Part shown: piece after piece, positions 1-64,000 of the stretch | Position numbering within the stretch: the stretch's first letter is position 1 | Layout of the letters: each line of letters starts with the position of its first letter | Source: Pantoea septica | GTDB taxonomy: Bacteria > Pseudomonadota > Gammaproteobacteria > Enterobacterales > Enterobacteriaceae | NCBI RefSeq assembly: GCF_002095575.1 | Contig: NZ_MLJJ01000003.1 | Coordinates: 62,001-126,000, forward strand | Reading direction: 5' to 3' | Length of the DNA stretch: 64,000 nucleotides | Notes under the pieces: model-generated | The model's input: the letters and a program-made list of their open reading frames with translations, nothing else | Databases searched by the model: none | What the model was told of the DNA's origin: nothing | Position numbers and translations under genes: made by a program

Positions 1-1076
1 ATCTGCCAGTTTGTCTCCTGCCGCTGCTGACGGAGGGCGAAACCTTTGCGGATCGCATCCTGATGCGAGCCGGAAAAAGCGGTGAACACCAGCTCGCCCG
101 CATAAGGATGACGCGGATGCACCGGCAGCTGGTTGCAGCGCGTCACCACCTCCGTCACCTGGTTGATATCGCTGAAGTCAAGCTGAGGCGCGATCCCCTG
201 GCTGTAGAGATTCAGCGCCAGCGTGACGAGATTGACGTTGCCGGTGCGCTCGCCGTTGCCGAACAGGCAGCCCTCAACGCGATCCGCGCCCGCCAGCAGC
301 GCCAGCTCCGCGCAGGCGGTGCCGGTGCCGCGATCGTTATGGGGATGCACGCTAATGCAAACGGCATCGCGGCGGCTGAAGTGACGGCAAAAATATTCAA
401 TCTGATCGGCATAAACGTTCGGGGTATTGACCTCTACGGTTGCGGGCAGATTGACGATCATCGGACGGGCGGCGCAGGGCTGCCAGATATCCGCTACCGC
501 CTCGCAGATCGCCAGCGCGAATTCCGGTTCGGTAAAACAGAAGGTTTCCGGGGAGTATTCAAACGTCCAGTGCGTTTCAGGCCGGGCGTCGCAGCCGTCG
601 CGGATCTGACGCGCCCCCGCGCAGGCCAGCGCAACGATCTCCGCCCGGCTCTGGCCAAACACCCGTTCGCGAAACAGCGGCGCAGTGGCGTTATACAGAT
701 GCAGAATAGCGCGCGGCGCGTCCTGCAACGCCTCGAAGGTGCGGGCGATAAGCGCTTCGCGCGCCTGCGTCAGCACCTGAATAGTGACCGCTTCGGGAAT
801 GCGGCGCTGCTCAATCAGATCGCGCACAAATTGAAAATCGGTTTGCGATGCGGCGGGAAAGGCGACTTCTATCTCTTTAAAGCCGCAGGCCAGCAGCAGC
901 GCCCAAAACGCCAGCTTGCGCTCTGCATCCATCGGTTCAGCCAGCGCCTGATTACCGTCGCGTAAGTCGGTGGAAAGCCAGCGCGGCGCCTTTGTTAGCT
1001 GGCGATCTGGCCACTGCCGATCGGGCAGGGCGATAACGGGAAAAGCACGGTACTTCTCTGCGGGTTGCGTCAACAT
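1..1076 (-). CDS. leuA: 2-isopropylmalate synthase, LeuA type 2 (3' end outside window)
   Basis: Condenses acetyl-CoA with 2-oxoisovalerate in the first step of leucine synthesis. The reverse strand encodes 358 codons from the ATG at 1076, preceded by GGAGG at a short distance. The catalytic DLRDGNQ loop lies at residues 37-43 and the metal-binding HPHND motif further on, followed by [10 protein letters not shown]. Family members of this longer type run to about 550-560 residues, so roughly 200 C-terminal residues lie outside the window. This form differs from the shorter enterobacterial LeuA of the leuABCD operon, and no leuBCD genes are near, so it is probably a second, stand-alone copy. 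The symbol is used in the broad sense. Confidence 0.88.
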
Positions 1077-1261
1077 AAAGCCTCCTTAGGGTGTCAGCGC
1101 AGTCTGCCGCACCGCGCCGCGCCGCCGCGCGCGCAAAAATGACAACCGATAACGCAAAAGCGACAGCCTTATGCGGCCGTTGGCAAACCTCATGCGGAAT
1201 CGGCATCGGCGTTTCTCAACGTCCGGTTTATGCTGGTTTTTTTGCGCCAGGAGAAAACAGG

Positions 1262-2194
1262 ATGAAATACCACGCTCTTTATATCGCGCTTGCGCTGGCC
1301 AGCGCCTCCTCCGCGCAGGCCGTCACGCTGCGCATCGCCGATCAGAAAGGCAATATGCGCGCCGAGATGACGGCGGCGCATCAGCTCGACAAGCTAAGCT
1401 ACGCTATCGAGTGGGCGGAATTTCCCGCCGCCGCGCCGCTGGCGGAGGCGCTTAATGCGGGCGCGGTGGACGCGGGCATTATCGGCGACGCGCCGCTGCT
1501 CTTTTCGCTGGCCGCCGGCTCGCAGGTGAAAGCGGTGGCGGTCAGCAAGTCGGTGCCTGCCGGGCTGGCGGTGCTGGTGCGGCCGGATTCGCCCATCAAA
1601 ACCGCCGCCGATCTCAAAGGAAAAAGCATCGCCACCGGACGCGGCTCTATCGGCCATTTTCAGGCGCTGAAAACCCTGGAGCGGGCGGGGCTGAACGATA
1701 AAGATGTCAGCTGGCGCTTTTTACAGCCTGCCGATGCGCGCATCGCGCTTTCTAACGGCGCGGTAGACGCCTGGGCGACATGGGATCCCTATACCGCGCT
1801 GGCGGAAGTGACGCAGAGCGGCCGCATACTGGTCAACGGCGTGGGGCTCTCGACCGGCAACAGCTTTCTGGCCGCCACCGACGCCGCCATCAACGACCCC
1901 GAAAAGCGCGCCGCGCTCCAGGACTACGTCAACCGGCTGGCGGCGGCGGATCGCTGGGCCAACAGCCACGTCGCCGACTACGCGCAGACGCTGGCGAAAA
2001 TTATCGGCTTTCCGCCCGCGGCGGCGGAAAAAGCGTTCTCGCGTCGCCAGTCGCACTGGCAGAGCATTGACGACCAGACGGTGCGGCAGCAGCAGGAGAC
2101 CGCCGACTTTTACCAGAAATATGGCCTGATCCAGCGGTCGCTCGATGTGAAGCCGACCTTCTATCGCGGCCTGACGGTGGCGCAGGGCAGTTAA
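1262..2194 (+). CDS. ABC transporter substrate-binding protein, SsuA/TauA-like
   Basis: Predicted periplasmic binding protein of 310 residues. I chose the ATG at 1262 because AGGAG lies just upstream and it opens directly on a signal peptide (about residues 1-20, ending ...SSAQA); the longer open frame has no signal peptide. The mature part has the type 2 periplasmic-binding-protein order (early VTLRIADQKG, then GAVDAGIIGDAP, then KSIATGRGSIGHF) seen in binding proteins for aliphatic sulfonates and taurine. No permease or ATPase gene is adjacent, so it either works with a remote transporter or is an orphan. The ligand cannot be read from the sequence. Confidence 0.8.
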   Translation: MKYHALYIALALASASSAQAVTLRIADQKGNMRAEMTAAHQLDKLSYAIEWAEFPAAAPLAEALNAGAVDAGIIGDAPLLFSLAAGSQVKAVAVSKSVPAGLAVLVRPDSPIKTAADLKGKSIATGRGSIGHFQALKTLERAGLNDKDVSWRFLQPADARIALSNGAVDAWATWDPYTALAEVTQSGRILVNGVGLSTGNSFLAATDAAINDPEKRAALQDYVNRLAAADRWANSHVADYAQTLAKIIGFPPAAAEKAFSRRQSHWQSIDDQTVRQQQETADFYQKYGLIQRSLDVKPTFYRGLTVAQGS

Positions 2195-2323
2195 CGCCGT
2201 GCGCGGTTGCACGCAAAGACAAAATAGCGTAGAAAACTGAACAAGGAATGTTCGCTGCGCCTGGCGTATACTCACCTGAGCGCAACCGCATAGATGACCG
2301 CACCGGAAAAGCGAGGAGCAGAA

Positions 2324-2527
2324 ATGAACAGGCTGAAAACCCTGATGGGTAAATGGTTCGCCGAGCCGGATAAGTTTATGCGCGGCTTAACCAATGAAGA
2401 TTTGCCCTATACCAGCCAGGACAAGCTGATCCTTGACGTTAACGGCAACGCCCGGCTGAATATGGATAACCCGGACGTAGGCAGAGCGATGCGCGCCCGT
2501 ATGGAAGAGCTGGCGCAAAAAAACTGA
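2324..2527 (+). CDS. Small hypothetical protein (67 aa)
   Basis: A charged, soluble-looking 67-residue protein with no recognised domain. The ATG at 2324 is preferred over an in-frame ATG at 2294 because GAGGAG sits 6-10 bases before it. It is followed after 9 bases by a membrane-protein gene, so the two are probably co-transcribed. It contains short acidic and polar stretches (LTNEDLPYTSQDKLILDV) but nothing diagnostic. Function unknown. Confidence 0.6.
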   Translation: MNRLKTLMGKWFAEPDKFMRGLTNEDLPYTSQDKLILDVNGNARLNMDNPDVGRAMRARMEELAQKN

Positions 2528-2536
2528 GGACGCGCG

Positions 2537-3115
2537 ATGGGACCGCTGGTCATCATGGTCGTGCTGGTGTGCGGCTACTGGTACACGGAAAACTACTATC
2601 CCTCACGCACGCGTCAGGCCCGGTCTAACGGCTGGATCGCCTATTTTTACGTGGCGATGCACGGCGCCAAATTCGCCCTCCAGGGGTTCTTCGGCATTGC
2701 GCTGCTCTACCTGGCCCTCTTTCTTGTCAGCCTGCTGTTCTCCACTCCCCATCTTTTTTTCGCTGATTATGCCGTGCAGGATTACTACTCCTGGCTGACC
2801 CACACCACGCTGATGAATTATCCGCTCTTTTTCGAGCTGTCGCTGGCGCTCGCCTGTCTGCGCGCCTGGCGCGCGGGCGAGGCGGCCCGACGGGCGATGC
2901 GAGACAGCAAAAGCAGCATGGCGGAATACCGAAAAGTGGCGAAAGGAGGATGGCATGGAGTCGCTGCTGCTGCAGGCGATCGAAGAGGAGAAGCTGGTGT
3001 TTGTCACGCTGAAGTCACGCAAGGTCTATATCGGCTACGTCGCCGCGCCGCGCATCGAACATACGCAAACCCAGCATCTGGCGCTTATCCCCTATATCAG
3101 CGGCTACCGCGATAA
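2537..3115 (+). CDS. Inner-membrane protein, N-terminal part of a probable split gene
   Basis: The first ~135 residues look like a genuine membrane protein: a hydrophobic start (MGPLVIMVVLVCGYWYTE), then two longer hydrophobic segments around residues 45-70 and 85-105, then a basic linker ending near MAEYRKVAKGG. After about residue 137 the composition turns into what an off-frame reading of the next gene would give, overlapping it by 160 bases. Enterobacterial proteins of this layout, as I remember them, continue into a cytosolic domain with a SRKVYIGYV motif, which here lies in the next frame. I therefore read this as the front half of one gene broken near 2944-2949, or as a gene whose real end is uncertain. 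Confidence 0.5.
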   Translation: MGPLVIMVVLVCGYWYTENYYPSRTRQARSNGWIAYFYVAMHGAKFALQGFFGIALLYLALFLVSLLFSTPHLFFADYAVQDYYSWLTHTTLMNYPLFFELSLALACLRAWRAGEAARRAMRDSKSSMAEYRKVAKGGWHGVAAAAGDRRGEAGVCHAEVTQGLYRLRRRAAHRTYANPASGAYPLYQRLPR

Positions 3116-3314
3116 AGAGACGCTGCGCTTCTGCGAGCAGCACCGCTACTATCAGCTCTACCTGGCGCAAAATATCACCCCCGATTCCGCGCCGCTCAAC
3201 CTGCAGCATTTTCGTCATCTGATCCCGATGGCGGAGGTCGAGGCGGTTTCGCTGTTTGATGTCGCCACCTACAAGATATTTGACCAGTTCTCGGTTACGC
3301 CGCAGGCAGAGTAA
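2955..3314 (+). CDS. Cytosolic domain protein with SRKVYIGYV motif, probable second half of a split gene
   Basis: A 119-residue soluble reading frame starting ESLLLQAIEEEKLVFVTLKS and containing SRKVYIGYV and LIPYISGYRDKET, patterns I associate with the C-terminal cytosolic part of a family of two-part enterobacterial membrane proteins. GGAGG lies 6 bases before the ATG, so separate translation is possible. Removing one G from the tract AAAGGAGG at 2942-2949 would join the preceding membrane protein directly into this frame (AKEDGMESLL). Function unknown. Confidence 0.55.
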   Translation: MESLLLQAIEEEKLVFVTLKSRKVYIGYVAAPRIEHTQTQHLALIPYISGYRDKETLRFCEQHRYYQLYLAQNITPDSAPLNLQHFRHLIPMAEVEAVSLFDVATYKIFDQFSVTPQAE

Positions 3315-3398
3315 CCATTCGTGCCCTCTGATTTGGCGTTTATCCTGCGGCCGCGTAACATAGCGCGATGTTGAGTTTTTTAAACGCTTATTTCTCCG

Positions 3399-4418
3399 AT
3401 GTTAACTTTTGATGGCCATAACGATCTGCTGCTCAATCTGTGGCTGAATCATCGCGACGCGCCGGTCGACGCCTTCTTTAACGGCATCGAACGCGGCCAG
3501 CTCGATTTTCCGCGCATGCGCCAGGGCGGCTTTTTCGGCGGCCTGTTCGCTCTCTTCGTGCCGCCGCAGGCCTATATCGCCCAGGCGGCGCCGCACCTGG
3601 CGGAAGCGCCTTATCAGCCGCTGGAAATCATGTGGCAGCAGCTGGCTATCCTCACGCAGATCGCCGAGCAGTCGCAGGGGCGCGCGCGGCTGTGCCGCAG
3701 CGCGGCCGAGATTGCCGCCTGCCGCGACGCGGGCGTGCTGGCGCTGGTGGCCCATATCGAAGGCGCGGACGCGCTGGATGAAGAGGGCGAACAGCTGCAG
3801 GCCTTTTACGCGGCCGGCGTGCGCAGCATCGGGCCTTTCTGGAATCTGCCTAACCGCTTCGGCGTCGGCGTGACCGGCGCGTTTCCCGGCTCGCCGGACA
3901 GCGGGCCTGGTCTGACTGACGCCGGCAAGACGCTGATTAAACAGGCCAACGCGCTGAATATGCTGATCGACGTGTCGCATATGAACGAAAAAGCGTTCTG
4001 GGATACCGCCGCGCTCTCCAGTTCGCCGCTGGTGGCGACCCACTCCAACGCCCATGCGCTCTGCGCCCAGCCGCGCAACCTGACCGATGCGCAGCTCGCC
4101 GCCATACGCGACAGCGGCGGCATGGTCGGCATCAACTTCGGCAATGCGTTTCTGCGCGCCGACGGCAAGCGCGACAGTGACACGCCGCTGAGCGACATCG
4201 TCAGACACTACGAACGGCTCATAATGATAATGGGCAGCGATCGTGTGGGACTCGGCTCCGATTTTGACGGCATCTCCGTGCCGGACGCGTTAAAAGACGT
4301 GGCGGGACTGCCGCGCCTGTTCGCGGCATTCCGCGATGCGGGCTATGATCAGGATCGGCTGGAAAAGCTCGCCTCGGATAACTGGCTGCGCGTGCTGCGC
4401 CAGGTCTGGCAGGGCTGA
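3399..4418 (+). CDS. Membrane dipeptidase family protein (peptidase M19)
   Basis: A 339-residue zinc dipeptidase of the renal dipeptidase family. Metal-site motifs are visible in order: GHND at residues 6-9, AHIEGAD near residue 120, DVSHMNEKAFWD and ATHSNAHAL in the middle, and GLGSDFDGI near the C-terminus. There is no signal peptide or membrane segment, so despite the family name it is probably cytosolic. It lies 148 bases upstream of pqqA in the same direction. Whether it takes part in trimming the PqqA peptide or is only a neighbour cannot be told from sequence. Confidence 0.85.
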   Translation: MLTFDGHNDLLLNLWLNHRDAPVDAFFNGIERGQLDFPRMRQGGFFGGLFALFVPPQAYIAQAAPHLAEAPYQPLEIMWQQLAILTQIAEQSQGRARLCRSAAEIAACRDAGVLALVAHIEGADALDEEGEQLQAFYAAGVRSIGPFWNLPNRFGVGVTGAFPGSPDSGPGLTDAGKTLIKQANALNMLIDVSHMNEKAFWDTAALSSSPLVATHSNAHALCAQPRNLTDAQLAAIRDSGGMVGINFGNAFLRADGKRDSDTPLSDIVRHYERLIMIMGSDRVGLGSDFDGISVPDALKDVAGLPRLFAAFRDAGYDQDRLEKLASDNWLRVLRQVWQG

Positions 4419-4566
4419 TTCATTTTCTTAACATTTGCAGGTTGATCTCGGTGCGCCGTTAGCGCACCATCAGCCGGCTCAAAATTGCGTGCATAATCAC
4501 TGGATTGTTTACGTAATGATACCTGACGGGTATCGCTTTGTTCATTCACCTTAGAGGAAGACTATT

Positions 4567-4638
4567 ATGTGGAAAAAACCTGAATTTGTTGATTTACGTC
4601 TCGGTCTGGAAGTTACCCTGTACATCTCCAACCGTTAA
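4567..4638 (+). CDS. pqqA: PQQ precursor peptide PqqA
   Basis: The 23-residue peptide begins [10 protein letters not shown] and ends EVTLYISNR. Glu15 and Tyr19 of the E-x-x-x-Y motif are the residues cross-linked and converted into the cofactor pyrroloquinoline quinone. It is almost identical to the Klebsiella peptide. AGAGGAAG lies upstream of the ATG at 4567. A terminator-like hairpin follows at 4644-4672, consistent with far more pqqA transcript than downstream message. Confidence 0.97.
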
Positions 4639-4643
4639 TATCC

Positions 4644-4672
4644 ATGCCCGCCAGCTGCGCGGGCATTTTGTT
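4644..4672 (+). terminator. Terminator-like attenuator hairpin between pqqA and pqqB
   Basis: Arms ATGCCCGC (4644-4651) and GCGGGCAT (4659-4666) form a perfect 8-bp stem with a 7-base loop, followed by TTTTGTTT. It begins 5 bases after the pqqA stop and ends about 20 bases before pqqB. Partial termination here would favour the short precursor transcript. Confidence 0.7.
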
Positions 4673-4691
4673 TCAACGCCGGGTTTCTCCT

Positions 4692-5609
4692 ATGTTCATC
4701 AAAGTCCTTGGATCCGCCGCTGGCGGCGGTTTTCCTCAGTGGAACTGTAACTGCGCCAACTGTCAGGGCGTGCGCGACGGCACCATTCAGGCCAGCCCGC
4801 GTACGCAGTCCTCGATTATTCTCAGCGACGACGGCGAAAACTGGGTGTTATGCAACGCCTCGCCGGACATCAGCCAGCAGATCGCCCATACGCCAGAACT
4901 GATAAAAAAGGGCGTGCTGCGCGGCACCGCCATCGGCGCCATTATTCTTACCGACAGCCAGATCGATCACACCACCGGGCTGCTCAGCCTGCGCGAAGGC
5001 TGCCCGCATCAGGTGTGGTGCACGCCGGAAGTGCACGCCGATCTCACCAGCGGCTTCCCGGTATTCACCATGCTGAAACACTGGAACGGCGGGCTGCAGC
5101 ATCGTCCCATCGCGCCGCTCGAGCCGTTTAGCGTCGACGTCTGTCCGAACCTGCGTTTTACCGCTATCCCGATCCTTAGCAACGCGCCGCCTTACTCGCC
5201 ATACCGCGACCGCCCGCTGCCGGGACACAACGTGGCGCTGTTTATTGAAAACCTCGCCAGCAAACAGACGCTGCTCTATGCGCCGGGCCTCGGCGAGCCG
5301 GATGCGGTGATTATGCCCTGGCTGCAGAAGGCGGATTGCCTGCTGATCGACGGCACCGTCTGGAAAGATGACGAGCTGCAGGCCGCCGGCGTCGGCACCA
5401 ACACCGGCAAGGCGATGGGCCACCTGGCGCTCTCTGAAGAGCAGGGGCTGATGGCGCTGCTCGCCTCGCTGCCGGCGAAACGCAAGATCCTTATTCACAT
5501 TAACAACACCAATCCGATCCTCAACGAACAGTCGCCGCAGCGTCAGTTTCTGACGCAGCAGGGCATTGAAGTGAGCTGGGACGGTATGGCGATTCATCTT
5601 CAGGAGTGA
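4692..5609 (+). CDS. pqqB: PQQ biosynthesis protein PqqB
   Basis: A 305-residue metallo-beta-lactamase-fold protein of the PQQ pathway; in the family it is proposed to act on the PqqA-derived tyrosine before ring closure. The start is the ATG at 4692 ([15 protein letters not shown]), the conserved N-terminus, not the upstream in-frame ATG that overlaps the hairpin. The structural metal motif CNCANC is at residues 19-24, and [11 protein letters not shown] is the altered active-site loop typical of PqqB. It abuts pqqC with no real gap. Confidence 0.96.
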
Positions 5610-5612
5610 GTG

Positions 5613-6368
5613 ATGCAGATCACCGAGACGCTGACGCCGCAGGCGTTCGAACAGGCGCTGCGCGATAAGGGCGCTTACTACCATATTCATCATCCTTACC
5701 ATATCGCGATGCACAACGGCGACGCGACGCGCGAGCAGATCCAGGGCTGGGTGGCGAACCGCTTCTATTATCAGACCAGCATTCCGCTAAAAGACGCGGC
5801 GATCATGGCCAACTGCCCCGATCCCGCCACGCGCCGCAAGTGGGTACAGCGTATTCTCGACCACGACGGCAGCAACGGCCACGAAGGGGGCATCGAAGCC
5901 TGGCTGCAGCTGGGCGAGGCGGTTGGGCTGACGCGCGAGGCGCTGCTGTCTGAGCGCCATGTGCTGCCGGGCGTACGCTTTGCGGTCGACGCCTATCTCA
6001 ACTTCGCGCGCCGCGCCAGCTGGCAGGAAGCGGCCTGCAGCTCGCTTACCGAGCTTTTCGCGCCGCAGATCCATCAGTCGCGCCTCGACAGCTGGCCGCA
6101 GCACTATCCATGGATTAAGGAAGAGGGTTATTTCTATTTCCGCAGCCGTTTGAGCCAGGCGAACCGCGACGTCGAGCACGGCCTGGCGCTGGCGCTGGAG
6201 TTTTGCGATACGGTCGAGAAACAGAACCGGATGCTGGAGATCCTGCAGTTCAAACTCGACATTCTCTGGACGATGCTGGACGCCATGACCATGGCCTACG
6301 AGCTGAAGCGTCCGCCTTACCATACGGTCACCGACAGGGCGGCCTGGCACACGACAAGGCTGGTATAA
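5613..6368 (+). CDS. pqqC: Pyrroloquinoline-quinone synthase PqqC
   Basis: A cofactor-free oxidase that closes the ring and carries out the final eight-electron oxidation to PQQ. Length is 251 residues from the ATG at 5613, equal to the Klebsiella enzyme; a GTG codon directly in front is the less likely start. The HIHHPYH stretch begins at His24, a known active-site residue, and [11 protein letters not shown]-type helices and FYFRSRL are present. It lies 3 bases after the pqqB stop. Confidence 0.97.
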
Positions 6369-6372
6369 CCCC

Positions 6373-6651
6373 ATGAACGACAACTCAATTCCCGCGTTTC
6401 GCCGCGGCTATCGCATGCAGTGGGAAGCCGCGCAGGATAGTCACGTGGTGCTCTATCCGGAAGGCATGGCGAAGCTGAATGAAACCGCCGCCGCGATCCT
6501 CGAACAGGTCAACGGCAAAGAGAGCGTAAGCGCGATTATCGCCGGGCTCGACGCGCGCTTCCCCGAAGCGGGCGGTGTCGGCGACGATGTCAGAGAGTTT
6601 CTGCGCGCGGCGTATGAACAAAAGTGGATAATGTTTCGTGACCCAGAATAA
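6373..6651 (+). CDS. pqqD: PQQ peptide chaperone PqqD
   Basis: A 92-residue winged-helix-like peptide-binding protein that presents PqqA to the radical SAM enzyme PqqE. The family core ([25 protein letters not shown]) is intact. The gene starts 4 bases after pqqC and its last 14 bases overlap the start of pqqE, so the two are translationally coupled, which suits proteins that work as a complex. Confidence 0.95.
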
Positions 6652-7780
6652 TCCCGCCGTCAATCCGCCGCTCTGGCTGCTGGCGGAGCTAACCTACCGT
6701 TGCCCGCTGCAGTGCCCTTACTGCTCCAATCCGCTCGACTTTGCCCAGCAGGAGAAAGAGCTGACCACGGAGCAGTGGATTGAGGTGTTCCGCCAGGCGC
6801 GCGCCATGGGCAGCGTCCAGCTCGGCTTTTCGGGCGGCGAACCGCTGACGCGTAAAGACCTGCCGGAGCTGATCCGCGCCGCGCGCGATCTCGGCTTCTA
6901 CACCAACCTGATCACCTCGGGCATTGGCCTGACCGAGAAAAAGCTCGACGCCTTCGCCGAGGCGGGGCTGGACCATATCCAGATCAGCTTCCAGGCGAGC
7001 GACGAAACGCTCAACGCCGCGCTGGCGGGCTCGAAAAAGGCCTTCCAGCAGAAGCTGGAGATGGCGCGCGCGGTGAAGAAGCACGGCTACCCGATGGTGC
7101 TCAACTTTGTGTTACACCGTCACAACATCGATCAGATCGACAAGATTATCGACCTCTGTATCGAGCTGGAAGCGGACGACGTCGAGCTGGCCACCTGCCA
7201 GTTCTACGGCTGGGCGCAGCTTAACCGCCAGGGCCTGCTGCCGACGCGCGAGCAGATCGCCCAGGCGGAAGCGGTTGTCAGCCGCTACCGCGAGCAAATG
7301 GGCACCAGCGGTAATCTCACCAACCTGCTGTTTGTGACGCCGGACTACTATGAAGAGCGCCCCAAACCCTGTATGGGCGGCTGGGGATCGATTTTCCTTA
7401 GCGTGACGCCAGAGGGCACCGCGCTGCCGTGCCACAGCGCGCGCCAGCTGCCGGTGCAATTCCCGTCGGTGCTGGAACAGTCGCTGGAAGATATCTGGTA
7501 TCGCTCTTTCGGCTTCAACCGCTATCGCGGCTTCGACTGGATGCCGGAACCCTGCCGATCGTGCGACGAGAAAGAGAAGGACTTCGGCGGCTGCCGCTGT
7601 CAGGCCTTTATGCTGACCGGCAACGCCGATAATACGGATCCGGTGTGCAGCAAGTCGCCGCACCACGAGGTGATCCTCGAGGCGAGACGCGAAGCGGCCT
7701 GCAGCGACGTGAAAATCGGCCAGCTGCAGTTTCGCAACCGCGTTAACTCGCAGCTTATCTACAAAACCCGGACCTTTTAA
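6638..7780 (+). CDS. pqqE: PqqA peptide cyclase PqqE (radical SAM)
   Basis: A 380-residue radical SAM/SPASM enzyme that forms the carbon-carbon bond between Glu15 and Tyr19 of PqqA. It starts at a GTG inside pqqD; the N-terminus then matches the family ([20 protein letters not shown]). The SAM cluster cysteines are Cys22, Cys26 and Cys29. The C-terminal auxiliary-cluster cysteines are present in [20 protein letters not shown] and DPVCSKSP. Length and motifs indicate a complete enzyme. Confidence 0.97.
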
Positions 7781-7782
7781 TC

Positions 7783-10081
7783 ATGGTGGAGACGCGTCAG
7801 CTGCGGCTGCGGAACGGCCTGCGCGTCACGCTGATCCATCAGCCCGACGCGCGGCAGGCCGCCGCGCTGGCGCAGGTGGCGGCGGGCAGCCACGACGAGC
7901 CCGACGCCTGGCCGGGGCTGGCGCACCTGCTGGAGCATCTGCTGTTCAGCGACAGCGCCCGGTTCCAGGGCGATGCGCGCCTGATGCCCTGGGTGCAGGC
8001 CGCAGGCGGGCGGCTCAACGCCACCACGCTGGCGCGCAGCAGCGCCTGGTTTTTTCGAAACCGAGCCGGATCTGCTCGGTGAAGGCACGGCGCGGCTGGC
8101 AGATATGCTGGCCACTCCGCAGTTCGCGCCAGCGGCTATCGCTCAGGAATCGGCGGTTATTGATGCCGAATATCGGCTGATCCAGCTGCATACCCCCTCC
8201 AGGCGGGAAGCGGCGCTCAATACGCGCGTCAGCGCGCCCGCCGCCTGTCAGCGTTTTCATATCGGCAGCCGCGACGCCTTCGGCGATGACGTCGGCGCGC
8301 TCAAGCAGGCGCTGCATCAGTTCCATCAGCGTTTCTTTCTGGCGAGCCAGATGCAGCTATGGCTGCAGGGGCCGCAGCCGCTGGAGACGCTGGAGCAGAT
8401 CGCGCGCGCCTTCGGCGACCCTTTGCCCGCCGGCGAAAGCGAGCGGCCGCCCGGCGAAATGCGTTTTGCGGCGGAAGCGGATATCGCCCTGAAGACGCAG
8501 GGCGCAGGAGAATTGTGGATCGCTGCCGCGCTGCGCGGCGAGATGGCGGCTATTCGTGACAACGTCACGTTAATCCGCGAATTTCTTCAGGATGAGGTGC
8601 CGGGCGGCGTGATGCACAGCCTGCGCCAGCGCGGCTGGGCGCAGCGGCTTGAGTTTGCATGGCTGAATCTTGACAGCGCAGGCGGCTGGCTGGCGCTGCA
8701 GATTGAAACGGAGCGGCCCGACGCCGTCTGCGCCTGGTATCCGCAGGTGCTGCGCGCGCTGGCGCACAGCTCGCCGGAACAGCAGCAGCACTATCTGCGC
8801 CTGGCGCAGCGCCGCTTTAACGCGCTGACGCCGCTAGATCAGCTGCGCGAGCGGGCGTTTGGATTCCTGCCGCCCGCAGATACAGCCGGTTTTACGCCGC
8901 TGCTGCACCAGCTTGCAGAGGCGCAGCAGGCGCGGCTGTGGAGCGCGGCCGACGTGCAGGGCACGCCGACCGAGACGCAAGGGTTCAGCCTGGAGCTGCA
9001 GCCCTGGACGCCCGCGCGCGTTGACGAGCCGCTGCCGACCCTGCAGTTTTACCCGCTGGCGCAGCCGCTTGCCGACCTGCCGCCGCCTGCGGCGTCCGCG
9101 CCGCTGCTGCATCTGGCGCCCGGCGAGCAGCCGGCCACCCTGATGCTGCGCCCGGCCTTTTTCACCACGCTCACCCTCGCGCAGGCGGCAGCTATCGACC
9201 GCCGTCTGCGCCCGCTGTTCGCGCTGCTGCGTCATCAGGGCGGCGCGGCAAGCTGGCGGGAGAGTCAGGGCGTCTGGCTGCTGGAGGCGCAGCTGCCGCC
9301 GGGCGGCGAGGCCTGGCTGGCGACGCTGCCGGACGCGTTACGCCTCGACGAAAGCCCGCAAGAGGAGCCGCCGCCGGATGATGTGGCGATCCGCGAGCTG
9401 CTGCGTCGGCTGCCGCAGGCGGTTGCCGCTTCTGCCTCGAGCGGCGGCTGGCGCGCGGCGCTCTACGGCGGTTTGCCGCAGCAGCATGCCGTTATCGCGC
9501 GATGGCTGGCGCCGCTGGCGGGCGCGGACCAGGGAGAGGGCGCAGAGCCAGAGCAGGGCAAACGGCTGACGGTGGCGCACCAGAGCCGCGACGGCGCGCT
9601 GCTGCTGTTTTTGCCTTGCCCGCCCGCGATCTCGCTGGCGGCGCTGCGCGCGCTGGCGCTGCTGATGGAGCCGCGTTTTTTCCAGCGCCTGCGCGTTGAG
9701 CAGCAGATCGGCTACGTCGTCAGCTGCCGCTATCACCGCTGCGTCGATCGCGACGGCGTGCTGTTCGTCCTGCAGTCGCCGGACGTTGCGCCCGCCGCGC
9801 TGCTGGCGGCGTGCCGCCTTTTCGTGCAGCAGCTGCAGATCCCCGATAAGGCCGCCGCGCTGGACGCGTTGCGCACGCGCCTGTGCGCTCAGCTTGACGC
9901 CGTGCCCGACGCGACGGCGGCGCTGCAGCGCGGGCTGCGGCAGGAGGGCGGTCTGCGCGATCTCGACCGGGCGTCGCTTGCCGCGCTGACGCCGACGCAG
10001 CTGCGACAGGCGCACGCGCAGCTTCTCTGCCGCTGGCCGTACGGCGTCGTCGTGGAGTCGCGTCACCTTGATTCGCAATAA
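7783..10081 (+). pseudogene. pqqF: PqqF, M16 zinc protease of the PQQ operon, frameshifted
   Basis: The family degrades PqqA or related peptides. The inverted zinc motif HLLEH lies at residues 48-52 in the first frame (7783-8082); the rest of the protein continues in another frame (about 8056-10081), through SAWFFETEPDLLGEGTARL. The break is a run of six T at 8050-8055; five T would restore one frame of 765 residues, close to the roughly 760 of Klebsiella PqqF. As read, only 99 residues containing the zinc motif would be made. Either the assembly has one T too many or this allele is broken. PqqF can be replaced by other proteases in some bacteria, so PQQ synthesis is not ruled out. Confidence 0.88.
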
Positions 10082-10197
10082 TCACGCCAGGATATTGCTG
10101 AATTTATTTGAAAATTAAGACCAAAACTCTTCACTATATCTGCGCGGGCGTTTAGGCGACACTCAAATGGATTCGGCTGTTTTAAAAGGAACCTAAA

Positions 10198-10782
10198 GTG
10201 AAAAATATCAAACGTCTTGCGCTGCCGCTGCTGGCCGCTACTGCTCTCTATGTACCTCTTTCTCAGGCTGCCGCTCAACAGTATGAGCTTGACCCGGCGC
10301 ATACTTCAGTGATTGTGACCTGGACCCACTTCGGTTTTTCTCATCCCACCGCCGACATTCCTGACGCGAAAGGAACGCTGGTGTTTGACAGTGAAAATCC
10401 AGCCGCTTCGCGCGTTAACGTGACCCTGCCGATTACCGGCATCGACAGCCATGTGCCTGCGCTGACCAAAGAGTTCAAGGGCGCCGAGTACTTTGATACG
10501 GCGAAATATCCGACCGCGACTTTCCACAGCACCAAAGTGACCGCGAAGGGCGATAATAAGTTCGACGTGGAAGGCAACCTGACGCTGAAAGGCATCACCA
10601 AACCGGTTACGCTTCACGCCACGCTGAACAAGCAGGGCGAGCATCCGATGGTGAAGAAGCAGGCGATCGGCTTTGATGCCACCGGCACCATTAAGCGTTC
10701 TGACTTTAAGCTGGATAAATATGTGCCGGCCGTCGGCGACGACGTGACGCTGACGATTTCAACCGAAGCTTACGCAAAATAA
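10198..10782 (+). CDS. YceI family periplasmic protein
   Basis: A 194-residue lipocalin-like protein that binds polyisoprenoids or similar lipids in this family. It starts at GTG (10198) after AAGGA, and this choice gives a clear signal peptide (residues 1-24, ending SQAAA). Family motifs WTHFGFSHPTADI, KSAEYFDTAKYPTATF-like KGAEYFDTAKYPTATF, and FDATGTIKRSDF are present. It is followed by a strong terminator and is probably a single-gene unit. Confidence 0.92.
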   Translation: MKNIKRLALPLLAATALYVPLSQAAAQQYELDPAHTSVIVTWTHFGFSHPTADIPDAKGTLVFDSENPAASRVNVTLPITGIDSHVPALTKEFKGAEYFDTAKYPTATFHSTKVTAKGDNKFDVEGNLTLKGITKPVTLHATLNKQGEHPMVKKQAIGFDATGTIKRSDFKLDKYVPAVGDDVTLTISTEAYAK

Positions 10783-10843
10783 TTCGCAGCTTTTCTGCTA
10801 TCTTTTTAGCGATTAACTCGCTGTATCAGCAGAATTAAACCTG

Positions 10844-10868
10844 AACCGGCCGCCTGGCCGGTTTTTTT
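10844..10868 (+). terminator. Intrinsic terminator of the yceI-like gene
   Basis: Arms AACCGGCC and GGCCGGTT enclose a GCCT loop, followed by a run of T to 10868. Confidence 0.9.
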
Positions 10869-10949
10869 ATATCCGCTTTTGGCTTGACGCCTGCGCAATT
10901 AATGACCGTACTTAACTATCGTATCCGTCATTAAATTAAGGAGACAATT

Positions 10950-11378
10950 ATGCCACAGCCACCCTTTCTCAAGCCCGGCGAAAAGGTCGTGCTCTATGAC
11001 GGCGTCTGCAAAATTTGTAATAGCTGGGTCAATCTCCTGCTGCGCCTGAAGCTTTCCCGACGCGTCCGGTTTGCGGCAGTACAGAGCGAAGAGGGCAAGG
11101 CGCTGCTGCGTTTCGCCGGCCTGCCCGATGAAAATATCCGGACTATCGTGCTAATTGACGGCTATCGCCACTGGATCCGCGCTCAGGCCATTTTACGCGT
11201 GATGCGGCTGCTGCCTTTTCCCTGGGGCGTGCTGTCGCTGCCGGGCCTGCTGATCCCCCATTTTATCAGCGACTTTTTCTACAACCGCATTGCGCTAAAC
11301 CGCTACCGGCTGTTTGGCCGCTACGAAAAGCAGCATCCCGTTCCGTCTGATTTTCCGGGACGTTTCCTGCATGCCTGA
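10950..11378 (+). CDS. Thiol-disulfide oxidoreductase DCC family protein (DUF393)
   Basis: A 142-residue protein with the family signature DGVCKIC at residues 17-23, a thioredoxin-like CxxC preceded by Asp. The helix-rich C-terminus with YNRIALNRYRLFGRYEKQ is typical of YuxK-like proteins. No signal peptide, so probably cytosolic. RBS AAGGAG precedes the ATG at 10950. The physiological substrate of the family is not known. Confidence 0.88.
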   Translation: MPQPPFLKPGEKVVLYDGVCKICNSWVNLLLRLKLSRRVRFAAVQSEEGKALLRFAGLPDENIRTIVLIDGYRHWIRAQAILRVMRLLPFPWGVLSLPGLLIPHFISDFFYNRIALNRYRLFGRYEKQHPVPSDFPGRFLHA

Positions 11379-11383
11379 AGCGC

Positions 11384-11713
11384 TTAGCCCGGCGGCAGGA
11401 AATCTTCACGCTGCGGGGTAAAGGTATCCAGCAGCGTGCCTGCCTCCAGGCAGACGCAGCCGTGTACCACGTTGGGCCCTTTATAGAGCGTGTCGCCTGC
11501 GCCGACCTCCTGGGTGACGCCGTCGATGGTAAAGGCGAAACGTCCGCTGAGCACCCAGGTCAGCTGCTCATGAGGATGATGATGCAGGGGGCCGACCGCC
11601 CCCTGTTCAAAGGTCACTTCCACCGCCATCATGCCGCCGCCGTGCGCCAGTACGCGCCGCGTCACGCCATTGCCTGCAGCCTCAGGCTGCGTCTGCGATC
11701 GATATACAAACAT
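11384..11713 (-). CDS. Cupin protein, KdgF-like
   Basis: A 109-residue single-domain cupin very similar in pattern to KdgF, which in pectin degraders speeds linearisation of 4,5-unsaturated galacturonate to 5-keto-4-deoxyuronate. Metal-site residues are seen as His46 and His48 in HHHPHEQ and His84 in VVHGCVCLEAG; the C-terminal FTPQREDFL is also typical of KdgF. It is divergent from the RpiB-like gene with a perfect KdgR palindrome and a CRP-like site in between, which supports a uronate role. Confidence 0.82.
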   Translation of the reverse strand: MFVYRSQTQPEAAGNGVTRRVLAHGGGMMAVEVTFEQGAVGPLHHHPHEQLTWVLSGRFAFTIDGVTQEVGAGDTLYKGPNVVHGCVCLEAGTLLDTFTPQREDFLPPG

Positions 11714-11752
11714 TTTGTCTCCTCATTGGGATCGGCCTCTGACTGCCGTTTT

Positions 11753-11768
11753 TGTGATATGCCTCACG
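11753..11768. promoter_or_regulatory. CRP-like site
   Basis: TGTGA-N6-TCACG in the divergent region between the kdgF-like and RpiB-like genes, 40 bases before the kdgF-like start. KdgR-regulated genes are commonly also CRP-dependent. Confidence 0.55.
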
Positions 11769-11813
11769 CCACAGTGCGCGATTAATCCATGCACTTTAGC
11801 CGCTTTTGATTAA

Positions 11814-11832
11814 AATGAAACGGTGTTTCATT
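11814..11832. promoter_or_regulatory. KdgR operator
   Basis: AATGAAAC-GGT-GTTTCATT is a perfect 19-bp palindrome matching the KdgR consensus. It lies 19 bases before the RpiB-like ATG at 11851 and about 100 bases from the kdgF-like gene, so it could repress both. Confidence 0.82.
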
Positions 11833-11850
11833 AATACTTAAGGGCAGATC

Positions 11851-12489
11851 ATGAAAATCGCATTAATGATGGAAAACAGCCAGGCCGCTAAAAACGCCGT
11901 CGTGCGCAAGGAGCTGGAAAACGTCGCGCAGCCGTTGGGCCATCAGGTCTTTAACGTCGGCATGAGCGACGAACAGGATCACCATCTGACCTACATTCAC
12001 CTCGGCATCATGGCCAGCGTGCTGCTCAACAGCAAAGCGGTCGATTTCGTTATTGCCGGCTGCGGTACCGGACAGGGCGCTTTAATGTCCCTCAACCTGC
12101 ATCCGGGCGTAGTCTGCGGCTACTGCATCGATCCGGCGGACGCCTATCTGTTTGCCCAGATCAACAACGGCAACGCGCTGTCGCTGCCGTTCGCCAAAGG
12201 CTTCGGCTGGGGCGCAGAGCTGAATTTGCGCTTTATCTTTGAAAAAGCCTTCACCGGCGAAAAAGGGCTGGGCTATCCGCCCGAGCGTAAAGAGCCGCAG
12301 GTGCGTAATGCGGGCATCCTGAATCAGGTAAAAGCGGCGATGCTGAAAGAGAACTATCTCGATACGCTGCGTGCGCTCGATCCGGCGCTGGTGCGCACCG
12401 CGCTCAGCGGCCCGCGTCTGCAGCACTGCCTGTTCGAGCATGGCCAGGTGCCGGAAATCGCCGATTTCGTGCGTCAGATTACGCAGTAA
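11851..12489 (+). CDS. RpiB/LacA/LacB family sugar-phosphate isomerase
   Basis: A 212-residue member of the RpiB/LacAB family with a C-terminal extension. The family loop GCGTGQGALMSLN lies near residues 70-82. In Dickeya a gene of this type, named spiX as I recall it, was reported to be repressed by KdgR. Here a perfect KdgR box sits right in front of the start, and a KdgF-like gene is divergent. It probably isomerises a uronate-derived sugar or its phosphate; the exact substrate is not readable. RBS AAGGGC is weak. Confidence 0.8.
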   Translation: MKIALMMENSQAAKNAVVRKELENVAQPLGHQVFNVGMSDEQDHHLTYIHLGIMASVLLNSKAVDFVIAGCGTGQGALMSLNLHPGVVCGYCIDPADAYLFAQINNGNALSLPFAKGFGWGAELNLRFIFEKAFTGEKGLGYPPERKEPQVRNAGILNQVKAAMLKENYLDTLRALDPALVRTALSGPRLQHCLFEHGQVPEIADFVRQITQ

Positions 12490-12498
12490 CGCCTTCCT

Positions 12499-12531
12499 GG
12501 CGCGCAGCCTTCGCCGCGCGCCTCGCTTTTT
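12499..12531 (+). terminator. Terminator of the RpiB-like gene
   Basis: Arms GGCGCGC (12499-12505) and GCGCGCC (12516-12522), then TCGCTTTTT. It separates this gene from the convergent transporter operon. Confidence 0.65.
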
Positions 12532-12534
12532 CCT

Positions 12535-13297
12535 CTACATCTCGCTCGCCAGCGCCGGATTGTAGTGACGGCTCGCCTCTACCAGCATGCGCGTATAGGG
12601 CATCGCCGCGCGATCGGCCACCAGCGTCGGCACGTCGAGCGTCTCCAGCACGCGCCCTTGCTGCATGACCGCCACGCGATGGCAGAGATGCGCCACCACG
12701 CCTAAATCATGCGTCACCATCAGGTAGGTAAGATTCGCCTGCTGCTGCAGATCGCTCAGCAGGTTAAGAATTTCTGCCTGCACCGAGACGTCGAGCGCCG
12801 AGGTCGGCTCATCCAGCAGCAGCACGCGCGGCTCCAGAATCAGCGCGCGCGATGGCGACGCGCTGGCGCTGACCGCCGGAAAGCTGATGCGGATAGCGCG
12901 TCAGCCAGGCGCGGTTAAGCCCGACTTTCTCCAGCATCGCCACCACGCGCGCCTGCCGCTGGCTGATGCCGTGGATAAGCAGCGGCTCCTCCAGAATAGC
13001 GCCGAGGGTGTGGCGCGGATGCAGCGAACCGTAAGGATCCTGAAATACCATCTGCACCTGTCTGCACCGTACGCGGTCGATGCGGCGCCCGAGAGGCGAT
13101 CCGCCGATGGCCAGCTCGCCATGCCAGTGGGTAATCAGCCCCGCGAGGCACTTCAGCACCGTGGTTTTACCCGAGCCGGATTCGCCCACCAGGCCGAAGA
13201 TTTCCCCTTCATTAACCTTCAGGGAGACGTCGAACAGCACCTGGGTTCGAGCCGGCTCTTCGCCGAAACTCAGGTTGAGATTCTCAACAGCGATCAT
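12535..13297 (-). pseudogene. Peptide/oligogalacturonide-type ABC transporter ATPase (second ATPase), frameshifted
   Basis: An OppF/DppF-like ATPase. Walker A GESGSGKTT and the LSGGQRQR signature are in the first frame (13297 down to about 12848); Walker B LLLDEPTSALD and the H-loop MVTHDLG follow in another frame (12825-12535). The break is at an alternating GC tract at 12842-12849: four GC units are present and five would give IARALILEPRVLLLDEP and one frame of 254 residues. As read, no functional ATPase is made. Last gene of a six-gene operon laid out like the KdgR-regulated gntDBMNAC of Dickeya, where it corresponds to gntC. An assembly indel is possible. Confidence 0.85.
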
Positions 13298-13306
13298 GCG
13301 CGCTCC

Positions 13307-14182
13307 TTAATCGTTCAGCCAGCTGGACTGACGCTGCAGCACCGGCAGACGGCTGCGACGCTGGTCGATATCCGGCAGGGCTGCCAACAGGCCCTGCGTA
13401 TAGGGATGGCGCGCGCGGTCGAGATCGCTCGCCGCCAGCGACTCCACCACGCGCCCGGCATACATCACCAGCACGCGGTCGCAGAAGCTGCGCACCAGGC
13501 TGATGTCGTGGCTGATAAAGATCAGCCCCAGCCCGCGAGCCTTCACCAGCTCATCCAGCAGCGCCAGAATTTGCAGGCGAACCGAGACGTCGAGCGCCGA
13601 GGTCGGCTCATCGGCGATGACCAGCTCCGGCTCGGTGATCAGCATCATGGCGATCATCACGCGCTGGCCCTGGCCGCCGGAGATCTCATGGGGGTAGCGC
13701 TGATAAAGGCGCTCAGGCTCGCGAATGCGCACCACCTCCAGCATCTCCAGCGCGCGTTTTTTCGCGGCGGCGTGCTGGCCGCGATGGTGGCTGCGCCAGG
13801 CCTCGGCGATCTGCTCGCCGACGCGCACCACCGGATTAAGGGAATATTTCGGGTCCTGCATAATCATCGAGATGCGCCTGCCGCGGATGGCGCGCATCTG
13901 CGCCGGGCTGGCGCGCAGCAGATCGATCTCGCCGAACTGCATGCGCGCCGCCTCAATGCGCGCCTTCGCCGGATGGAGCTGCAGCAGGGCGCGGCCCACG
14001 GTGGATTTGCCTGAGCCGGACTCGCCGACGATCGCCAGTTTTTCCTGGCCGAGCTGAAAGGAGACGCCGCGCACCGCCGGGGTGCTGTGACGTCCGTTAA
14101 CAAAATCGACGCGCAGATCGTGCACGTCCAGCAACGGCGCGCCGTTACTCACTGCGGGGATCGAGCAGGTCAAGTAGGCCAT
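13307..14182 (-). CDS. ABC transporter ATP-binding protein, DppD/OppD-like (first ATPase)
   Basis: A complete ATPase of up to 291 residues: Walker A GESGSGKST, signature ISGGQGQRV, Walker B LVIADEPTSALD and H-loop FISHD. Two starts are possible: ATG at 14182, which overlaps the permease gene by 38 bases with AGGAG immediately before it, or GTG at 14152, which overlaps the permease stop by 8 bases in a typical coupled arrangement. It powers import with the two permeases and binding protein upstream. It corresponds to gntA in the Dickeya arrangement. Confidence 0.88.
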   Translation of the reverse strand: MAYLTCSIPAVSNGAPLLDVHDLRVDFVNGRHSTPAVRGVSFQLGQEKLAIVGESGSGKSTVGRALLQLHPAKARIEAARMQFGEIDLLRASPAQMRAIRGRRISMIMQDPKYSLNPVVRVGEQIAEAWRSHHRGQHAAAKKRALEMLEVVRIREPERLYQRYPHEISGGQGQRVMIAMMLITEPELVIADEPTSALDVSVRLQILALLDELVKARGLGLIFISHDISLVRSFCDRVLVMYAGRVVESLAASDLDRARHPYTQGLLAALPDIDQRRSRLPVLQRQSSWLND

Positions 14183-15050
14183 CTCCTAAGAAGTTGAACG
14201 CCAGGCTGTTGATCAGGATCGCCAGGCCCGGCACGGTCACCACCCACCAGCACTCCAGCATGTAGGTGCGTCCGCTGGCGATCATCGCGCCCCATTCCGG
14301 CGCAGGCGGCTGCGAGCCGAGGCCGAGAAAGCCGAGCCCGGCGGCGGTGAGGATAATGCCCGCCATATTCATGGTGATGCGGATAATCACCGACGGCAGA
14401 CAGAGCGGCACGATATGCCGCCACAGCACGCGCAGCGGCGACGCGCCCTGCAGCCGCACGGCGGAGATAAAGTCCGCCTGGCGCAGAGACAGGGTTTCGG
14501 CGCGCGCCAGCCGCGCGATGGGCGGCCAGGCGGTAAGGGTAATGGCGATCACCACATGCTCCAGGCCGGGGCCAAGCGCGGCGACGAACGCCAGCGCCAG
14601 CACCAGGCTGGGAAAAGAGATAAAGATATCGGTGATGCGCATCAGCGCCGCATCCACCTTGCCGCCGAAATAGCCGGCGGCGACGCCCAGCAGCAGCCCG
14701 AGCGGGCCGACGGTGACCGACACCAGCAGCACGATATAGAGTGTGATGCGCGCGCCCCACACCAGGCGGCTAAAGATATCGCGGCCAAACTCGTCGGTGC
14801 CGAACCAGTGCTGCGCCCCCGGCGGGCTGAGGGCGTTGTCGAGATCCTGCACCAGCGGATGATAAGGGGCGATCCAGGGCGCGAACAGCGCCGTCAGGCA
14901 GAGCAGCAGCACAATGCCGCCGCCGATGGCGGTCAGGGGATTGCAGGCCATGCGTAGAAGGAAATGGCTGGCGCGCGCGGCAAAGCGCCGACAGCGCGCC
15001 AGCCGTTCGCGCGCTGCGCCGACCGGTGGCGTATCGATCGATAGCGTCAT
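14145..15050 (-). CDS. ABC transporter permease, DppC/NikC-like
   Basis: A 301-residue inner-membrane permease with about six transmembrane segments. The N-terminal cytosolic tail precedes a first helix at about residues 43-60, and FGTDEFGRDIFSR is the hallmark of DppC/OppC permeases. The EAA-type coupling loop is AETLSLRQADFISAVRLQGAS. It overlaps the previous permease gene by 4 bases (ATGA). Second permease of the six-gene operon. Confidence 0.9.
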   Translation of the reverse strand: MTLSIDTPPVGAARERLARCRRFAARASHFLLRMACNPLTAIGGGIVLLLCLTALFAPWIAPYHPLVQDLDNALSPPGAQHWFGTDEFGRDIFSRLVWGARITLYIVLLVSVTVGPLGLLLGVAAGYFGGKVDAALMRITDIFISFPSLVLALAFVAALGPGLEHVVIAITLTAWPPIARLARAETLSLRQADFISAVRLQGASPLRVLWRHIVPLCLPSVIIRITMNMAGIILTAAGLGFLGLGSQPPAPEWGAMIASGRTYMLECWWVVTVPGLAILINSLAFNFLGDGLLDLLDPRSE

Positions 15051-16072
15051 ACTTTTGTCCTCGGATCAAACACCTGATAAAGCAGGTCGGAGAGCAGATT
15101 GAGCAGCACGAAAATCAGCCCGACCACCAGCACGCAGCCCATCACCGCGTTCATATCGCCCAGCATCATGCTGCCGGTCAGGTAGGAGCCGAAGCCCGGC
15201 CAGGAGAAGACCGTCTCGATCAGCACGGCGCCCTCCAGCAGCGAACCGTAGGCGAGCGCCACCACCGTCAGCAGCTGCACCAGAATATTGCGAAAGGCGT
15301 GCTGCCAGATCACCTGCCACTCCGTCAGTCCTTTGACGCGGGCCGTGAGGATAAACTCCTGCGACAGCTGCGCCAGCATAAAGCTGCGCGTCATGCGGCT
15401 GATATAGGCGAGGGAGTGAAAGCCGAGCAGCGACGCGGGCAGCACCAGGTGGTTTAGCGCGTTCCAGAAGACCGTGGCGTTGCCCGCCAGCAGCGCATCC
15501 ACCAGCATCAGGCCGGTGCGGCGCGGCACCACGCCATCGAGGCTGAAATCGACTCGGCCCGCGCCGCCGACCCAGCCCAGATGGGCATAGAAGAGCAGCA
15601 GACCCATCATGCCGACCCAGAAGATCGGCGTGGAGTAGCCCGCGAGGCTCACCACGCGCACGGCATAATCGATCGCGCCGTTGCGCCGCGCCGCGGCGAG
15701 CACGCCAAGGGGCACGCCGAGCCCGGCGCCGATAACGATCGCCAGCGTCGCCAGCTCCAGCGTGGCGGGAAAGACGCGCAGAATATCCTGGCTGACGGGC
15801 TGGCCGGTAAGCAGCGCATGACCGAGATCGCCGTGCAGCAGCCCGTTCAGATAGATGCCGAACTGCGTCCACAGCGGCTTGTCGAAGCCGAGCTGGTGGT
15901 AAACCTGCTGATAGGTCGCGTGATCGGCGTCCGGGCCGACGATCGCCAGCACCGGATCGAGCGGCATGACGCGGCCGATAAAGAAAGTCAGCAGCAGCAG
16001 GCCGAACAGGGTGATAAATACCTGCGTCGCGCGTTTGCTGACGCGGCGCAGCTGCGGAAGGGCGGCGATCAT
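15047..16072 (-). CDS. ABC transporter permease, DppB/NikB-like
   Basis: A 341-residue permease with a first helix at about residues 17-34 (VFITLFGLLLLTFFIGRVMP), a large periplasmic loop with LGFDKPLWTQFGIYL, and the coupling loop with LSQEFILTARVKGLTEWQV. These features define the DppB/OppB half of peptide-type importers. Start codon overlaps the binding-protein gene by 4 bases, so the operon genes are coupled. Confidence 0.9.
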   Translation of the reverse strand: MIAALPQLRRVSKRATQVFITLFGLLLLTFFIGRVMPLDPVLAIVGPDADHATYQQVYHQLGFDKPLWTQFGIYLNGLLHGDLGHALLTGQPVSQDILRVFPATLELATLAIVIGAGLGVPLGVLAAARRNGAIDYAVRVVSLAGYSTPIFWVGMMGLLLFYAHLGWVGGAGRVDFSLDGVVPRRTGLMLVDALLAGNATVFWNALNHLVLPASLLGFHSLAYISRMTRSFMLAQLSQEFILTARVKGLTEWQVIWQHAFRNILVQLLTVVALAYGSLLEGAVLIETVFSWPGFGSYLTGSMMLGDMNAVMGCVLVVGLIFVLLNLLSDLLYQVFDPRTKV

Positions 16073-17700
16073 GGCGTGCCTCCTGCCAGGCTCTCTGGCG
16101 TTTTCCAGACGTCGCGTAAAAAGGTGGTGGCGGACGGATGCGGCTGATAGGCCTGTACGCGGTTGTTAACCACCACCGAATCGACCATCTGGGAAATGGG
16201 CATCAGCGCCGGGATCAGCTGGTCATAGCGCTGCTGGATGGCGAAATAGGCCTGCTGCTGCTTTGCGGGGTCGCGCTCCGTCAGCGCCCGATCGATCATG
16301 CTGTTGAGCCGGGCGTCGTAGAAGCTGGTGCGCCAGCCCTGGAAGTTGGTCAGCCGCGCGCTGTCGGCGTTGTCCGGGTTGTAGACCAGCGAGCGCAGGC
16401 TGGAGTGGGGATGCGGCTCGACGCCGCTGCCGCCGCGCCCGACCAGCAGCCCGAACTGCCGGTCGCGCATCGCGCCATAGATCTGGTTACCGGTGCCGGT
16501 GATAATGCGCGCGCGGATCCCCGCCTGCATCAGCGTCGACTGGATGGCGATGGCGACGTTGAGAAAGGGCTGATCCGCCAGCACGCGCAGCGTGGTGTCG
16601 AAGCCGTAGGGATACCCCGCCTCCGCCAGCAGCGCGCGGGCGCGCGCAATGTCCAGCCGGTAGCCGGGATCGGGCAGCGTCGCAGGCATGCCGGCCTGGA
16701 TAGGCCGCTGATGCAGCACGCCGTAACCCGCCATCAGCGTTTTATTGATCCCCTGATAGTCCACCAGATAGCGCAGCGCCTCGCGCACCTTCGGGTTGGC
16801 GAAATGGGCGTCTTTCATGCTCATCGCCAGGTAGTAGATCGTGCCGCGCTGCACGCTGTCGATGCTGAGATCGGGATCGTTGCGCAGGGCGCGCACGTCC
16901 GGGATCGCCATATTGCTGGCGATATCGAGATCGCCTTTCTCCATCATCAGGCGCAGGGTCTGCGACTCCTGCAGGTGGCGAAACACCACGCGCTGCATCT
17001 TCGCCGCGCCGCGCCAGTAGTCTGGCGCGCGGCTCATGGTCAGCACATCTTTCGCCTGCCAGCCGTCGAGCCTAAACGGGCCGGAACCGGCCGCATGGGT
17101 GGTGAGCCAGCGGTTGCCCCAGTCGTTATTGACGGCGTGCGCCTGCACCGTTTTGCTGTCGAGCACCACCATGCTGCCGAGCGCGGCGAGCGAGTAGAGC
17201 ACCAGCGAGGGATCGTTGGGCTTCGGCAGGCGGATAACCAGGGTGCGCGCGTCGGGGGCGGCGATCATCTCGTCGACGTTGGCCTTGCTGAAGCCGTAGG
17301 ATTTCCACACCGACGCCTGCGCCAGGTTGAGATGCAGCACGCGGCGCATCGACCAGACGGCGTCGGCGCTGGTCAGGGCGTTGCCGGAGTGGAAGCGCAC
17401 GTCGTCGCGCAGCCGAAAGGTCAGCGTGCTGTTGTCCGGGCTGATGCGCCAGCTCTCCGCCAGCGCCGGGCGCACGCGCGTCAGCTGCTGCGGATCGAGC
17501 TCCACCAGCCCGTCATAGAGGTTAACCACGATGCCGACCACTTCGTTGCCGGTCATGGCGGCGGGATCGAGCGTGAGCAGATTGTTCATATTCATGCCGA
17601 CGATCAGCTGGTCGTCAGGCGTATTCGCCTGAAGCGACGCGCTGCCCGCCAGCAGCAGCAGCGTGGCGAGCCACGCGCCGCAGCGGGTGCGGATAGTCAT
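16069..17700 (-). CDS. ABC transporter substrate-binding protein, peptide/nickel/oligosaccharide type
   Basis: A 543-residue cluster C periplasmic binding protein (family SBP_bac_5) with a signal peptide of about 25 residues ending SASLQA. Family motifs such as LVELDPQQLTRVRPALAESW and LTFRLRDDVRFHSGNALTSADAV are intact. The homologous system in Dickeya (gntB as I recall) was found by its KdgR control, so the ligand may be a pectin-derived sugar acid or oligomer rather than a peptide. It lies 57 bases downstream of the dehydratase gene. Confidence 0.88.
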   Translation of the reverse strand: MTIRTRCGAWLATLLLLAGSASLQANTPDDQLIVGMNMNNLLTLDPAAMTGNEVVGIVVNLYDGLVELDPQQLTRVRPALAESWRISPDNSTLTFRLRDDVRFHSGNALTSADAVWSMRRVLHLNLAQASVWKSYGFSKANVDEMIAAPDARTLVIRLPKPNDPSLVLYSLAALGSMVVLDSKTVQAHAVNNDWGNRWLTTHAAGSGPFRLDGWQAKDVLTMSRAPDYWRGAAKMQRVVFRHLQESQTLRLMMEKGDLDIASNMAIPDVRALRNDPDLSIDSVQRGTIYYLAMSMKDAHFANPKVREALRYLVDYQGINKTLMAGYGVLHQRPIQAGMPATLPDPGYRLDIARARALLAEAGYPYGFDTTLRVLADQPFLNVAIAIQSTLMQAGIRARIITGTGNQIYGAMRDRQFGLLVGRGGSGVEPHPHSSLRSLVYNPDNADSARLTNFQGWRTSFYDARLNSMIDRALTERDPAKQQQAYFAIQQRYDQLIPALMPISQMVDSVVVNNRVQAYQPHPSATTFLRDVWKTPESLAGGTP

Positions 17701-17757
17701 AAAGTAAGTCCAGCAGGTCAGAGGTTTAGCGTCGTTTGCTGTACTTCTCTCTCAGCG

Positions 17758-18912
17758 TTACCAGCGGTTGAGCGTATGGGTCTCAATCCAGCTGAAGTTG
17801 ATGTCTTCGCCCAGGCCGGGCCGGGTCGGCAGCTGCACATAACCCTCATCGTCCATCGGATCGATCAGGCTGTTGAGGTAAGCCGGCGGCTGCTCATAGT
17901 CGAGAAAGGGGTGCAGCAGGCCGCGCTCGTACCAGCGGCAGTTGCGGATCGCCCCGACCACCGCCAGGCTGGCCGCGCCGTTGCCGTGCACCTCGCAGTC
18001 CATGCCGAACGCTTCCGCCAGGCTGGCGACCTTCATGGTGGCCGCGATGCCGCCGACGCCGTTGGCGCCGGCGCGCAGGATGTCGCAGGCGCCGGCGCGC
18101 ACCCAGTCGGCGCGGCTGTGATGCTTGCCGCCGAGGCTCTCCGGGCCCAGCACGTCGATGCTGAGGTTTTCCGCCAGCCAGGCGTAGGAGGCCATGCTCT
18201 CTTCCTCCATCGGCTCTTCGAACCAGCTGAAGTTGAGCTTCTCCAGCGCCTTGCCGATAGTGAGCGCCTCGCTGCGGCTGTACCAGTGGTAGCCGTCCAG
18301 CATCAGGGCGATATCCGGGCCGACCGCTTCGCGCACCGCGGCGCAGGCCTTGATATCCATCTGCGGGCTGGGGGCGAACGCCACCGGCGGCATCCAGGTA
18401 TGCAGCTTGATCGCTTTATAGCCGCGCGCCACCAGCGTTTCGGCGAAGCGCGCATAGTCGTCCGGCGTCGCCAGCCCGCCGGGCAGCTCGTCGCCGCACA
18501 TGGTGCTGCCGTAGGCGGGCACCCGTTCGCGATAGCCGCCGAGCAGTTTGTGCACCGGCTGCTGCAGCCGGCGGCCGATAAGATCCCACAGCGCCTGCTC
18601 GACGGCGGAAAGGGCGCGCTCGGTGAGCTGATGCGCGCTGCCGCGCTGCCAGTGCGCCAGATCCTGCCACAGCCGTTCGCGATCCATGGCGTTCTGTCCG
18701 ATCAGCACCTTGCGGAAGAAGGCGTTGACCACGTGCGGTCGGATCACCTCCGGCGGCGCGAAGGCGTAGCCGCTGTGGCCTTCCTCGGTGGTCAGCGTCA
18801 GCAGCGCCATCTGCGCCTCGGTTTCGTCGCCGGGATGGGAGTGTCCGGCGCTGTCGGCATGACGCCTGCTGGGATAAGTAAACTGGGTGACTTCGATTGC
18901 GCTGATCTTCAC
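17758..18912 (-). CDS. Mandelate racemase/enolase superfamily sugar-acid dehydratase
   Basis: A 384-residue enzyme with the N-terminal capping domain and barrel of the mandelate racemase subgroup. A lysine base is in IKLHTW, metal ligands are Asp in LMLDGYHWY, Glu in WFEEPMEEE and Glu in LGPESLGG, and the second base is His in CEVHGNG. This set fits dehydration of an acid sugar; the substrate is not known to me. First gene of the operon, with a KdgR-like box 46 bases upstream, which points to galacturonate or pectin-derived acids. It corresponds to gntD in the Dickeya arrangement. Confidence 0.87.
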   Translation of the reverse strand: MKISAIEVTQFTYPSRRHADSAGHSHPGDETEAQMALLTLTTEEGHSGYAFAPPEVIRPHVVNAFFRKVLIGQNAMDRERLWQDLAHWQRGSAHQLTERALSAVEQALWDLIGRRLQQPVHKLLGGYRERVPAYGSTMCGDELPGGLATPDDYARFAETLVARGYKAIKLHTWMPPVAFAPSPQMDIKACAAVREAVGPDIALMLDGYHWYSRSEALTIGKALEKLNFSWFEEPMEEESMASYAWLAENLSIDVLGPESLGGKHHSRADWVRAGACDILRAGANGVGGIAATMKVASLAEAFGMDCEVHGNGAASLAVVGAIRNCRWYERGLLHPFLDYEQPPAYLNSLIDPMDDEGYVQLPTRPGLGEDINFSWIETHTLNRW

Positions 18913-18957
18913 GGCACAGGCTCCTTATGCAACGGCTCTCGCTGGATGTGAAATAAA

Positions 18958-18976
18958 ATTAAAACGATGTTTCATT
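18958..18976. promoter_or_regulatory. KdgR-like operator of the dehydratase/ABC operon
   Basis: ATTAAAAC-GAT-GTTTCATT: the right half is a perfect KdgR half-site and the left half matches at 6 of 8 positions. It sits 46-64 bases upstream of the dehydratase start. Confidence 0.72.
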
Positions 18977-19061
18977 TCGTAATCTAGCGTTCACAGATTG
19001 TTTACGCATTAGCCAAAGCGAGGTAAATGCAGCCGTAAATTAGGGCAGCCGCACAGGGTGA

Positions 19062-19077
19062 TGTGAACAGATTCACG
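19062..19077. promoter_or_regulatory. CRP-like site
   Basis: TGTGA-ACAGAT-TCACG, 150 bases upstream of the dehydratase operon and 160 bases upstream of the MBL gene. The same pairing of KdgR box and CRP site occurs at 11753-11832. Confidence 0.55.
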
Positions 19078-19237
19078 AAGCCTGTCCACTTTGTGAGCAA
19101 GGACGCACTGGGAAAATGCGTGGCCGATTCTGCCGCTCACGCTTGCAGATGCGGCAGAGCTGACCATTATTGTTTAATTAACCCGTTCATCATTAACCGG
19201 CCCTTTGGCCGCTACGGCGAAAGGCAAGGAGGAAACC

Positions 19238-20062
19238 ATGCGCGTTCATCACCTCAACTGCGGCTGTATGTGTCCCTTCGGCGGCGCGCTCTACGACGGA
19301 TTCAGCCGCTCGCCGCTGGCTCACCTCAGCTGCCACTGTCTGCTGCTGGAAACCGACGCGCACGGACTGGTGCTGGTGGATACCGGCATCGGCCTGCAGG
19401 ATATGGCGCACCCTGGCCGGCTGTCGGGCTTTTTCCGGCTTTTCAATAATATTCAGTTCGATCGCCGGCTCAGCGCCTGGCAGCAGATCGTCGATCTCGG
19501 CTTTAAGCCGGAGGATGTGCGTCATATCATCCTGACGCATCTCGACTTCGATCACGCGGGCGGCATCAGCGACTTTCCACAGGCGCGCGTGCATCTGCTG
19601 CAGCGGGAGCTGGATACCGCGCCGCAGCGCCAGAGCTGGCTGCAGCGACAGCGCTTCCGGCCGCAGCAGTGGGGCAACCATAGCGGCTGGCGCGGCTACG
19701 CCGCCGGTGGCGAACGCTGGTTCGGCTTCGATGCGGTGAAGGCGCTCGACGATCTCAACGACGAGGTGCTGCTGGTGCCGCTGCCCGGCCACACGCTGGG
19801 GCACGCGGGCATCGCGGTGCGGCAGGGCGACGGCTGGCTGCTGCACGGCGGCGACGCCTGGTTTTACCGCGAGGAGATGCGGCAGCCGGAGCGACACTGC
19901 ACGCCGGGCCTGCGCTTCTACCAGTGGATGATGTGCAGCGATCGCGACGCCTGGCGCACCAACCAGCAGCGGCTGCGCGCGCTCTCCCTGCAAACCGACG
20001 CGCAGGTGACGCTGTTCTGCAGCCATGACCGGCGCGAGCTGGGCCTGCTCGACAGCCGGTAA
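19238..20062 (+). CDS. MBL fold metallo-hydrolase
   Basis: A 274-residue metallo-beta-lactamase-fold hydrolase. The ATG at 19238 follows AAGGAGG. The metal motif appears as THLDFDHAGG, a variant of HxHxDH in which the second His is Asp, which is common in lactonase-like members. A later His is in PLPGHTLGH, an Asp in HGGDAWF, and a final His in FCSHD. Glu/Asp/His-rich metal site and size resemble quorum-quenching lactonases, but the substrate cannot be assigned. It diverges from the KdgR-box operon, so it could share its CRP-like control. Confidence 0.82.
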   Translation: MRVHHLNCGCMCPFGGALYDGFSRSPLAHLSCHCLLLETDAHGLVLVDTGIGLQDMAHPGRLSGFFRLFNNIQFDRRLSAWQQIVDLGFKPEDVRHIILTHLDFDHAGGISDFPQARVHLLQRELDTAPQRQSWLQRQRFRPQQWGNHSGWRGYAAGGERWFGFDAVKALDDLNDEVLLVPLPGHTLGHAGIAVRQGDGWLLHGGDAWFYREEMRQPERHCTPGLRFYQWMMCSDRDAWRTNQQRLRALSLQTDAQVTLFCSHDRRELGLLDSR

Positions 20063-20122
20063 AAGATTTCTCTCTGCCTCTTTTCCTGCAACCCATTTTG
20101 CGTAATAGTAACGGCGCTTTAC

Positions 20123-20141
20123 ATAAATAATTATCATTATC
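20123..20141. promoter_or_regulatory. Fur box
   Basis: The 19 bases ending AATTATCATTATC match the Fur consensus at about 14 of 19 positions, with the right part nearly perfect. It lies 20 bases before the start of the iron-type binding protein gene. Confidence 0.72.
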
Positions 20142-20160
20142 GTTTGAATGGGTTAATTCA

Positions 20161-21276
20161 ATGAAAAAATGGATGTTAGCGCTGGGGTTGTTGTGCATCG
20201 CGGGAACGGCTACGGCCAAAACCATCACCGACGTGGCGGGCCGTCAGGTTGAGGTCGCCGCCGAGTCGAAACGCATTATTCTGGGCGAGGGGCGGCAGAT
20301 CTATCTGCTGGCGGCCTTCGACACCGACGCGCCTTTTCAGCGAGTGGTGGGCTGGCGCGACGACTTTCATAAGGCGGACTGGGACGGCTATCAGGCCTAT
20401 GAGGCGCGCTATCCGCAAATTAAGACGCTGCCGACCTTCGGCGGCGCCAAAGACGGCACCTTTAACGTCGAGCAGGCGCTGACGCTGAAGCCCGATCTGG
20501 TGTTGATGAACCTCGAGTCGAAAGCGGCGACCGACGAAGGCAAGCTGATCGAGAAACTGCAGGCGGTCGGCATCCCGGTGGTGTTTATCGATTTCCGCGA
20601 AGCGCCGATGGTTAATGCGGAAAAAAGCATTCGCATCATGGGCGAGCTGGTGAATAAGCCGGAACGCGCGCAGGCGATTATCGATTTTCGCCGTCAGCAG
20701 ATTGAGCGCGTCACCGCGCGGCTGAAAGATTTTCACGGCACGCGCCCCAAAGTAATGATCGACCGCGCCGGCGGCTACACCGACGAGTGCTGCATGTCGT
20801 TCGGCAATGAAAACTTTGGGCAGATGGTGGAGATCGCGGGCGGCAGCAATATCGCGAAAGATCTTATTCCCGGCACCTTCGGCACCCTCAACCCCGAGCA
20901 GATCATCGCCAGCCGTCCCGACGTGGTGGTGGTGACCGGCGCGAACTGGAAAAACTACAACACCGTCGGCAAGTGGGTCGGGGTCGGGCCGGGCGCCGAC
21001 GTGAAGGAGGCGGAAAAGCGCCTGCAGATGCTGATGATGCGCGACGCCTTCAAAACCCTGCCGGTGGCGCACAACGGCCATGCACACGCCATCTGGCATC
21101 AGTTCTACGACAGTCCTTATCAGTTCGTCGCTATTCAGGCGCTGGCGAAGTGGCTGCATCCCGATCTCTTCGCCGATATCGATCCGGACGCGACGTTCCG
21201 TGCCTTTCATGAGAAATTTTTACCGCTGCCTTACCAGCCTGGTTACTGGGTAACCCTGCCTGCCGACAAGCGCTAA
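20161..21276 (+). CDS. Iron/siderophore-type ABC substrate-binding protein
   Basis: A 371-residue periplasmic binding protein of the FecB/BtuF fold (two lobes joined by a long helix), with a signal peptide of about 19 residues ending TATA. It begins the mature part with ITDVAGRQVEV, the family opening, and has LKPDLVLMNLES and IASRPDVVVVTGAN strand-turn motifs. A Fur box just upstream shows iron repression. No permease or ATPase follows, so it must feed a transporter elsewhere or serve several siderophores. A Cys-Cys pair (DECCMSF) in the middle is unusual. Confidence 0.84.
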   Translation: MKKWMLALGLLCIAGTATAKTITDVAGRQVEVAAESKRIILGEGRQIYLLAAFDTDAPFQRVVGWRDDFHKADWDGYQAYEARYPQIKTLPTFGGAKDGTFNVEQALTLKPDLVLMNLESKAATDEGKLIEKLQAVGIPVVFIDFREAPMVNAEKSIRIMGELVNKPERAQAIIDFRRQQIERVTARLKDFHGTRPKVMIDRAGGYTDECCMSFGNENFGQMVEIAGGSNIAKDLIPGTFGTLNPEQIIASRPDVVVVTGANWKNYNTVGKWVGVGPGADVKEAEKRLQMLMMRDAFKTLPVAHNGHAHAIWHQFYDSPYQFVAIQALAKWLHPDLFADIDPDATFRAFHEKFLPLPYQPGYWVTLPADKR

Positions 21277-21404
21277 TCGCCTCAGCGCGGCAGGGACGCC
21301 GCGTTATCGCCTGAATCTTTCCGTCATCTTTCTTCATATTTACTAATATTTTACAGGCGCGGCGCGTTTTGCGCGCCGTAACGCTCAATGATAGGGAGAG
21401 GATA

Positions 21405-21812
21405 ATGACCAGAACTTCGGGACGATCGGCTTTCGCCGTGGCGCTTTACACGCTGTTCGAACCTGTGCCGCTCGGCTTTTTCGTGGCGGCATGGATCTTC
21501 GACATTATTTACCTTAACAGTTACGTCGTAGAGTGGACGCACGCCGCCAGCTGGCTAATCGCCATCGGGCTGGTCATCGCCATTCTTCCGCGTCTTATCG
21601 CCCTGATTGATCTGTTCCGCGGCAGCCGCCGCGCGGAAAAGGTGCATTTCTGGCTCACGCTGGTGGCGATCCTGCTGGCGATCGTTAACGCCTTCGTTCA
21701 CAGCCGCGACGCTTACGCCGTGGTGCCGTCCGGCGTCATCCTGTCGACCCTCGTGGTGGCGCTGATGCTGATCGCCAATGTTCAACTCGCGCTGCGTCAG
21801 CGCACGGCTTAA
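21405..21812 (+). CDS. DUF2231-like inner-membrane protein
   Basis: A 135-residue protein with four predicted hydrophobic segments (about residues 20-40, 50-68, 82-100 and 108-128). The ATG at 21405 follows GGGAGAGG; a 7-bp GC-rich hairpin lies upstream at 21360-21378. It is followed after 12 bases by the PQQ-dependent dehydrogenase lipoprotein. The same pairing of a small membrane protein with a sorbosone-type dehydrogenase is, as I recall, common in proteobacteria, so it may pass electrons onward or anchor the enzyme. Confidence 0.78.
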   Translation: MTRTSGRSAFAVALYTLFEPVPLGFFVAAWIFDIIYLNSYVVEWTHAASWLIAIGLVIAILPRLIALIDLFRGSRRAEKVHFWLTLVAILLAIVNAFVHSRDAYAVVPSGVILSTLVVALMLIANVQLALRQRTA

Positions 21813-21824
21813 GGAGAAGCACCG

Positions 21825-23117
21825 ATGAAAAAGCAAACGCTTATCGCGATGGCGCTGACCGCGCTGCTGGCAGGCTGCGACAGCGGCGCGCAGCTCGATC
21901 CCCAGAAGCAGACCGGGCCGAATCCGGAGCTGCCTGAGGCGAAAAACTTCTTTATGCCGCCGATGCAGGTGCCGGAAGGGGTGCCGTGGAAGCAGGGCGA
22001 GATGCCGAAAGTGGCGCAGGGGCTGAAAATCGAGAAGATCGCGGAGAACCTCAAGCATCCGCGTCAGGTGCTGACGCTGCCGAACGGCGACGTGCTGGTG
22101 GCGGAGTCCAACGGTCCGGCCAAACCCACCACGCGGCCTAAGCAGCTGATTATGGGCATCGTGCAGAAAGCCTCAGGCAAGGGCGGCGAGGGCGGCAACC
22201 GCATTACGCTGCTGCGCAACGTGAACGGCAAATGGGAGCAGCACCTCTTTATCGAGAATCTCTTTTCGCCCTTCGGCATGCAGCTGATCGGCAATACCCT
22301 TTACGTCGCCAACGCCGACAGCCTGGTGAAATTTCCCTATCAGGCGGGGCAAACCGAGATCCGCACGCCGCCTCAGCTGGTGACCGATCTGCCTGGCGGC
22401 CCGATCAACCACCACTGGACCAAAGCGCTGGTCGCCAGCCCGGACGGCAGCAAACTCTATGTCGGCATCGGTTCTAACAGCAATATCACCGAGAACGGCA
22501 TCGGCGCGGAATACCATCGCGCCGCGGTGCTGGAAGTCGACGCCGCCAGCGGCGCGACGCGCCTTTACGCAACCGGGCTGCGCAACCCGACCGGCCTGCA
22601 GTGGGAGCCGCAGAGCAACCGGCTGTGGGCTATCGTCAACGAGCGCGACGAGATCGGCTCCGATCTGGTGCCTGACTATATGACGTCGGTGCAGGAGAAC
22701 GGCTTCTACGGCTGGCCTTACAGCTATTTCGGTCAGCATGTGGATACGCGCGCGCAGCCGCAGCGTCCCGATCTGGTAGAGAAGGCGATTAAGCCGGACT
22801 ATGCGCTTAGCTCGCACGTCGCGCCGCTGGGGCTGCTCTTCTACCAGGCGGACAATATGCCGCAGTATCGCGGCGGCGCCTTCGTCAGCGAGCACGGCAG
22901 CTGGAACCGCACGCCGCTTAACGGCTACCAGGTGGTGTGGGTGAAATTTGAAAACGGCAAGCCGGTCGGATTGCCGCAGCCGGTGGTGACGGGATTCCTG
23001 ACCGACGATCAGAAGCAGGTAAGAGGCTTGCCGGTCGGGCTGGCCGCCGATCGCCAGGGGGGGCTGCTGATTGCGGATGACGCCGGCAACACGGTGTGGC
23101 GCGTCAGCGCGAAGTAG
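21825..23117 (+). CDS. PQQ-dependent sugar dehydrogenase, L-sorbosone dehydrogenase family, lipoprotein
   Basis: A 430-residue six-bladed beta-propeller of the soluble glucose/sorbosone dehydrogenase family. The lipobox LLAGC places the mature N-terminus at Cys18, so the enzyme is probably tethered in the periplasm. Family motifs include LPNGDVLVAESNG, GLRNPTGLQWEP, WAIVNERDEIG, DLVPDYMTSV and FVSEHGSWNR. It would depend on the PQQ made by the operon at 4.5-10 kb. The sugar or aldehyde substrate is not known. Strong terminator follows. Confidence 0.87.
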   Translation: MKKQTLIAMALTALLAGCDSGAQLDPQKQTGPNPELPEAKNFFMPPMQVPEGVPWKQGEMPKVAQGLKIEKIAENLKHPRQVLTLPNGDVLVAESNGPAKPTTRPKQLIMGIVQKASGKGGEGGNRITLLRNVNGKWEQHLFIENLFSPFGMQLIGNTLYVANADSLVKFPYQAGQTEIRTPPQLVTDLPGGPINHHWTKALVASPDGSKLYVGIGSNSNITENGIGAEYHRAAVLEVDAASGATRLYATGLRNPTGLQWEPQSNRLWAIVNERDEIGSDLVPDYMTSVQENGFYGWPYSYFGQHVDTRAQPQRPDLVEKAIKPDYALSSHVAPLGLLFYQADNMPQYRGGAFVSEHGSWNRTPLNGYQVVWVKFENGKPVGLPQPVVTGFLTDDQKQVRGLPVGLAADRQGGLLIADDAGNTVWRVSAK

Positions 23118-23130
23118 TTTTTCACAGGCA

Positions 23131-23229
23131 TAAAAAAAGGATTTGGCGTCACGGCCAAATCCTTTCTTTTTTTGTTCGCTTAACGGCTGGTGACCGCGCT
23201 GCGAACGAGGTGCTCAGCACTCTCCACAC
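23131..23229 (-). ncRNA. Predicted IstR-like antitoxin RNA (~99 nt)
   Basis: A sigma70 promoter on the minus strand (TTGAAA, 17-bp spacer, TAGAAT at 23235-23263) would start an RNA near 23227-23230, which ends at a perfect terminator (hairpin 23136-23165, then T run). Its first ~17 bases, complementary to 23212-23228, can pair without interruption (one G-U) with the toxin leader at 23407-23423. Divergent position, short length, constitutive promoter and 5' target site all match IstR-1 of E. coli. Prediction from sequence only. Confidence 0.75.
23136..23173 (+). terminator. Bidirectional intrinsic terminator
   Basis: Arms AAAGGATTTGGC (23136-23147) and GCCAAATCCTTT (23154-23165), flanked by A7 on the left and a T-rich run on the right. 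It ends the dehydrogenase transcript on the plus strand and the predicted antitoxin RNA on the minus strand. Confidence 0.92.
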
Positions 23230-23234
23230 CTGCG

Positions 23235-23263
23235 ATTCTAAATAGCGCGGAGAAATATTTCAA
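23235..23263 (-). promoter_or_regulatory. Sigma70 promoter of the predicted antitoxin RNA
   Basis: Minus-strand -35 TTGAAA (plus 23258-23263), 17-bp spacer, -10 TAGAAT (plus 23235-23240). Near-consensus hexamers suggest constitutive expression. Confidence 0.72.
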
Positions 23264-23275
23264 GTTTCGCCAAAA

Positions 23276-23295
23276 TACTGTATGGTTATACAGGT
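23276..23295. promoter_or_regulatory. LexA (SOS) box
   Basis: TACTGTATGGTTATACAGGT contains CTGT-N8-ACAG, an excellent match to the enterobacterial LexA consensus. It lies just upstream of the predicted start of the toxin mRNA and beside the divergent antitoxin promoter. Confidence 0.88.
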
Positions 23296-23479
23296 GTTGA
23301 GCGCCAGGCAGAGCCGACTTGCTGACTGGCCGCTCCCAGGGGCACGGTTTCGAAAATCCCGGCAGGCATCAGGTGGTGCTGGCCTGTGGCTTTAGCAACG
23401 AGTGCCGCTCAGCGCTCTCCACAAGATGTGCTTAGGCGCCCGGCGGGTAGAGTCAAAGCCTCGGTAGCCGAACAGCGCG

Positions 23480-23494
23480 CTCCTGTTGAAGGAG
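23480..23494 (+). promoter_or_regulatory. Hairpin closing the toxin Shine-Dalgarno sequence
   Basis: CTCCT (23480-23484) can pair with AGGAG (23490-23494), the ribosome-binding site of the 29-residue toxin gene, across a 5-base loop. This would hide the site in the full-length mRNA, as described for tisB. Confidence 0.6.
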
Positions 23495-23504
23495 AAGGAA
23501 AGTG

Positions 23505-23594
23505 ATGGAACTGATTAGATTGCTCCTGGATCTTATCCGGGTCATCTTGCAGATCATCGTTGCCCTTTTGCAACTGACCGGCCAGGCTCACTAG
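23505..23594 (+). CDS. TisB-like SOS-induced type I toxin peptide (29 aa)
   Basis: A 29-residue hydrophobic peptide, the same length as E. coli TisB, a membrane-depolarising peptide made during the SOS response. Its middle, ILQIIVALLQL, matches TisB ILKLIVAALQL at 8 of 11 positions by eye; basic residues sit at 5 and 12 and the C-terminus is polar. AAGGAG lies 10 bases before the ATG. A LexA box lies ~210 bases upstream, giving a leader and message length (~340 nt) like tisAB, and a terminator follows at 23608. Too short to be found by ordinary ORF calling. Confidence 0.8.
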   Translation: MELIRLLLDLIRVILQIIVALLQLTGQAH

Positions 23595-23607
23595 CCGGAA
23601 CTTGAAT

Positions 23608-23636
23608 AAAGGCGGAGCTGACCACTCCGCCTTTTT
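23608..23636 (+). terminator. Terminator of the TisB-like mRNA
   Basis: Arms AAAGGCGGAG (23608-23617) and CTCCGCCTTT (23625-23634) with a 7-base loop, followed by T residues. Confidence 0.92.
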
Positions 23637-23759
23637 CGTCGCGCCGTCCCGCCGCAACCACACTGTCTTTCGCCTGTCATCTTCGCCCGTTACCGTCAGC
23701 GCTGTTTCCGCCGCGCCGCACGCGCTGCTTATCCAGACATCCGACCAGACGAGGCCATT

Positions 23760-24389
23760 ATGTCTTTGCACGCTCTCTCTTCCGCCCGACTGCAGCAGAC
23801 CTTTATCGACAGCAGCGTACGCCTGCGCGACACCATCGTCGGGCAGCAGTGCGAAATCCTGGCGCGCAGCCACCTCGAATACAGCACCCTGGGCGACTTC
23901 TCCTATATCGGCGAATACTGCCACGTGGCGGACACGCAGATAGGCCGCTTTACCGCTATCGCCAACCAGGTGCGCCTTGGCGCGCCCAATCACCCGATGG
24001 ATCGCGCTTCGCAGCATCGCTTTACCTACTGCCCGGAGTATTACGACGCCAGCGCGGCGCGCGACAGCGGCTTTTTCGCCGACCGCCGCGCCGCGCGCGT
24101 TAACATCGGCCACGACGTCTGGATTGGCCACGGCGTGATTGTGCTGCCGGGCGTAACGGTCGGCGACGGCGCGGTGCTGGCGGCAGGCGCGGTCGTGACG
24201 AAAGATGTTGCGCCCTACAGCATCACAGGCGGCGTGCCGGCGAAACCGATCCGCATGCGCTTTACGCCCGCCATCGTCGCGCGCCTGCGGCAGATCGCCT
24301 GGTGGGAGTGGCCGCTGGAGAAGCTGATGGCGAACCTGGCTGATTTTCAGTCCGGCGACATCGCGCGCTTCTGCGATCGCCACGGCTGA
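23760..24389 (+). CDS. Left-handed beta-helix (hexapeptide repeat) acyltransferase
   Basis: A 209-residue acyltransferase of the xenobiotic/CatB-like class. Hexapeptide repeats are visible ([20 protein letters not shown], then [13 protein letters not shown]), and [14 protein letters not shown] with WWEWPLEKL closely fits the acetyltransferase type usually found in phosphonate (phn) gene clusters. No phn genes are in this window, so it may act on another substrate. It presumably uses acetyl-CoA and forms a trimer in the cytosol. Confidence 0.83.
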
Positions 24390-24412
24390 CTGCAGGGCGC
24401 GCTGGCAGCCGG

Positions 24413-25732
24413 TTACAGCGCCTGCTGCGCTACGCCGCCGGCGCTGTGCGGCTGTAGCGGTTTCTCCGGCTGCAGCAGCGTCATCGCCAGCATGCTGCCC
24501 AGCGCAATAACGGCGGTGACGGTAAACATCGCATTGTAGCCGTAGTACTCCGCAAGCCAGCCGCACAGCATCGGCGAGACGATGGCGGCAAGATTGGCGA
24601 TTGCCAGCGTCATGCCGCTAAAGGCGCCGACGGAGGCTTTCGGCGTCACGTCGATGACCACAGACCAGTAAACGTTGTTCACCATGGCGTTGAGCGCGTT
24701 GCCCAGCGTCATCAGCGCAATAATCGCCGTTGCCGATCCGGCGTACGGAATGGCCATAAAACAGCAGGCGGTGCCCAGCAGCGTCACAGCCGCGAACAGG
24801 TTGCGCGCCACGCGCAGGTTATTGAAGCGCGCCAGCAGGCGATCGGCGAGTCGGCCGCCGAGCAGCACGGTCAGGCAGGCGCCGCTCCAGGGGATCATCG
24901 CCACGTACCAGAGGGAATGGAGATCGTAATGGAAGCTGTCCTGCAGATATTTCGGCAGCCAGGTCACCAGCGTGAAGGTGATATAGAGAAAAGAGAAGTA
25001 GCCGAGCGCATTGCACACCAGGGTACGGCTGGTGAAGAAGCGCCACCAGGGCAGCGGCGTATCAGCGTGCGCCTCCTGACGCTGACCGTCGCTGATCAGC
25101 GCGCGCTCCGCCGCGTTCGCCGCGGGGTGCAGTTCCGGGGCGTCGCTGAAGGTGCGCGCAAACAGCAGCATCGCCAGCAGCGAGAAGAGGCCCAGCAGAA
25201 TAAACATCATGCGCCAGTCATGGGTCAGCAGCAGCAGGCCGACCGCAATCGGCGCGGTCAGCAGCGATCCGACCTGCGTGGAGAGCAGGCCGATGCTCAG
25301 CGCGAAACCGCGCTCGTTATCCGGCGCCCAGTGGGCGATGGCTTTGTTCATCAGCGCGTAAGCAGGGCCTTCGGAGAAGCCGAACAGAATGCGCAGGGCG
25401 GCGAAGCCCATAATCGCCGAACCGCCGAACAGCGCCATGCCCAGATCGCCAGCCCAGGCGGTGGCGATCTCCAGCAGCGACCAGAGCACGCCCGCCATTA
25501 GCCAGACCTTGCGCGTGCCGAGCCGATCCGCAAGGAATCCGCCGCACAGCGATCCGAACAGATAGCCGAAACCAAAATAGCCCAGCACCGCGCCCAGCTG
25601 AACTTTGCTGAACTGATACTCCTGAGAGATGGCGTTAGCGGCAAAGGACAGCGCGCCGCGATCGATGTAATTGATTAAGGCGACAAAGAACAACATGGAA
25701 AAGATAACGTAACGATAGCGACTCGGCTGCAT
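24413..25732 (-). CDS. MFS transporter, anion:cation symporter (ACS) type
   Basis: A 439-residue, 12-helix carrier. I chose the ATG at 25732 because AGGAGAGG precedes it and MQPSRYRYVIFSMLFFVALINYIDRGALSFA is the standard ACS-family opening; the longer frame adds a Pro/Arg-rich tail with no parallel. The RLGTRKVW loop after helix 2 and the long central loop around residues 205-240 are typical. Relatives import hexuronates, glucarate or other organic anions; the substrate is not fixed here. Confidence 0.86.
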   Translation of the reverse strand: MQPSRYRYVIFSMLFFVALINYIDRGALSFAANAISQEYQFSKVQLGAVLGYFGFGYLFGSLCGGFLADRLGTRKVWLMAGVLWSLLEIATAWAGDLGMALFGGSAIMGFAALRILFGFSEGPAYALMNKAIAHWAPDNERGFALSIGLLSTQVGSLLTAPIAVGLLLLTHDWRMMFILLGLFSLLAMLLFARTFSDAPELHPAANAAERALISDGQRQEAHADTPLPWWRFFTSRTLVCNALGYFSFLYITFTLVTWLPKYLQDSFHYDLHSLWYVAMIPWSGACLTVLLGGRLADRLLARFNNLRVARNLFAAVTLLGTACCFMAIPYAGSATAIIALMTLGNALNAMVNNVYWSVVIDVTPKASVGAFSGMTLAIANLAAIVSPMLCGWLAEYYGYNAMFTVTAVIALGSMLAMTLLQPEKPLQPHSAGGVAQQAL

Positions 25733-26206
25733 GGTGCCTCTCCTGCGTGAATAGGGTCTGCAAGGGAGAAGCAAGATCGGTGCCGAATGAGTAGCGGGCA
25801 AGCTGGCCGGGCGTTGCGCGCGAGGCAGGCATGAAATTACCAGCCTAATGGTTCGCCTGCGCATCATTTAGGTGCAGTTAAGCGGTGTCGGCTGCGACAG
25901 AAGGGGAAAGTCCGCCTCATCAACCCACGCCGGGTTAAATTTATGTGTGCATTTTGTCAGCGGCTTGAACAAAAGATGCGGTAAAGCCGGGTAACCTATT
26001 AGCCGTACCGTACCATCATGCCTCTTTATGCCCGCCAGAGGCTCTGTAAAGCGAGCCTGCACTGCTTTTGGCTGTCGTAAATCCGTTAGCCAGGCTAACC
26101 ACTCGCAAGATATTGTGTTTTTACGAAAAATTTACCTAAGTTAAAATAACGTTGAAGTTATGTGTATTTATTTTATTTCGTCCCTTGAATGAGGAAAAGA
26201 AGGATC
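25733..26206. other. Divergent intergenic region before the PQQ glucose dehydrogenase
   Basis: About 470 bases between divergent genes. I see no convincing gene, RNA or operator; the part next to the dehydrogenase (26090-26190) is AT-rich and probably holds its promoter. Confidence 0.5.
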
Positions 26207-28561
26207 ATGGTTAACAAGCTAACCAGTATCGTAATGGCGATTGTCGCCGTGGCGATGCTGTATATGGGCGGGAAGCTATTGCTGCTGGGGGGCAGCGCGT
26301 TCTATGCGCTGATGGCCGTAGGCTTACTGCTCACCGCGATACTGCTGTTTCTGAATAAACGCAGCGCGCTGTCGCTGTACGCGCTGCTGATGTGGATCAC
26401 CCTGTTCTGGACTATCTGGGAAGTGGGCTTCGACAAGTGGCAGTGGATCCCGCGCGGCGACCTGTTTGGTCTGTTCGGCGTCTGGCTGGCGCTGCCCTGG
26501 GTGGTGCGTCCGCTGACCCAGCGCAAGTTCCATCCTTTCCTCGGCACCACGGTGGTGGTGATGATCGCCCTGGTGATCGGCCTCTGCTTTTACGATCCGC
26601 TGCCGCAGCAGGGAACCATTACCAATGCGCGCACGCCGTCCGCCTCGACCGGCGCCGGCAACGACTGGACGGCCTACGGCGGCTCCAGCAATGCGCTGCG
26701 TTTCTCTTCGCTGAATCAGATCACCAAAGATAACGTGAAAGATCTTGAGGTCGCCTGGACCTACCACACCGGCGACCTGCGTCAGAGCGACGACGCGACC
26801 GAATACACCTTTGAGGCGACGCCGCTCAAGGCGAACGGCATGCTCTACTTCTGCACGCCGCATAACGAGGTGCATGCGCTCGATCCGGAAACCGGCGCGG
26901 TGAAATGGAAATATGCGCCGCCGCAGGATCGCTCCTATATGCAGCAGCACCAGACCTGCCGCGGCGTCGGCTTCTATGACGCCGGCAACCCGGCGACGGA
27001 CAGCAGCGCAGCGCAGCCTGCGCTCTGCCGCAAGCGTATCTTCAACGCGACCACCGATGCGAAGCTGGTGGCGCTGGATGCCGACAGCGGCAAGCCTTGC
27101 GCCGATTTCGGCCAAAACGGCGTGGTCGACCTGCATGCCAATATGGGCGAAGTGCGTCCGCATGCGCTGATGCAAACCTCTGCGCCGCTGGTGGCGGGCA
27201 ATCTGGTGATTGTCGGCGGCTCGGTAATGGACAACGGCTTTAACCGCGGAAACCCGTCCGGCGTGATCCGCGCCTGGGACGCCGTTTCCGGCCGTCTGGT
27301 GTGGAACTTCGACCCGGCCCAGCCGGAGGCGACCCAGCCGATTGCGGCGGATGCGACCTATCCGCAGGACACCCCGGTGGCCTGGGCGACGCTGAGCGCC
27401 GACCTGAAAAACGGCCTGGTCTATGTGCCGTTCGGCAACGCCTCGCCGGATGAAGTGGGCATCGAGCGCGATCCCAACAGCAACACGGAGAAATTCCGCG
27501 ATGCGCTGGTGGCGCTGGATCTGAAAACCGGCGCCTTTAAATGGCGTTATCAGAGCGCCAATCACGATCTCTGGGACCGCGATAACCCGTCTCAGCCGTC
27601 GCTGGTGGATATCGATTATCAGGGCAGCCAACAGCCGGCGGTCATCCTGCCGACCAAAACCGGCAACCTGTTCGTGCTCAACCGCCTGACCGGTCAGCCG
27701 ATCTATCCGGTTAATCAGGTGAAGGTCTCGACCGAAGGCGGCGTTGAGGGCGAGAAGTTCGCCGCTACGCAGCCGGTCTCCAGCCTGAACTTCATTCCGC
27801 AGCCGCTGACGGAAAAAGCGATGTGGGGCATTTCGCCGTTCGACCAGATGAGCTGCCGCATGGGGTTCCGCGAGCTGCGCTATGACGGCAACCCGTGGAC
27901 GCCGGCCACCGAGAAGGGCTCGCTGATTTTCCCGGGCAATATCGGCGTATTTAACTGGGGCTCGGTGGCGGTCGATCCTGAACGTCAGCTGCTGATCGCC
28001 GCGCCGGTGCGTCTGGCCTATAAGTACAACCTGATTAAGCGTACGCCAGCGACCGCCACCGAGCGCATGTTCACGAAAGATGGTTCGCCTTACTGGAATG
28101 AAAACTTTCACGGCGATTACGCTATCCATATTCAGCAGTTCGCGTCAGAGCTGGGCATACCCTGTATCGCGCCGCCGTGGGGCCGTATGGTGGGCGTCAA
28201 TCTGAAAACCGGCAAGACCGAATGGCTGCGCCGCATCGGCACCACCAAAAACCTCAATACCTCATTTTTGCCGGGACGTTTCCCGATTGGCTTCCCGATG
28301 GGAATGGTGGCGCACGGCGGTCCGCTGGTGACGGCAGGCGACGTGGTGTTCCACGGTGCGACGGCGGATAACTTCTTCCGCGCCTATGACAGCACCACCG
28401 GCGCGCTGCTGTGGCAGACCGAGCTGAGCGCGGGCGCGCAGGCCACGCCGTCGACCTTTATGGGTAAAGATGGCAAGCAGTATGTGGTGATTGCCGCTGG
28501 CGGCCACGGTTCGCTCGGCACCAAAAGCGGCGACAGCGTGGTAGCGTTCCGCCTGAAATAA
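26207..28561 (+). CDS. gcd: Membrane-bound PQQ-dependent glucose dehydrogenase (glucose/quinate/shikimate family)
   Basis: A 784-residue quinoprotein. Five hydrophobic helices in the first ~140 residues anchor it in the inner membrane and the periplasmic eight-bladed propeller follows. The start at 26207 has AAGGA just upstream. The PQQ-site motif TCRGVGFYDA is present, and Asp and Lys equivalents of E. coli Gcd Asp466 and Lys493 lie in NHDLWDRD and PTKTGN. The enzyme would oxidise glucose to gluconolactone and pass electrons to ubiquinone, using PQQ made by the operon upstream. A quinate/shikimate preference cannot be excluded. Confidence 0.88.
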   Translation: MVNKLTSIVMAIVAVAMLYMGGKLLLLGGSAFYALMAVGLLLTAILLFLNKRSALSLYALLMWITLFWTIWEVGFDKWQWIPRGDLFGLFGVWLALPWVVRPLTQRKFHPFLGTTVVVMIALVIGLCFYDPLPQQGTITNARTPSASTGAGNDWTAYGGSSNALRFSSLNQITKDNVKDLEVAWTYHTGDLRQSDDATEYTFEATPLKANGMLYFCTPHNEVHALDPETGAVKWKYAPPQDRSYMQQHQTCRGVGFYDAGNPATDSSAAQPALCRKRIFNATTDAKLVALDADSGKPCADFGQNGVVDLHANMGEVRPHALMQTSAPLVAGNLVIVGGSVMDNGFNRGNPSGVIRAWDAVSGRLVWNFDPAQPEATQPIAADATYPQDTPVAWATLSADLKNGLVYVPFGNASPDEVGIERDPNSNTEKFRDALVALDLKTGAFKWRYQSANHDLWDRDNPSQPSLVDIDYQGSQQPAVILPTKTGNLFVLNRLTGQPIYPVNQVKVSTEGGVEGEKFAATQPVSSLNFIPQPLTEKAMWGISPFDQMSCRMGFRELRYDGNPWTPATEKGSLIFPGNIGVFNWGSVAVDPERQLLIAAPVRLAYKYNLIKRTPATATERMFTKDGSPYWNENFHGDYAIHIQQFASELGIPCIAPPWGRMVGVNLKTGKTEWLRRIGTTKNLNTSFLPGRFPIGFPMGMVAHGGPLVTAGDVVFHGATADNFFRAYDSTTGALLWQTELSAGAQATPSTFMGKDGKQYVVIAAGGHGSLGTKSGDSVVAFRLK

Positions 28562-28592
28562 CGGCGTGCCTGCACCTCGCGAAGAAAAAGAT

Positions 28593-28618
28593 AAAGCGCC
28601 CAGTTGGGCGCTTTTTTT
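28593..28618 (+). terminator. Intrinsic terminator after the glucose dehydrogenase gene
   Basis: Arms AAAGCGCCC and GGGCGCTTT around AGTT, then a T run to 28618. The convergent catalase gene ends right beyond it. Confidence 0.92.
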
Positions 28619-28626
28619 ATGCTGGA

Positions 28627-30105
28627 TTATGGCTGAGCCTGCCGTTTCGAGCGCTCTTCCAGCACTTTCAGCGCGATTTTGTCGCCAATCGCCTGATCGA
28701 TATTGCGCCAGTACTCAAACGCGCGCGACAGCACCGGCTCTTCTACGCCGTTAAGCAGATGGCCGCTCACGTTGCTGACCAGCCGCTCGCGCGCCGCGTC
28801 GTCCATGACTTTATTGATCAGCGTATTCGCCTGGCCGAAATCGTCGTCATCCTTGCGCAGCGTGTAGGGCGCGCGCACCATCTCGCCGCTGGCCTGCCAG
28901 GTAGAGTCGGTTGGGTAGCGTTCGCCGTCCGCCGCCGGGCCGCCTTTGCTGTTCGGCGCATAGACAGGATCGGAGACCGGATGAATACGCATCGCGCCAT
29001 CTTTGCTGTAGCTGTTAACCGGCGACTGCGGCGCGTTGACCGGGATCTGCTTATAGTTGACGCCCAGGCGGTGACGGTGCGCGTCGGCGTAGGAGAAGAC
29101 GCGTCCCAGCAGCATCTTGTCCGGGCTAAGACCGATGCCCGGCACCAGGTTGTTTGGCTCGAAGGCTGCCTGTTCGATCTGCGCATGGTTGTCGGTCGGG
29201 TTGCGGTCAAGCACCAGCTTGCCCACTTTAATCAGCGGATAGTCGCCGTGCGGCCACACTTTGGTCAGGTCGAACGGGTTATAGCGGTAGGTTTCCGCCT
29301 CGGCGAACGGCATGATCTGCATATAGAGCGTCCAGCTCGGGAAGTTGCCTTCCTTGATAGAGAAGTAGAGATCGCGCGTATGGTGGTCGATATCTTTCCC
29401 GGCAAGGGCATCGGCCTCTTCCTGCGTCAGGAACTCGATGCCCTGGTCGGTGTGAAAATGATATTTCACCCAGAATTTTTCGCCCTCGGCGTTCACCCAC
29501 ATATAGGTATGGCTGGAGTAACCATTCATATGGCGCCAGGTTTTAGGAATGCCGCGGTCGCCCATCAGCCAGGCGACCTGATGCGACGATTCCGGCGACA
29601 GCGTCCAGAAGTCCCACTGCATATCGTTATCGCGCAGGTTGTTATCGGCGCGGCGCTTTTGCGAGCGGATAAAGTGCTGGAACTTCATCGGATCGCGAAT
29701 AAAGAAGACCGGCGTGTTATTGCCCACCATGTCGTAGTTGCCTTCGGTGGTGTAGAACTTCAGAGCGAAACCGCGCGGGTCGCGCCAGGTGTCGGGGCTG
29801 CCGCGCTCGCCGGCTACGGTTGAGAAGCGCAGCAGCACATCGGTGCGCGTGCCGGGCTGGAACACGGCGGCTTTGGTATATTTGCTGACGTCATCGGTCA
29901 CAATAAAGTAGCCGAACGCGCCGCTGCCTTTAGCGTGCGGCTGACGCTCCGGGATGCGTTCGCGGTTAAAATTCGCCATCTGCTCAATGAGATAGTGATC
30001 GTGCAATACCAGCGGGCCGTCAGGGCCGACCGACAGCGAATGCTCGTCGCTGGCGACGGGAATACCGGCATCCGTAGTTGTCGGTTTACGCTCATCATTG
30101 CTCAT
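28627..30105 (-). CDS. katA: Monofunctional heme catalase, small-subunit type (KatA)
   Basis: Splits hydrogen peroxide in the cytosol. Length 492 residues from the ATG at 30105 (GGAGAG upstream), typical of clade 3 catalases. Catalytic His57 lies in [11 protein letters not shown], the distal Asn in [10 protein letters not shown] near residue 130, and the proximal heme Tyr in [14 protein letters not shown]. Periplasmic sugar oxidation next door and HpxO further on both make or follow oxidant chemistry, but no regulatory link is visible. Confidence 0.94.
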
Positions 30106-30265
30106 GGTTCTCTCCATTTTAATAGGGATATAGCAACCATTAAGCGTAGTTAAGAATCGCGCGTCTGCCGTAGCAGAATGCTGATGATTGCGAAAGGCGG
30201 AGGGCAAAAAAGAGTGAGCGAAGAGAAGGGCGACGCTCAGGCAAGCTGCCTGAGCGCGGCGGATG

Positions 30266-31006
30266 TTACTTGTCGGTGCCGAAGCCCTGTTTTTTCAGCG
30301 CGCCCAGCACGTGCGGGAAGTAGATGTTCTGATAATAGCCGCTGACGCTTTCGCTCCAGCTCTCGCCGTCGGAACGGCCGATGTTCTGCCAGTGCTGCAC
30401 CATCTCCTGATTGTAGGCGGCGATCTTCTCCTCCAGCCCGGCAGTGCGGTAGGCCTCTTCATGGCGGAAGGTTTCCAGCGGCAGGCGCGGTTTCTGATGC
30501 GACGGCTCATCGACATAGCCAATCACCACGCCCGCAACCGGGAAGGTATATTCCGGCAGTTCCAGCAGGCTAATCAGCGCGTCGGGATCGCGGCGGATAC
30601 CGCCGATCGGCACGATGCCCAGACCTTCCGCGCGCGCGGAGGCCATCACGGAGCCCAGCGCGATGCCCACATCGGTGGCGCCGGAAACGATGCTCTCGAT
30701 ACTCTGCTGAGCGATCTGCTCGCGGCCGATCGCCTCTATCGCCACGCGCGATTTATGCATATCCAGCACGAAGGTCAAAAACACCGGCGCTTTGGCGATC
30801 CACGGCTGGCCGCCGGCGATCTGGGAGATCTCCTTACGCTTCGCCGCATCGCGGGTTACAACGACAGAAACCTGCTGCGAGTTGACCGAGGTCGGCGCGC
30901 GATAGGCGGTGCTGATAATGCGATCCAGAATCGCGTCGTCAATCGGCTGCTCGGTAAAACTGCGTTCGCTTTTATGGCTGGTAAAAATATCAATTAGTGA
31001 ATTCAT
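30266..31006 (-). CDS. FMN-dependent nitroreductase / NADPH oxidoreductase, NfsA-like
   Basis: A 246-residue flavoprotein of the nitroreductase family. The FMN phosphate-binding stretch [12 protein letters not shown] at residues 11-22 and [15 protein letters not shown] at 36-50 match NfsA/Frp-type enzymes, as do PIGGIRRDP and [11 protein letters not shown]. Such enzymes reduce nitro compounds or quinones with NADPH. RBS GGAGGATCC precedes the ATG at 31006. It is alone in its transcription unit. Confidence 0.86.
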
Positions 31007-31292
31007 GGATCCTCCAGATGTGGAGGCTAAGAGTAGCAGGTTCGGGCAGGGCCAGATTTAACCGCATTGGTCATTCCCGGCAACCTGAGGTCTTTCAGAG
31101 GATTAGCGGGCAATCCGGCAGTGAGCCAGCGCGCATTTCTGAATAAATGGTAAAACATAACAACTATGTAACAATATGAATGCGCTGGCGTTTTGGGCAA
31201 TTTCCCAACAGGCCTCAGGCAGCTACACATAACCACGGCGCGTCCGGCTGCGTATACCTGAAGCGGCAACTCTCAACCTACTGAGGTGACAC

Positions 31293-32420
31293 ATGAATAA
31301 CACTCTGGCGCTGCGCCGGGCGATTCTCCTGCTGGGCATGGCCTTTAGCGGTTCGCTGCTGGCGCAGACCTTTGTTTACGTTTCGGCGGCGGAGGATGGA
31401 AAAATCGCGCGTTACGCCTTAAACGATCGGACCGGCGCGCTAAAGCCGCTGGGCGAAACGCCGGCGGGGGGCAAGGTGATGCCGATGGCGATAAGCCCGG
31501 ATAAACAGACCCTTTACGCCGCCGTGCGCAGCAGGCCGATGCGGCTGGTCAGCTGGTCCATCAACAGCAAAACCGGTGCGCTGACGCCGGCGTCAGAGAG
31601 CGCGGCCGCCGCAAGCTATCCCTATATCAGCCTGGACAGGCAAGGGCGCTTTTTGCTGGCGGCTTCCTATGATAGCGGTCTGGTGCATGTTTATCGCCTC
31701 GGGTCAGGCGGGAAGGTGACGACGCCTTTCGTGTCAGAGGTACAGGCGGGTCACGCTGCGCATTCGGTGATTGTTGATGCGACGAATCGCGCCGCCTACG
31801 TCGGCGTGCTGGGCACCGATCGCATTCTGCAGCTGGCGCTGCACCAGGATGGCCAGCTGACGCCGCTGGGCGACGGTTTCGTTGCTACAGCAGAGAAAAA
31901 CGGGCCGCGACACTCGGCGCTGTCGCCGGATAATCGCTTCCTGTATAACGTTGGCGAAATGAGCGGCGCTATCGTGCAGTTCGCGCGGCAGCCGGATGGC
32001 ACGCTGACAAAGGTCGCCGACTATCCCAGCGCGGTCGCGCAGAAATATCAGCTGCAGCACGGCGTGGAGCGCACCGCCAGCTACAGCGACACCACGCCGC
32101 GCATCTGGGCGGCCGATATCAAAATGACGTCAGACGGGCGCTTTCTCTACGTGACGGAGCGGACCAGCAGCACGGTAACGGGCTATCGCGTCAGCCCGCA
32201 GGATGGAAAGCTGCAGCTGATTAACAGCTGGCCGGTTGAAAAGCAGCCGCGCGGCATCGCCATTACGCCTGACGGGCGCTGGCTGATAGCCAGCGGCGAG
32301 AAGAGCGCGGTGATCGGCAGCTATGCCATCGCTAAAGAGAGCGGGGAGCTGCAAAGGGTCGCTGAAGCGCCGGTCGGCAAGGGGGCAAACTGGGTGAGTA
32401 TCGTCAGCTTCAAGCAGTAG
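31293..32420 (+). CDS. Secreted lactonase of the beta-propeller 6-phosphogluconolactonase family, probable gluconolactonase
   Basis: A 375-residue seven-bladed propeller of the YbhE/Pgl family with an N-terminal signal peptide (about residues 1-25, ending SGSLLAQ). Export means it cannot serve the cytosolic pentose phosphate pathway, so I infer it hydrolyses the gluconolactone made in the periplasm by PQQ glucose dehydrogenase encoded 3 kb upstream. Family motifs AISPDKQTLYAAVR, GPRHSALSPDNRFLYNV and PRGIAITPDGRWLIASGE are present. RBS GAGGTG at suitable distance. Confidence 0.85.
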   Translation: MNNTLALRRAILLLGMAFSGSLLAQTFVYVSAAEDGKIARYALNDRTGALKPLGETPAGGKVMPMAISPDKQTLYAAVRSRPMRLVSWSINSKTGALTPASESAAAASYPYISLDRQGRFLLAASYDSGLVHVYRLGSGGKVTTPFVSEVQAGHAAHSVIVDATNRAAYVGVLGTDRILQLALHQDGQLTPLGDGFVATAEKNGPRHSALSPDNRFLYNVGEMSGAIVQFARQPDGTLTKVADYPSAVAQKYQLQHGVERTASYSDTTPRIWAADIKMTSDGRFLYVTERTSSTVTGYRVSPQDGKLQLINSWPVEKQPRGIAITPDGRWLIASGEKSAVIGSYAIAKESGELQRVAEAPVGKGANWVSIVSFKQ

Positions 32421-32434
32421 CGGGCAAATAAGCA

Positions 32435-32455
32435 GAACCGCCCAGGCGGCGGTTC
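32435..32455. terminator. Hairpin between convergent genes (weak terminator candidate)
   Basis: GAACCGCC and GGCGGTTC pair around CAGGC between the lactonase and the Rpn gene. No clear T run follows on either strand. Confidence 0.4.
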
Positions 32456-32465
32456 CTGTTAACGG

Positions 32466-33365
32466 TTAGCGGCGCTGAATTTGCTGTAAATCTTCTTCAG
32501 TGAGGCCGGTTATTTTCATCACCAAAACGCGATCCAGGTTGTTTTTTAGCATTTTTCTAGCCATTTCCAGGCAGGCTTCATGTTTACCCAGTTGGCGTCC
32601 TTTCTCCATGCCTCGCTGTTCAAGCTGTTCTGCAATGGTCACGAATGTCTCCTTATGCTGCGGCACATGACGCGCCAGTTCGCTTAGCGTGAGTTCCATA
32701 TCCGGCGTTTCGCCGACCTGAAGCATATAGTTTACCAGCGACATTAGTTGCTGTCCGGTCATAAATTCGGTCTGCATCAGGGTGGCCAGACGCGCGATAA
32801 GGCTTGTTAAATCGCGCTGGCGAATATGCTTTTGCAGCAGAGTCAGCGCCGCCATGCTGCGGTGCTGCATAATCTCCTCATCCGGGATAATAGTTACATC
32901 AATCAAGGGGAAATGCCCATTATAGAGCGCAGCTGCCTGTTCAGCCTCGCAGAAGAGATCGAGCCAGCGCAAAGAGTAGGGATAAGGGCTGCGTTTGCCC
33001 TGATAGAAAAGAACGGGGATCACCAGCGGCAATTTGCTATGTCCGGCATCAAGATGGCGCTGCATCGCGGCGATAGCGTAGCGCATCAGGCGAAAGGCCA
33101 TATGTTTGTCCGGAGAGCTTTGATGCTCGATCACCACCTGCAGATAGCCATCGCCGGCGCGCGTTTTCAGGGAGTAAAGTACATCGCTGTAGTAAGGACG
33201 TAAATCATCTTCGACAAAGCTGCCGGACTCCAGTTTCAAGGTCGACAAGTCGCAGAGCGCCAGCAGCTCAGGCGGCAGATGCAGCGTTAAAAAGTCGCGC
33301 GCGGTTCTCGGGTGCGCCAGAAAGGTTTTAAAGACCGCATCATGCGGCGTGCAAGTTCGCTTCAT
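32466..33365 (-). CDS. Rpn family recombination-promoting nuclease / putative transposase
   Basis: A 299-residue protein of the RpnA-E family (PD-(D/E)XK nuclease fold, formerly called transposase_31). The N-terminal HDAVFKTFLAHPRTARDFL and the catalytic region YSDVLYSLKT...LQVVIEHQSSPDKHMAFRLMRY are clear, and the C-terminus carries the MEKGRQLGKHE repeat-like linker seen in the family. In E. coli these act as DNA endonucleases that raise RecA-independent recombination. It sits at the edge of an AT-rich accessory patch. Confidence 0.9.
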   Translation of the reverse strand: MKRTCTPHDAVFKTFLAHPRTARDFLTLHLPPELLALCDLSTLKLESGSFVEDDLRPYYSDVLYSLKTRAGDGYLQVVIEHQSSPDKHMAFRLMRYAIAAMQRHLDAGHSKLPLVIPVLFYQGKRSPYPYSLRWLDLFCEAEQAAALYNGHFPLIDVTIIPDEEIMQHRSMAALTLLQKHIRQRDLTSLIARLATLMQTEFMTGQQLMSLVNYMLQVGETPDMELTLSELARHVPQHKETFVTIAEQLEQRGMEKGRQLGKHEACLEMARKMLKNNLDRVLVMKITGLTEEDLQQIQRR

Positions 33366-33727
33366 CCTGAAGTCTCGGCCAGCTTTTTATCTGCCGGACC
33401 TTAACAGTCGTCTATGGCGTGCGGAAGTGAGAAAAGCGTAGCAGCCGAGGCGGCTCACAAAAATACGCGGTGGTCTGCAGGCGCATTATCAAGGGCAATA
33501 GCCGACATCACGAACGGCGCTGTGGCAGATTTGCGGTGTTTAACTTATAAGAAGAAAAGAGGGAAGAGAGAAACCGTATGAGCTTAGCATCCTGATCATC
33601 AGCAATATCTAATTTAACATAATATACATTATGTGCACCAATGGCTCAGAGAGCGAAAAGCAGCCCTCCGGCGTGAATCATTCATACAACCGCGGCCAGC
33701 TCAGGCAGACTCAATGAGCATATCGAT
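33366..33727. other. AT-rich intergenic region upstream of the Rpn gene
   Basis: No gene recognised. GC content falls sharply here and stays low to about 36.06 kb. A 7-bp inverted repeat lies at 33617-33634. Confidence 0.55.
33617..33634. repeat. Inverted repeat ACATAAT-ATAC-ATTATGT
   Basis: Perfect 7-bp arms with a 4-base spacer in AT-rich DNA, about 250 bases upstream of the Rpn gene. Could be a small repressor operator or chance. Confidence 0.3.
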
Positions 33728-33781
33728 TTAGTCAGCATGCTTACGTCGATAAATTTCGACACTAACTAAATTTCGCCTCAT
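33728..33781 (-). pseudogene. Remnant (17 codons) of a copy of the 144-aa membrane protein gene
   Basis: It starts with ATGAGG overlapping the stop of the upstream remnant exactly as in the intact pair, then jumps to VSVEIYRRKHAD, which resembles the C-terminus VFVQIYRRLYSS of the intact gene at 34133-34567. The middle has been deleted in frame, leaving only the two ends. Confidence 0.6.
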
Positions 33782-33909
33782 AACCCCATCCTGTTGTTAC
33801 CAGAGCCTAAAACAACAAAAGTCTTATCGTGCGGACGTAGAATGACGTTTCCAGACAGGAAATCGTTATAAGGAACTACCGTGCGCATAAAAGGCGGTAA
33901 CATTCCACG
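33778..33909 (-). pseudogene. Remnant of a copy of the 277-aa gene (C-terminal ~43 codons)
   Basis: Reads RGMLPPFMRTVVPYNDFL then SGNVILRPHDKTF and NRMGL, matching the C-terminus of the intact gene at 34564-35397 (KGVLPPFMRTVVPYNDFL...NGRMGL) at both protein and DNA level. The upstream part is missing. Confidence 0.75.
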
Positions 33910-33945
33910 GTTTAACAAGCTCATAAATACGCTTTTCGACAATGT

Positions 33946-34089
33946 CTACCCTATCTTGTCATCTCCTTTGGCAATGCGGTTGCAATCTTTAACCGTGCAG
34001 AACGCGATTTGTGAGACATCGGATGCCAGAATAATCCAAACCAGCACAGGGATAGCCCGACCAGTAAAAGCACTGATTTTTCTGACCAT
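33946..34089 (-). CDS. Possible small membrane peptide (47 aa), uncertain
   Basis: A short frame with a hydrophobic stretch AIPVLVWIILA near residues 12-22 and three Cys. GAGGGG lies close to the ATG at 34089. It sits between the intact pair and the remnant copy, so it may be debris of the duplicated module rather than a gene. Confidence 0.25.
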   Translation of the reverse strand: MVRKISAFTGRAIPVLVWIILASDVSQIAFCTVKDCNRIAKGDDKIG

Positions 34090-34132
34090 TCCCCTCAATA
34101 CCGCTCAGGGAGGATCTTTATCTGCACCCAGA

Positions 34133-34567
34133 TTATTGGCTCGAATATAAACGTCGATATATCTGCACAAACACTCCTTTTTGAGAGTGAATATTACCGA
34201 CCGTGACTTCATCATTGGTCACTCGGCTTTTCCAACACTCGGCTTCAATGTCACAAGAGGCTTGAAGTTCATACCCCTCTGATTTTAGGTAGTTCCTAAT
34301 ACTACGAGCTTCACTAGCCCCATAAAACTTTACGGTAAAAACATTAGCTTCCGTACCCGTAATCCTTCCAAATTCAAAACTATAATTTTTTGATATTCTT
34401 GGTATTTTCTTTAATAATTCTGGTGTGTAATATTCATACGCCCGTTTATTTTGCTCGGTATAATATGCGCTGCTGGCAAACTCCATCCTTACATACGGCC
34501 AGCCGACAACTAGCGAAATACCCGCGATGACAACCACACTAATTAGGGCGACGATGGCTTTCCTCAT
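34133..34567 (-). CDS. Single-pass membrane protein of unknown function (144 aa)
   Basis: One N-terminal membrane segment (residues 4-24, IVALISVVVIAGISLVVGW) followed by a soluble domain of about 115 residues with two Cys (SCDIEAECW). The start codon overlaps the stop of the upstream gene by 4 bases (ATGA), so the two are coupled. Low GC and rare-codon use differ from the flanking chromosome. A decayed copy of the same pair lies next to it. Paired small genes of this kind are often accessory defence, toxin/immunity or secretion-linked modules, but no family was recognised. Confidence 0.6.
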   Translation of the reverse strand: MRKAIVALISVVVIAGISLVVGWPYVRMEFASSAYYTEQNKRAYEYYTPELLKKIPRISKNYSFEFGRITGTEANVFTVKFYGASEARSIRNYLKSEGYELQASCDIEAECWKSRVTNDEVTVGNIHSQKGVFVQIYRRLYSSQ

Positions 34568-35397
34568 AATCCCATCCTGCCATTGTTGGCACCAAGTATC
34601 ACAAACGTCCCATCATGCTGCGGCAGAATCACGTTCCCGCACAAAAAATCGTTATAGGGGACTACCGTTCGCATAAACGGCGGTAATACTCCTTTACGGG
34701 GGCGAGTGTGCGGAAACTTTTCCGGATCAGGAAATAGTAGAGGCTGAAACGTCTCATTCTTCCAATTGCCGATTTTACCATAGTAGTCCCAGCGCTTAAG
34801 GGCTTCCTCCTTGCTAACAGGCCGGAGCTGAGGGAAAGGATTCTGAATCGATACTGCACGATAAAACCCCAACAAATCGGAGACCAAATCCTCACCGCTG
34901 AAGCCACTATCCGTCACTAAATTATTGGGAAATACCCCTTGGAATGCCTCAAACTTGCGAGCCATAGCCATCATCATCGCCAGAGCTATGCTTTTCTGTT
35001 CCCAGTAAGGCCGCCCTTTACGAATGCGCCAAGTCATAACTTTACCTGATCGCAGCAATCCAAAGGGAGACGTCATTCCCTGTGCATACCTGACATCATA
35101 AAATTCATTTTTCGATGATTCACCCTGCAACATTAATCTCAAAAGTTCTCGAATATCTGTCCCTTGGGCATGCCCCAAGTCCACCCAGCCAAGTACTTCC
35201 GTATAAACTATTCCGTACTTAGCTGCGCTTGCATCTCTACCATCAATAATATCTGATCGCTTACTCATCCTGAGTATCCTATCCTGTATAGCTCCATTGA
35301 GGCCTAATTTACCATAACACACCTGTTGCTTAATCATCCTGTCTGCTTTGGGCATTCCTCGCCATATTGCCTTGGTTAACTTTCCAATGAAAAGCAT
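34564..35397 (-). CDS. Conserved accessory protein of unknown function (277 aa), DUF4056-like pattern
   Basis: No family is certain. The segment YGIVYTEVLGWVDLGHAQG resembles the opening of DUF4056-type proteins, in which a His in a (V/I)DLGH motif is conserved; AQGMTSPFG and FYRAVSIQNPF follow. An alternative start exists at 35268. It overlaps the upstream 2H phosphoesterase gene by 22 bases and the downstream membrane gene by 4, so three genes form one operon. Its C-terminus is duplicated in the remnant at 33778-33909. Confidence 0.6.
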   Translation of the reverse strand: MLFIGKLTKAIWRGMPKADRMIKQQVCYGKLGLNGAIQDRILRMSKRSDIIDGRDASAAKYGIVYTEVLGWVDLGHAQGTDIRELLRLMLQGESSKNEFYDVRYAQGMTSPFGLLRSGKVMTWRIRKGRPYWEQKSIALAMMMAMARKFEAFQGVFPNNLVTDSGFSGEDLVSDLLGFYRAVSIQNPFPQLRPVSKEEALKRWDYYGKIGNWKNETFQPLLFPDPEKFPHTRPRKGVLPPFMRTVVPYNDFLCGNVILPQHDGTFVILGANNGRMGL

Positions 35398-36059
35398 GTT
35401 GTCCAGTTATAGTTGCACCTTGCCAATATCAGCTCGCCAGCAGCATCGCCAAAATTAATCGCCTGACGTTCCAAAAAAAACTGACGTAGCCTTTCAGGTA
35501 AAAAAGACGCGCCGTAGCGTAGAACCGTGCTGTGCCAGAATGGCGCTGGCAATGAGATGTTGTCATGACGCATCAGCAACTCATTTTTCCATTGAGAATT
35601 TAGAACCCTCTCGCAGAACGTCTGACGCATAGCGACTGCAGGCCGCTCAGGAATTCCCGCAAGCAACAGCTGACCAGGCAACGCAACTAACCGAAGATGC
35701 CTGATAGTAATCATTTTCGCATCGAATTCACCCCAGATAGTTGTTAATTGCTCTATTTTTGTCGGTAGTTGCTCGTTCAGGTGATAAAGCGGCAGCGTCA
35801 AAGGCAGGAAAGTAAAATGAAAGCCGTGCGCTGGCAGCGTATCGGCTAATGGATCGTCTTTTGTAATGTCGTTCAATTCATCAATAAGGCGTGATACATA
35901 GCGGGAAACAGGCGGCTTTATTCCTGCTGCAAGCGAGAGTTTTACGGGGTCGTAGTAGTTTTCTTCGCGGATCTCCCCAATTCCTGCGTTTTTCGCCCAG
36001 GTTGCGAGAGTGTTCTCATTTGTCGAGCGATATCTGTTTTGCAGACTTATTGATTGCAT
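35376..36059 (-). CDS. Putative 2H phosphoesterase
   Basis: A 227-residue protein with two His-x-Thr motifs about 110 residues apart, HFTFLPL and FWHSTVLRYG, the signature of the 2H phosphoesterase superfamily (RNA ligase-like cyclic phosphodiesterases). The substrate could be an RNA 2',3'-cyclic end or a cyclic nucleotide. It heads the AT-rich three-gene operon. Assignment rests on the motif pair only. Confidence 0.55.
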   Translation of the reverse strand: MQSISLQNRYRSTNENTLATWAKNAGIGEIREENYYDPVKLSLAAGIKPPVSRYVSRLIDELNDITKDDPLADTLPAHGFHFTFLPLTLPLYHLNEQLPTKIEQLTTIWGEFDAKMITIRHLRLVALPGQLLLAGIPERPAVAMRQTFCERVLNSQWKNELLMRHDNISLPAPFWHSTVLRYGASFLPERLRQFFLERQAINFGDAAGELILARCNYNWTTCFSLES

Positions 36060-36106
36060 GAAAAACCTTATCGTTCTTTGCCCCGCTCCACTCGCTGGCT
36101 GAGCGA

Positions 36107-36673
36107 TTACAGCGCAGCACTACGCTGAAGATCTGAACGGGTATCAATATCCAGCAGACATCCCTTATCCGCTAACGTCACCGCCTGACACGGCGCGCTG
36201 TTAAGCACCGCGCGCGCGCCGCTGTCACCGCTCAGACTGGCGAGCGCGGAAAAGAACGCGCGCTGAAATCCCACCGGATGCCCAGGCACGCCTTCGACTT
36301 CCGCCCGAACCAGCGGCGCGCGATGCAGCGCATCCGCCACGGCCAGCAGGCTCTCCACGGTTAAAAACGGCATATCGCCCAGCGTAATCATCCAGCCGTC
36401 GTATTCCGCTGCGGCTTTCACGCCCGCAGCGATAGAGTCGCCGATGCCCGCGCTGCGGCAGATAACCGCACAGCCAGCGGGAATCAGCGCATGAATTGCC
36501 CTGTCTTCCGGCCGCGTCACCACGAAAACGTCAAGCCCTGTGGCGGCAACACGCTCCAGCGTGTGCTGCAAAACCGGCTTGCCGTTCAGCAAGGCGAGCA
36601 GCTTATGCTCCCCGCCGCTCGCTTTAAAGCGGCGGCTGAAGCCGGCCGCCATCACCAGAATGGCGATTCTCAT
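36107..36673 (-). CDS. Molybdenum cofactor cytidylyltransferase-like NTP transferase (MocA/CoxI-like)
   Basis: A 188-residue nucleotidyltransferase. The N-terminal loop VMAAGFSRRF (residues 6-15) and the later LGDMPFL are the NTP- and metal-binding motifs. Relatives attach CMP to molybdopterin to give the MCD cofactor used by xanthine dehydrogenase-family enzymes. The ATG at 36673 overlaps the xdhC-like stop by 4 bases. With XdhC and the molybdenum hydroxylase genes upstream, it completes a maturation set. Confidence 0.85.
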   Translation of the reverse strand: MRIAILVMAAGFSRRFKASGGEHKLLALLNGKPVLQHTLERVAATGLDVFVVTRPEDRAIHALIPAGCAVICRSAGIGDSIAAGVKAAAEYDGWMITLGDMPFLTVESLLAVADALHRAPLVRAEVEGVPGHPVGFQRAFFSALASLSGDSGARAVLNSAPCQAVTLADKGCLLDIDTRSDLQRSAAL

Positions 36674-37686
36674 ATCAAACTGCCCTGCTCCCACGGCTCT
36701 GCCAGGGCCGGCTCAACCGCCTCTACGCAGCCGTTTTTGTAGCGCACGATGTCCGCCATCACCGACAGCGCAATCTCCGACGGCGTTTTACTGCCGATAT
36801 CGAGCCCGACCGGCGCGTGAATGCGATTGATCTGATCCGGCGTGAGATCGCCATACTCTCCCAGCCGCGCTTTTCTTCTCAGGCTGTTCTTTTTCGATCC
36901 CATCGCGCCGATATAGAACGCCGGCAGGTTGACCGCTTCCATCATGGTGAGATCGTCAATGCGCGGATCGTGGGTAAGCGACAGGATTGCTGTCCCGGCA
37001 TGGCAACCTTCCCGCTCCAGATAAACGGCGGGAAACTGCTTAACCAGCCTGACGTTCGCGTCCAGCAGAGCGGCCATATTCTCCAGCGCTTCGTCCCGGT
37101 GTTCGCACACGATGGTTTCGAAGCCGAGCGCGACGGCAAAATTGGCGCAGAACACCGCGACGCTGGAAAGTCCGCCGATAACCAGCCTGGGCGCGGTGGA
37201 GAGCGTCAGGGTAATAGCGGCGCCGTCGCGGTAAGTCAGCGTGCTGTTGGTATAGGCGGCTGGCTCCAGCACATGACAGGGATGCGGCAGAATAATTTTC
37301 TTTTTCACCGCCGTGGCGGCGACCAGCGCATCGTGCATTCTCTGCAAATAGGCGCGACTCTGAGCGCCGGGCGACAGCTTTTCCACCAGAATATCGAGTA
37401 CGCCGCCACACGGCAGCGCCCTGTCCGGCTCAAATCCGCCCTCGCCGTAGCGCACCACCTGGCTGGCGTCCGGGAAGGCGTTGCGATCGATGCGTTCGAT
37501 AAAACTCTCTTCAATGCAGCCGCCTGAAAGCGAACCGCAGTGATGCCCCTCTTTACGGATAATCATCATCGCGCCGGGCGGCCGCGGCGACGATCCGTAG
37601 GTAGAGAGCACCGTACAAAGCCATACTTCATGCGCGTCAACCCACTGCAATCCTGCTTTTAATACCTGCATATCAAGGTTGTGCAT
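36670..37686 (-). CDS. XdhC/CoxI family molybdenum hydroxylase maturation factor
   Basis: A 338-residue protein that, in the family, binds sulfurated Mo cofactor and inserts it into xanthine dehydrogenase-type enzymes. The CxxS-type N-terminal region VLSTYGSSPRPPGAMMIIR and GSLSGGCIEE, plus the C-terminal Rossmann-like part with ILSLTHDPRIDD and YIGAMGSKKNSLRR, are clear. The start at 37686 (MHNLDMQVL) is taken because GGAGG lies upstream; the longer frame looks like leader DNA. It follows an exporter gene by 70 bases. Confidence 0.88.
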   Translation of the reverse strand: MHNLDMQVLKAGLQWVDAHEVWLCTVLSTYGSSPRPPGAMMIIRKEGHHCGSLSGGCIEESFIERIDRNAFPDASQVVRYGEGGFEPDRALPCGGVLDILVEKLSPGAQSRAYLQRMHDALVAATAVKKKIILPHPCHVLEPAAYTNSTLTYRDGAAITLTLSTAPRLVIGGLSSVAVFCANFAVALGFETIVCEHRDEALENMAALLDANVRLVKQFPAVYLEREGCHAGTAILSLTHDPRIDDLTMMEAVNLPAFYIGAMGSKKNSLRRKARLGEYGDLTPDQINRIHAPVGLDIGSKTPSEIALSVMADIVRYKNGCVEAVEPALAEPWEQGSLI

Positions 37687-37756
37687 GACCTTGTGCCTCC
37701 GGCAACGGTTAAGCCAGGGCGCTTGCCCTGGCGGTAATAAAGTCGACAATGTCGCC

Positions 37757-38953
37757 TTAGCGTACGGCATGTCGGTAACGATCGCGGCGGCTCGCCAGCA
37801 CGGCAAAGATCGCCGAAAAGAGCAGCAGCGCCAGGCCAAAGGCGAAGGGACTCCACCAACCCACTGCGTCAAAAAGTTCGCCGCCCAGCGCCGCGCCCAG
37901 GGTGATCGCCAGCTGGATCACGGCGACCATCAGGCCGCCGCCCGCCTCCGCGTTTTCCGGCAGCGCGCGGCTCAGCCATAACCCCCATGCGACCGGCGCA
38001 GGCGTGGAGATCAGGCCCCACGCGGCTAACAGCGCGCCCGTGATCAACAGCGAATGCCCCTGCCAGATCAGCAGCGCCGCCATCGCCGCCATCGCCAGCG
38101 GGATCAGGATTAGCCAGCGAAACAGATGTCGCTGCAGCAGCTGGTCGACCGACCAGGTTCCCACCAGTCCCGCTGCGCCCAACAGCAGCAGAATAAACGA
38201 AAGCTCGCTGACGCTGGCTCCCGTCACCGACTCCATAAACGGGCGCAGATAGGTGAAAATCGCAAACTGCCCCATAAACAGCGTCAGCAGCGCGGCCATG
38301 CCCGCCGCGACGTGCGGCAAGCCAAGCAGGCGCAGCGGGTTCGCGGTGTGGTTATCGCCCTGCGCAGGCAGCGACGGAATCGCCCGCCACTGCCAGATAA
38401 AGGCACCGACGGCCAGCGGCACGACGATAAAAAATGCCCCGCGCCAGCCGATATACTGACCGAGAAAACTGCCCAGCGGCGCGGCGATGGTGGCCGCCAG
38501 CGCGTTGCCACCGTTAATCAGCGCCAGTCCTTTCGCCACGGCATGCGGCGGCGCGAGGCGCATGATGGTCGCCGTCGACATCGACCAGAATCCGCCTATC
38601 GCCACGCCAAGCAGCGCGCGTCCGACAATAAAAACTAGTCCGTCTGGCGCAAATGTGACAGTCAGACCGGAAATTGTCAGTAAAAGCGTAAAGGCGATCA
38701 GCACTTTTTTGCGGTCGAAGCGGCCGGTTAACGGCGTATTGAGCAGGCTGGTCAGCACGGCGAAAAAACCACTGACGGAGATCGCCTGACCCGCCTGCCC
38801 CTGGCTAATGCCCAGATCCTGCGCCACCGGCGTCAGCAGACTGACGGGCATAAATTCCGAGGCGATCAGCACCACGACGCCGAGCGCCATAGAGAAGATA
38901 GCGCCCCACGCGGCGTGGGAACGCGAGGCAGAGTGCGTTGTAATAGTCGTCAT
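37757..38953 (-). CDS. MFS exporter, NepI-like (DHA1 family)
   Basis: A 398-residue, 12-helix exporter. Its opening (VLIASEFMPVSLLTPVAQDLGIS) and FWSMSTATIMRLAPPHAV resemble E. coli NepI, the purine ribonucleoside efflux pump. GRFDRKKVL is the MFS loop 2-3 motif. An 18-bp LysR-type operator lies 83 bases upstream of its start and is identical to one in front of the hydroxylase operon, so the exporter probably handles a substrate or product of that enzyme. A purine link is plausible but unproven. Confidence 0.84.
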   Translation of the reverse strand: MTTITTHSASRSHAAWGAIFSMALGVVVLIASEFMPVSLLTPVAQDLGISQGQAGQAISVSGFFAVLTSLLNTPLTGRFDRKKVLIAFTLLLTISGLTVTFAPDGLVFIVGRALLGVAIGGFWSMSTATIMRLAPPHAVAKGLALINGGNALAATIAAPLGSFLGQYIGWRGAFFIVVPLAVGAFIWQWRAIPSLPAQGDNHTANPLRLLGLPHVAAGMAALLTLFMGQFAIFTYLRPFMESVTGASVSELSFILLLLGAAGLVGTWSVDQLLQRHLFRWLILIPLAMAAMAALLIWQGHSLLITGALLAAWGLISTPAPVAWGLWLSRALPENAEAGGGLMVAVIQLAITLGAALGGELFDAVGWWSPFAFGLALLLFSAIFAVLASRRDRYRHAVR

Positions 38954-39035
38954 ACGTTAATCCATGAGTTTCAATGCCGTAAGATGCTACCCAAACTGTC
39001 AGCCTGAATTAACCTGGATAAACTGTATGTAATTG

Positions 39036-39053
39036 TGAATAAAATTCATTAAT
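39036..39053. promoter_or_regulatory. LysR-type operator of the exporter gene
   Basis: TGAATAAAATTCATTAAT contains the T-N11-A palindrome TGAAT-AAA-ATTCA. The identical 18 bases occur at 43238-43255. It lies 83 bases before the exporter start. Confidence 0.65.
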
Positions 39054-39055
39054 AG

Positions 39056-39094
39056 CCGAGGAGCGTCCTTGTGAAGCCAAATGGCGCTCCTCGG
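39056..39094. terminator. Long hairpin after the cytochrome c gene
   Basis: Perfect 10-bp arms CCGAGGAGCG and CGCTCCTCGG with a 19-base loop, between the cytochrome stop and the exporter operator. No clear T run, so termination may be partial or the hairpin may protect the message end. Confidence 0.5.
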
Positions 39095-39100
39095 TAAGGC

Positions 39101-40435
39101 CTAACGCATCTGCAAAATAATGGGGTTACTGCTGGCGGGATCGGTATGCCGCCGCATTTCCGCTACCGTTTTCGCCTCTGTCTGCGCGCCGCTGTTGCCC
39201 CAGGAGGAGCGAATATAGTTGAGCACCTCCGCCGTCTCTCGATCGGAAAGCTGTTTGCGGTATGGCGGCATACGATAGGCGTCCGGCACGCCACCGGCAA
39301 CCACACGGGCGGAGCCGTTCAGCACGATATTGATCGCTGAAGAGGCATCGACCTGCATCGAGGTGGCGCCTGCCAGCGGCGGGATCCACGGCGCCTGTCC
39401 GCGTCCGTCGGCACCATGGCAGCTGCTGCAGCGCGCGATAAAGGTCTGCTCGCCGGGATGGCGCGCGCCCTGTTCGCTTCTCGTCGCGTAATGCCAGGCG
39501 GTGCCGTTATCGTTGCTGCCCGGCGGCAGCGACTTCAGGTAGTGCGCGATGGCGCGCAGATCGTCGTCGCGCATAAACTGGGTGGAGTTGTTGAACGCAT
39601 CCGTCATCGAGCCGAACACCACGGCGTGGGCGTTGCGTCCGGTTTTCAGAAACGTTACCACCTCCTCTTCGCTCCAGCGGCTTATCCCAGTGCTGGCGTC
39701 GCCGCGCAGGCTGGGCGCATACCAGCCGTCAAGCAGCGCGCCCGCCAGGTAGTCCGGGCTGCGCGCATCCAGCGCTTTTTCGTTAAAGGCCAGGCCGCGC
39801 GGCGTATGGCAACTGCCGCAGTGGCCGGGGCCCTCCACCAGGTAGGCGCCGCGGTTCCAGAGCGCGTCGCGGTTCGCCACCGTCTGCCAGGGCTGGCCGC
39901 TGGCGAAAGCGGCGCGCCACAGCGCCAGTGGCCAGCGCATATTGAGCGGCCAGGGGATCTCTGACGGCTGATTTTTCCGCGAGGCGGGCTGCACGCCGTG
40001 CATTATAAAAGCATAGAGCGCGCGGATATCCTCATCGCTCAGCTTCTGATAAGAGGGAAACGGCATTGCCGGATAGAGCCGATGTCCGTCCTGCGCTATG
40101 CCCTGACGCACCGCGCGATCGAAGTCAGCCAGCGAATAGCGGCCAATACCGCTCTCCCGGTCGGGCGTAATATTGGTGGTATAGATTTTCCCGACCGGCG
40201 TCGCCATCGCCAGACCGCCGGAAAACGGCGCATTCTCTGGCGTGCTGTGACAGGCGACGCAGTCGCTCAGACGCGCGACATATTCGCCACGCTGGATAAG
40301 CTCGGGCTGCGCAGCGGCCCCGGCGTTTGCTTCATTGTCAAAAGGCGACGCGGGCGTGCGCAGCATCCACAGCAGCGCACCCGCCACGATGATGAGCGCT
40401 GCAATCAGCAGCAGGCAAAGCCTTTTCCTGGTCAT
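39101..40435 (-). CDS. Triheme cytochrome c subunit of a molybdenum hydroxylase
   Basis: A 444-residue cytochrome c anchored by an N-terminal helix (residues 5-24). Three heme motifs are present: CVACH at 59-63, CGSCH in GHCGSCHTPRG near residue 205 and CSSCH in RCSSCHGADGRG near residue 345. The layout matches the electron-accepting subunit of acetic-acid-bacterium dehydrogenases and of IorAB-type aldehyde or N-heterocycle oxidoreductases. It would carry electrons from the Mo subunit, encoded 25 bases upstream, to the quinone pool or a terminal oxidase. Confidence 0.92.
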   Translation of the reverse strand: MTRKRLCLLLIAALIIVAGALLWMLRTPASPFDNEANAGAAAQPELIQRGEYVARLSDCVACHSTPENAPFSGGLAMATPVGKIYTTNITPDRESGIGRYSLADFDRAVRQGIAQDGHRLYPAMPFPSYQKLSDEDIRALYAFIMHGVQPASRKNQPSEIPWPLNMRWPLALWRAAFASGQPWQTVANRDALWNRGAYLVEGPGHCGSCHTPRGLAFNEKALDARSPDYLAGALLDGWYAPSLRGDASTGISRWSEEEVVTFLKTGRNAHAVVFGSMTDAFNNSTQFMRDDDLRAIAHYLKSLPPGSNDNGTAWHYATRSEQGARHPGEQTFIARCSSCHGADGRGQAPWIPPLAGATSMQVDASSAINIVLNGSARVVAGGVPDAYRMPPYRKQLSDRETAEVLNYIRSSWGNSGAQTEAKTVAEMRRHTDPASSNPIILQMR

Positions 40436-40460
40436 GATGTTTTCCTTAAGAACCTGCAGC

Positions 40461-42695
40461 TCAGGTAAAGTTGTAGCGTGAAAGCGGCATAGAGCGGATT
40501 CGCTGACCGGTCAGCCGATAGACCGCATTCGCCACCGCTGGCGGCACAGCGGGCAGCGGCGGTTCGCCGATGCCACCCATTTTGGCGCCGCTCTCGATAA
40601 TGCGCACCTCGACCTGCGCCATGCGCGACGGCGGCAGGATTGGATAGAGATCGAAGTTACGCGCTACCGGCTGCCCCTTCTCAAACTGTGCCTCTTCCAG
40701 CAGTACCTGCGACAGTCCCAGCGCGACCGCACCGTTGACCTGCGCCTCGACGATAGCCGGATTAACGATGCTGCCGGGATCGATTGCCTCCCAGATGCGA
40801 TGCACCCTGACCTGCCCGTTCTCAATCGAGACTTCCGCTATCGCCGCCGCCTCGGTGCCGAACGGCGACGCCATCGCCACGCCGCGGGCGCGCCGACTGC
40901 CATCTTCGGCGGTATAGGGGCCCGGATTCCAGCCGCCGGAGAGATCGGCCACCGCGTGCAGCAGCGTCGTCAGGCGTGCATTGCCCTTCAGCAGCCGCAA
41001 ACGTAGCTCAAAGGGATCCAGCTTGCCGTGGTCCGCCATCTCGTCGAGAAAGCACTCGTAGAGGAAGTCGTTCATCGAGTTGCCGACCGAGCGCCAGTAG
41101 CCCAGCTTCACCGGCCCTTTTTTATAGATCTGCGCAATGCGCACATGGGGAATGTTATAGGACTTGCCGGTTAATCCTTCGGTGGCGGTGGGATCGAGCT
41201 TATCGCCCTGCTTGCCGGAGATGCCTTCGGTCGGGCCTTCGCAGATGCTGACCGCTTCCAGCGCCAGCGGATAGCCCTCGTCATCCAGCCCGGCGCGAAA
41301 GCGCACCGCCGCCATTGGGCGATGGGTGTCGCGCAGAAACTCCTCTTCGCGGCTCCAGATCAGCTTAACCGGACGGCCGACCGCCTTCGCCAGCTCAACC
41401 GCCTGCGGCCAGGCCATCGCCCCGTCATAAACAAAGTGACGCCCGAAAAAGCCGCCCAGTAACGGTGAGTGAATCAGGATCTTGCTGGCGTCGAGCCCGG
41501 TGCGCTTCGCCACCTCGCCCTGAAACATTTCAGGTGCCTGGTTAGGGATCCAGAGTTCCAGCGTGCCGTCAGCGTTAAAGCGCGCCAGCGCCGAAGGCGG
41601 CTCCAGCTGAGCATGGTTAAGATACTGGCTGTGGTAGGTGGCGCTGAGGGTGGTTTTAGCGGCCGACATGCCGGCGGTCAGGTCGCCTTTGACCTCCGCC
41701 TCCTGGCCGTCGCCCGGTTCGTTCGCCAGACTGCGGGCGAAATCGTCGGAGGAGAAATTCGCCGGCATTAGCCCGGCGTCGGAAGGCGCCAGCCATTCTA
41801 CCTGGATCGCTTCAACCGCGCGTTTCGCCTGCCACCAACGCTCTGCGACCACTGCCACCGCGTCCGGCAGCCGGTGCACCGAGTGCACGCCCTTCATTGC
41901 CCTGACCTGCGCCTCGTTGCGCAATGCGCCCGGCGTCATACCAAAACGCGGCGCGTGCTGCACCGCCGCATGCAGCATATCGTCGACGCGGCAGTCGATG
42001 GTGTAAACGGCCTGCCCGGTTGATTTTTCCCATGCGTCGAGGCGCTTGACGGGCTTGCCGATCCAGCGAAACTGTGCGGGATCTTTCAGGCTGACTGCGT
42101 CAGCAGGCGGAACCGGCAGATCGCGCGCGCGACTGGCCAGCTCGCCGTAGGTCAGCGTCTGCCCTGAAGCGTCGTGTACTATCCTCCCCGGCTCGGTGCG
42201 CAGCGAGGCGAGCGGCACCGCCAGCGCGGTGGCCGCCGCCTGCAGCAGCATATGACGCGCCAGCGCGCCGAGACGGCGCATAGTGGTGTAGCTGGTACGC
42301 ACCGACTGACTGCCGCCGGTGATGCGCATGCCGCTTTCCATAACTTTATACTCGTCGCCGGCCGGCGCGTTCTCTACGACAAAGGTGGCGGGATCGGCAT
42401 CCAGCTCTTCGCCGACGATCTGCGCCATGGCAGTAAAGATCCCCTGTCCGCCTTCGATAAACGGCGACAGAAAGCGCACGCTGCTGTCTGGACGGATTTC
42501 AAGAAAGGCGGGGACGCGCGTGCCGGGCGGCAGGGGCTGCTGCGCCGCCTGAGCGCGCGCCTGGCCTACAGGCAGGCCGATGCCCAGCACCAGCGCCCCT
42601 GCTACGCTGCCCGACGCCAGCAAAAAGCGGCGGCGCGACAGGTTGGCGGGCTCTTCGCCGAGGGAAAATTCCGATAACGCGGGCTGTTCTCTCAC
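40461..42695 (-). CDS. Molybdopterin-binding subunit, isoquinoline 1-oxidoreductase beta type (IorB-like)
   Basis: A 744-residue xanthine-dehydrogenase-family Mo subunit. The twin-arginine signal SRRRFLLASGS begins near residue 20, so the complex is probably exported folded to the periplasm. The cofactor-contact motifs GGFFGRHF and GTEAAAIAEV and the catalytic Glu in GGIGEPPLPAV near residue 715 are present. Relatives oxidise isoquinoline, nicotinate or aldehydes; the substrate here is not known. It overlaps the 2Fe-2S subunit gene by 4 bases. Confidence 0.9.
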   Translation of the reverse strand: MREQPALSEFSLGEEPANLSRRRFLLASGSVAGALVLGIGLPVGQARAQAAQQPLPPGTRVPAFLEIRPDSSVRFLSPFIEGGQGIFTAMAQIVGEELDADPATFVVENAPAGDEYKVMESGMRITGGSQSVRTSYTTMRRLGALARHMLLQAAATALAVPLASLRTEPGRIVHDASGQTLTYGELASRARDLPVPPADAVSLKDPAQFRWIGKPVKRLDAWEKSTGQAVYTIDCRVDDMLHAAVQHAPRFGMTPGALRNEAQVRAMKGVHSVHRLPDAVAVVAERWWQAKRAVEAIQVEWLAPSDAGLMPANFSSDDFARSLANEPGDGQEAEVKGDLTAGMSAAKTTLSATYHSQYLNHAQLEPPSALARFNADGTLELWIPNQAPEMFQGEVAKRTGLDASKILIHSPLLGGFFGRHFVYDGAMAWPQAVELAKAVGRPVKLIWSREEEFLRDTHRPMAAVRFRAGLDDEGYPLALEAVSICEGPTEGISGKQGDKLDPTATEGLTGKSYNIPHVRIAQIYKKGPVKLGYWRSVGNSMNDFLYECFLDEMADHGKLDPFELRLRLLKGNARLTTLLHAVADLSGGWNPGPYTAEDGSRRARGVAMASPFGTEAAAIAEVSIENGQVRVHRIWEAIDPGSIVNPAIVEAQVNGAVALGLSQVLLEEAQFEKGQPVARNFDLYPILPPSRMAQVEVRIIESGAKMGGIGEPPLPAVPPAVANAVYRLTGQRIRSMPLSRYNFT

Positions 42696-43150
42696 TGGTC
42701 GCCTCCCTGACCCGCCACCTCGTGGATGGCTGCGCTAATGGCGTTATAGGTACCACAGCGGCAAAGATTCACCATCGCCGCCGCGATCTCCTGGTCTGAG
42801 GGATGGGCGTTCTGCTTGAGCAGCGCGGTCGCCGCCATCACCTGCCCCGACTGGCAGTAGCCACACTGCGGCACCTGATGCTTCACCCAGGCCGCCACGA
42901 CGCGCTTGCCCATATCGTCGCTCTCGATCGCTTCAATGGTGGTAATCTGCTTTCCGGCGACCTTATCGACTGGCGTCACGCAGGATCGCACCACCTGTCC
43001 GTCGATCATGACCGAACAGGCGCCGCACTGCGCCAGACCGCAGCCATATTTCGTTCCCGTCATGCCCAGATCGTCGCGTATTACCCAGAGTAACGGCGTG
43101 TCCCCTTCGGCATCGACCTGAACGGTTTTATTATTTATCTGAATGTCCAT
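42692..43150 (-). CDS. (2Fe-2S)-binding subunit, isoquinoline 1-oxidoreductase alpha type (IorA-like)
   Basis: A 152-residue protein with both iron-sulfur clusters of the family: a plant-type ferredoxin site at Cys37, Cys42, Cys45 and Cys57, and a second site at Cys96, Cys99, Cys130 and Cys132. It passes electrons from the Mo subunit to the cytochrome c subunit. First gene of a three-gene operon; an 18-bp LysR-type operator lies 88 bases upstream. It has no export signal and probably travels with the Tat-signal Mo subunit. Confidence 0.93.
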   Translation of the reverse strand: MDIQINNKTVQVDAEGDTPLLWVIRDDLGMTGTKYGCGLAQCGACSVMIDGQVVRSCVTPVDKVAGKQITTIEAIESDDMGKRVVAAWVKHQVPQCGYCQSGQVMAATALLKQNAHPSDQEIAAAMVNLCRCGTYNAISAAIHEVAGQGGDQ

Positions 43151-43237
43151 AGTGCTCCGGTCTTCATGGCGTTTGCTTTCGCCCTATCCTTACAGAGAAG
43201 AGTGGAATGATTAACCGGCCCTCGCCGCATATGCTGC

Positions 43238-43255
43238 TGAATAAAATTCATTAAT
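43238..43255. promoter_or_regulatory. LysR-type operator of the hydroxylase operon
   Basis: TGAATAAAATTCATTAAT, identical to 39036-39053, containing a T-N11-A palindrome, in the divergent region between the 2Fe-2S subunit gene and a lysR gene. Confidence 0.68.
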
Positions 43256-43403
43256 TAGCAAAACGCCCGCACCGCGCCCTTTATCAGCGCATTGTGGATT
43301 TTAATGATCCGTGCGATTAGCGAAATGCCGTTGGATTCCCTGTCCTGAATAGGCTAATTTTCCGATCGCTGTGAATTAAAATCATAAATAAGGACGGGAT
43401 AAG

Positions 43404-44282
43404 ATGAACGACATTCAGGCATTTATTGCTGTGGCGCGCGAGCAGAGCTTTACCAAAGCAGCGGCTGGCCTGGGTGTGAGTCCGTCTGCGCTCAGTCATA
43501 CCATTCGCAATCTGGAAGAGCGCATCGGCGTGCGCCTGCTGGCGCGCACCACGCGCAACGTCGCGCCGACCGAAGCGGGCGAACGCCTACTGCAGTCCGT
43601 GGCGCCCCTGTTCGAACAGATCAACAGCGAAATTGCGCGCATTGGCGAATTACGCAATACCCCGGCCGGCAATATACGCATCACCTGTTCCGACGACGCC
43701 GCCGAGATCCTGTTGCGCCCTGCGCTGCCCGCTTTTTTTGCCAGCTATCCCGATATTAGCGTGGAAATCTGCATCGACTACGGCTTTACCAATATCGTCA
43801 CTGAACGTTTCGATGCCGGCATTCGGCTGGGGGAATCGATCAGCCGCGATATGATTGCGGTGCGCCTCGGACCCGACTGGCGGCTGGCAGTGGTTGGTAC
43901 GCCCGCCTACTTTCAGGCGCATCCGGTTCCGGTGGTTCCACAGGATCTCACGGCGCACCGCTGTATTAATATCCGTCACTCGCCGGGCGGCAGCGTCTAC
44001 GCGTGGGAGTTTGAAAAAGCGGGCCGCAAGTTAACGATTCGGGTAAACGGTCCGCTGCTGTCCAACAGTATTATTCACGTGCTGAACGGCGCGCTGGACG
44101 GTATTGGCCTGGCCTGTGTGCCGGAGCATATGGCGCGTCCCCATATCGAGGCGGGCCGCCTGATTGAAGTGCTCGCCGACTGGAGCCCGCTGTTCGAAGG
44201 CTATCACCTTTACTATCCCAACCGACGCAACACCTCGTCCGCCTTCGCCGCTTTTGTCGAGGCAATCCGATATCGCGGCTAG
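43404..44282 (+). CDS. LysR-type regulator, divergent to the molybdenum hydroxylase operon
   Basis: A 292-residue LysR protein. The winged helix-turn-helix at residues 1-60 (QSFTKAAAGLGVSPSALSHTIRNLEERIG) is followed by an effector domain with VEICIDYGFTNIVTERFDAGIRLGE. By position it is the likely regulator of the divergent 2Fe-2S/Mo/cytochrome operon. The identical T-N11-A box in front of the exporter gene suggests that it also controls that gene. Confidence 0.92.
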   Translation: MNDIQAFIAVAREQSFTKAAAGLGVSPSALSHTIRNLEERIGVRLLARTTRNVAPTEAGERLLQSVAPLFEQINSEIARIGELRNTPAGNIRITCSDDAAEILLRPALPAFFASYPDISVEICIDYGFTNIVTERFDAGIRLGESISRDMIAVRLGPDWRLAVVGTPAYFQAHPVPVVPQDLTAHRCINIRHSPGGSVYAWEFEKAGRKLTIRVNGPLLSNSIIHVLNGALDGIGLACVPEHMARPHIEAGRLIEVLADWSPLFEGYHLYYPNRRNTSSAFAAFVEAIRYRG

Positions 44283-44291
44283 CACCGCGCG

Positions 44292-45188
44292 TCAGGAGTC
44301 GAGCTGCGCCTGTATCCACTGTAAAAAGTAACTGACGCGCGGGAACTGCGCATAGCCGCGCGGATACACCAGGTGATGGGCGCTGACCGGCAGACTCATG
44401 GCGTCGTCAAATACCCTGATCAGTTTGCCGCTGCGAAGATAGTCGGCGGCCAGCAGTTCGCTTTCGAAGATCAGCCCGTGGCCGAGCATCGCCGCCTCCA
44501 GGCTCATATAGGATCGGTCGAAGCGAAACAGCCACTCCTGGGTCGGCTGCGGCAATTGCTGCGTGGCGAACCACTGCGGCCACTGAATTAACGGCGATTC
44601 AGAAAGGATCAGCGCGTGATTATTTAATTCGTCCGGCGTGCGCAGCGGATATTTATCCAGATAGTCGGGTGATGCCAGCACCGACATTTTTTCATGACGA
44701 ATCGTCTTTATTTCAAATGCCTTCCATTCCGGAAATCCATGGCGCACCGCAATATCAATATTATCGCGACTGAAGGATAAGTTCTCATAGGAGCAGGAGA
44801 GCGAAACCTGTATGTCCGGGTGCGCTTCGCGAAACTGATGAATACGCGGCAGCAGCCATAACAGCCCAAAACTGGGCGCGCAGTGAATGCGCAGCGCGCT
44901 GCGATCTTTCTCATTGCGCAGCCGCGCCGTCGCCTGCGTCAGGCTGAGGATCAGCGGCCGAATCTCCGCTAAATAGCGCTCGCCCGCCAGAGTTAACGCT
45001 ACCCCTTTCGCCGATCGGTGAAACAGAATCGAGCCCAGCTCTTTTTCCAGTTTCGCCAGCTGGTGGCTCGCTGCCGAGGGGGTGATATTTAATTTTTCCG
45101 CCGCGCGCGCCACGTTTCCTGATTGCGCCACTTCTTCAAAGACGCGCAGCGATTTTAATGAAGGAAGCTGGCTGACTGGCTTTTCCAT
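44292..45188 (-). CDS. LysR-type regulator (GcvA-like), divergent to the split transketolase operon
   Basis: A 298-residue LysR protein with N-terminal helix-turn-helix QSGNVARAAEKLNITPSAASHQLAKLEKEL and an effector domain of the GcvA subfamily (WLLPRIHQFREAHPDIQVSLSCS, DIAVRHG). It is transcribed away from the SDR-MFS-transketolase genes, the usual position for their activator. It converges with the previous lysR gene, whose stop is 9 bases away. Confidence 0.92.
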   Translation of the reverse strand: MEKPVSQLPSLKSLRVFEEVAQSGNVARAAEKLNITPSAASHQLAKLEKELGSILFHRSAKGVALTLAGERYLAEIRPLILSLTQATARLRNEKDRSALRIHCAPSFGLLWLLPRIHQFREAHPDIQVSLSCSYENLSFSRDNIDIAVRHGFPEWKAFEIKTIRHEKMSVLASPDYLDKYPLRTPDELNNHALILSESPLIQWPQWFATQQLPQPTQEWLFRFDRSYMSLEAAMLGHGLIFESELLAADYLRSGKLIRVFDDAMSLPVSAHHLVYPRGYAQFPRVSYFLQWIQAQLDS

Positions 45189-45265
45189 AACTATTCCCGC
45201 TCACAATTCTGTGATTTATGTCCGTTTCAAACATTGAAAAATGTTAACTACATCAAACCAACAAT

Positions 45266-45285
45266 TTCATTCAGCATCAAATGAA
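45266..45285. promoter_or_regulatory. Candidate LysR binding site
   Basis: TTCATT and AATGAA form an inverted repeat with an 8-base spacer in the 196-base region between the divergent lysR and SDR genes. Confidence 0.35.
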
Positions 45286-45384
45286 TTTTTTTGCATTGCC
45301 ACTTTGCGCGCTATTTCTGATGCTGAGGATGAACCCTGCCGGTAGTGATACCGAACCCTATAAAAAAAGAATCTGGAGTCAGTT

Positions 45385-46134
45385 ATGTTGCTGAAAGAGA
45401 AAGTTGCGATTATCACGGGCGCCGCGTCTCAGCGCGGTATCGGACGCGCTACGGCCGCCTGCTTCGCTCACCACGGCGCCCGCGTGGTGGTGCTCGATCT
45501 TGATGAAACGGCAGCGCAGCGCACCGCGCTGGAGCTGGGATCGGGCCATCTGGGCCTTGCGGCCAACGTCACCGACGCCGAGGCGATTCAGCGCGCCGTT
45601 GCTGAGGTCCTGAAGGAGTATGGCCGCATCGACGTGCTGGTGAATAACGCCGGCATTACGCAGCCGGTGAAAACGCTGGAGATCGGCCTCGAAGACTACA
45701 ACCGCATTCTGGATGTCAACCTGCGCGGCACGCTGTTGATGTCGCAGGCGGTCATCCCCACGATGCAGCGTCAGGGCGGCGGCAGCATCGTCTGCCTCTC
45801 GTCGGTATCGGCGCAGCGCGGCGGCGGCATTTTCGGCGGTCCGCACTACAGCGCCGCGAAGGCGGGCGTCCTGGGCCTGACCAAAGCGATGGCGCGCGAG
45901 TTCGGGCCGGATCAGATCCGCGTCAACGCCCTGACGCCAGGCCTGATCCAGACCGATATCACCGGCGGACTGCTGCACGACGAGCGCCGTCACGCCATTA
46001 TCGATTCGATTCCGCTCGGACGTCTCGGCGCGGCTGACGACGTGGCGCACGCCGCGCTGTTTCTCGCCAGCGATCTCTCCAGCTACCTCACCGGCGTCAC
46101 CTTAGACGTAAACGGCGGCATGCTGATCCACTGA
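45385..46134 (+). CDS. Short-chain dehydrogenase/reductase
   Basis: A 249-residue classical SDR. The cofactor loop TGAASQRGIGRA is at residues 10-21, with Asp in VVVLDLD suggesting NAD preference; NNAG and the catalytic Ser/YSAAK (residue ~155) are in place. RBS CTGGAG upstream. First gene of an operon with an MFS importer and a split transketolase, so it probably oxidises or reduces a sugar, polyol or sugar acid taken up by that carrier. Confidence 0.88.
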   Translation: MLLKEKVAIITGAASQRGIGRATAACFAHHGARVVVLDLDETAAQRTALELGSGHLGLAANVTDAEAIQRAVAEVLKEYGRIDVLVNNAGITQPVKTLEIGLEDYNRILDVNLRGTLLMSQAVIPTMQRQGGGSIVCLSSVSAQRGGGIFGGPHYSAAKAGVLGLTKAMAREFGPDQIRVNALTPGLIQTDITGGLLHDERRHAIIDSIPLGRLGAADDVAHAALFLASDLSSYLTGVTLDVNGGMLIH

Positions 46135-46149
46135 TCGTCCCCCTTTTCT

Positions 46150-46168
46150 CCAGCAGCCAGGCTGCTGG
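46150..46168 (+). other. Intercistronic hairpin between SDR and MFS genes
   Basis: Perfect 7-bp arms CCAGCAG and CTGCTGG around CCAGG. No T run; may stabilise or partly attenuate the message. Confidence 0.4.
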
Positions 46169-46189
46169 TTCACTCCCGGAGTGATAACC

Positions 46190-47488
46190 ATGACAACGCT
46201 GAATATCGGTGCGGCAGTCGCTGCGCGCGACGGCGCCTATCGCAAAATCGCCTGGCGCCTGATGCCGTTCTTAATGTTGTGTTACCTCTGCGCCTATCTG
46301 GATCGCGTCAACGTCGGCTTCGCTAAGCTGCAGATGATGGACGATCTCTCGCTGAGCGAAACGGTCTACGGCCTCGGCGCCGGGATCTTTTTTCTCGGTT
46401 ACTTTTTCTTTGAGGTGCCCAGCAACCTGATCCTGCATCGCGTCGGCGCGCGCCGCTGGATCGCCCGCATTATGATCACCTGGGGCCTGATCTCCGGCGC
46501 CTTCGCCTTTGTCGAAACCGCGTGGCAGTTCTATCTGCTGCGCTTCCTGCTTGGCGTTGCCGAAGCCGGACTGGCGCCCGGACTGCTGCTCTATCTCACC
46601 TACTGGTTTCCCGCCCATCGTCGGGCGCGCATGACGGTGCTCTGGTTCGTCGCCATTCCGCTCTCCGGTATGATCGGTGGGCCGCTATCCGGCTGGATTA
46701 TGGAAACCTTCGCCGGATCGCACGGCTGGGCCGGCTGGCAGTGGATGTTCATGCTGGAGGCGATCCCGACCATTCTAATGGGGTTTGTGGTGCTGGTGGT
46801 GCTGAAAGATCGCGTCGAACAGGCGAGCTGGCTCGATGAAGGCGAAAAGCGCATGGTGCGCGCCGATCTGGATGAGGACAACCAGCAAAAGTCGCATCAC
46901 GGCACTATTAAAGAGTTTGTGGCGGACAAACGCCTCTGGACGCTGGCGGCGATCTACTTTTGCGTGGTGATGGGTCAGTACGCCCTGACCTTCTGGCTGC
47001 CGACGCTGGTAAGAAATGCCGGCATCCGCGAGCCGCTGCATATCGGATTGCTCACCAGTCTGCCCTATCTGTGCGCCATCGTGTTTATGCTGATGGCGGG
47101 CCGCAGCGGCGATCGTCATCGCGAGCGGCGCTGGCACCTTATCGTGCCGATGGTGCTCGGCATGGTAGGCCTGACGATAGCGACCCTGCTGGGCCACAGC
47201 GTCACGCTGTCCCTGTTCTTTCTCTGCCTCGCGGCGGCGGGCATTCTTTCCGCCTCGTCGCTGTTCTGGATGCTGCCGACCAATCTGCTGGGCGGCGTCT
47301 CCGCCGCCGCGGGCATCGCGGCGGTGAACTGCATCGCCAATCTCGCCGGCTTTTTTTCGCCCTGGCTTATCGGCTCGATTACCACGCTGACCGGCTCGCC
47401 CGCGTCGGGCATGTACTTTATCGCTGCGGTTCTGCTGCTCGGCGCGCTCTGCGTGCTGCGTATTCGGGCAGCGGACGTTAATCGTTAA
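46190..47488 (+). CDS. MFS transporter, ACS family
   Basis: A 432-residue, 12-helix carrier. The family opening (RLMPFLMLCYLCAYLDRVNVGFAKL) and the loop RVGARRWIARIMI are typical of tartrate/phthalate/hexuronate-type symporters. The ATG at 46190 has CGGAGTG upstream; GTG at 46181 is the alternative. Placed between the SDR and the transketolase subunits, it probably imports the compound that the operon degrades. Confidence 0.88.
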   Translation: MTTLNIGAAVAARDGAYRKIAWRLMPFLMLCYLCAYLDRVNVGFAKLQMMDDLSLSETVYGLGAGIFFLGYFFFEVPSNLILHRVGARRWIARIMITWGLISGAFAFVETAWQFYLLRFLLGVAEAGLAPGLLLYLTYWFPAHRRARMTVLWFVAIPLSGMIGGPLSGWIMETFAGSHGWAGWQWMFMLEAIPTILMGFVVLVVLKDRVEQASWLDEGEKRMVRADLDEDNQQKSHHGTIKEFVADKRLWTLAAIYFCVVMGQYALTFWLPTLVRNAGIREPLHIGLLTSLPYLCAIVFMLMAGRSGDRHRERRWHLIVPMVLGMVGLTIATLLGHSVTLSLFFLCLAAAGILSASSLFWMLPTNLLGGVSAAAGIAAVNCIANLAGFFSPWLIGSITTLTGSPASGMYFIAAVLLLGALCVLRIRAADVNR

Positions 47489-47500
47489 TCAGGAGGTTCT

Positions 47501-48340
47501 ATGCATACCCTTACTTCGTCGGCGCCGCTGACCCTACGGCAGCGCGCCGCGCGCATTCGTCGCCATGCGCTGCTGATGGGCCAGGTTCAGGGCCAGGGCT
47601 ATATCGGCCAGGCGCTGGGCGCCGCCGATCTGCTCGCCGTGAGCTATTTCCACGCGCTGAACTATCGCGCCGAGGATCCCGAATGGGAAGGCCGCGATCG
47701 CTTCTACCTCTCGATCGGCCACTACGCTATCGCCCTCTATGCGGCGCTGCTGGAGGCGGGCGTCATTCCCGAAGCGGAACGCGAAACCTACGGCAGCGAC
47801 GAGAGTCGGCTGCCGATGTCGGGCATGGCGGCCTACACGCCCGGTATGGAGATCACCGGCGGCTCGCTCGGTCACGGTCTGGGCATTGCGGTTGGCGCCT
47901 GCCTGGGGCTGAAGCGTAAGGGCTCAACCTCGCGGGTCTATAACCTGCTTTCCGACGGTGAACTGAATGAGGGCTCGACCTGGGAGGCCGCCATGTCGGC
48001 GTCGCACTGGCGGCTCGATAATCTGATCGCGATTATCGACGTCAATAACCAGCAGGCGGACGGCCACAGCAGCGAGATTCTGGCGTTTGAGCCCATCGTC
48101 GAACGCTGGCAGGCGTTCGGCTGGTATGCGCAGCGGGTGGACGGCAACGACATCGATGCGCTGGTCGCCGCCTTTGACGCCGCGCGCGACTGGCCGCAAG
48201 CGCAGCCGCGCGTAATTATTTGCGATACCCGAATGGGCAAAGGCGTGCCTTTCCTGGAAACCCGGGAGAAAACCCACTTTATCCGCGTCGACGCCGATGA
48301 GTGGGATAAAGCCCTTACTGCGCTGGAACAGGGAGAATAA
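47501..48340 (+). CDS. Transketolase, N-terminal (thiamine diphosphate-binding) subunit
   Basis: A 279-residue half transketolase. The ThDP-binding motif GDG-to-NN type stretch appears as SDGELNEGSTWEAAMSASHWRLDNLIAIIDVNNQQADG, and TGGSLGHGLGIAVGACLG is the substrate-side loop. It needs the separate C-terminal subunit encoded 1 base downstream. Split transketolases of this kind often serve special sugar pathways (for example apulose phosphate) rather than the pentose phosphate pathway. Confidence 0.92.
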   Translation: MHTLTSSAPLTLRQRAARIRRHALLMGQVQGQGYIGQALGAADLLAVSYFHALNYRAEDPEWEGRDRFYLSIGHYAIALYAALLEAGVIPEAERETYGSDESRLPMSGMAAYTPGMEITGGSLGHGLGIAVGACLGLKRKGSTSRVYNLLSDGELNEGSTWEAAMSASHWRLDNLIAIIDVNNQQADGHSSEILAFEPIVERWQAFGWYAQRVDGNDIDALVAAFDAARDWPQAQPRVIICDTRMGKGVPFLETREKTHFIRVDADEWDKALTALEQGE

Positions 48341-48341
48341 G

Positions 48342-49358
48342 ATGAGCACTTCAACGTTAAAAAAACGCCTGACTACCTCGGCGATGATCGCCTCGATTGC
48401 CGCGGAGGGCCAGCCGACGGAGGCTGCGCCTTTTGGCCACGCGCTGGTCGAGCTGGCGCGTCAGCGTCAGGATATCGTCGGCCTGACCGCCGATCTGAGC
48501 AAATATACCGATCTGCACCTCTTTGCCGACGCCTTCCCCGACCGTTTCTTTCAGATGGGCATGGCGGAGCAGCTGCTGATGAGCGCCGCTGCCGGTATGG
48601 CGCGCGAAGGCTTTACGCCCTTCGTCACCACCTATGCGGTGTTCGCCTCGCGTCGCGCCTATGACTTCATCTGCATGGCGATCGCCGAAGAGAACCTGAA
48701 CGTGAAAATCGCCTGCGCGCTGCCCGGGCTCACCACCGGCTACGGTCCAAGCCATCAGGCGACCGAGGATCTGGCGATATTTCGCGGTATGCCTAACCTG
48801 ACGATTATCGATCCCTGCGATGCGCGGGAAATCAGCCAGGTGGTGCCGGCCATCGCTGACCATCAGGGGCCGGTCTATATGCGCCTGCTGCGCGGCAAGG
48901 TGCCGCTGGTGCTGGACAAGTATGACTACCGCTATCAGCACGGAAAAGCGCAGCGGCTGCGCTCAGGAAAACATGCGGTGATTATCAGCAGCGGCTTAAT
49001 GACGATGCGCGCGCTGGAGGCGGCTGAACAGCTGGAAAGCCGCGGCATTGAGGTCGGCGTGGTGCACTCCCCGGTGATCAAGCCGCTGGATGAGGCGACG
49101 ATACTGCGCGAGGCCGGCGAAGCGGTCAGCGCGGGACGGCTGGTGATCACGGCGGAAAACCACTCGATTACCGGCGGCTTGGGCGAAGCCATCGCGGCGA
49201 CGCTGCTGCGCCGCGGCGTGACGCCCCGTTTCCGGCAGATCGCCCTGCCCGACGCCTTTCTCGACGCGGGCGCGCTGCCGACGCTGCACGATCGCTACGG
49301 CATCTCGACGCAGGCAATGGTGACGCAGATTACGGCGTGGCTGGAGCATGGCGTCTGA
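48342..49358 (+). CDS. Transketolase, C-terminal (pyrimidine-binding and C-domain) subunit
   Basis: A 338-residue partner. The ATG at 48342 follows GGGAGAA. Family motifs FFQMGMAEQLLMSAAAGMAREG (with the Glu that activates ThDP), GPSHQATEDLAIFRGMPNL and ENHSITGGLGEA are present. Together with the N-terminal subunit it makes one functional enzyme. The N-terminal ~20 residues are longer and more basic than in many relatives. Confidence 0.92.
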   Translation: MSTSTLKKRLTTSAMIASIAAEGQPTEAAPFGHALVELARQRQDIVGLTADLSKYTDLHLFADAFPDRFFQMGMAEQLLMSAAAGMAREGFTPFVTTYAVFASRRAYDFICMAIAEENLNVKIACALPGLTTGYGPSHQATEDLAIFRGMPNLTIIDPCDAREISQVVPAIADHQGPVYMRLLRGKVPLVLDKYDYRYQHGKAQRLRSGKHAVIISSGLMTMRALEAAEQLESRGIEVGVVHSPVIKPLDEATILREAGEAVSAGRLVITAENHSITGGLGEAIAATLLRRGVTPRFRQIALPDAFLDAGALPTLHDRYGISTQAMVTQITAWLEHGV

Positions 49359-49665
49359 CAGGTGGCAACCATCCGGGAGCCCTGCGCTTCCGGATGGGTA
49401 AGCCAACCGCCCTTTTATCTGTAAGACCACAGGTTTTTGCATGGAGGTTAATGATGGGTTTTATACAGGAGCCTTACGTATGCTGTAACTAAAAGCGCTA
49501 ATAAACTCTCTATGCTCGCTATGGCATCTGCTGTCTCTCGCCGGCGCAGAAGCTGCTGCAGTCTGGTTTTTGCAGCCTGACGCGCAGAGTTGAGCGCCGG
49601 AGTTGCGTTTCCCTTGCGGCGACGCGATGCTGCCCGCTAACGATTCCACCAGCAGGAGAGCGAAG
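49359..49665. other. Intergenic region after the transketolase genes
   Basis: About 300 bases. A hairpin CCATCCGG (49369-49376) / CCGGATGG (49390-49397) lies just after the operon without a T run. Nothing else supported. Confidence 0.5.
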
Positions 49666-50727
49666 ATGGATAATCCACTCTGCCGCGCGTTACAGATAGC
49701 TTTTCCTTTAATTCAGGCCCCGATGGCGGGCGTCTCTACCCCCGAACTGGCCGCCGCGGTGAGCAACGCGGGCGCGCTGGGCTCGATCAGCCTCGGCGCC
49801 GCTACCCCGGCTCAGGCCTACGCCATGCTAGAGCGCCTGCGGCAGCTTACCGCCGCGCCGATAAACGTGAATCTCTTTTGTCATGCCCCACCGCAGCGCA
49901 ATGCCGAACGCGAACGCGCCTGGCTGGAGCGCTTTGCGCCGCTGTTTGCGCAGTATGGCGCCCCGCCGCCGCCCGCGCTAACTGAAATATACCCGACGTT
50001 CGACGCCGGCTCCCCGCTGCTGGAGCCAATCCTTGAGGCTGCGCCCGCCGCGGTAAGTTTTCATTTCGGCCTGCCGGAACAAAGGGTGATAGATCGGCTG
50101 AAAAAACAAGGCATTCTGACCCTGGCCAGCGCCACCTCCGTTGAGGAGGCGCGCCAGATTGCCGCTGCAGGCATCGATTTCGTGGTGGCGCAGGGTTTTG
50201 AGGCAGGCGGCCATCGCGGCATTTTCGATCCTGAACAGGCGGATGCGCAGATGAACACCCGGACGCTGGTACAGACAATCCGCAATCAGTGCGATCTTCC
50301 CGTCATTGCCGCTGGCGGCATTATGGACGGCAGCGACATCGCCGCGATGATGAAGCTCGGCGCCGCAGGCGTACAGCTGGGAACAGCCTTCCTGCTCTGC
50401 CCCGAGTCGGCCGCCAACGCCGCCTGGCGCGCGGCGCTGAAAAGCGACGCGGCCCAGGAGACCGAAATGACCGCCGCGATTTCCGGCCGCCCGTCGCGCT
50501 GCCTGAGCAACGCCTTTTGCCGGACGACGCGAGACGTCTCGCGGGACGCGATCCCGGACTATCCGCTGGCCTACTCGCTGGGCAAAGCGCTCGCCGCCGC
50601 GGCCGCGACGCAGGGCGAGCACGGCTTTGGCGCGCAGTGGGCGGGCCAGGGCGCACCGCGCGCGCGGGAAATAGCGGCGGCGGAGCTGGTTAACACCCTG
50701 ATCGCGGAGTATCGCGCGGCGCAGTAG
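49666..50727 (+). CDS. Nitronate monooxygenase
   Basis: A 353-residue FMN-dependent TIM-barrel enzyme that oxidises nitronates such as propionate-3-nitronate. The ATG at 49666 follows AGGAGAG; the longer frame adds a non-family tail. Motifs include QAPMAGVSTPELAAAVSNAGALGS (residues ~17-40), AQGFEAGGHRG with the catalytic His, and IAAGGIMDG and GAAGVQLGTAFL for FMN phosphate. Single-gene unit. Confidence 0.92.
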   Translation: MDNPLCRALQIAFPLIQAPMAGVSTPELAAAVSNAGALGSISLGAATPAQAYAMLERLRQLTAAPINVNLFCHAPPQRNAERERAWLERFAPLFAQYGAPPPPALTEIYPTFDAGSPLLEPILEAAPAAVSFHFGLPEQRVIDRLKKQGILTLASATSVEEARQIAAAGIDFVVAQGFEAGGHRGIFDPEQADAQMNTRTLVQTIRNQCDLPVIAAGGIMDGSDIAAMMKLGAAGVQLGTAFLLCPESAANAAWRAALKSDAAQETEMTAAISGRPSRCLSNAFCRTTRDVSRDAIPDYPLAYSLGKALAAAAATQGEHGFGAQWAGQGAPRAREIAAAELVNTLIAEYRAAQ

Positions 50728-50745
50728 CACGCGCCGGTCGCCCTT

Positions 50746-51291
50746 TTAGCGCGCGGGCTCTCCCAGCAGCATCAGCAGCGGCACTAGCGACAGCCCGTCG
50801 GGTATTTCGCCGTCGGCGATCAGCTGCCGGATTTCGGTGCGGGTAAACCAGCCGGTGGTCATTACCTCATCCTGATCTTCGTCCAAGCCGACGAATTCCA
50901 GATCGGTGGCGACAAACGTAATAAACAGCTGGTCGCTGCTGCCATAGGAGGGGTTGTAGCGGATAAGCTCGCGGACGCTGCCGGCGTAATAGCCGCTCTC
51001 TTCCCGCAGCTCGCGCCGTGCGGCGCAGGCGGGCGGCTCATCGGCGTCGACGCCGCCGGAGGGAATGGCCCACACCACGCGATCGATCAGATAACGATAC
51101 TGCCGGATCAGCAGGATCTTCTCCTCCTGCATCGCCACAATGCCGACCGCAGGACGCGCATGATGCACGGCGTAGAAATCCCGTGGCTCTCCTTCGCTGA
51201 GGGCGATACGCGCTTTACGCACGCTAAACCAGGGGTTTTGCAGGAGTGTCTGCACCTCATGAATATCCGATTCGGTGAGCTGTTTTTTCAC
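50746..51291 (-). CDS. Nudix hydrolase, ADP-ribose pyrophosphatase type
   Basis: A 181-residue Nudix enzyme. The box GGVDADEPPACAARRELREESGY fits GX5EX7REUXEEXGU with the small change GGVDADE. The upstream HHARPAVGIVAMQEEKILLIRQYRY is typical of ADP-sugar pyrophosphatases. Cytosolic. It converges with the nitronate monooxygenase gene. Confidence 0.88.
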   Translation of the reverse strand: MKKQLTESDIHEVQTLLQNPWFSVRKARIALSEGEPRDFYAVHHARPAVGIVAMQEEKILLIRQYRYLIDRVVWAIPSGGVDADEPPACAARRELREESGYYAGSVRELIRYNPSYGSSDQLFITFVATDLEFVGLDEDQDEVMTTGWFTRTEIRQLIADGEIPDGLSLVPLLMLLGEPAR

Positions 51292-51327
51292 GTTTATCTC
51301 CCGTCGATAAAGGTGAAACAGACTACC

Positions 51328-51657
51328 TTAGTGCCCCACCGTTTTGGAAAAAAGATTGACCACCAGCACGCCGGCGATGATCAGCCCGAGGCCGATGATA
51401 GCGGGCAGATCGAGTTTCTGCTTGAACACCACCCAGCCGACGGCGGAAATCAGCACGATGCCGACGCCCGACCAGATAGCGTAGGCGATGCCGGTTGGCA
51501 TGGTGCGCAGCACCAGCGTCAGGAAATAGAAAGCGATGGCATAGCCAGCCAGCGTCATTACGGCGGGCCAGAGTCGGGTAAAGGATTCCGAAGCCTTGAG
51601 GCTGCTGGTCGCGATCACTTCCGCCACGATGGCGATAAACAGATAAACGTAAGTCAT
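51328..51657 (-). CDS. emrE: SMR-family multidrug efflux protein, EmrE-like
   Basis: A 109-residue, four-helix dual-topology proton/drug antiporter. Glu13 in IVAEVIATS corresponds to the essential Glu14 of E. coli EmrE, and PTGIAYAIWSGVGIVLIS and KLDLPAIIGL are nearly identical to EmrE. The ATG at 51657 follows AGGG; the longer frame adds a Cys-rich tail not found in the family. It exports quaternary cations and similar toxic compounds. Confidence 0.93.
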   Translation of the reverse strand: MTYVYLFIAIVAEVIATSSLKASESFTRLWPAVMTLAGYAIAFYFLTLVLRTMPTGIAYAIWSGVGIVLISAVGWVVFKQKLDLPAIIGLGLIIAGVLVVNLFSKTVGH

Positions 51658-51782
51658 AACATCCCTAAGAGGCGCGGAGAATGTCCGGCAGCAGCGCCGG
51701 TTCAGGCAGCACAAAAGAGCTATTTTAGGTGATGGCCAGCAGGAAAGGGAAACGGCGGCAGGCCGGTTTAACCTGAATCAAT

Positions 51783-51810
51783 AAACGGCAAACCTGTCGA
51801 TTTGCCGTTT
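51783..51810. terminator. Bidirectional terminator-like hairpin
   Basis: AAACGGCAAA and TTTGCCGTTT form a perfect 10-bp stem with an 8-base loop just after the stop of the Cys-rich secreted peptide gene (minus strand). Confidence 0.7.
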
Positions 51811-51816
51811 CGGGCG

Positions 51817-52077
51817 TTATCTGCACTGGCTGGCGCAGTTCTGCACGCAGATCTGCGTCTGGCTGCTGCAGGAGCCGTTGCCGCGCGTATTGCAGTGCGA
51901 ACGCTCGACGTAACAGTTCTGCTGGCAGCTGGCGAGGTCGCACTTCGCCGCAACCGGCGTCAGCTGAGCGATGGGCGCCCGCCCGCTAAACAGCGCTGAC
52001 GACACCGTCGGCTGGGCGGTAGCGCTCTGTCCCAGCAGTAAAGCGGTGAGCAACAGTATGATGTAACGACTTTTCAT
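51817..52077 (-). CDS. Small secreted cysteine-rich protein (86 aa)
   Basis: A signal peptide (residues 1-21, ILLLTALLLGQSATA) precedes a mature part of about 65 residues with eight Cys in the pattern C-x4-C-x3-C-x6-C-x7-C-x6-C-x3-C-x3-C, enough for four disulfides. It is probably exported to the periplasm and oxidised there. No family recognised. The ATG at 52077 has GGGGGAG upstream. A standalone gene with its own terminator. Could be a small knottin-like or inhibitor-like protein; function unknown. Confidence 0.72.
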   Translation of the reverse strand: MKSRYIILLLTALLLGQSATAQPTVSSALFSGRAPIAQLTPVAAKCDLASCQQNCYVERSHCNTRGNGSCSSQTQICVQNCASQCR

Positions 52078-52356
52078 TTTTCACTCCCCCGGGTTCGATA
52101 CCGGTTAAGTATGGCTGGCGAACGGACATACGTCTGCGCCGCGCACGTAAAAGCGCCAGGCGGTCACATTTCAGCGGCCGGTCTGAAACGAAAGATTCAC
52201 CTGACCTTTAAAGCACCAAAATGAAGCATTTTTGCTGCCCTGCTGTCTCATGCTGGCGCGCCCTCGCCCCGTTGCCGCTGTCAAAATCCCGCCTGACGGG
52301 GGCTGCCGGGTTGGTACAAAAGTTGCAGCTTTTTTCCTGTCGAAAAGGAGACTGGT

Positions 52357-53514
52357 ATGAAAGCAATTGTAATTGGCGGCGGCATTGGCGGTATGAGCGC
52401 GGCGCTCGCGCTGGAAAAAGCGGGTATCGAAACAGCGGTGTTTGAAGCGGTAAAAGAGATGAAGCCGGTGGGCGCCGCAATCTCTGTCTGGCCGAACGGC
52501 GTGAAGTGCCTGAACGCGCTGGGGCTGAAAGCGCAGCTGCGCGCCCTGAGCGGCAATATGGCCTTTATGGCCTATCAGGATTTCGCCAGCGGCGCGACCC
52601 TGACGCGTTTTAGTATGGAGCCCCTGGTGCGCCAGGTCGGGGAATATCCCTCGCCGGTGGCGCGCGCCGAACTGCAGGCGATGCTGATCGACAGCTACGG
52701 GCGCGAACGCGTCAGCTTCGGCAAACGCGTAGCGCAGGTCGAACAGCATGAGCACGGCGTGACCGCTCTCTTCGAAGATGGCACCGCCGCGCAGGGCGAT
52801 CTGCTGATCGCCGCCGACGGCGCGCATTCGGTTATCCGCCAGAGCGTGCTGGGCGAAAAAGTCGAACGCCGCTATGCCGGCTACGTCAACTGGAACGGCC
52901 TGGTGGAAATCGATGCCGCGCTGGCGCCCGCCGATCAGTGGACCACCTTCGTCGGCGAAGGCAAACGCGTCTCGCTGATGCCGGTGAGCGGCAACCGCTT
53001 CTACTTCTTTTTTGACGTGCCTTTGCCGAAAGGCCTCGCGGAAGACCGCAGCACGGTAAAAGCGGACCTGCGCCGCTACTTCCAGGGCTGGGCGCAGCCG
53101 GTGCAGCGCCTTATCGACGCTATCGATCCCACCACCACCAACCGCGTCGAAATCCACGATATCGACCCCTTTAGCCGCTTCGTCAGCGGGCGCGTCGCGC
53201 TGCTGGGCGATGCGGCGCACAGCACCACGCCAGACATTGGTCAGGGCGGCTGCGCGGCGATGGAGGATGCGCTGGTGCTGGCCGCCTCTCTCGCTGCACA
53301 CTCGCTGGGCATTGAAGATGCGCTGCAGCGCTATGAAGCGCGGCGCGTGGACCGCACCCGCGATCTGGTGCTGAAAGCGCGCAAGCGCTGCGACGTGACC
53401 CACGGCAAAGATCCCGCGGCGACCGCAGCCTGGTATCAGGAACTGCGTCAGGAAACCGGCGAACGCGTGCTGGCGGGCATGTGCGAAACCATCGAGGGCG
53501 GTCCGCTGGGATAA
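52357..53514 (+). CDS. hpxO: FAD-dependent urate hydroxylase HpxO
   Basis: A 385-residue class A flavoprotein monooxygenase that turns urate into 5-hydroxyisourate in purine catabolism. It closely follows Klebsiella HpxO: dinucleotide loop IGGGIGGMSAA at residues 5-15, KPVGAAISVWPNGVKCL, RRYAGYVNWNGLVEID, DQWTTFVGEGKRVSLMPVS and GDAAHSTTPDIGQGG. The rest of the hpx cluster is not adjacent, but guanine deaminase lies 2 kb downstream on the other strand. Confidence 0.94.
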   Translation: MKAIVIGGGIGGMSAALALEKAGIETAVFEAVKEMKPVGAAISVWPNGVKCLNALGLKAQLRALSGNMAFMAYQDFASGATLTRFSMEPLVRQVGEYPSPVARAELQAMLIDSYGRERVSFGKRVAQVEQHEHGVTALFEDGTAAQGDLLIAADGAHSVIRQSVLGEKVERRYAGYVNWNGLVEIDAALAPADQWTTFVGEGKRVSLMPVSGNRFYFFFDVPLPKGLAEDRSTVKADLRRYFQGWAQPVQRLIDAIDPTTTNRVEIHDIDPFSRFVSGRVALLGDAAHSTTPDIGQGGCAAMEDALVLAASLAAHSLGIEDALQRYEARRVDRTRDLVLKARKRCDVTHGKDPAATAAWYQELRQETGERVLAGMCETIEGGPLG

Positions 53515-53536
53515 AAAATGCGGGCATTGCGCCCGC
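53513..53536 (-). terminator. Intrinsic terminator of the dcp gene
   Basis: Read on the minus strand: GCGGGC, loop GCAAT, GCCCGC, then ATTTTTTA. It overlaps the very end of the convergent hpxO gene. Confidence 0.85.
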
Positions 53537-53542
53537 TGAGGT

Positions 53543-55591
53543 TTAGTCGGCCAGGCCGCGATTTTTCAGCATCGGCTCAAGCTGGGGTTCGCCGCCGCGC
53601 CAGTTCTCATAGAGCTGTTTCAAATCGCTGCTGTTGCCGCGCGACAGGATCATCTGGCGGAAGCGGTCGCCGTTCTCGCGCGACAGCCCGCCATTCTCCA
53701 CAAACCACTGATAGCCGTCGTCCGCCAGCATCTGCGTCCAGATATAGGCGTAATAGCCGGCCGCGTAGCCGCCGCCCCAGATATGCTGGAAGTAGCTGGA
53801 GCGATAGCGCGGCGGCACGGCCGTCAGCGCCATGTTGTCGCTCTGCAGCGCCTGCTGCTCAAAGCCCTCTACAGACTGCGGCGTCTCGCCAGCGTTGATA
53901 CTGTGCCAGTGCAGATCCAGCAGCGCGGCGGCCAGCAGCTCGCTCATGTCGTAGCCTTTGTTGAAGCGGCTGGCGCGCACGATCTTCTGGTGCAGCGCCT
54001 CCGGCATCGCCTCGCCGCTCCGATAGTGACGCGCATAGTTAAGGAACACCAGCGGCTCGCTCGCCCAGTGCTCGTTGAACTGCGAGGGAAACTCGACGAA
54101 GTCGCGCGGCGTGGCGGTGCCTGAAAGGCTCGGATAGCGCTGGGTGGCGAACAGCCCGTGCAGCGTATGACCGAACTCATGGAACAGCGTAATGACCTCT
54201 TCCCAGCTGAGCAGCGCCGGTTCGCCTTCCGGCGGACGAGTATAGTTGCAGACGTTGTAGATCACCGGACGCGTTGCCAGCAGCTTCGACTGGTTGACAA
54301 GGTTGCTCATCCACGCGCCGCCGCCTTTATTATCGCGCTTGAAGTAGTCGGTGTAGAACAGCGCCAGCGGCGCGTCGTCGACATCAAAGATCTCATAGAC
54401 GCGCACGTCGGGATGGTAGACCGGCATATCGTGACGCTCGCTGACGCGGATGCCGTAAAGCTGGTTAGCCGCCCAGAACACCCCTTTCTCCAGCACGGTG
54501 TTGAGTTCGAAATAGGGGCGGATCTCGCTTTCATCGAGATCGTACTGCGCTTTGCGCACCTGCTCGGCATAGAAGCTCCAGTCCCAGGCAGCCAGGGTAA
54601 AATCGCCCTGCTGCTGGTCGATGGTCTGCTGGATGGCGGCCGCTTCGCGTTCGGCGCGCGCCCGCGCGGCCGGAACGATATGGCGCATAAAGGCGAACGC
54701 CGCGTCAGGGGTTTTCGCCATCTGATCCTGCAGCTGCCATTCGGCGAAGCTGGCGAAGCCGAGCAGCCGCGCCTGCTGCGCCCGTACCTGCGCCAGCTCC
54801 AGCACCAGCGCGCGGGTATCGTTTTCGTCGCCCTTCTCGCTGCGGCCAACCGAGGCGGCGAACAGCGCCTGGCGCGTCGCGCGCGAACGCAATGCCTGCA
54901 GCGCCGGCTGCTGGGTGGTATTCTGCAGCACCAGCAGCCAGGCGTTCTCCAGCCCGCGCGCCTGCGCCGCCGCCTGCGCCACCGCTAAACCGGCCGGGCT
55001 CAGGCCCTCCAGCGCTTCGGCGTGCTGCACCACCAGCCCGCCCGCTTTGGTCGCGGCCAGCAGCTTATTGGTAAAGCGCGTGCTGAGGCGCGCCGCCTGC
55101 TGATTGAGCGCCTTGAGCCTCTGTTTGGCCTCTTCCTCCAGGCTGGCGCCCGACAGCTGATAGTGCTGCCAGGTCACCTCCACCAGCCGCAGCGATTCAG
55201 GATCGAGCGCCAGCGTCTCGCGCTGCTGATAGACAGCGTCAAGGCGGGCGAACAGCGCGCCGTTCAGGACGATGTCATCATTGAGCGCGGTCAGCTGCGG
55301 CGCGATCTCTTCATCGACCCGCTGCAGATAATCGCTGGTATTCGCTGAGGTCATGGCGCCGAAAACCAGGTTGACGCGTTCAAGCAGCCGTCCGCTGCGC
55401 TCCAGCGCCTCATAAGTGTTGGCGAAGGTGGGCGGCTCAGGATTTTGCGCAATCGCCTCCACCTCTTTACGCTTCTCCTCGATACCCGCCAGCAGCGCGG
55501 GCAGAAAGTCCGCTTCCTGAATCTGATCAAACGGCGGCGCCTGCCAGGGCAGCGTGCTTACCTGAAAAAACGGATTTTGTCTGACGTTCAT
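53543..55591 (-). CDS. dcp: Dipeptidyl carboxypeptidase Dcp (peptidase M3)
   Basis: A 682-residue zinc peptidase releasing C-terminal dipeptides in the cytosol or periplasm. The HEFGH zinc motif is in TLFHEFGHTLHGL, with the third ligand Glu in FVEFPSQFNEHW. The ATG at 55591 follows AGGAGCGAGG and gives MNVRQNPFF, the family opening. Length matches E. coli Dcp (681). In E. coli dcp is next to divergent ydfG; here guaD lies between them. Confidence 0.94.
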   Translation of the reverse strand: MNVRQNPFFQVSTLPWQAPPFDQIQEADFLPALLAGIEEKRKEVEAIAQNPEPPTFANTYEALERSGRLLERVNLVFGAMTSANTSDYLQRVDEEIAPQLTALNDDIVLNGALFARLDAVYQQRETLALDPESLRLVEVTWQHYQLSGASLEEEAKQRLKALNQQAARLSTRFTNKLLAATKAGGLVVQHAEALEGLSPAGLAVAQAAAQARGLENAWLLVLQNTTQQPALQALRSRATRQALFAASVGRSEKGDENDTRALVLELAQVRAQQARLLGFASFAEWQLQDQMAKTPDAAFAFMRHIVPAARARAEREAAAIQQTIDQQQGDFTLAAWDWSFYAEQVRKAQYDLDESEIRPYFELNTVLEKGVFWAANQLYGIRVSERHDMPVYHPDVRVYEIFDVDDAPLALFYTDYFKRDNKGGGAWMSNLVNQSKLLATRPVIYNVCNYTRPPEGEPALLSWEEVITLFHEFGHTLHGLFATQRYPSLSGTATPRDFVEFPSQFNEHWASEPLVFLNYARHYRSGEAMPEALHQKIVRASRFNKGYDMSELLAAALLDLHWHSINAGETPQSVEGFEQQALQSDNMALTAVPPRYRSSYFQHIWGGGYAAGYYAYIWTQMLADDGYQWFVENGGLSRENGDRFRQMILSRGNSSDLKQLYENWRGGEPQLEPMLKNRGLAD

Positions 55592-55656
55592 GCCTCGCTC
55601 CTGATTACCGTGCAAAGATTCATCCTGGCAGGTTGCCGCGCCCGCAACAACTCGCT

Positions 55657-56970
55657 CTACGCTTTCGCCTCGTCGCGCCGCCATACCGCGCGTCCGTTCA
55701 CCCAGGTCTCGGCGATGTTGCGATCGTCGCCCAGCGTCATCAGCACGAACAGCTGCTCCCAGATATCTTTACTGTTGCCGACGCGCAGCCGCTGCAGCGG
55801 CGAGACGGCCAGATCCAGCACCACGAAATCCGCCTCTTTTCCCGGCGCGAAGTTGCCGATGTGCGGGTGCAGATCGAGCGCGTGCGCGCCGCCAAGCGTG
55901 GCGTGATAGAACGCCTCTGCCGCGCTGAGCCGATACTGCTGCAGCTGCCCGACCTTATAGGCCTCGCCGAGCGTCTGCAGCATATTGAAGGTGGTGCCCG
56001 CGCCAACGTCGGTGCCGATGCCAATCCTGACGCCCTGCTGCCAGCTGCGCTTGAGGTTGAACAGCCCGCTGCCGAGAAACAGGTTTGAGGTCGGGCAAAA
56101 GGCGATGGCGGAATCGGTATCATGCAGGCACTGCCACTCACGATCCTCCAGATGCAGACAGTGCGCGAACAGGCTGCGCCGTCCGGTGAGCTGATAGCGA
56201 TGATAAACGTCGAGATAGCCGTCATGCTGCGGAAAGAGTGATTTTACCCAGGCGACCTCCTGCGGGTTTTCGCTCAGGTGAGTATGCAGCCAGACGTCGG
56301 GATATTCCTGACGCAGCTGACGCACCTTTTCGAGCAGCGCCGGCGTCGAGGTGGGCGCAAAGCGCGGCGTCAGCGCATAGCTGAGCCGACCGCGCCCGTG
56401 CCAGCGCTCAATCAGCGCCCGCGTGTCGGCATAGCTCTGCTCCGGCGTCTCCAGCAGCGCGTCCGGCGCGTGGCGATCCATCATCACCTTGCCGGCGATC
56501 AGCCGCATAGCGAGCGCATCGGCGGCGCTGAACAGCGCCTCTACCGACTGCGGATGCACGGTGCCGAACACCAGCGCGCTGGTGGTGCCGTTTGCCAGCA
56601 GCTGCTGCAGAAAAAAGGCGGACATGGCGGCGGCGTGATCGGCGCAGTGATACTGGCTTTCCACCGGAAAGGTATACTGGCTGAGCCACTGAAGCAGCTG
56701 CTCGCCCCAGGCGCCTATCATCTCGGTCTGCGGATAGTGAATATGGGTGTCGACAAAGCCCGGCACAATCAGGCGGCCGCGCAGATCGATAAGATCGTCT
56801 GGCGCATGCGGCAGCGTCTCCCAGGCATGCAGCCCGACGATGCGCCCCGCCTCCAGCAGCAGCACGCCATCGTCGATATAGCGCGCCTGCGCCATTATCT
56901 CCTCGGGTTGCCGCGCAACGTCGGTAAAGTCAAAAAAGCTGGCGCGAATCGCCATAAGGGTTGATGACAT
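55657..56970 (-). CDS. guaD: Guanine deaminase GuaD
   Basis: A 437-residue zinc amidohydrolase converting guanine to xanthine. Metal motifs: DTHIHYPQTEMIGAWGEQLL, HTHLSENPQEVAWVKSLFP, FAHCLHLED and GTDVGAGTTFNMLQTL, all as in E. coli GuaD (439 residues). The ATG at 56970 follows AAAGGAAAG; the longer frame enters the upstream region. It lies 65 bases upstream of dcp in the same direction and has a LacI-type palindrome about 145 bases before its start. Confidence 0.94.
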   Translation of the reverse strand: MSSTLMAIRASFFDFTDVARQPEEIMAQARYIDDGVLLLEAGRIVGLHAWETLPHAPDDLIDLRGRLIVPGFVDTHIHYPQTEMIGAWGEQLLQWLSQYTFPVESQYHCADHAAAMSAFFLQQLLANGTTSALVFGTVHPQSVEALFSAADALAMRLIAGKVMMDRHAPDALLETPEQSYADTRALIERWHGRGRLSYALTPRFAPTSTPALLEKVRQLRQEYPDVWLHTHLSENPQEVAWVKSLFPQHDGYLDVYHRYQLTGRRSLFAHCLHLEDREWQCLHDTDSAIAFCPTSNLFLGSGLFNLKRSWQQGVRIGIGTDVGAGTTFNMLQTLGEAYKVGQLQQYRLSAAEAFYHATLGGAHALDLHPHIGNFAPGKEADFVVLDLAVSPLQRLRVGNSKDIWEQLFVLMTLGDDRNIAETWVNGRAVWRRDEAKA

Positions 56971-57334
56971 ACGCTTTCCTTTCTTCCACGCACGGACGTG
57001 GTTAACAGTCATAAGATCGACCTTGAATTGCAACCTGCATGCCAGAACCAGTTGCTGTTCAATATGTTATGTGAAAAAAGCATTTTTGCCCCGGCGACAG
57101 AAACGGTATCGTATGCGCAACCGGTTGCCTTCCTGGCAGGCAAACTGCGCTGAAAACATGCCGCGGATGACGCGCGCGGCTCTGCCCGTCTTTGGTGCAG
57201 CGCGCGCCACAATAGCGCAGAGGAACGCGTGAAAAATTCCTTTACAGCCCGCGGGCGCTTTTGTCGCGCAGCAGCGCCGCTGAAGTGGTATGGTGAAAAA
57301 AGGTCAACTGAAAAACGTGTTAAGGAACAGTGAG
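56971..57334. other. Divergent region between guaD and ydfG
   Basis: No gene seen. It carries the palindrome at 57115-57130 and, presumably, promoters for both genes. Confidence 0.5.
57115..57130. promoter_or_regulatory. LacI-family operator-like palindrome (PurR-like)
   Basis: GCGCAACCGGTTGCCT has a central CG and matches the PurR consensus at about 12 of 16 positions; the GCAACCGGTTGC core also fits other LacI-family repressors. Confidence 0.4.
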
Positions 57335-58081
57335 ATGATTATTTTTGTTACCGGCGCGACGGCCGGTTTTGGTCAAAGTATCACCCGCCGATTCATTGAA
57401 ACAGGTCACAAAGTGATTGCCAGCGGCCGCCGCGCCGAGCGCCTGCAGGCGCTGAAAGAGGAGCTGGGCGAGAACCTCTATCCTCTACAGCTTGACGTGC
57501 GCAACCGCGCCGCGATCGAGGAAGCGGTCGCCTCGCTGCCCGCCGAGTGGCGCAATATCGACGTGCTGGTCAATAACGCCGGGCTGGCGCTCGGCATCGA
57601 GCCGGCGCATCGCGCCAGCGTCGAAGACTGGGAAAATATGATCGATACCAATACCAAAGGGCTGGTCTTTATGACCCGCGCCCTGCTGCCGGATATGGTG
57701 GAGCGCGACGTCGGCCACATTATTAATATCGGCTCCGTCGCCGGCAACTGGCCTTACGCGGGCGGCAACGTCTACGGCGCCACCAAAGCCTTCGTGCGCC
57801 AGTTCAGCCTCAATCTGCGTACCGACCTGCACGGCACCGCGCTGCGCGTAACCGATATCGAACCTGGCCTGGTCGGCGGCACCGAGTTCTCTAACGTGCG
57901 CTTTAAAGGCGACGATGAAAAAGCGGATAAGGTTTACGAAGGCGCGACGGCGCTGACGGCGGAAGATGTCACCGAGGCGGTTTACTGGGTTGCGACGCTG
58001 CCGAAGCACGTCAATATCAACACCCTGGAGATGATGCCGGTGAGCCAGACGCAGGCCGGCCTGAAAGTACACAAGCCCTGA
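57335..58081 (+). CDS. ydfG: NADP-dependent 3-hydroxy acid dehydrogenase YdfG
   Basis: A 248-residue SDR equal in length to E. coli YdfG, which oxidises L-allo-threonine, serine and related 3-hydroxy acids and also reduces malonic semialdehyde. The opening MIIFVTGATAGFGQSITRRF, NNAGLALG and YGATKAFVRQFSLNLRTDLHGTA are almost unchanged. The ATG at 57335 is the conserved start. Terminator follows directly. Confidence 0.96.
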   Translation: MIIFVTGATAGFGQSITRRFIETGHKVIASGRRAERLQALKEELGENLYPLQLDVRNRAAIEEAVASLPAEWRNIDVLVNNAGLALGIEPAHRASVEDWENMIDTNTKGLVFMTRALLPDMVERDVGHIINIGSVAGNWPYAGGNVYGATKAFVRQFSLNLRTDLHGTALRVTDIEPGLVGGTEFSNVRFKGDDEKADKVYEGATALTAEDVTEAVYWVATLPKHVNINTLEMMPVSQTQAGLKVHKP

Positions 58082-58088
58082 CACGGCC

Positions 58089-58113
58089 AGGCCAGCCGCC
58101 GGGCTGGCCTTTT
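58089..58113 (+). terminator. Intrinsic terminator of ydfG
   Basis: AGGCCAGCC and GGCTGGCCT pair around GCCG, followed by TTTT. Confidence 0.9.
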
Positions 58114-58114
58114 C

Positions 58115-58444
58115 TCAGGCGCGCCCCCAGCCCGCCACGATTATCAGCATGCCGCAAAACGCCACCAGCGCCCCGCTCCAGTCCCATGCGCTGAGCTTCA
58201 CGCCGTCCACCACGCGTAGCCACAGCAGCGCGGTCAGCACGTAAACGCCGCCGTAGGCCGCATAGACTCGCCCGCTCGCCGCCGGATGCAGCGTGAGCAG
58301 CCAGACAAAGAGCGTCAGACTCAGCGCGGCAGGCAACAACAGCCAGACGGAGCCGTTCTTCTTTAGCCAGAGCCAGGGTAAAAAGCAGCCGGCAATCTCT
58401 GCGATGGCGGTGAGAAAAAAAAGCAGCGCGGTTTTGATCAGCAT
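58115..58444 (-). CDS. ynfA: YnfA family inner-membrane protein (UPF0060)
   Basis: A 109-residue, four-helix membrane protein of small multidrug-resistance-like fold. It matches E. coli YnfA closely ([38 protein letters not shown]). The ATG at 58444 has GAGAGG upstream. Some relatives contribute to efflux of cationic compounds; the role is otherwise unclear. It is divergent from ynfB. Confidence 0.95.
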
Positions 58445-58575
58445 GGGATCCTCTCGCAACGATAAACAAATCGCCCACCGCTGGTGAGCAAATAAAGCGC
58501 GATGATATACTAAGCCCTATCTGCCGCAACCCTGAACCATCCCTGCGCGCCAGGCATTAACCGAAGGATAAGACG

Positions 58576-58911
58576 ATGAAAAAATTGTTTCCGCCCCTGT
58601 TCGCCGCGCTGCTGGCCGGCAGCGCGATGCTGACCGCCGTGCAGGCCAGCGCCAATACCAGCCGCCTGATTATTGAAGACGGCAACAACGCCGCCAGTAA
58701 TGAAGCGGCGCGCCAGAGCAAAGAGCAATGGAATGACACGCAACACCTGCGCCATAAGGTGAACACCCGCGTAGAGAAAGAGTTCGATAAAGCGGATCGC
58801 GCCTTCGATACCCGCGACGCCTGCGAAAAGAGCTATAACGTTAACGCTTACTGGGAAGCCAATACCCTGCGCTGTCTCGATCGCCGCACCGGCCGACCGG
58901 TCGCGCCCTGA
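58576..58911 (+). CDS. ynfB: YnfB family periplasmic protein (DUF1283, UPF0482)
   Basis: A 111-residue secreted protein with a signal peptide of about 26 residues ending QASA. The mature part ([41 protein letters not shown]) closely follows E. coli YnfB, including two Cys that probably form a disulfide. Function unknown. RBS AAGGAT. Confidence 0.94.
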
Positions 58912-58966
58912 TTTTTTCTACGGACTGCTATAGTCAGTAAGGTTCACTACGCAAAAGGAGAAGACG

Positions 58967-59263
58967 ATGAAGAAACAGACCGGAATGTTAATCGCAACTT
59001 TACTGGCGCTGCCGATGCTGGCGCACGCCTCCTGCGAGTCCGTTAAAGCGGACATCACTCAGAAAATCATTCAGAACGGCGTCCCGGAATCGGGGTTTTC
59101 GCTGGATATCGTGCCTAACGATCAGGTCGACCAGGCGGGCGGCCAGGTAGTGGGCCATTGCGAAAACGACACGCAGAAAATTGTTTATAAGCGCGTGGGA
59201 CGCGGTGACGAAGGCAGCGTGCCAGACAGCGCAGGCAGCTCGCAGGACGCGCCCGCGCAGTAG
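58967..59263 (+). CDS. ynfD: YnfD family periplasmic protein (DUF1161)
   Basis: A 98-residue secreted protein: signal peptide to about residue 21 (LAHA), then the DUF1161 core CESVKADITQKIIQNGVPES and VVGHCENDTQKIVYKR with two conserved Cys, as in E. coli YnfD. The C-terminus is polar and low in complexity (SAGSSQDAPAQ). RBS AAGGAG. It lies 55 bases after ynfB and may be co-transcribed. Confidence 0.93.
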   Translation: MKKQTGMLIATLLALPMLAHASCESVKADITQKIIQNGVPESGFSLDIVPNDQVDQAGGQVVGHCENDTQKIVYKRVGRGDEGSVPDSAGSSQDAPAQ

Positions 59264-59312
59264 GCTTACTCTGCTGACGAAGCCGGCCATCCCATCCGCG
59301 TCGGCACGCAAT

Positions 59313-59335
59313 AAGGGCGACGGCGTCGCCCTTTT
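59313..59335 (+). terminator. Intrinsic terminator between ynfD and the convergent DHA2 exporter
   Basis: AAGGGCGAC and GTCGCCCTT with a GGC loop, then TT. Confidence 0.88.
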
Positions 59336-60802
59336 CTATTCCGCCTGTTCCGGCCGCTGTCGCGGCATCATCCACGCCACGCCCAGCGCAAACAGCGCGA
59401 TGACCAGCGCCACCACGAATACCCAGTGCAGCGAGGCGGCGATCGCCTGCACCATATGGTGCAGCGTCTCGCTGGAGAGCGCCTCGCGCGACGGCGCCGA
59501 CATAATCTGCTGCACCGGATCGGCGGCGTGCGGCAGTCGCTGCGCCAGGTTCAGGTTCAGCACGGCGCCCATCAGCGCGGTGCCGATAGCCGAGCCCATC
59601 ATGCGGCTGAACATGATCGACGCGGTGCAGATGCCGCGAATATCGTAGTGCGCATGGTTTTGCACCGACACCAGAAAAGTCGTGCTGGTCATCCCCATGC
59701 CGGTACCGATAACGAAGGCGGTCGCGCCCGCCTGCCAGATTGCGCTCTCGGCGCGCAGCAGCAGCAGCAAAGCGCTGCCCGCCACCAGCAGCAGCGCGCC
59801 GAGCTGGGCGGTAAAACGGTAAGAGGTGCGCAGCATCAGCCGCCCGCTCAGCGTGCTGGCGAGCGGCCAGCCGATCGACATCATCGCCAGCGCGCTGCCC
59901 GCCTGCAGGGGCGTGCCGCCGGTTATCCCCTGAATCCAGGTAGGCAGAAAGGCGCTGATCCCCATCATCGCCGCGCCGATAATCAGATTGCCGGCGTTGC
60001 CGGCGATAATCAGGCGGCTTCGCCAGATCTCCAGCGGAAACAGCGGCGCATCGGCGCGCAGCTCATGCCTTTTCAGCTGCCAGCCGGCGAACAGCGCCAG
60101 AATCAGAAAGGCGATTAGCCAGTAGCCGAGCCACTCCGCCTGCAGCAGCGCCATCAGCAGCGCGCTGACGCAGATCGTCAGCCAGAGGCTGCCCGCAACG
60201 TTCAGCGGCCGCGGCTTCTCGTCGACGCAGTGGGCCGGCAGAAAGCGCGCCAGCATCGCCATGCTGATCAGCCCAATCGGCAGATTGACCCAGAAAATCA
60301 GCGACCAGCTAAAGTGCTGCACCAGCCAGGCGCCGGTCAGCGGACCGACGATCGCCGCCACGCCCCAGACGCTGGAGAGCCAGCCCTGCACGCTGGCGCG
60401 CTCGCGAGGCGAATAGATATCGGCCACGATGGTAGAACTGAGCGGCATAATCGCGCCGGCGCCCAGCCCCTGAAAGGCGCGGAACAGGATAAGCCACAGC
60501 ATGCTGTGCGCGAAGCCGCAGAGCACCGAGCCGATCAGAAACAGCGAGGTGCCGATGAAAAACATCCTGCGCCGTCCCCACATATCCGCCAGACGGCCAT
60601 AGAGCGGCACGCTCACCGCCTGCGTCAGCAGATAAACAGAGAAAACCCAGCCGAACTGTGAAAAACCGCCCAGGTCGGCAATGATGGTCGGCATCGCCGT
60701 GGCGACGATGGTCACCTCGATTGCGGCCATAAACATCGCCAGCATACAGGCGAAGAGGATCCAGCCGCGGTGGCTGACCTGCAGGTGTGCGCTCTCAGTC
60801 AT
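59336..60802 (-). CDS. MFS multidrug exporter, DHA2 (EmrB/QacA) family
   Basis: A 488-residue, 14-helix exporter. The family opening AIEVTIVATAMPTIIADLGG with the intramembrane Asp/Glu motif, the loop GRLADMWGRRRMF and the motif C stretch GVAAIVGPLTGAWLVQHFSW mark drug-proton antiporters of the DHA2 class. No adaptor (EmrA-like) gene is adjacent. The substrate is unknown. Confidence 0.9.
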   Translation of the reverse strand: MTESAHLQVSHRGWILFACMLAMFMAAIEVTIVATAMPTIIADLGGFSQFGWVFSVYLLTQAVSVPLYGRLADMWGRRRMFFIGTSLFLIGSVLCGFAHSMLWLILFRAFQGLGAGAIMPLSSTIVADIYSPRERASVQGWLSSVWGVAAIVGPLTGAWLVQHFSWSLIFWVNLPIGLISMAMLARFLPAHCVDEKPRPLNVAGSLWLTICVSALLMALLQAEWLGYWLIAFLILALFAGWQLKRHELRADAPLFPLEIWRSRLIIAGNAGNLIIGAAMMGISAFLPTWIQGITGGTPLQAGSALAMMSIGWPLASTLSGRLMLRTSYRFTAQLGALLLVAGSALLLLLRAESAIWQAGATAFVIGTGMGMTSTTFLVSVQNHAHYDIRGICTASIMFSRMMGSAIGTALMGAVLNLNLAQRLPHAADPVQQIMSAPSREALSSETLHHMVQAIAASLHWVFVVALVIALFALGVAWMMPRQRPEQAE

Positions 60803-61111
60803 ACATCTCCCTTTTGTTATTCAGCAAGGCTAGCCTAAATTCGCGTCGCCGCTGTGCCCGACGTGCGCCTTATGTGTGACGGCGTCACCTCAACCCGTCA
60901 AAATCCGCTAAAAATAGTTAATTTACTGCCGAAACCAGATGCCGCGCGGCTCTACCCGCTGTTTAAGCCGTTTCTATCTGTCTGATTTTGCCGATAAAAA
61001 GTAGCGTCGCCCTTTTTACGCTGCTATAGGCTTAATAGCTTTTTATCCATACCTGAAAAAACGGGGCGGCGATCAATCCGCCCTGCACAACAAACAACAG
61101 GGAGATCGAGA
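60803..61111 (+). promoter_or_regulatory. Promoter region of the osmoprotectant transporter operon
   Basis: About 300 bases without a gene. At 61023-61035 GCTATAGGCTTAA resembles a sigma-S-type -10 element (CTATA...TTAA), which would suit an osmotically induced operon; low certainty. Confidence 0.35.
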
Positions 61112-61825
61112 ATGCAAAATGGTTCACTGGTCAGACGCGCCGGCGTCGCGCTACTGGCCGTCGTGTGTGTGCTGGCGCTGCTGGTGTGGGGCCTGGGAAT
61201 CGATACGCTGCGCGCGCGCCGCGTCGACCTGATCTACCTCGGTCAGCAGCATCTCTATCTGGTTTTCTGGTCGATGCTGTTCGCACTGCTGGTCGGCATT
61301 CCCAGCGGCATCCTGCTGAGTCGCCCTTTTGCCCGCCGCTGGGCCGAGTATGCGATGCAGATCTTCAACGTCGGCAATACGCTGCCGCCCCTGGCGGTGC
61401 TGGCGCTGGCGATGGTAGTTCTGGGGATCGGCGAAAAACCGGCGCTGTTCGCGCTCTTCCTCGCCTCGCTGCTGCCGATTGTGCGCAACACCTATTCCGG
61501 ACTGAGCGCGGTGCCGTCCTCTCTGATTGAGGCGGCGAACGGTATCGGCATGACCAAATTCCAGCGCCTGCTTCAGGTTGAGCTGCCCAACGCCTGTCCG
61601 GTAATGCTGGCCGGCATTCGTATCGCCACCGCCATTAACGTCGGCACCGCGCCGCTCGCGTTCCTGATCGGCGCCAGCAGCTATGGCGAACTGATTTTCC
61701 CCGGCATCTACCTTAACGATTTTCCCACGCTGATCCTTGGCGCGGTCGCCACGGCGCTGTTCGCGCTGCTGCTCGACATGCTGCTGGCGGCGCTGGGCCG
61801 CTTTCTCAGCCCGCACGCGGCTTAA
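61112..61825 (+). CDS. Osmoprotectant (glycine betaine/choline) ABC transporter permease, first
   Basis: A 237-residue permease with about six membrane segments, of the OpuCB/OsmW/YehY type. The coupling loop [33 protein letters not shown] is diagnostic. RBS GGGAG. First of four genes in the order permease, binding protein, permease, ATPase, a complete betaine-type importer like Salmonella OsmU. Confidence 0.92.
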
Positions 61826-61838
61826 ACGGGAGACTGAT

Positions 61839-62756
61839 ATGACGACGCTGACGCGCTGGTTCAGACGCACCGCAGTGGCCCTCGCCGCGACGCTGGCATT
61901 CAGCCAGTCGGCGCAGGCCGACGCACCGCTGGTGATGGCCACCAAAAGCTTTACCGAACAGCATGTCCTTTCCGCCATGACGGTGATGTGGCTGCAGAAG
62001 AAAGGCTTTCAGGTGATCCCCAAACGCAATATCGCCACCACCATCGGCCGTAACGCCATGCTCAATAAACAGGTGGATATGACCTGGGAATATACCGGCA
62101 CCTCGCTGATCATCTTCAACCATATTAAGAAGCCGATGTCCTCTGACGAGGCGTACCAGACCGTGAAAGCCCTGGACGGCAAGCTGGGGCTGGTCTGGCT
62201 CGATCCGGCTCCGATGAACAATACCTATGCGTTCGCCATGCAGCGCGCGCGCGCTGAGAAAGAAGGCATCAGCAGCATGTCGCAGCTGGTGGCGAAAATC
62301 GAACAGGTGCGCCAGCACGACCCTGACCATAACTGGCGGCTGGGGCTGGACCTGGAATTCTCGGGCCGCTCCGACGGCATGAAACCGCTGCAGACCACCT
62401 ACAACCTCACACTCGACCGGCCGCAGATTCGGCAAATGGATCCCGGCCTGGTCTACAACGCGGTGCGCGACGGGTTTGTCGATGCGGGCCTGGTCTATAC
62501 CACCGACGGCCGCGTCAAGGGTTTCGATCTCAAGGTGCTGGAGGATGACAAACACTTTTTCCCCAGTTACAACGTCACGCCAGTGGTGCGCAAAGATGTG
62601 CTCGACAGCCATCCCGGCCTTGCGGAAGCGCTGAACCAGCTTTCGCCGCTGCTGACCAGCGAGGCGATTACCGAACTGAACAAGCGCGTCGACATCGATC
62701 ATCAGTCGCCCGAGCAGGTTGCGCGCGACTTTCTCAACGCTAAAAACATGCTGTAA
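61839..62756 (+). CDS. Osmoprotectant ABC transporter substrate-binding protein
   Basis: A 305-residue OpuAC-type periplasmic protein; the ATG at 61839 follows GGGAGAC and opens a signal peptide (about residues 1-27, SAQA). The mature start [21 protein letters not shown] is typical of OsmX/YehZ/Opu[17 protein letters not shown] and [18 protein letters not shown] follow. Probable ligand glycine betaine or a related quaternary amine. Confidence 0.92.
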
Positions 62757-62765
62757 GGCGGCCAT

Positions 62766-63413
62766 ATGGATACCTTTCACTACATTATCAACAACTGGAG
62801 CAGCCTGCTGGCGCTAACCTGGCAGCATACCTGGCTGGTGCTGGTGGCGGTCGGCTGCGCCATTGTCGCCGGCGTGCCGCTGGGCGTGCTGATCGTGCGC
62901 GTCAGATGGCTGGCCGCGCCGGTGCTGGGCATCGCCACCGTGGTGCTGACCATTCCGACTATTGCCCTATTCGGACTGATGATCCCGCTCTTTTCGCTGA
63001 TCGGTCAGGGTATCGGCGCGCTGCCCGCCATTACCGCAGTATTCCTTTATTCGCTGCTACCGATTGTGCGCAACACCCATACCGCGCTGGAAAATCTGCC
63101 GGACGGCCTGCGCGAGGCGGGACGCGGTATCGGCATGACCTTCTGGCAGCGGCTGCGCTGGGTGGAGATCCCCATGGCGCTGCCGGTGATTTTCGGCGGC
63201 ATTCGCACCGCCGTGGTGATGAATGTCGGCGTGATGGCGATCGCCGCCGTGATTGGCGCAGGCGGCCTTGGCCTGCTGCTGCTCGACGGTATCAGCGGCA
63301 GCGATATTCGTATGCTCATCGCTGGCGCGCTGATGATCTGCCTGCTGGCCATTATTCTCGACTGGCTGCTGCACCGTCTGCAGTCGGCGTTGACTCCTAA
63401 GGGGATTCGATAA
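62766..63413 (+). CDS. Osmoprotectant ABC transporter permease, second
   Basis: A 215-residue permease with the coupling loop LPIVRNTHTALENLPDGLREAGRGIGMTFWQRL, paralogous to the first permease of the operon. Two permease chains are usual for the OsmU type. AAGGCGG precedes the ATG at 62766. Its stop codon overlaps the ATPase start by one base. Confidence 0.92.
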   Translation: MDTFHYIINNWSSLLALTWQHTWLVLVAVGCAIVAGVPLGVLIVRVRWLAAPVLGIATVVLTIPTIALFGLMIPLFSLIGQGIGALPAITAVFLYSLLPIVRNTHTALENLPDGLREAGRGIGMTFWQRLRWVEIPMALPVIFGGIRTAVVMNVGVMAIAAVIGAGGLGLLLLDGISGSDIRMLIAGALMICLLAIILDWLLHRLQSALTPKGIR

Positions 63414-64000
63414 TGATAAAACTGGAAAACCTGACGAAAACCTTTACCCAGAAAAACGGCGCCGGCGTAACCGCCGTCGATAACGTCAGCCTGCATGTGC
63501 CACAGGGCGAAATGTGCGTGCTGCTGGGCCCGTCGGGCTGCGGCAAGACCACTACGCTAAAGATGATTAATCGTCTTATCCCCAGCACCAGCGGCAAGAT
63601 TTTCATTAACGGCGAGGATACCAGCGCCCAGGATACCGTTACCCTGCGCCGTAATATCGGCTATGTGATCCAGCAGATCGGCCTGTTCCCCAATATGACT
63701 ATTGAGGAGAATATCACCGTGGTGCCGCGCATGCTGGGCTGGGACAAGAAACGCTGCCGCGAACGGGCCACCGAGCTGATGAGCATGGTGGCGCTCGATC
63801 CCGCCAAATTTCTCCACCGCTACCCGCGTGAAATGTCGGGCGGCCAGCAGCAGCGTATTGGCGTGATCCGCGCGCTGGCGGCGGATCCGCCGGTGCTGCT
63901 GATGGATGAGCCGTTCGGCGCCGTCGACCCGATCAACCGCGAGGCGATCCAGAACGAGTTTCTCGATATGCAGCGTCAGCTGAAAAAAACCGTCATGCTG
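63413..64000 (+). CDS. Osmoprotectant ABC transporter ATPase (3' end outside window)
   Basis: The first 196 residues of an OpuCA/OsmV-type ATPase: Walker A GPSGCGKTT, Q-loop VIQQIGLFPNMTIEENI, signature MSGGQQQRIGVIRAL and Walker B LLMDEPFGAVDP. The ATG at 63413 overlaps the permease stop (TAATG). Relatives continue with CBS domains that sense ionic strength; whether they are present cannot be seen. Confidence 0.93.
   Translation, partial: MIKLENLTKTFTQKNGAGVTAVDNVSLHVPQGEMCVLLGPSGCGKTTTLKMINRLIPSTSGKIFINGEDTSAQDTVTLRRNIGYVIQQIGLFPNMTIEENITVVPRMLGWDKKRCRERATELMSMVALDPAKFLHRYPREMSGGQQQRIGVIRALAADPPVLLMDEPFGAVDPINREAIQNEFLDMQRQLKKTVML

Follow-up and report, generated by a model that had tools for sequence, protein, structure and literature searches.

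A predicted LysR-type regulon joining an exporter to a molybdenum dehydrogenase in Pantoea septica

Pantoea septica carries the genes of a molybdenum hydroxylase next to those of an exporter and of two putative cofactor maturation proteins, with a lysR gene nearby, which raises the question of whether the two transcription units answer to a single regulator. We examined this in a window of 64,000 nucleotides, the whole stretch of DNA that was analyzed (features in Table 1). A preliminary description had reported the same 18-bp sequence, TGAATAAAATTCATTAAT, located 83 positions before the start codon of the exporter (38953) and 88 before that of the 2Fe-2S subunit (43150), both genes lying on the minus strand. 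The window letters confirmed the sequence to be exact in both places, and the coordinates and distances were correct. Each copy contains TGAAT-N3-ATTCA, a perfect T-N11-A dyad as had been described, and the window holds no other dyad of this kind. Allowing up to 3 mismatches to the 18-mer, the window has 3 matches, compared with an average of 0.00 over 100 shuffled sequences. The two-operator picture was thus right about both copies and had missed a third, weaker one with 3 mismatches (43372-43389) in front of lysR. A search of the 4.31-Mb genome with up to 2 mismatches, the check proposed in that description, gave 2 exact copies, rather than copies at many unrelated promoters. It found one further copy (C14) with 2 mismatches, which overlaps the start of what we take to be an ispA-like gene; it scores 12.7 bits and was set aside.

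Table 1. Genes and putative operator sites of the cluster, in window coordinates
Feature	Position	Strand	Domains and remarks
MocA-like molybdenum-cofactor nucleotidyltransferase	36107..36694	-	Pfam NTP_transf_3
XdhC-like maturation factor	36670..37686	-	Pfam XdhC_CoxI, XdhC_C; ATG at 37686
MFS exporter, NepI-like, under NepI cut-off	37757..38953	-	Pfam MFS_1
Candidate second (activation) LysR site, ATTA-N7-TAAA	39008..39022	-	Between operator and exporter; centre 27 bp from operator centre
Putative operator, exporter-xdhC-mocA unit	39032..39053	-	18-mer 39036-39053; dyad TGAATAAAATTCA 39036-39048
Cytochrome c subunit	39101..40435	-	Pfam Cytochrom_C; three CxxCH motifs (from translation)
Molybdopterin subunit	40461..42695	-	Pfam MoCoBD_1/2; SRRRFL, presumed twin-arginine motif
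[2Fe-2S] subunit	42692..43150	-	Pfam Fer2, Fer2_2
Remaining half (ATTA) of second site, 2Fe-2S side	43210..43213	-	
Putative operator, 2Fe-2S/Mo/cytochrome c unit	43234..43255	-	18-mer 43238-43255
Third putative operator, 14 bp before lysR start codon	43368..43389	+	Candidate autoregulatory site
LysR-family regulator to which the operators presumably belong	43404..44282	+	Pfam HTH_1, LysR_substrate

The arrangement of the sites resembles that of known LysR-type systems. The regulator combines a HTH_1 domain with a substrate-binding domain, and a conserved T-N11-A dyad lies near both the regulator gene and its proposed targets; the nearest NCBIfam LysR name, YafC, was matched at 147.2 bits, below the cut-off of 470. 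In the layout summarized in PMC4834489, a LysR-type regulator has a palindromic T-N11-A primary site next to its gene, another site nearer to the promoter that it activates and a divergent gene order. The window is alike in all three respects, and differs in that each of the three transcription units of the cluster has a predicted site of its own. Scored with a stricter matrix, which was built from 13 loci (12 different sites), all in genomes without a hydroxylase match, the window operators reached 28.3 bits on the exporter side and 23.2 bits on the 2Fe-2S side (0/1000 shuffles for each). The lysR-proximal site, which points to autoregulation, scored 27.8 bits with our first matrix and just 19.4 bits with the stricter one. 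Between the operator and the exporter lies a candidate activation site; among exporter-proximal sites, TTA is found at -27 in 7/7 and TAA at -17 in 6/7. On the 2Fe-2S side, TTA is found at -27 in 7/10 sites, and TAA at -17 falls outside the four commonest positions. We found no consensus sigma-70 promoter on the minus strand at either the exporter-side or the 2Fe-2S-side site, which would fit an activated promoter and proves nothing.

To follow the operator through relatives, we surveyed the best 80 of 120 loci from a family scan. The sequence kept at LysR orthologues, including those of other genera, is TGA-N7-TCA-N2-AAT, mostly with TTG in front, and all three window sites fit it. TGA-N7-TCA lies 5' of lysR in 19/19 loci (L004-L022), and the full pattern is present in 28/28 lysR-proximal rows, which were chosen for having a site. 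Two loci, L023 and L024, are outside this count with less than 19 bits before lysR, two rows are apparent repeats (L204 resembles the same genome as L021, and L207 the same as L014), and L008 and L247 are not independent, since their LysR proteins are identical. With the stricter matrix, the exporter site was present in 5/5 full clusters including the window (24.4-29.0 bits, 0/1000 shuffles each), and the 2Fe-2S site in 9/9 linked clusters including the window (17.4-25.6 bits, 0-3/1000 shuffles), the last 60 bp before lysR being excluded from the scoring of 2Fe-2S upstream regions. The core is kept in 6/7 exporter-proximal sites, the site of L009 being without the TCA arm. The distance from operator to 2Fe-2S gene is 87 bp in the clade of the window and 170-193 bp in most others, so that they cannot all share one fixed layout of the promoter.

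Relocations and losses of the genes provide natural controls. In one genome (G026) the hydroxylase lies about 600 kb from the lysR-exporter pair, with no LysR match in the 16 kb around it and a co-directional gene upstream, yet it has a 23.1-bit site (0/1000 shuffles). A genome of the same genus (G172), in which neither this LysR (at 1e-90) nor the exporter (at 1e-110) was matched, has only a degraded sequence of 12.8 bits before its hydroxylase (8/1000 shuffles), at 185 bp compared with 183 bp in G026. P. agglomerans (L007), which the LysR tree places as sister to a species with the full cluster, has no hydroxylase match in its genome at 1e-100 and retains the lysR and exporter sites; in the alignment its hydroxylase-type site is broken, with TCT for TCA in the right arm and an intact spacer, and this relic row was left out of the operator counts. 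Cedecea (G198) is a clear counterexample: the operator is found at its lysR-exporter pair, and its distant hydroxylase is without a site (8.7 bits, 559/1000 shuffles), in contradiction to the pattern expected of the predicted regulon. Comparing clusters with and without this LysR, 9/11 of the former being one clade, we found the hydroxylase site in 10/11 versus 1/7 at 14-16 bits (p 0.0025), in 9/11 versus 1/7 at 18 bits (p 0.013) and in 8/11 versus 1/7 at 20 bits (p 0.05). The seven counted as being without this LysR include G333, with a site of 20.5 bits (0/1000 shuffles). Across 147 genomes the 2Fe-2S gene is found in 15, this LysR in 14 and both in 11 (Fisher p 4e-11, uncorrected for relatedness).

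That the same site lies before the pump and before the Mo enzyme, and tends to persist or vanish with them in relatives, argues for joint control of the two. The operator accompanies this lysR and both target units, so the proposal that exporter-xdhC-mocA and the hydroxylase form one regulon, made in the preliminary description, is well supported by the comparison. We consider it probable that this is a small LysR regulon whose products export one aldehyde-like compound and oxidize it in the periplasm. The prediction rests on sequence, namely on sites, their conservation, gene families and co-occurrence, and from these we infer binding, activation, autoregulation, inducer, substrate, electron path and transport direction. 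The inducer sensed by the LysR protein would most likely be an aldehyde or related reactive carbonyl. The protein would activate two operons, that of the dehydrogenase (2Fe-2S, Mo and cytochrome c) and that of exporter-xdhC-mocA, and would use the site in the lysR 5' leader to restrain its own expression. XdhC and MocA may mature the Mo cofactor. Once exported by the TAT pathway, the dehydrogenase would oxidize its substrate in the periplasm and hand the electrons to its own cytochrome c and on to the respiratory chain, and the exporter may remove from the cytosol either the compound or what is made from it. If true, placing an inner-membrane exporter and an oxidase of the periplasm under a single sensor would offer a simple way to clear reactive compounds. 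We found no description of this regulon in the literature searched; the prediction gives an exact, testable regulon for a LysR-exporter pair of Enterobacterales and Pseudomonas genomes and points to an aldehyde-like compound as the likely inducer.

A role for the exporter in handling the substrate or product of the enzyme is a guess. The operators could bind this LysR and still serve two operons with different purposes that have nothing but the inducer in common, and we give this about one chance in four. The genes are indeed separable: the genomes of L007 and L009 contain the exporter without any match to the hydroxylase; in L008, L246 and L247 the hydroxylase is present and the locus lacks an exporter; and in the outgroup loci L011-L022 lysR is paired with the exporter, with no hydroxylase at the locus. 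Against separate purposes, another MFS gene (MFS_1, 46% identical to the window exporter) immediately precedes the 2Fe-2S gene of G222 in the same orientation, and the neighbouring LysR there is not the one of the window. This argument is weak, since MFS paralogues of 40-46% identity are present in 10/10 genomes examined.

The nature of the compound depends on what the enzyme oxidizes. Both the Mo subunit and the cytochrome c subunit match the aldehyde dehydrogenase of PDB 8gy3: its large subunit (8gy3_C) is the best solved relative of the Mo subunit (E 1e-62), and its cytochrome subunit (8gy3_A) matches that of the window at E 1e-59, although the window cytochrome has better matches in the corresponding subunits of alcohol and glucose dehydrogenases (8gy2_B, alcohol dehydrogenase, E 7e-118). 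The SRRRFL of the Mo subunit was read by eye and is presumably a twin-arginine motif like that of IorAB-like enzymes; the Pfam search of this subunit listed no TAT_signal domain. The genes for 2Fe-2S, Mo and multihaem cytochrome c subunits in one unit also agree with an IorAB-like gene content. IorAB is named after isoquinoline 1-oxidoreductase, and PMC6365646 ties the cytochrome-linked three-gene form to vanillin and deoxyribose use, with a deoxyribose dehydrogenase of P. simiae (PS417_10890-10880) and a vanillin dehydrogenase of P. putida (PP_3621-PP_3623); the latter has been proposed as a possible glyceraldehyde oxidase (PMC7188995). The window resembles both systems in its 2Fe-2S subunit, its Mo subunit with a RRRFL TAT motif, its cytochrome c and its need for a Mo-cofactor transferase, and differs in adding an MFS exporter and this LysR, the IorAB-like label being one of gene content. 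The main text of PMC6365646 has no occurrence of LysR.

An N-heterocycle or purine as substrate, with the pump exporting purines, seems improbable. The gene set does resemble the IorAB-like clusters of PMC6365646, and NepI, a purine ribonucleoside efflux pump, is the best NCBIfam match of the exporter. The cytochrome-linked form, in the same paper, is tied instead to vanillin and deoxyribose, the best match among solved structures belongs to an aldehyde dehydrogenase, and the xanthine dehydrogenase models were matched below their cut-offs (NF043082, 156.4 versus 780 bits; TIGR03196, 140.4 versus 783.65 bits). The exporter reached 312.4 bits with the NepI model NF007578, well under the curated cut-off of 584, so that the NepI-like name holds as the nearest match and purine export should not be assumed. 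The MocA-like protein, recognized by Pfam NTP_transf_3, likewise scored 100.8 bits with the MocA model TIGR03310 (cut-off 186.45). An aldehyde is likelier than an N-heterocycle, given that the dehydrogenases which the enzyme resembles, TAT-exported and cytochrome-linked, are tied to the use of vanillin and deoxyribose. On its family likeness the enzyme is better called an aldehyde (or lactol) dehydrogenase, cytochrome-linked and exported by TAT, than a hydroxylase of N-heterocycles or purines. Among the substrates suggested before (N-heterocycles, purines and aldehydes), the aldehydes are the better fit. Relatives of the Mo subunit were found in 119 plasmid records, mostly rhizobial.

It is very unlikely that the sites belong to another T-N11-A-reading regulator, such as a second LysR gene (44292-45188) that adjoins the first. 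Operators of LysR-family proteins resemble one another, but among the best 80 of 120 loci the orthologue of the second gene is adjacent in L004 and L005 only, compared with the operator before the first lysR in 19/19 loci. Two identical 18-bp copies 4.2 kb apart might also be a recent duplication or a mobile repeat with no regulatory role, a notion with hardly any credit left, since the genome has two exact copies only, the flanks differ and the pair is non-identical in four relatives (5 mismatches in P. latae, 1 in P. piersonii, 4 in P. brenneri and 4 in P. rwandensis), and we rejected recent duplication. The identity over exactly 18 bp, true of the window, is not conserved and is incidental.

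Elsewhere in the genome, a looser IUPAC pattern gave 35 matches versus 25 for the reversed control, and thus no wider regulon stands out. Rescoring with the matrix covered 30/35 of these loci. Among them, two other places in the genome outscore the 2Fe-2S site, the promoter of a YceI-like gene (window 10094) at 24.2 bits and a phage-like region at 23.9 bits, both labels having been assigned by eye.

Beyond Pantoea, LysR and the exporter may form a portable detoxification core, to which bacteria add varied carbonyl- or ester-processing enzymes, some TAT-exported and each with its own operator, such that a toxic compound is pumped to the periplasm and disarmed there. We hold this broader idea tentatively, as possible rather than likely; the Mo dehydrogenase would then be the enzyme attached in Pantoea. 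A 29-bp operator is found with up to 3 mismatches in 3/392 searched genomes of the family: a near-identical copy lies before an aldehyde-reductase-like gene in another genus (G052), and the other two belong to the window and to P. piersonii, at the promoter of the 2Fe-2S gene in each case. In Franconibacter, a 25.7-bit site is found with an alpha/beta hydrolase that has a TAT signal.

The preliminary description had noted identical copies of an 18-mer, TGAATAAAATTCATTAAT, in front of the exporter and the 2Fe-2S gene, each with a T-N11-A palindrome, and a divergent lysR gene. Both copies were confirmed by sequence, each contains TGAAT-N3-ATTCA, a dyad present nowhere else in the window, and lysR is indeed divergent from the 2Fe-2S gene. 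The genome-wide search proposed for the 18-mer returned its two exact occurrences in the 4.31-Mb assembly plus a single sequence with two mismatches. This last sequence coincides in part with the start of a gene named ispA-like by eye, and at 12.7 bits it is a poor match to the operator model. A third copy had been overlooked, 14 bp 5' of lysR, scoring 27.8 bits when the first matrix is used and 19.4 bits under a stricter matrix trained on 13 loci from genomes without a hydroxylase match. On the minus strand, the 2Fe-2S, Mo-subunit and cytochrome c genes come first, then a site, then the genes for the MFS exporter, XdhC and MocA. The observation of paired 18-mers is confirmed and extended, and their sameness over exactly 18 bp is incidental. 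An operator-like sequence of 24-25 bits, with a left arm lacking TGA, was also seen between peptidase-like and YceI-like genes (names by eye).

Coordinates of the features discussed (window positions unless a comparison locus, L, is named)
Feature	Position	Strand
Operator-like sequence, peptidase-like/YceI-like	10094-10115	
NepI-like MFS exporter	37757-38953	-
18-mer, exporter-proximal	39036-39053	
Hydroxylase (2Fe-2S, Mo, cytochrome c)	43150-39101	-
18-mer, 2Fe-2S-proximal	43238-43255	
lysR-proximal copy	43372-43389	
lysR	43404-44282	+
Second LysR	44292-45188	
Second LysR to transketolase-like gene	44292-48340	
Transposase-like gene (G026)	L200:10833-11630	
29-bp site (G052)	L209:3963-3991	
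lysR orthologue with stop (G235)	L245:9398-10267	
MFS-hydroxylase genes (G222)	L248:5753-11121	
Site before hydrolase (Franconibacter)	L012:9946	
Site before unrelated LysR	L021:17780	

Using the stricter matrix for both target units, we identified a 24.4-29.0-bit site in the gap upstream of the exporter in 5/5 full clusters (the window, L004, L005, L006 and L010; 0/1000 shuffles each), and a 17.4-25.6-bit site upstream of the 2Fe-2S gene in 9/9 linked clusters (0-3/1000 shuffles), the latter scan leaving out the last 60 bp before lysR. Where the exporter is absent from the cluster (L008, L245, L246 and L247), xdhC comes after cytochrome c, the ends of the two matches being 21-76 bp apart, indicating that the window's exporter sits within this gene order with its own operator. 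Comparison of these conserved predicted operators supports the earlier proposal that the exporter-XdhC-MocA unit and the hydroxylase form one regulon. The kind of system is familiar; no description of this particular regulon was found in the literature searched. One lysR orthologue (G235) carries a single in-frame stop, which could stem from a sequencing error or reflect recent loss, and both of its operators still score 21-30 bits.

One scan found 120 LysR relatives, and among the best 80 loci, which were retained, the closest were from Pantoea latae and P. piersonii. TGA-N7-TCA lies just 5' of lysR in 19/19 loci (L004-L022), with the consensus CTTGTGA-N7-TCAgcAAT. These include L011-L022, from Enterobacteriaceae, Erwinia, Cedecea, Pseudomonas, Photorhabdus and Pantoea haifensis, where lysR and the exporter gene are divergently arranged and the locus yielded no hydroxylase gene. 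With the stricter matrix, a site of at least 19 bits falls within ~100 bp 5' of lysR in 30/32 loci scanned, 13 of the 30 being training loci and two looking like repeats of others; the two exceptions, L023 and L024, have no such site. The second LysR has a neighbouring orthologue in only L004 and L005 among the best 80 of 120 loci, which argues that it is not the natural owner of the operator. This GcvA-like gene is transcribed away from an SDR gene, after which come genes for an MFS permease and a transketolase-like protein (the last by eye); close orthologues of the regulator, SDR gene and permease lie beside lysR only in those two of the best 80 loci. In Candidatus Pantoea haifensis (L013) the exporter gene is broken into two pieces with a stop and the lysR operator is kept.

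Among 147 relatives, the 2Fe-2S gene is present in 15, this LysR in 14 and both in 11 (Fisher test). Clusters with this LysR had a site in 10/11 cases versus 1/7 without it at 14-16 bits (p 0.0025), 9/11 versus 1/7 at 18 bits (p 0.013) and 8/11 versus 1/7 at 20 bits (p 0.05), where the p values are a guide only because the sequences are related, and the seven include G222, where a 60% relative is found at a distance of 9 kb. Two cases are contrary, however: the one site without this LysR scores 20.5 bits (G333), and Cedecea G198 has an operator at its lysR-exporter pair but none at its distant hydroxylase (8.7 bits; 559/1000 shuffles).

In G026, ~600 kb separate lysR-exporter from the hydroxylase, which has kept a 23.1-bit site 183 bp 5' of the 2Fe-2S gene (0/1000 shuffles); no LysR match was found in the surrounding 16 kb, and the neighbouring gene on the upstream side, which looks by eye to encode a CGNR-type protein, points the same way. 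A transposase-like gene (IS3 type by eye) lies directly 3' of the relocated operon, possibly a trace of the move. G172, of the same genus and 91% complete, has the hydroxylase; at 1e-90 it gave no match to LysR and at 1e-110 none to the exporter, and it scores just 12.8 bits at the matching distance (8/1000 shuffles). In the LysR tree, P. agglomerans L007 clusters with P. brenneri (99/96), and it lacks a hydroxylase match at 1e-100; its lysR and exporter sites are kept, and its hydroxylase-type site has TCT in place of the TCA arm.

Among rows picked for having an operator, the full core TGA-N7-TCA-N2-AAT is present in 28/28 lysR, 10/10 2Fe-2S and 6/7 exporter rows (L009 being the exception). 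There is a second element 27 bp away from the operator, with TTA at -27 in 7/7 exporter-proximal, 16/28 lysR-proximal and 7/10 2Fe-2S-proximal sites, and TAA at -17 in 6/7 exporter-proximal and 24/28 lysR-proximal sites; at 2Fe-2S-proximal sites this TAA is outside the four most common positions. The arrangement resembles that described for LysR regulators in PMC4834489, where the primary T-N11-A site sits at about -65 and covers part of the promoter of the regulator gene, a secondary site lies towards -35, the target is activated and the regulator negatively controls its own gene. Applied to the window, this layout would place the transcription starts of the exporter and 2Fe-2S genes ~24-29 bp upstream of the start codons. 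In most other clusters the 2Fe-2S gene lies 170-193 bp downstream of the operator, against 87 bp here, so 2Fe-2S leaders must differ between clusters. A consensus promoter scan found none at the exporter or 2Fe-2S site on the minus strand and one on the plus strand, ~270 bp 5' of lysR (shuffle means 0.4 and 0.7).

The exporter may belong with the hydroxylase, judging from gene order and sites. G222 has a different MFS gene (46% identical; Pfam MFS_1) that immediately precedes the 2Fe-2S gene and is read in the same direction, these genes adjoining a different LysR (51%); this pairing is only suggestive, because MFS paralogues of 40-46% are present in all 10 genomes compared. Further candidate targets were seen in other genomes. 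G052 has GCATAYGCTGCTGAATAAAATTCANTAAT, a 29-bp site common to the Pantoea 2Fe-2S promoter, before a gene adjoining lysR; among NCBIfam models that gene comes closest to aldehyde reductase Ahr (309 bits, below the cut-off of 470). Allowing at most 3 mismatches, the 29-bp sequence occurs in 3/392 family genomes, namely G052, that of P. piersonii and that of the window. Downstream of lysR in Franconibacter, an alpha/beta hydrolase with a TAT signal is preceded by a 25.7-bit operator-like site. Both are leads, not proof, since the same 505,921 bases hold one more site of at least 19 bits (22.5 bits), before an unrelated LysR.

The best solved relative of the Mo subunit is 8gy3_C, an aldehyde dehydrogenase large subunit (E 1e-62), and the cytochrome subunit best matches 8gy2_B (alcohol dehydrogenase), with 8gy3_A matched too. 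The window's three-gene form recurs in P. simiae deoxyribose dehydrogenase and P. putida vanillin dehydrogenase, which are described with a TAT motif RRRFLA and with a role that apparently is not conserved (PMC6365646); the likeness noted is in gene content and motif. PMC7188995 puts forward the P. putida complex among the possible oxidisers of glyceraldehyde. Our best guess is that the window's enzyme would oxidise an aldehyde or lactol in the periplasm. Its translations contain SRRRFL in the Mo subunit and three CxxCH motifs in the cytochrome.
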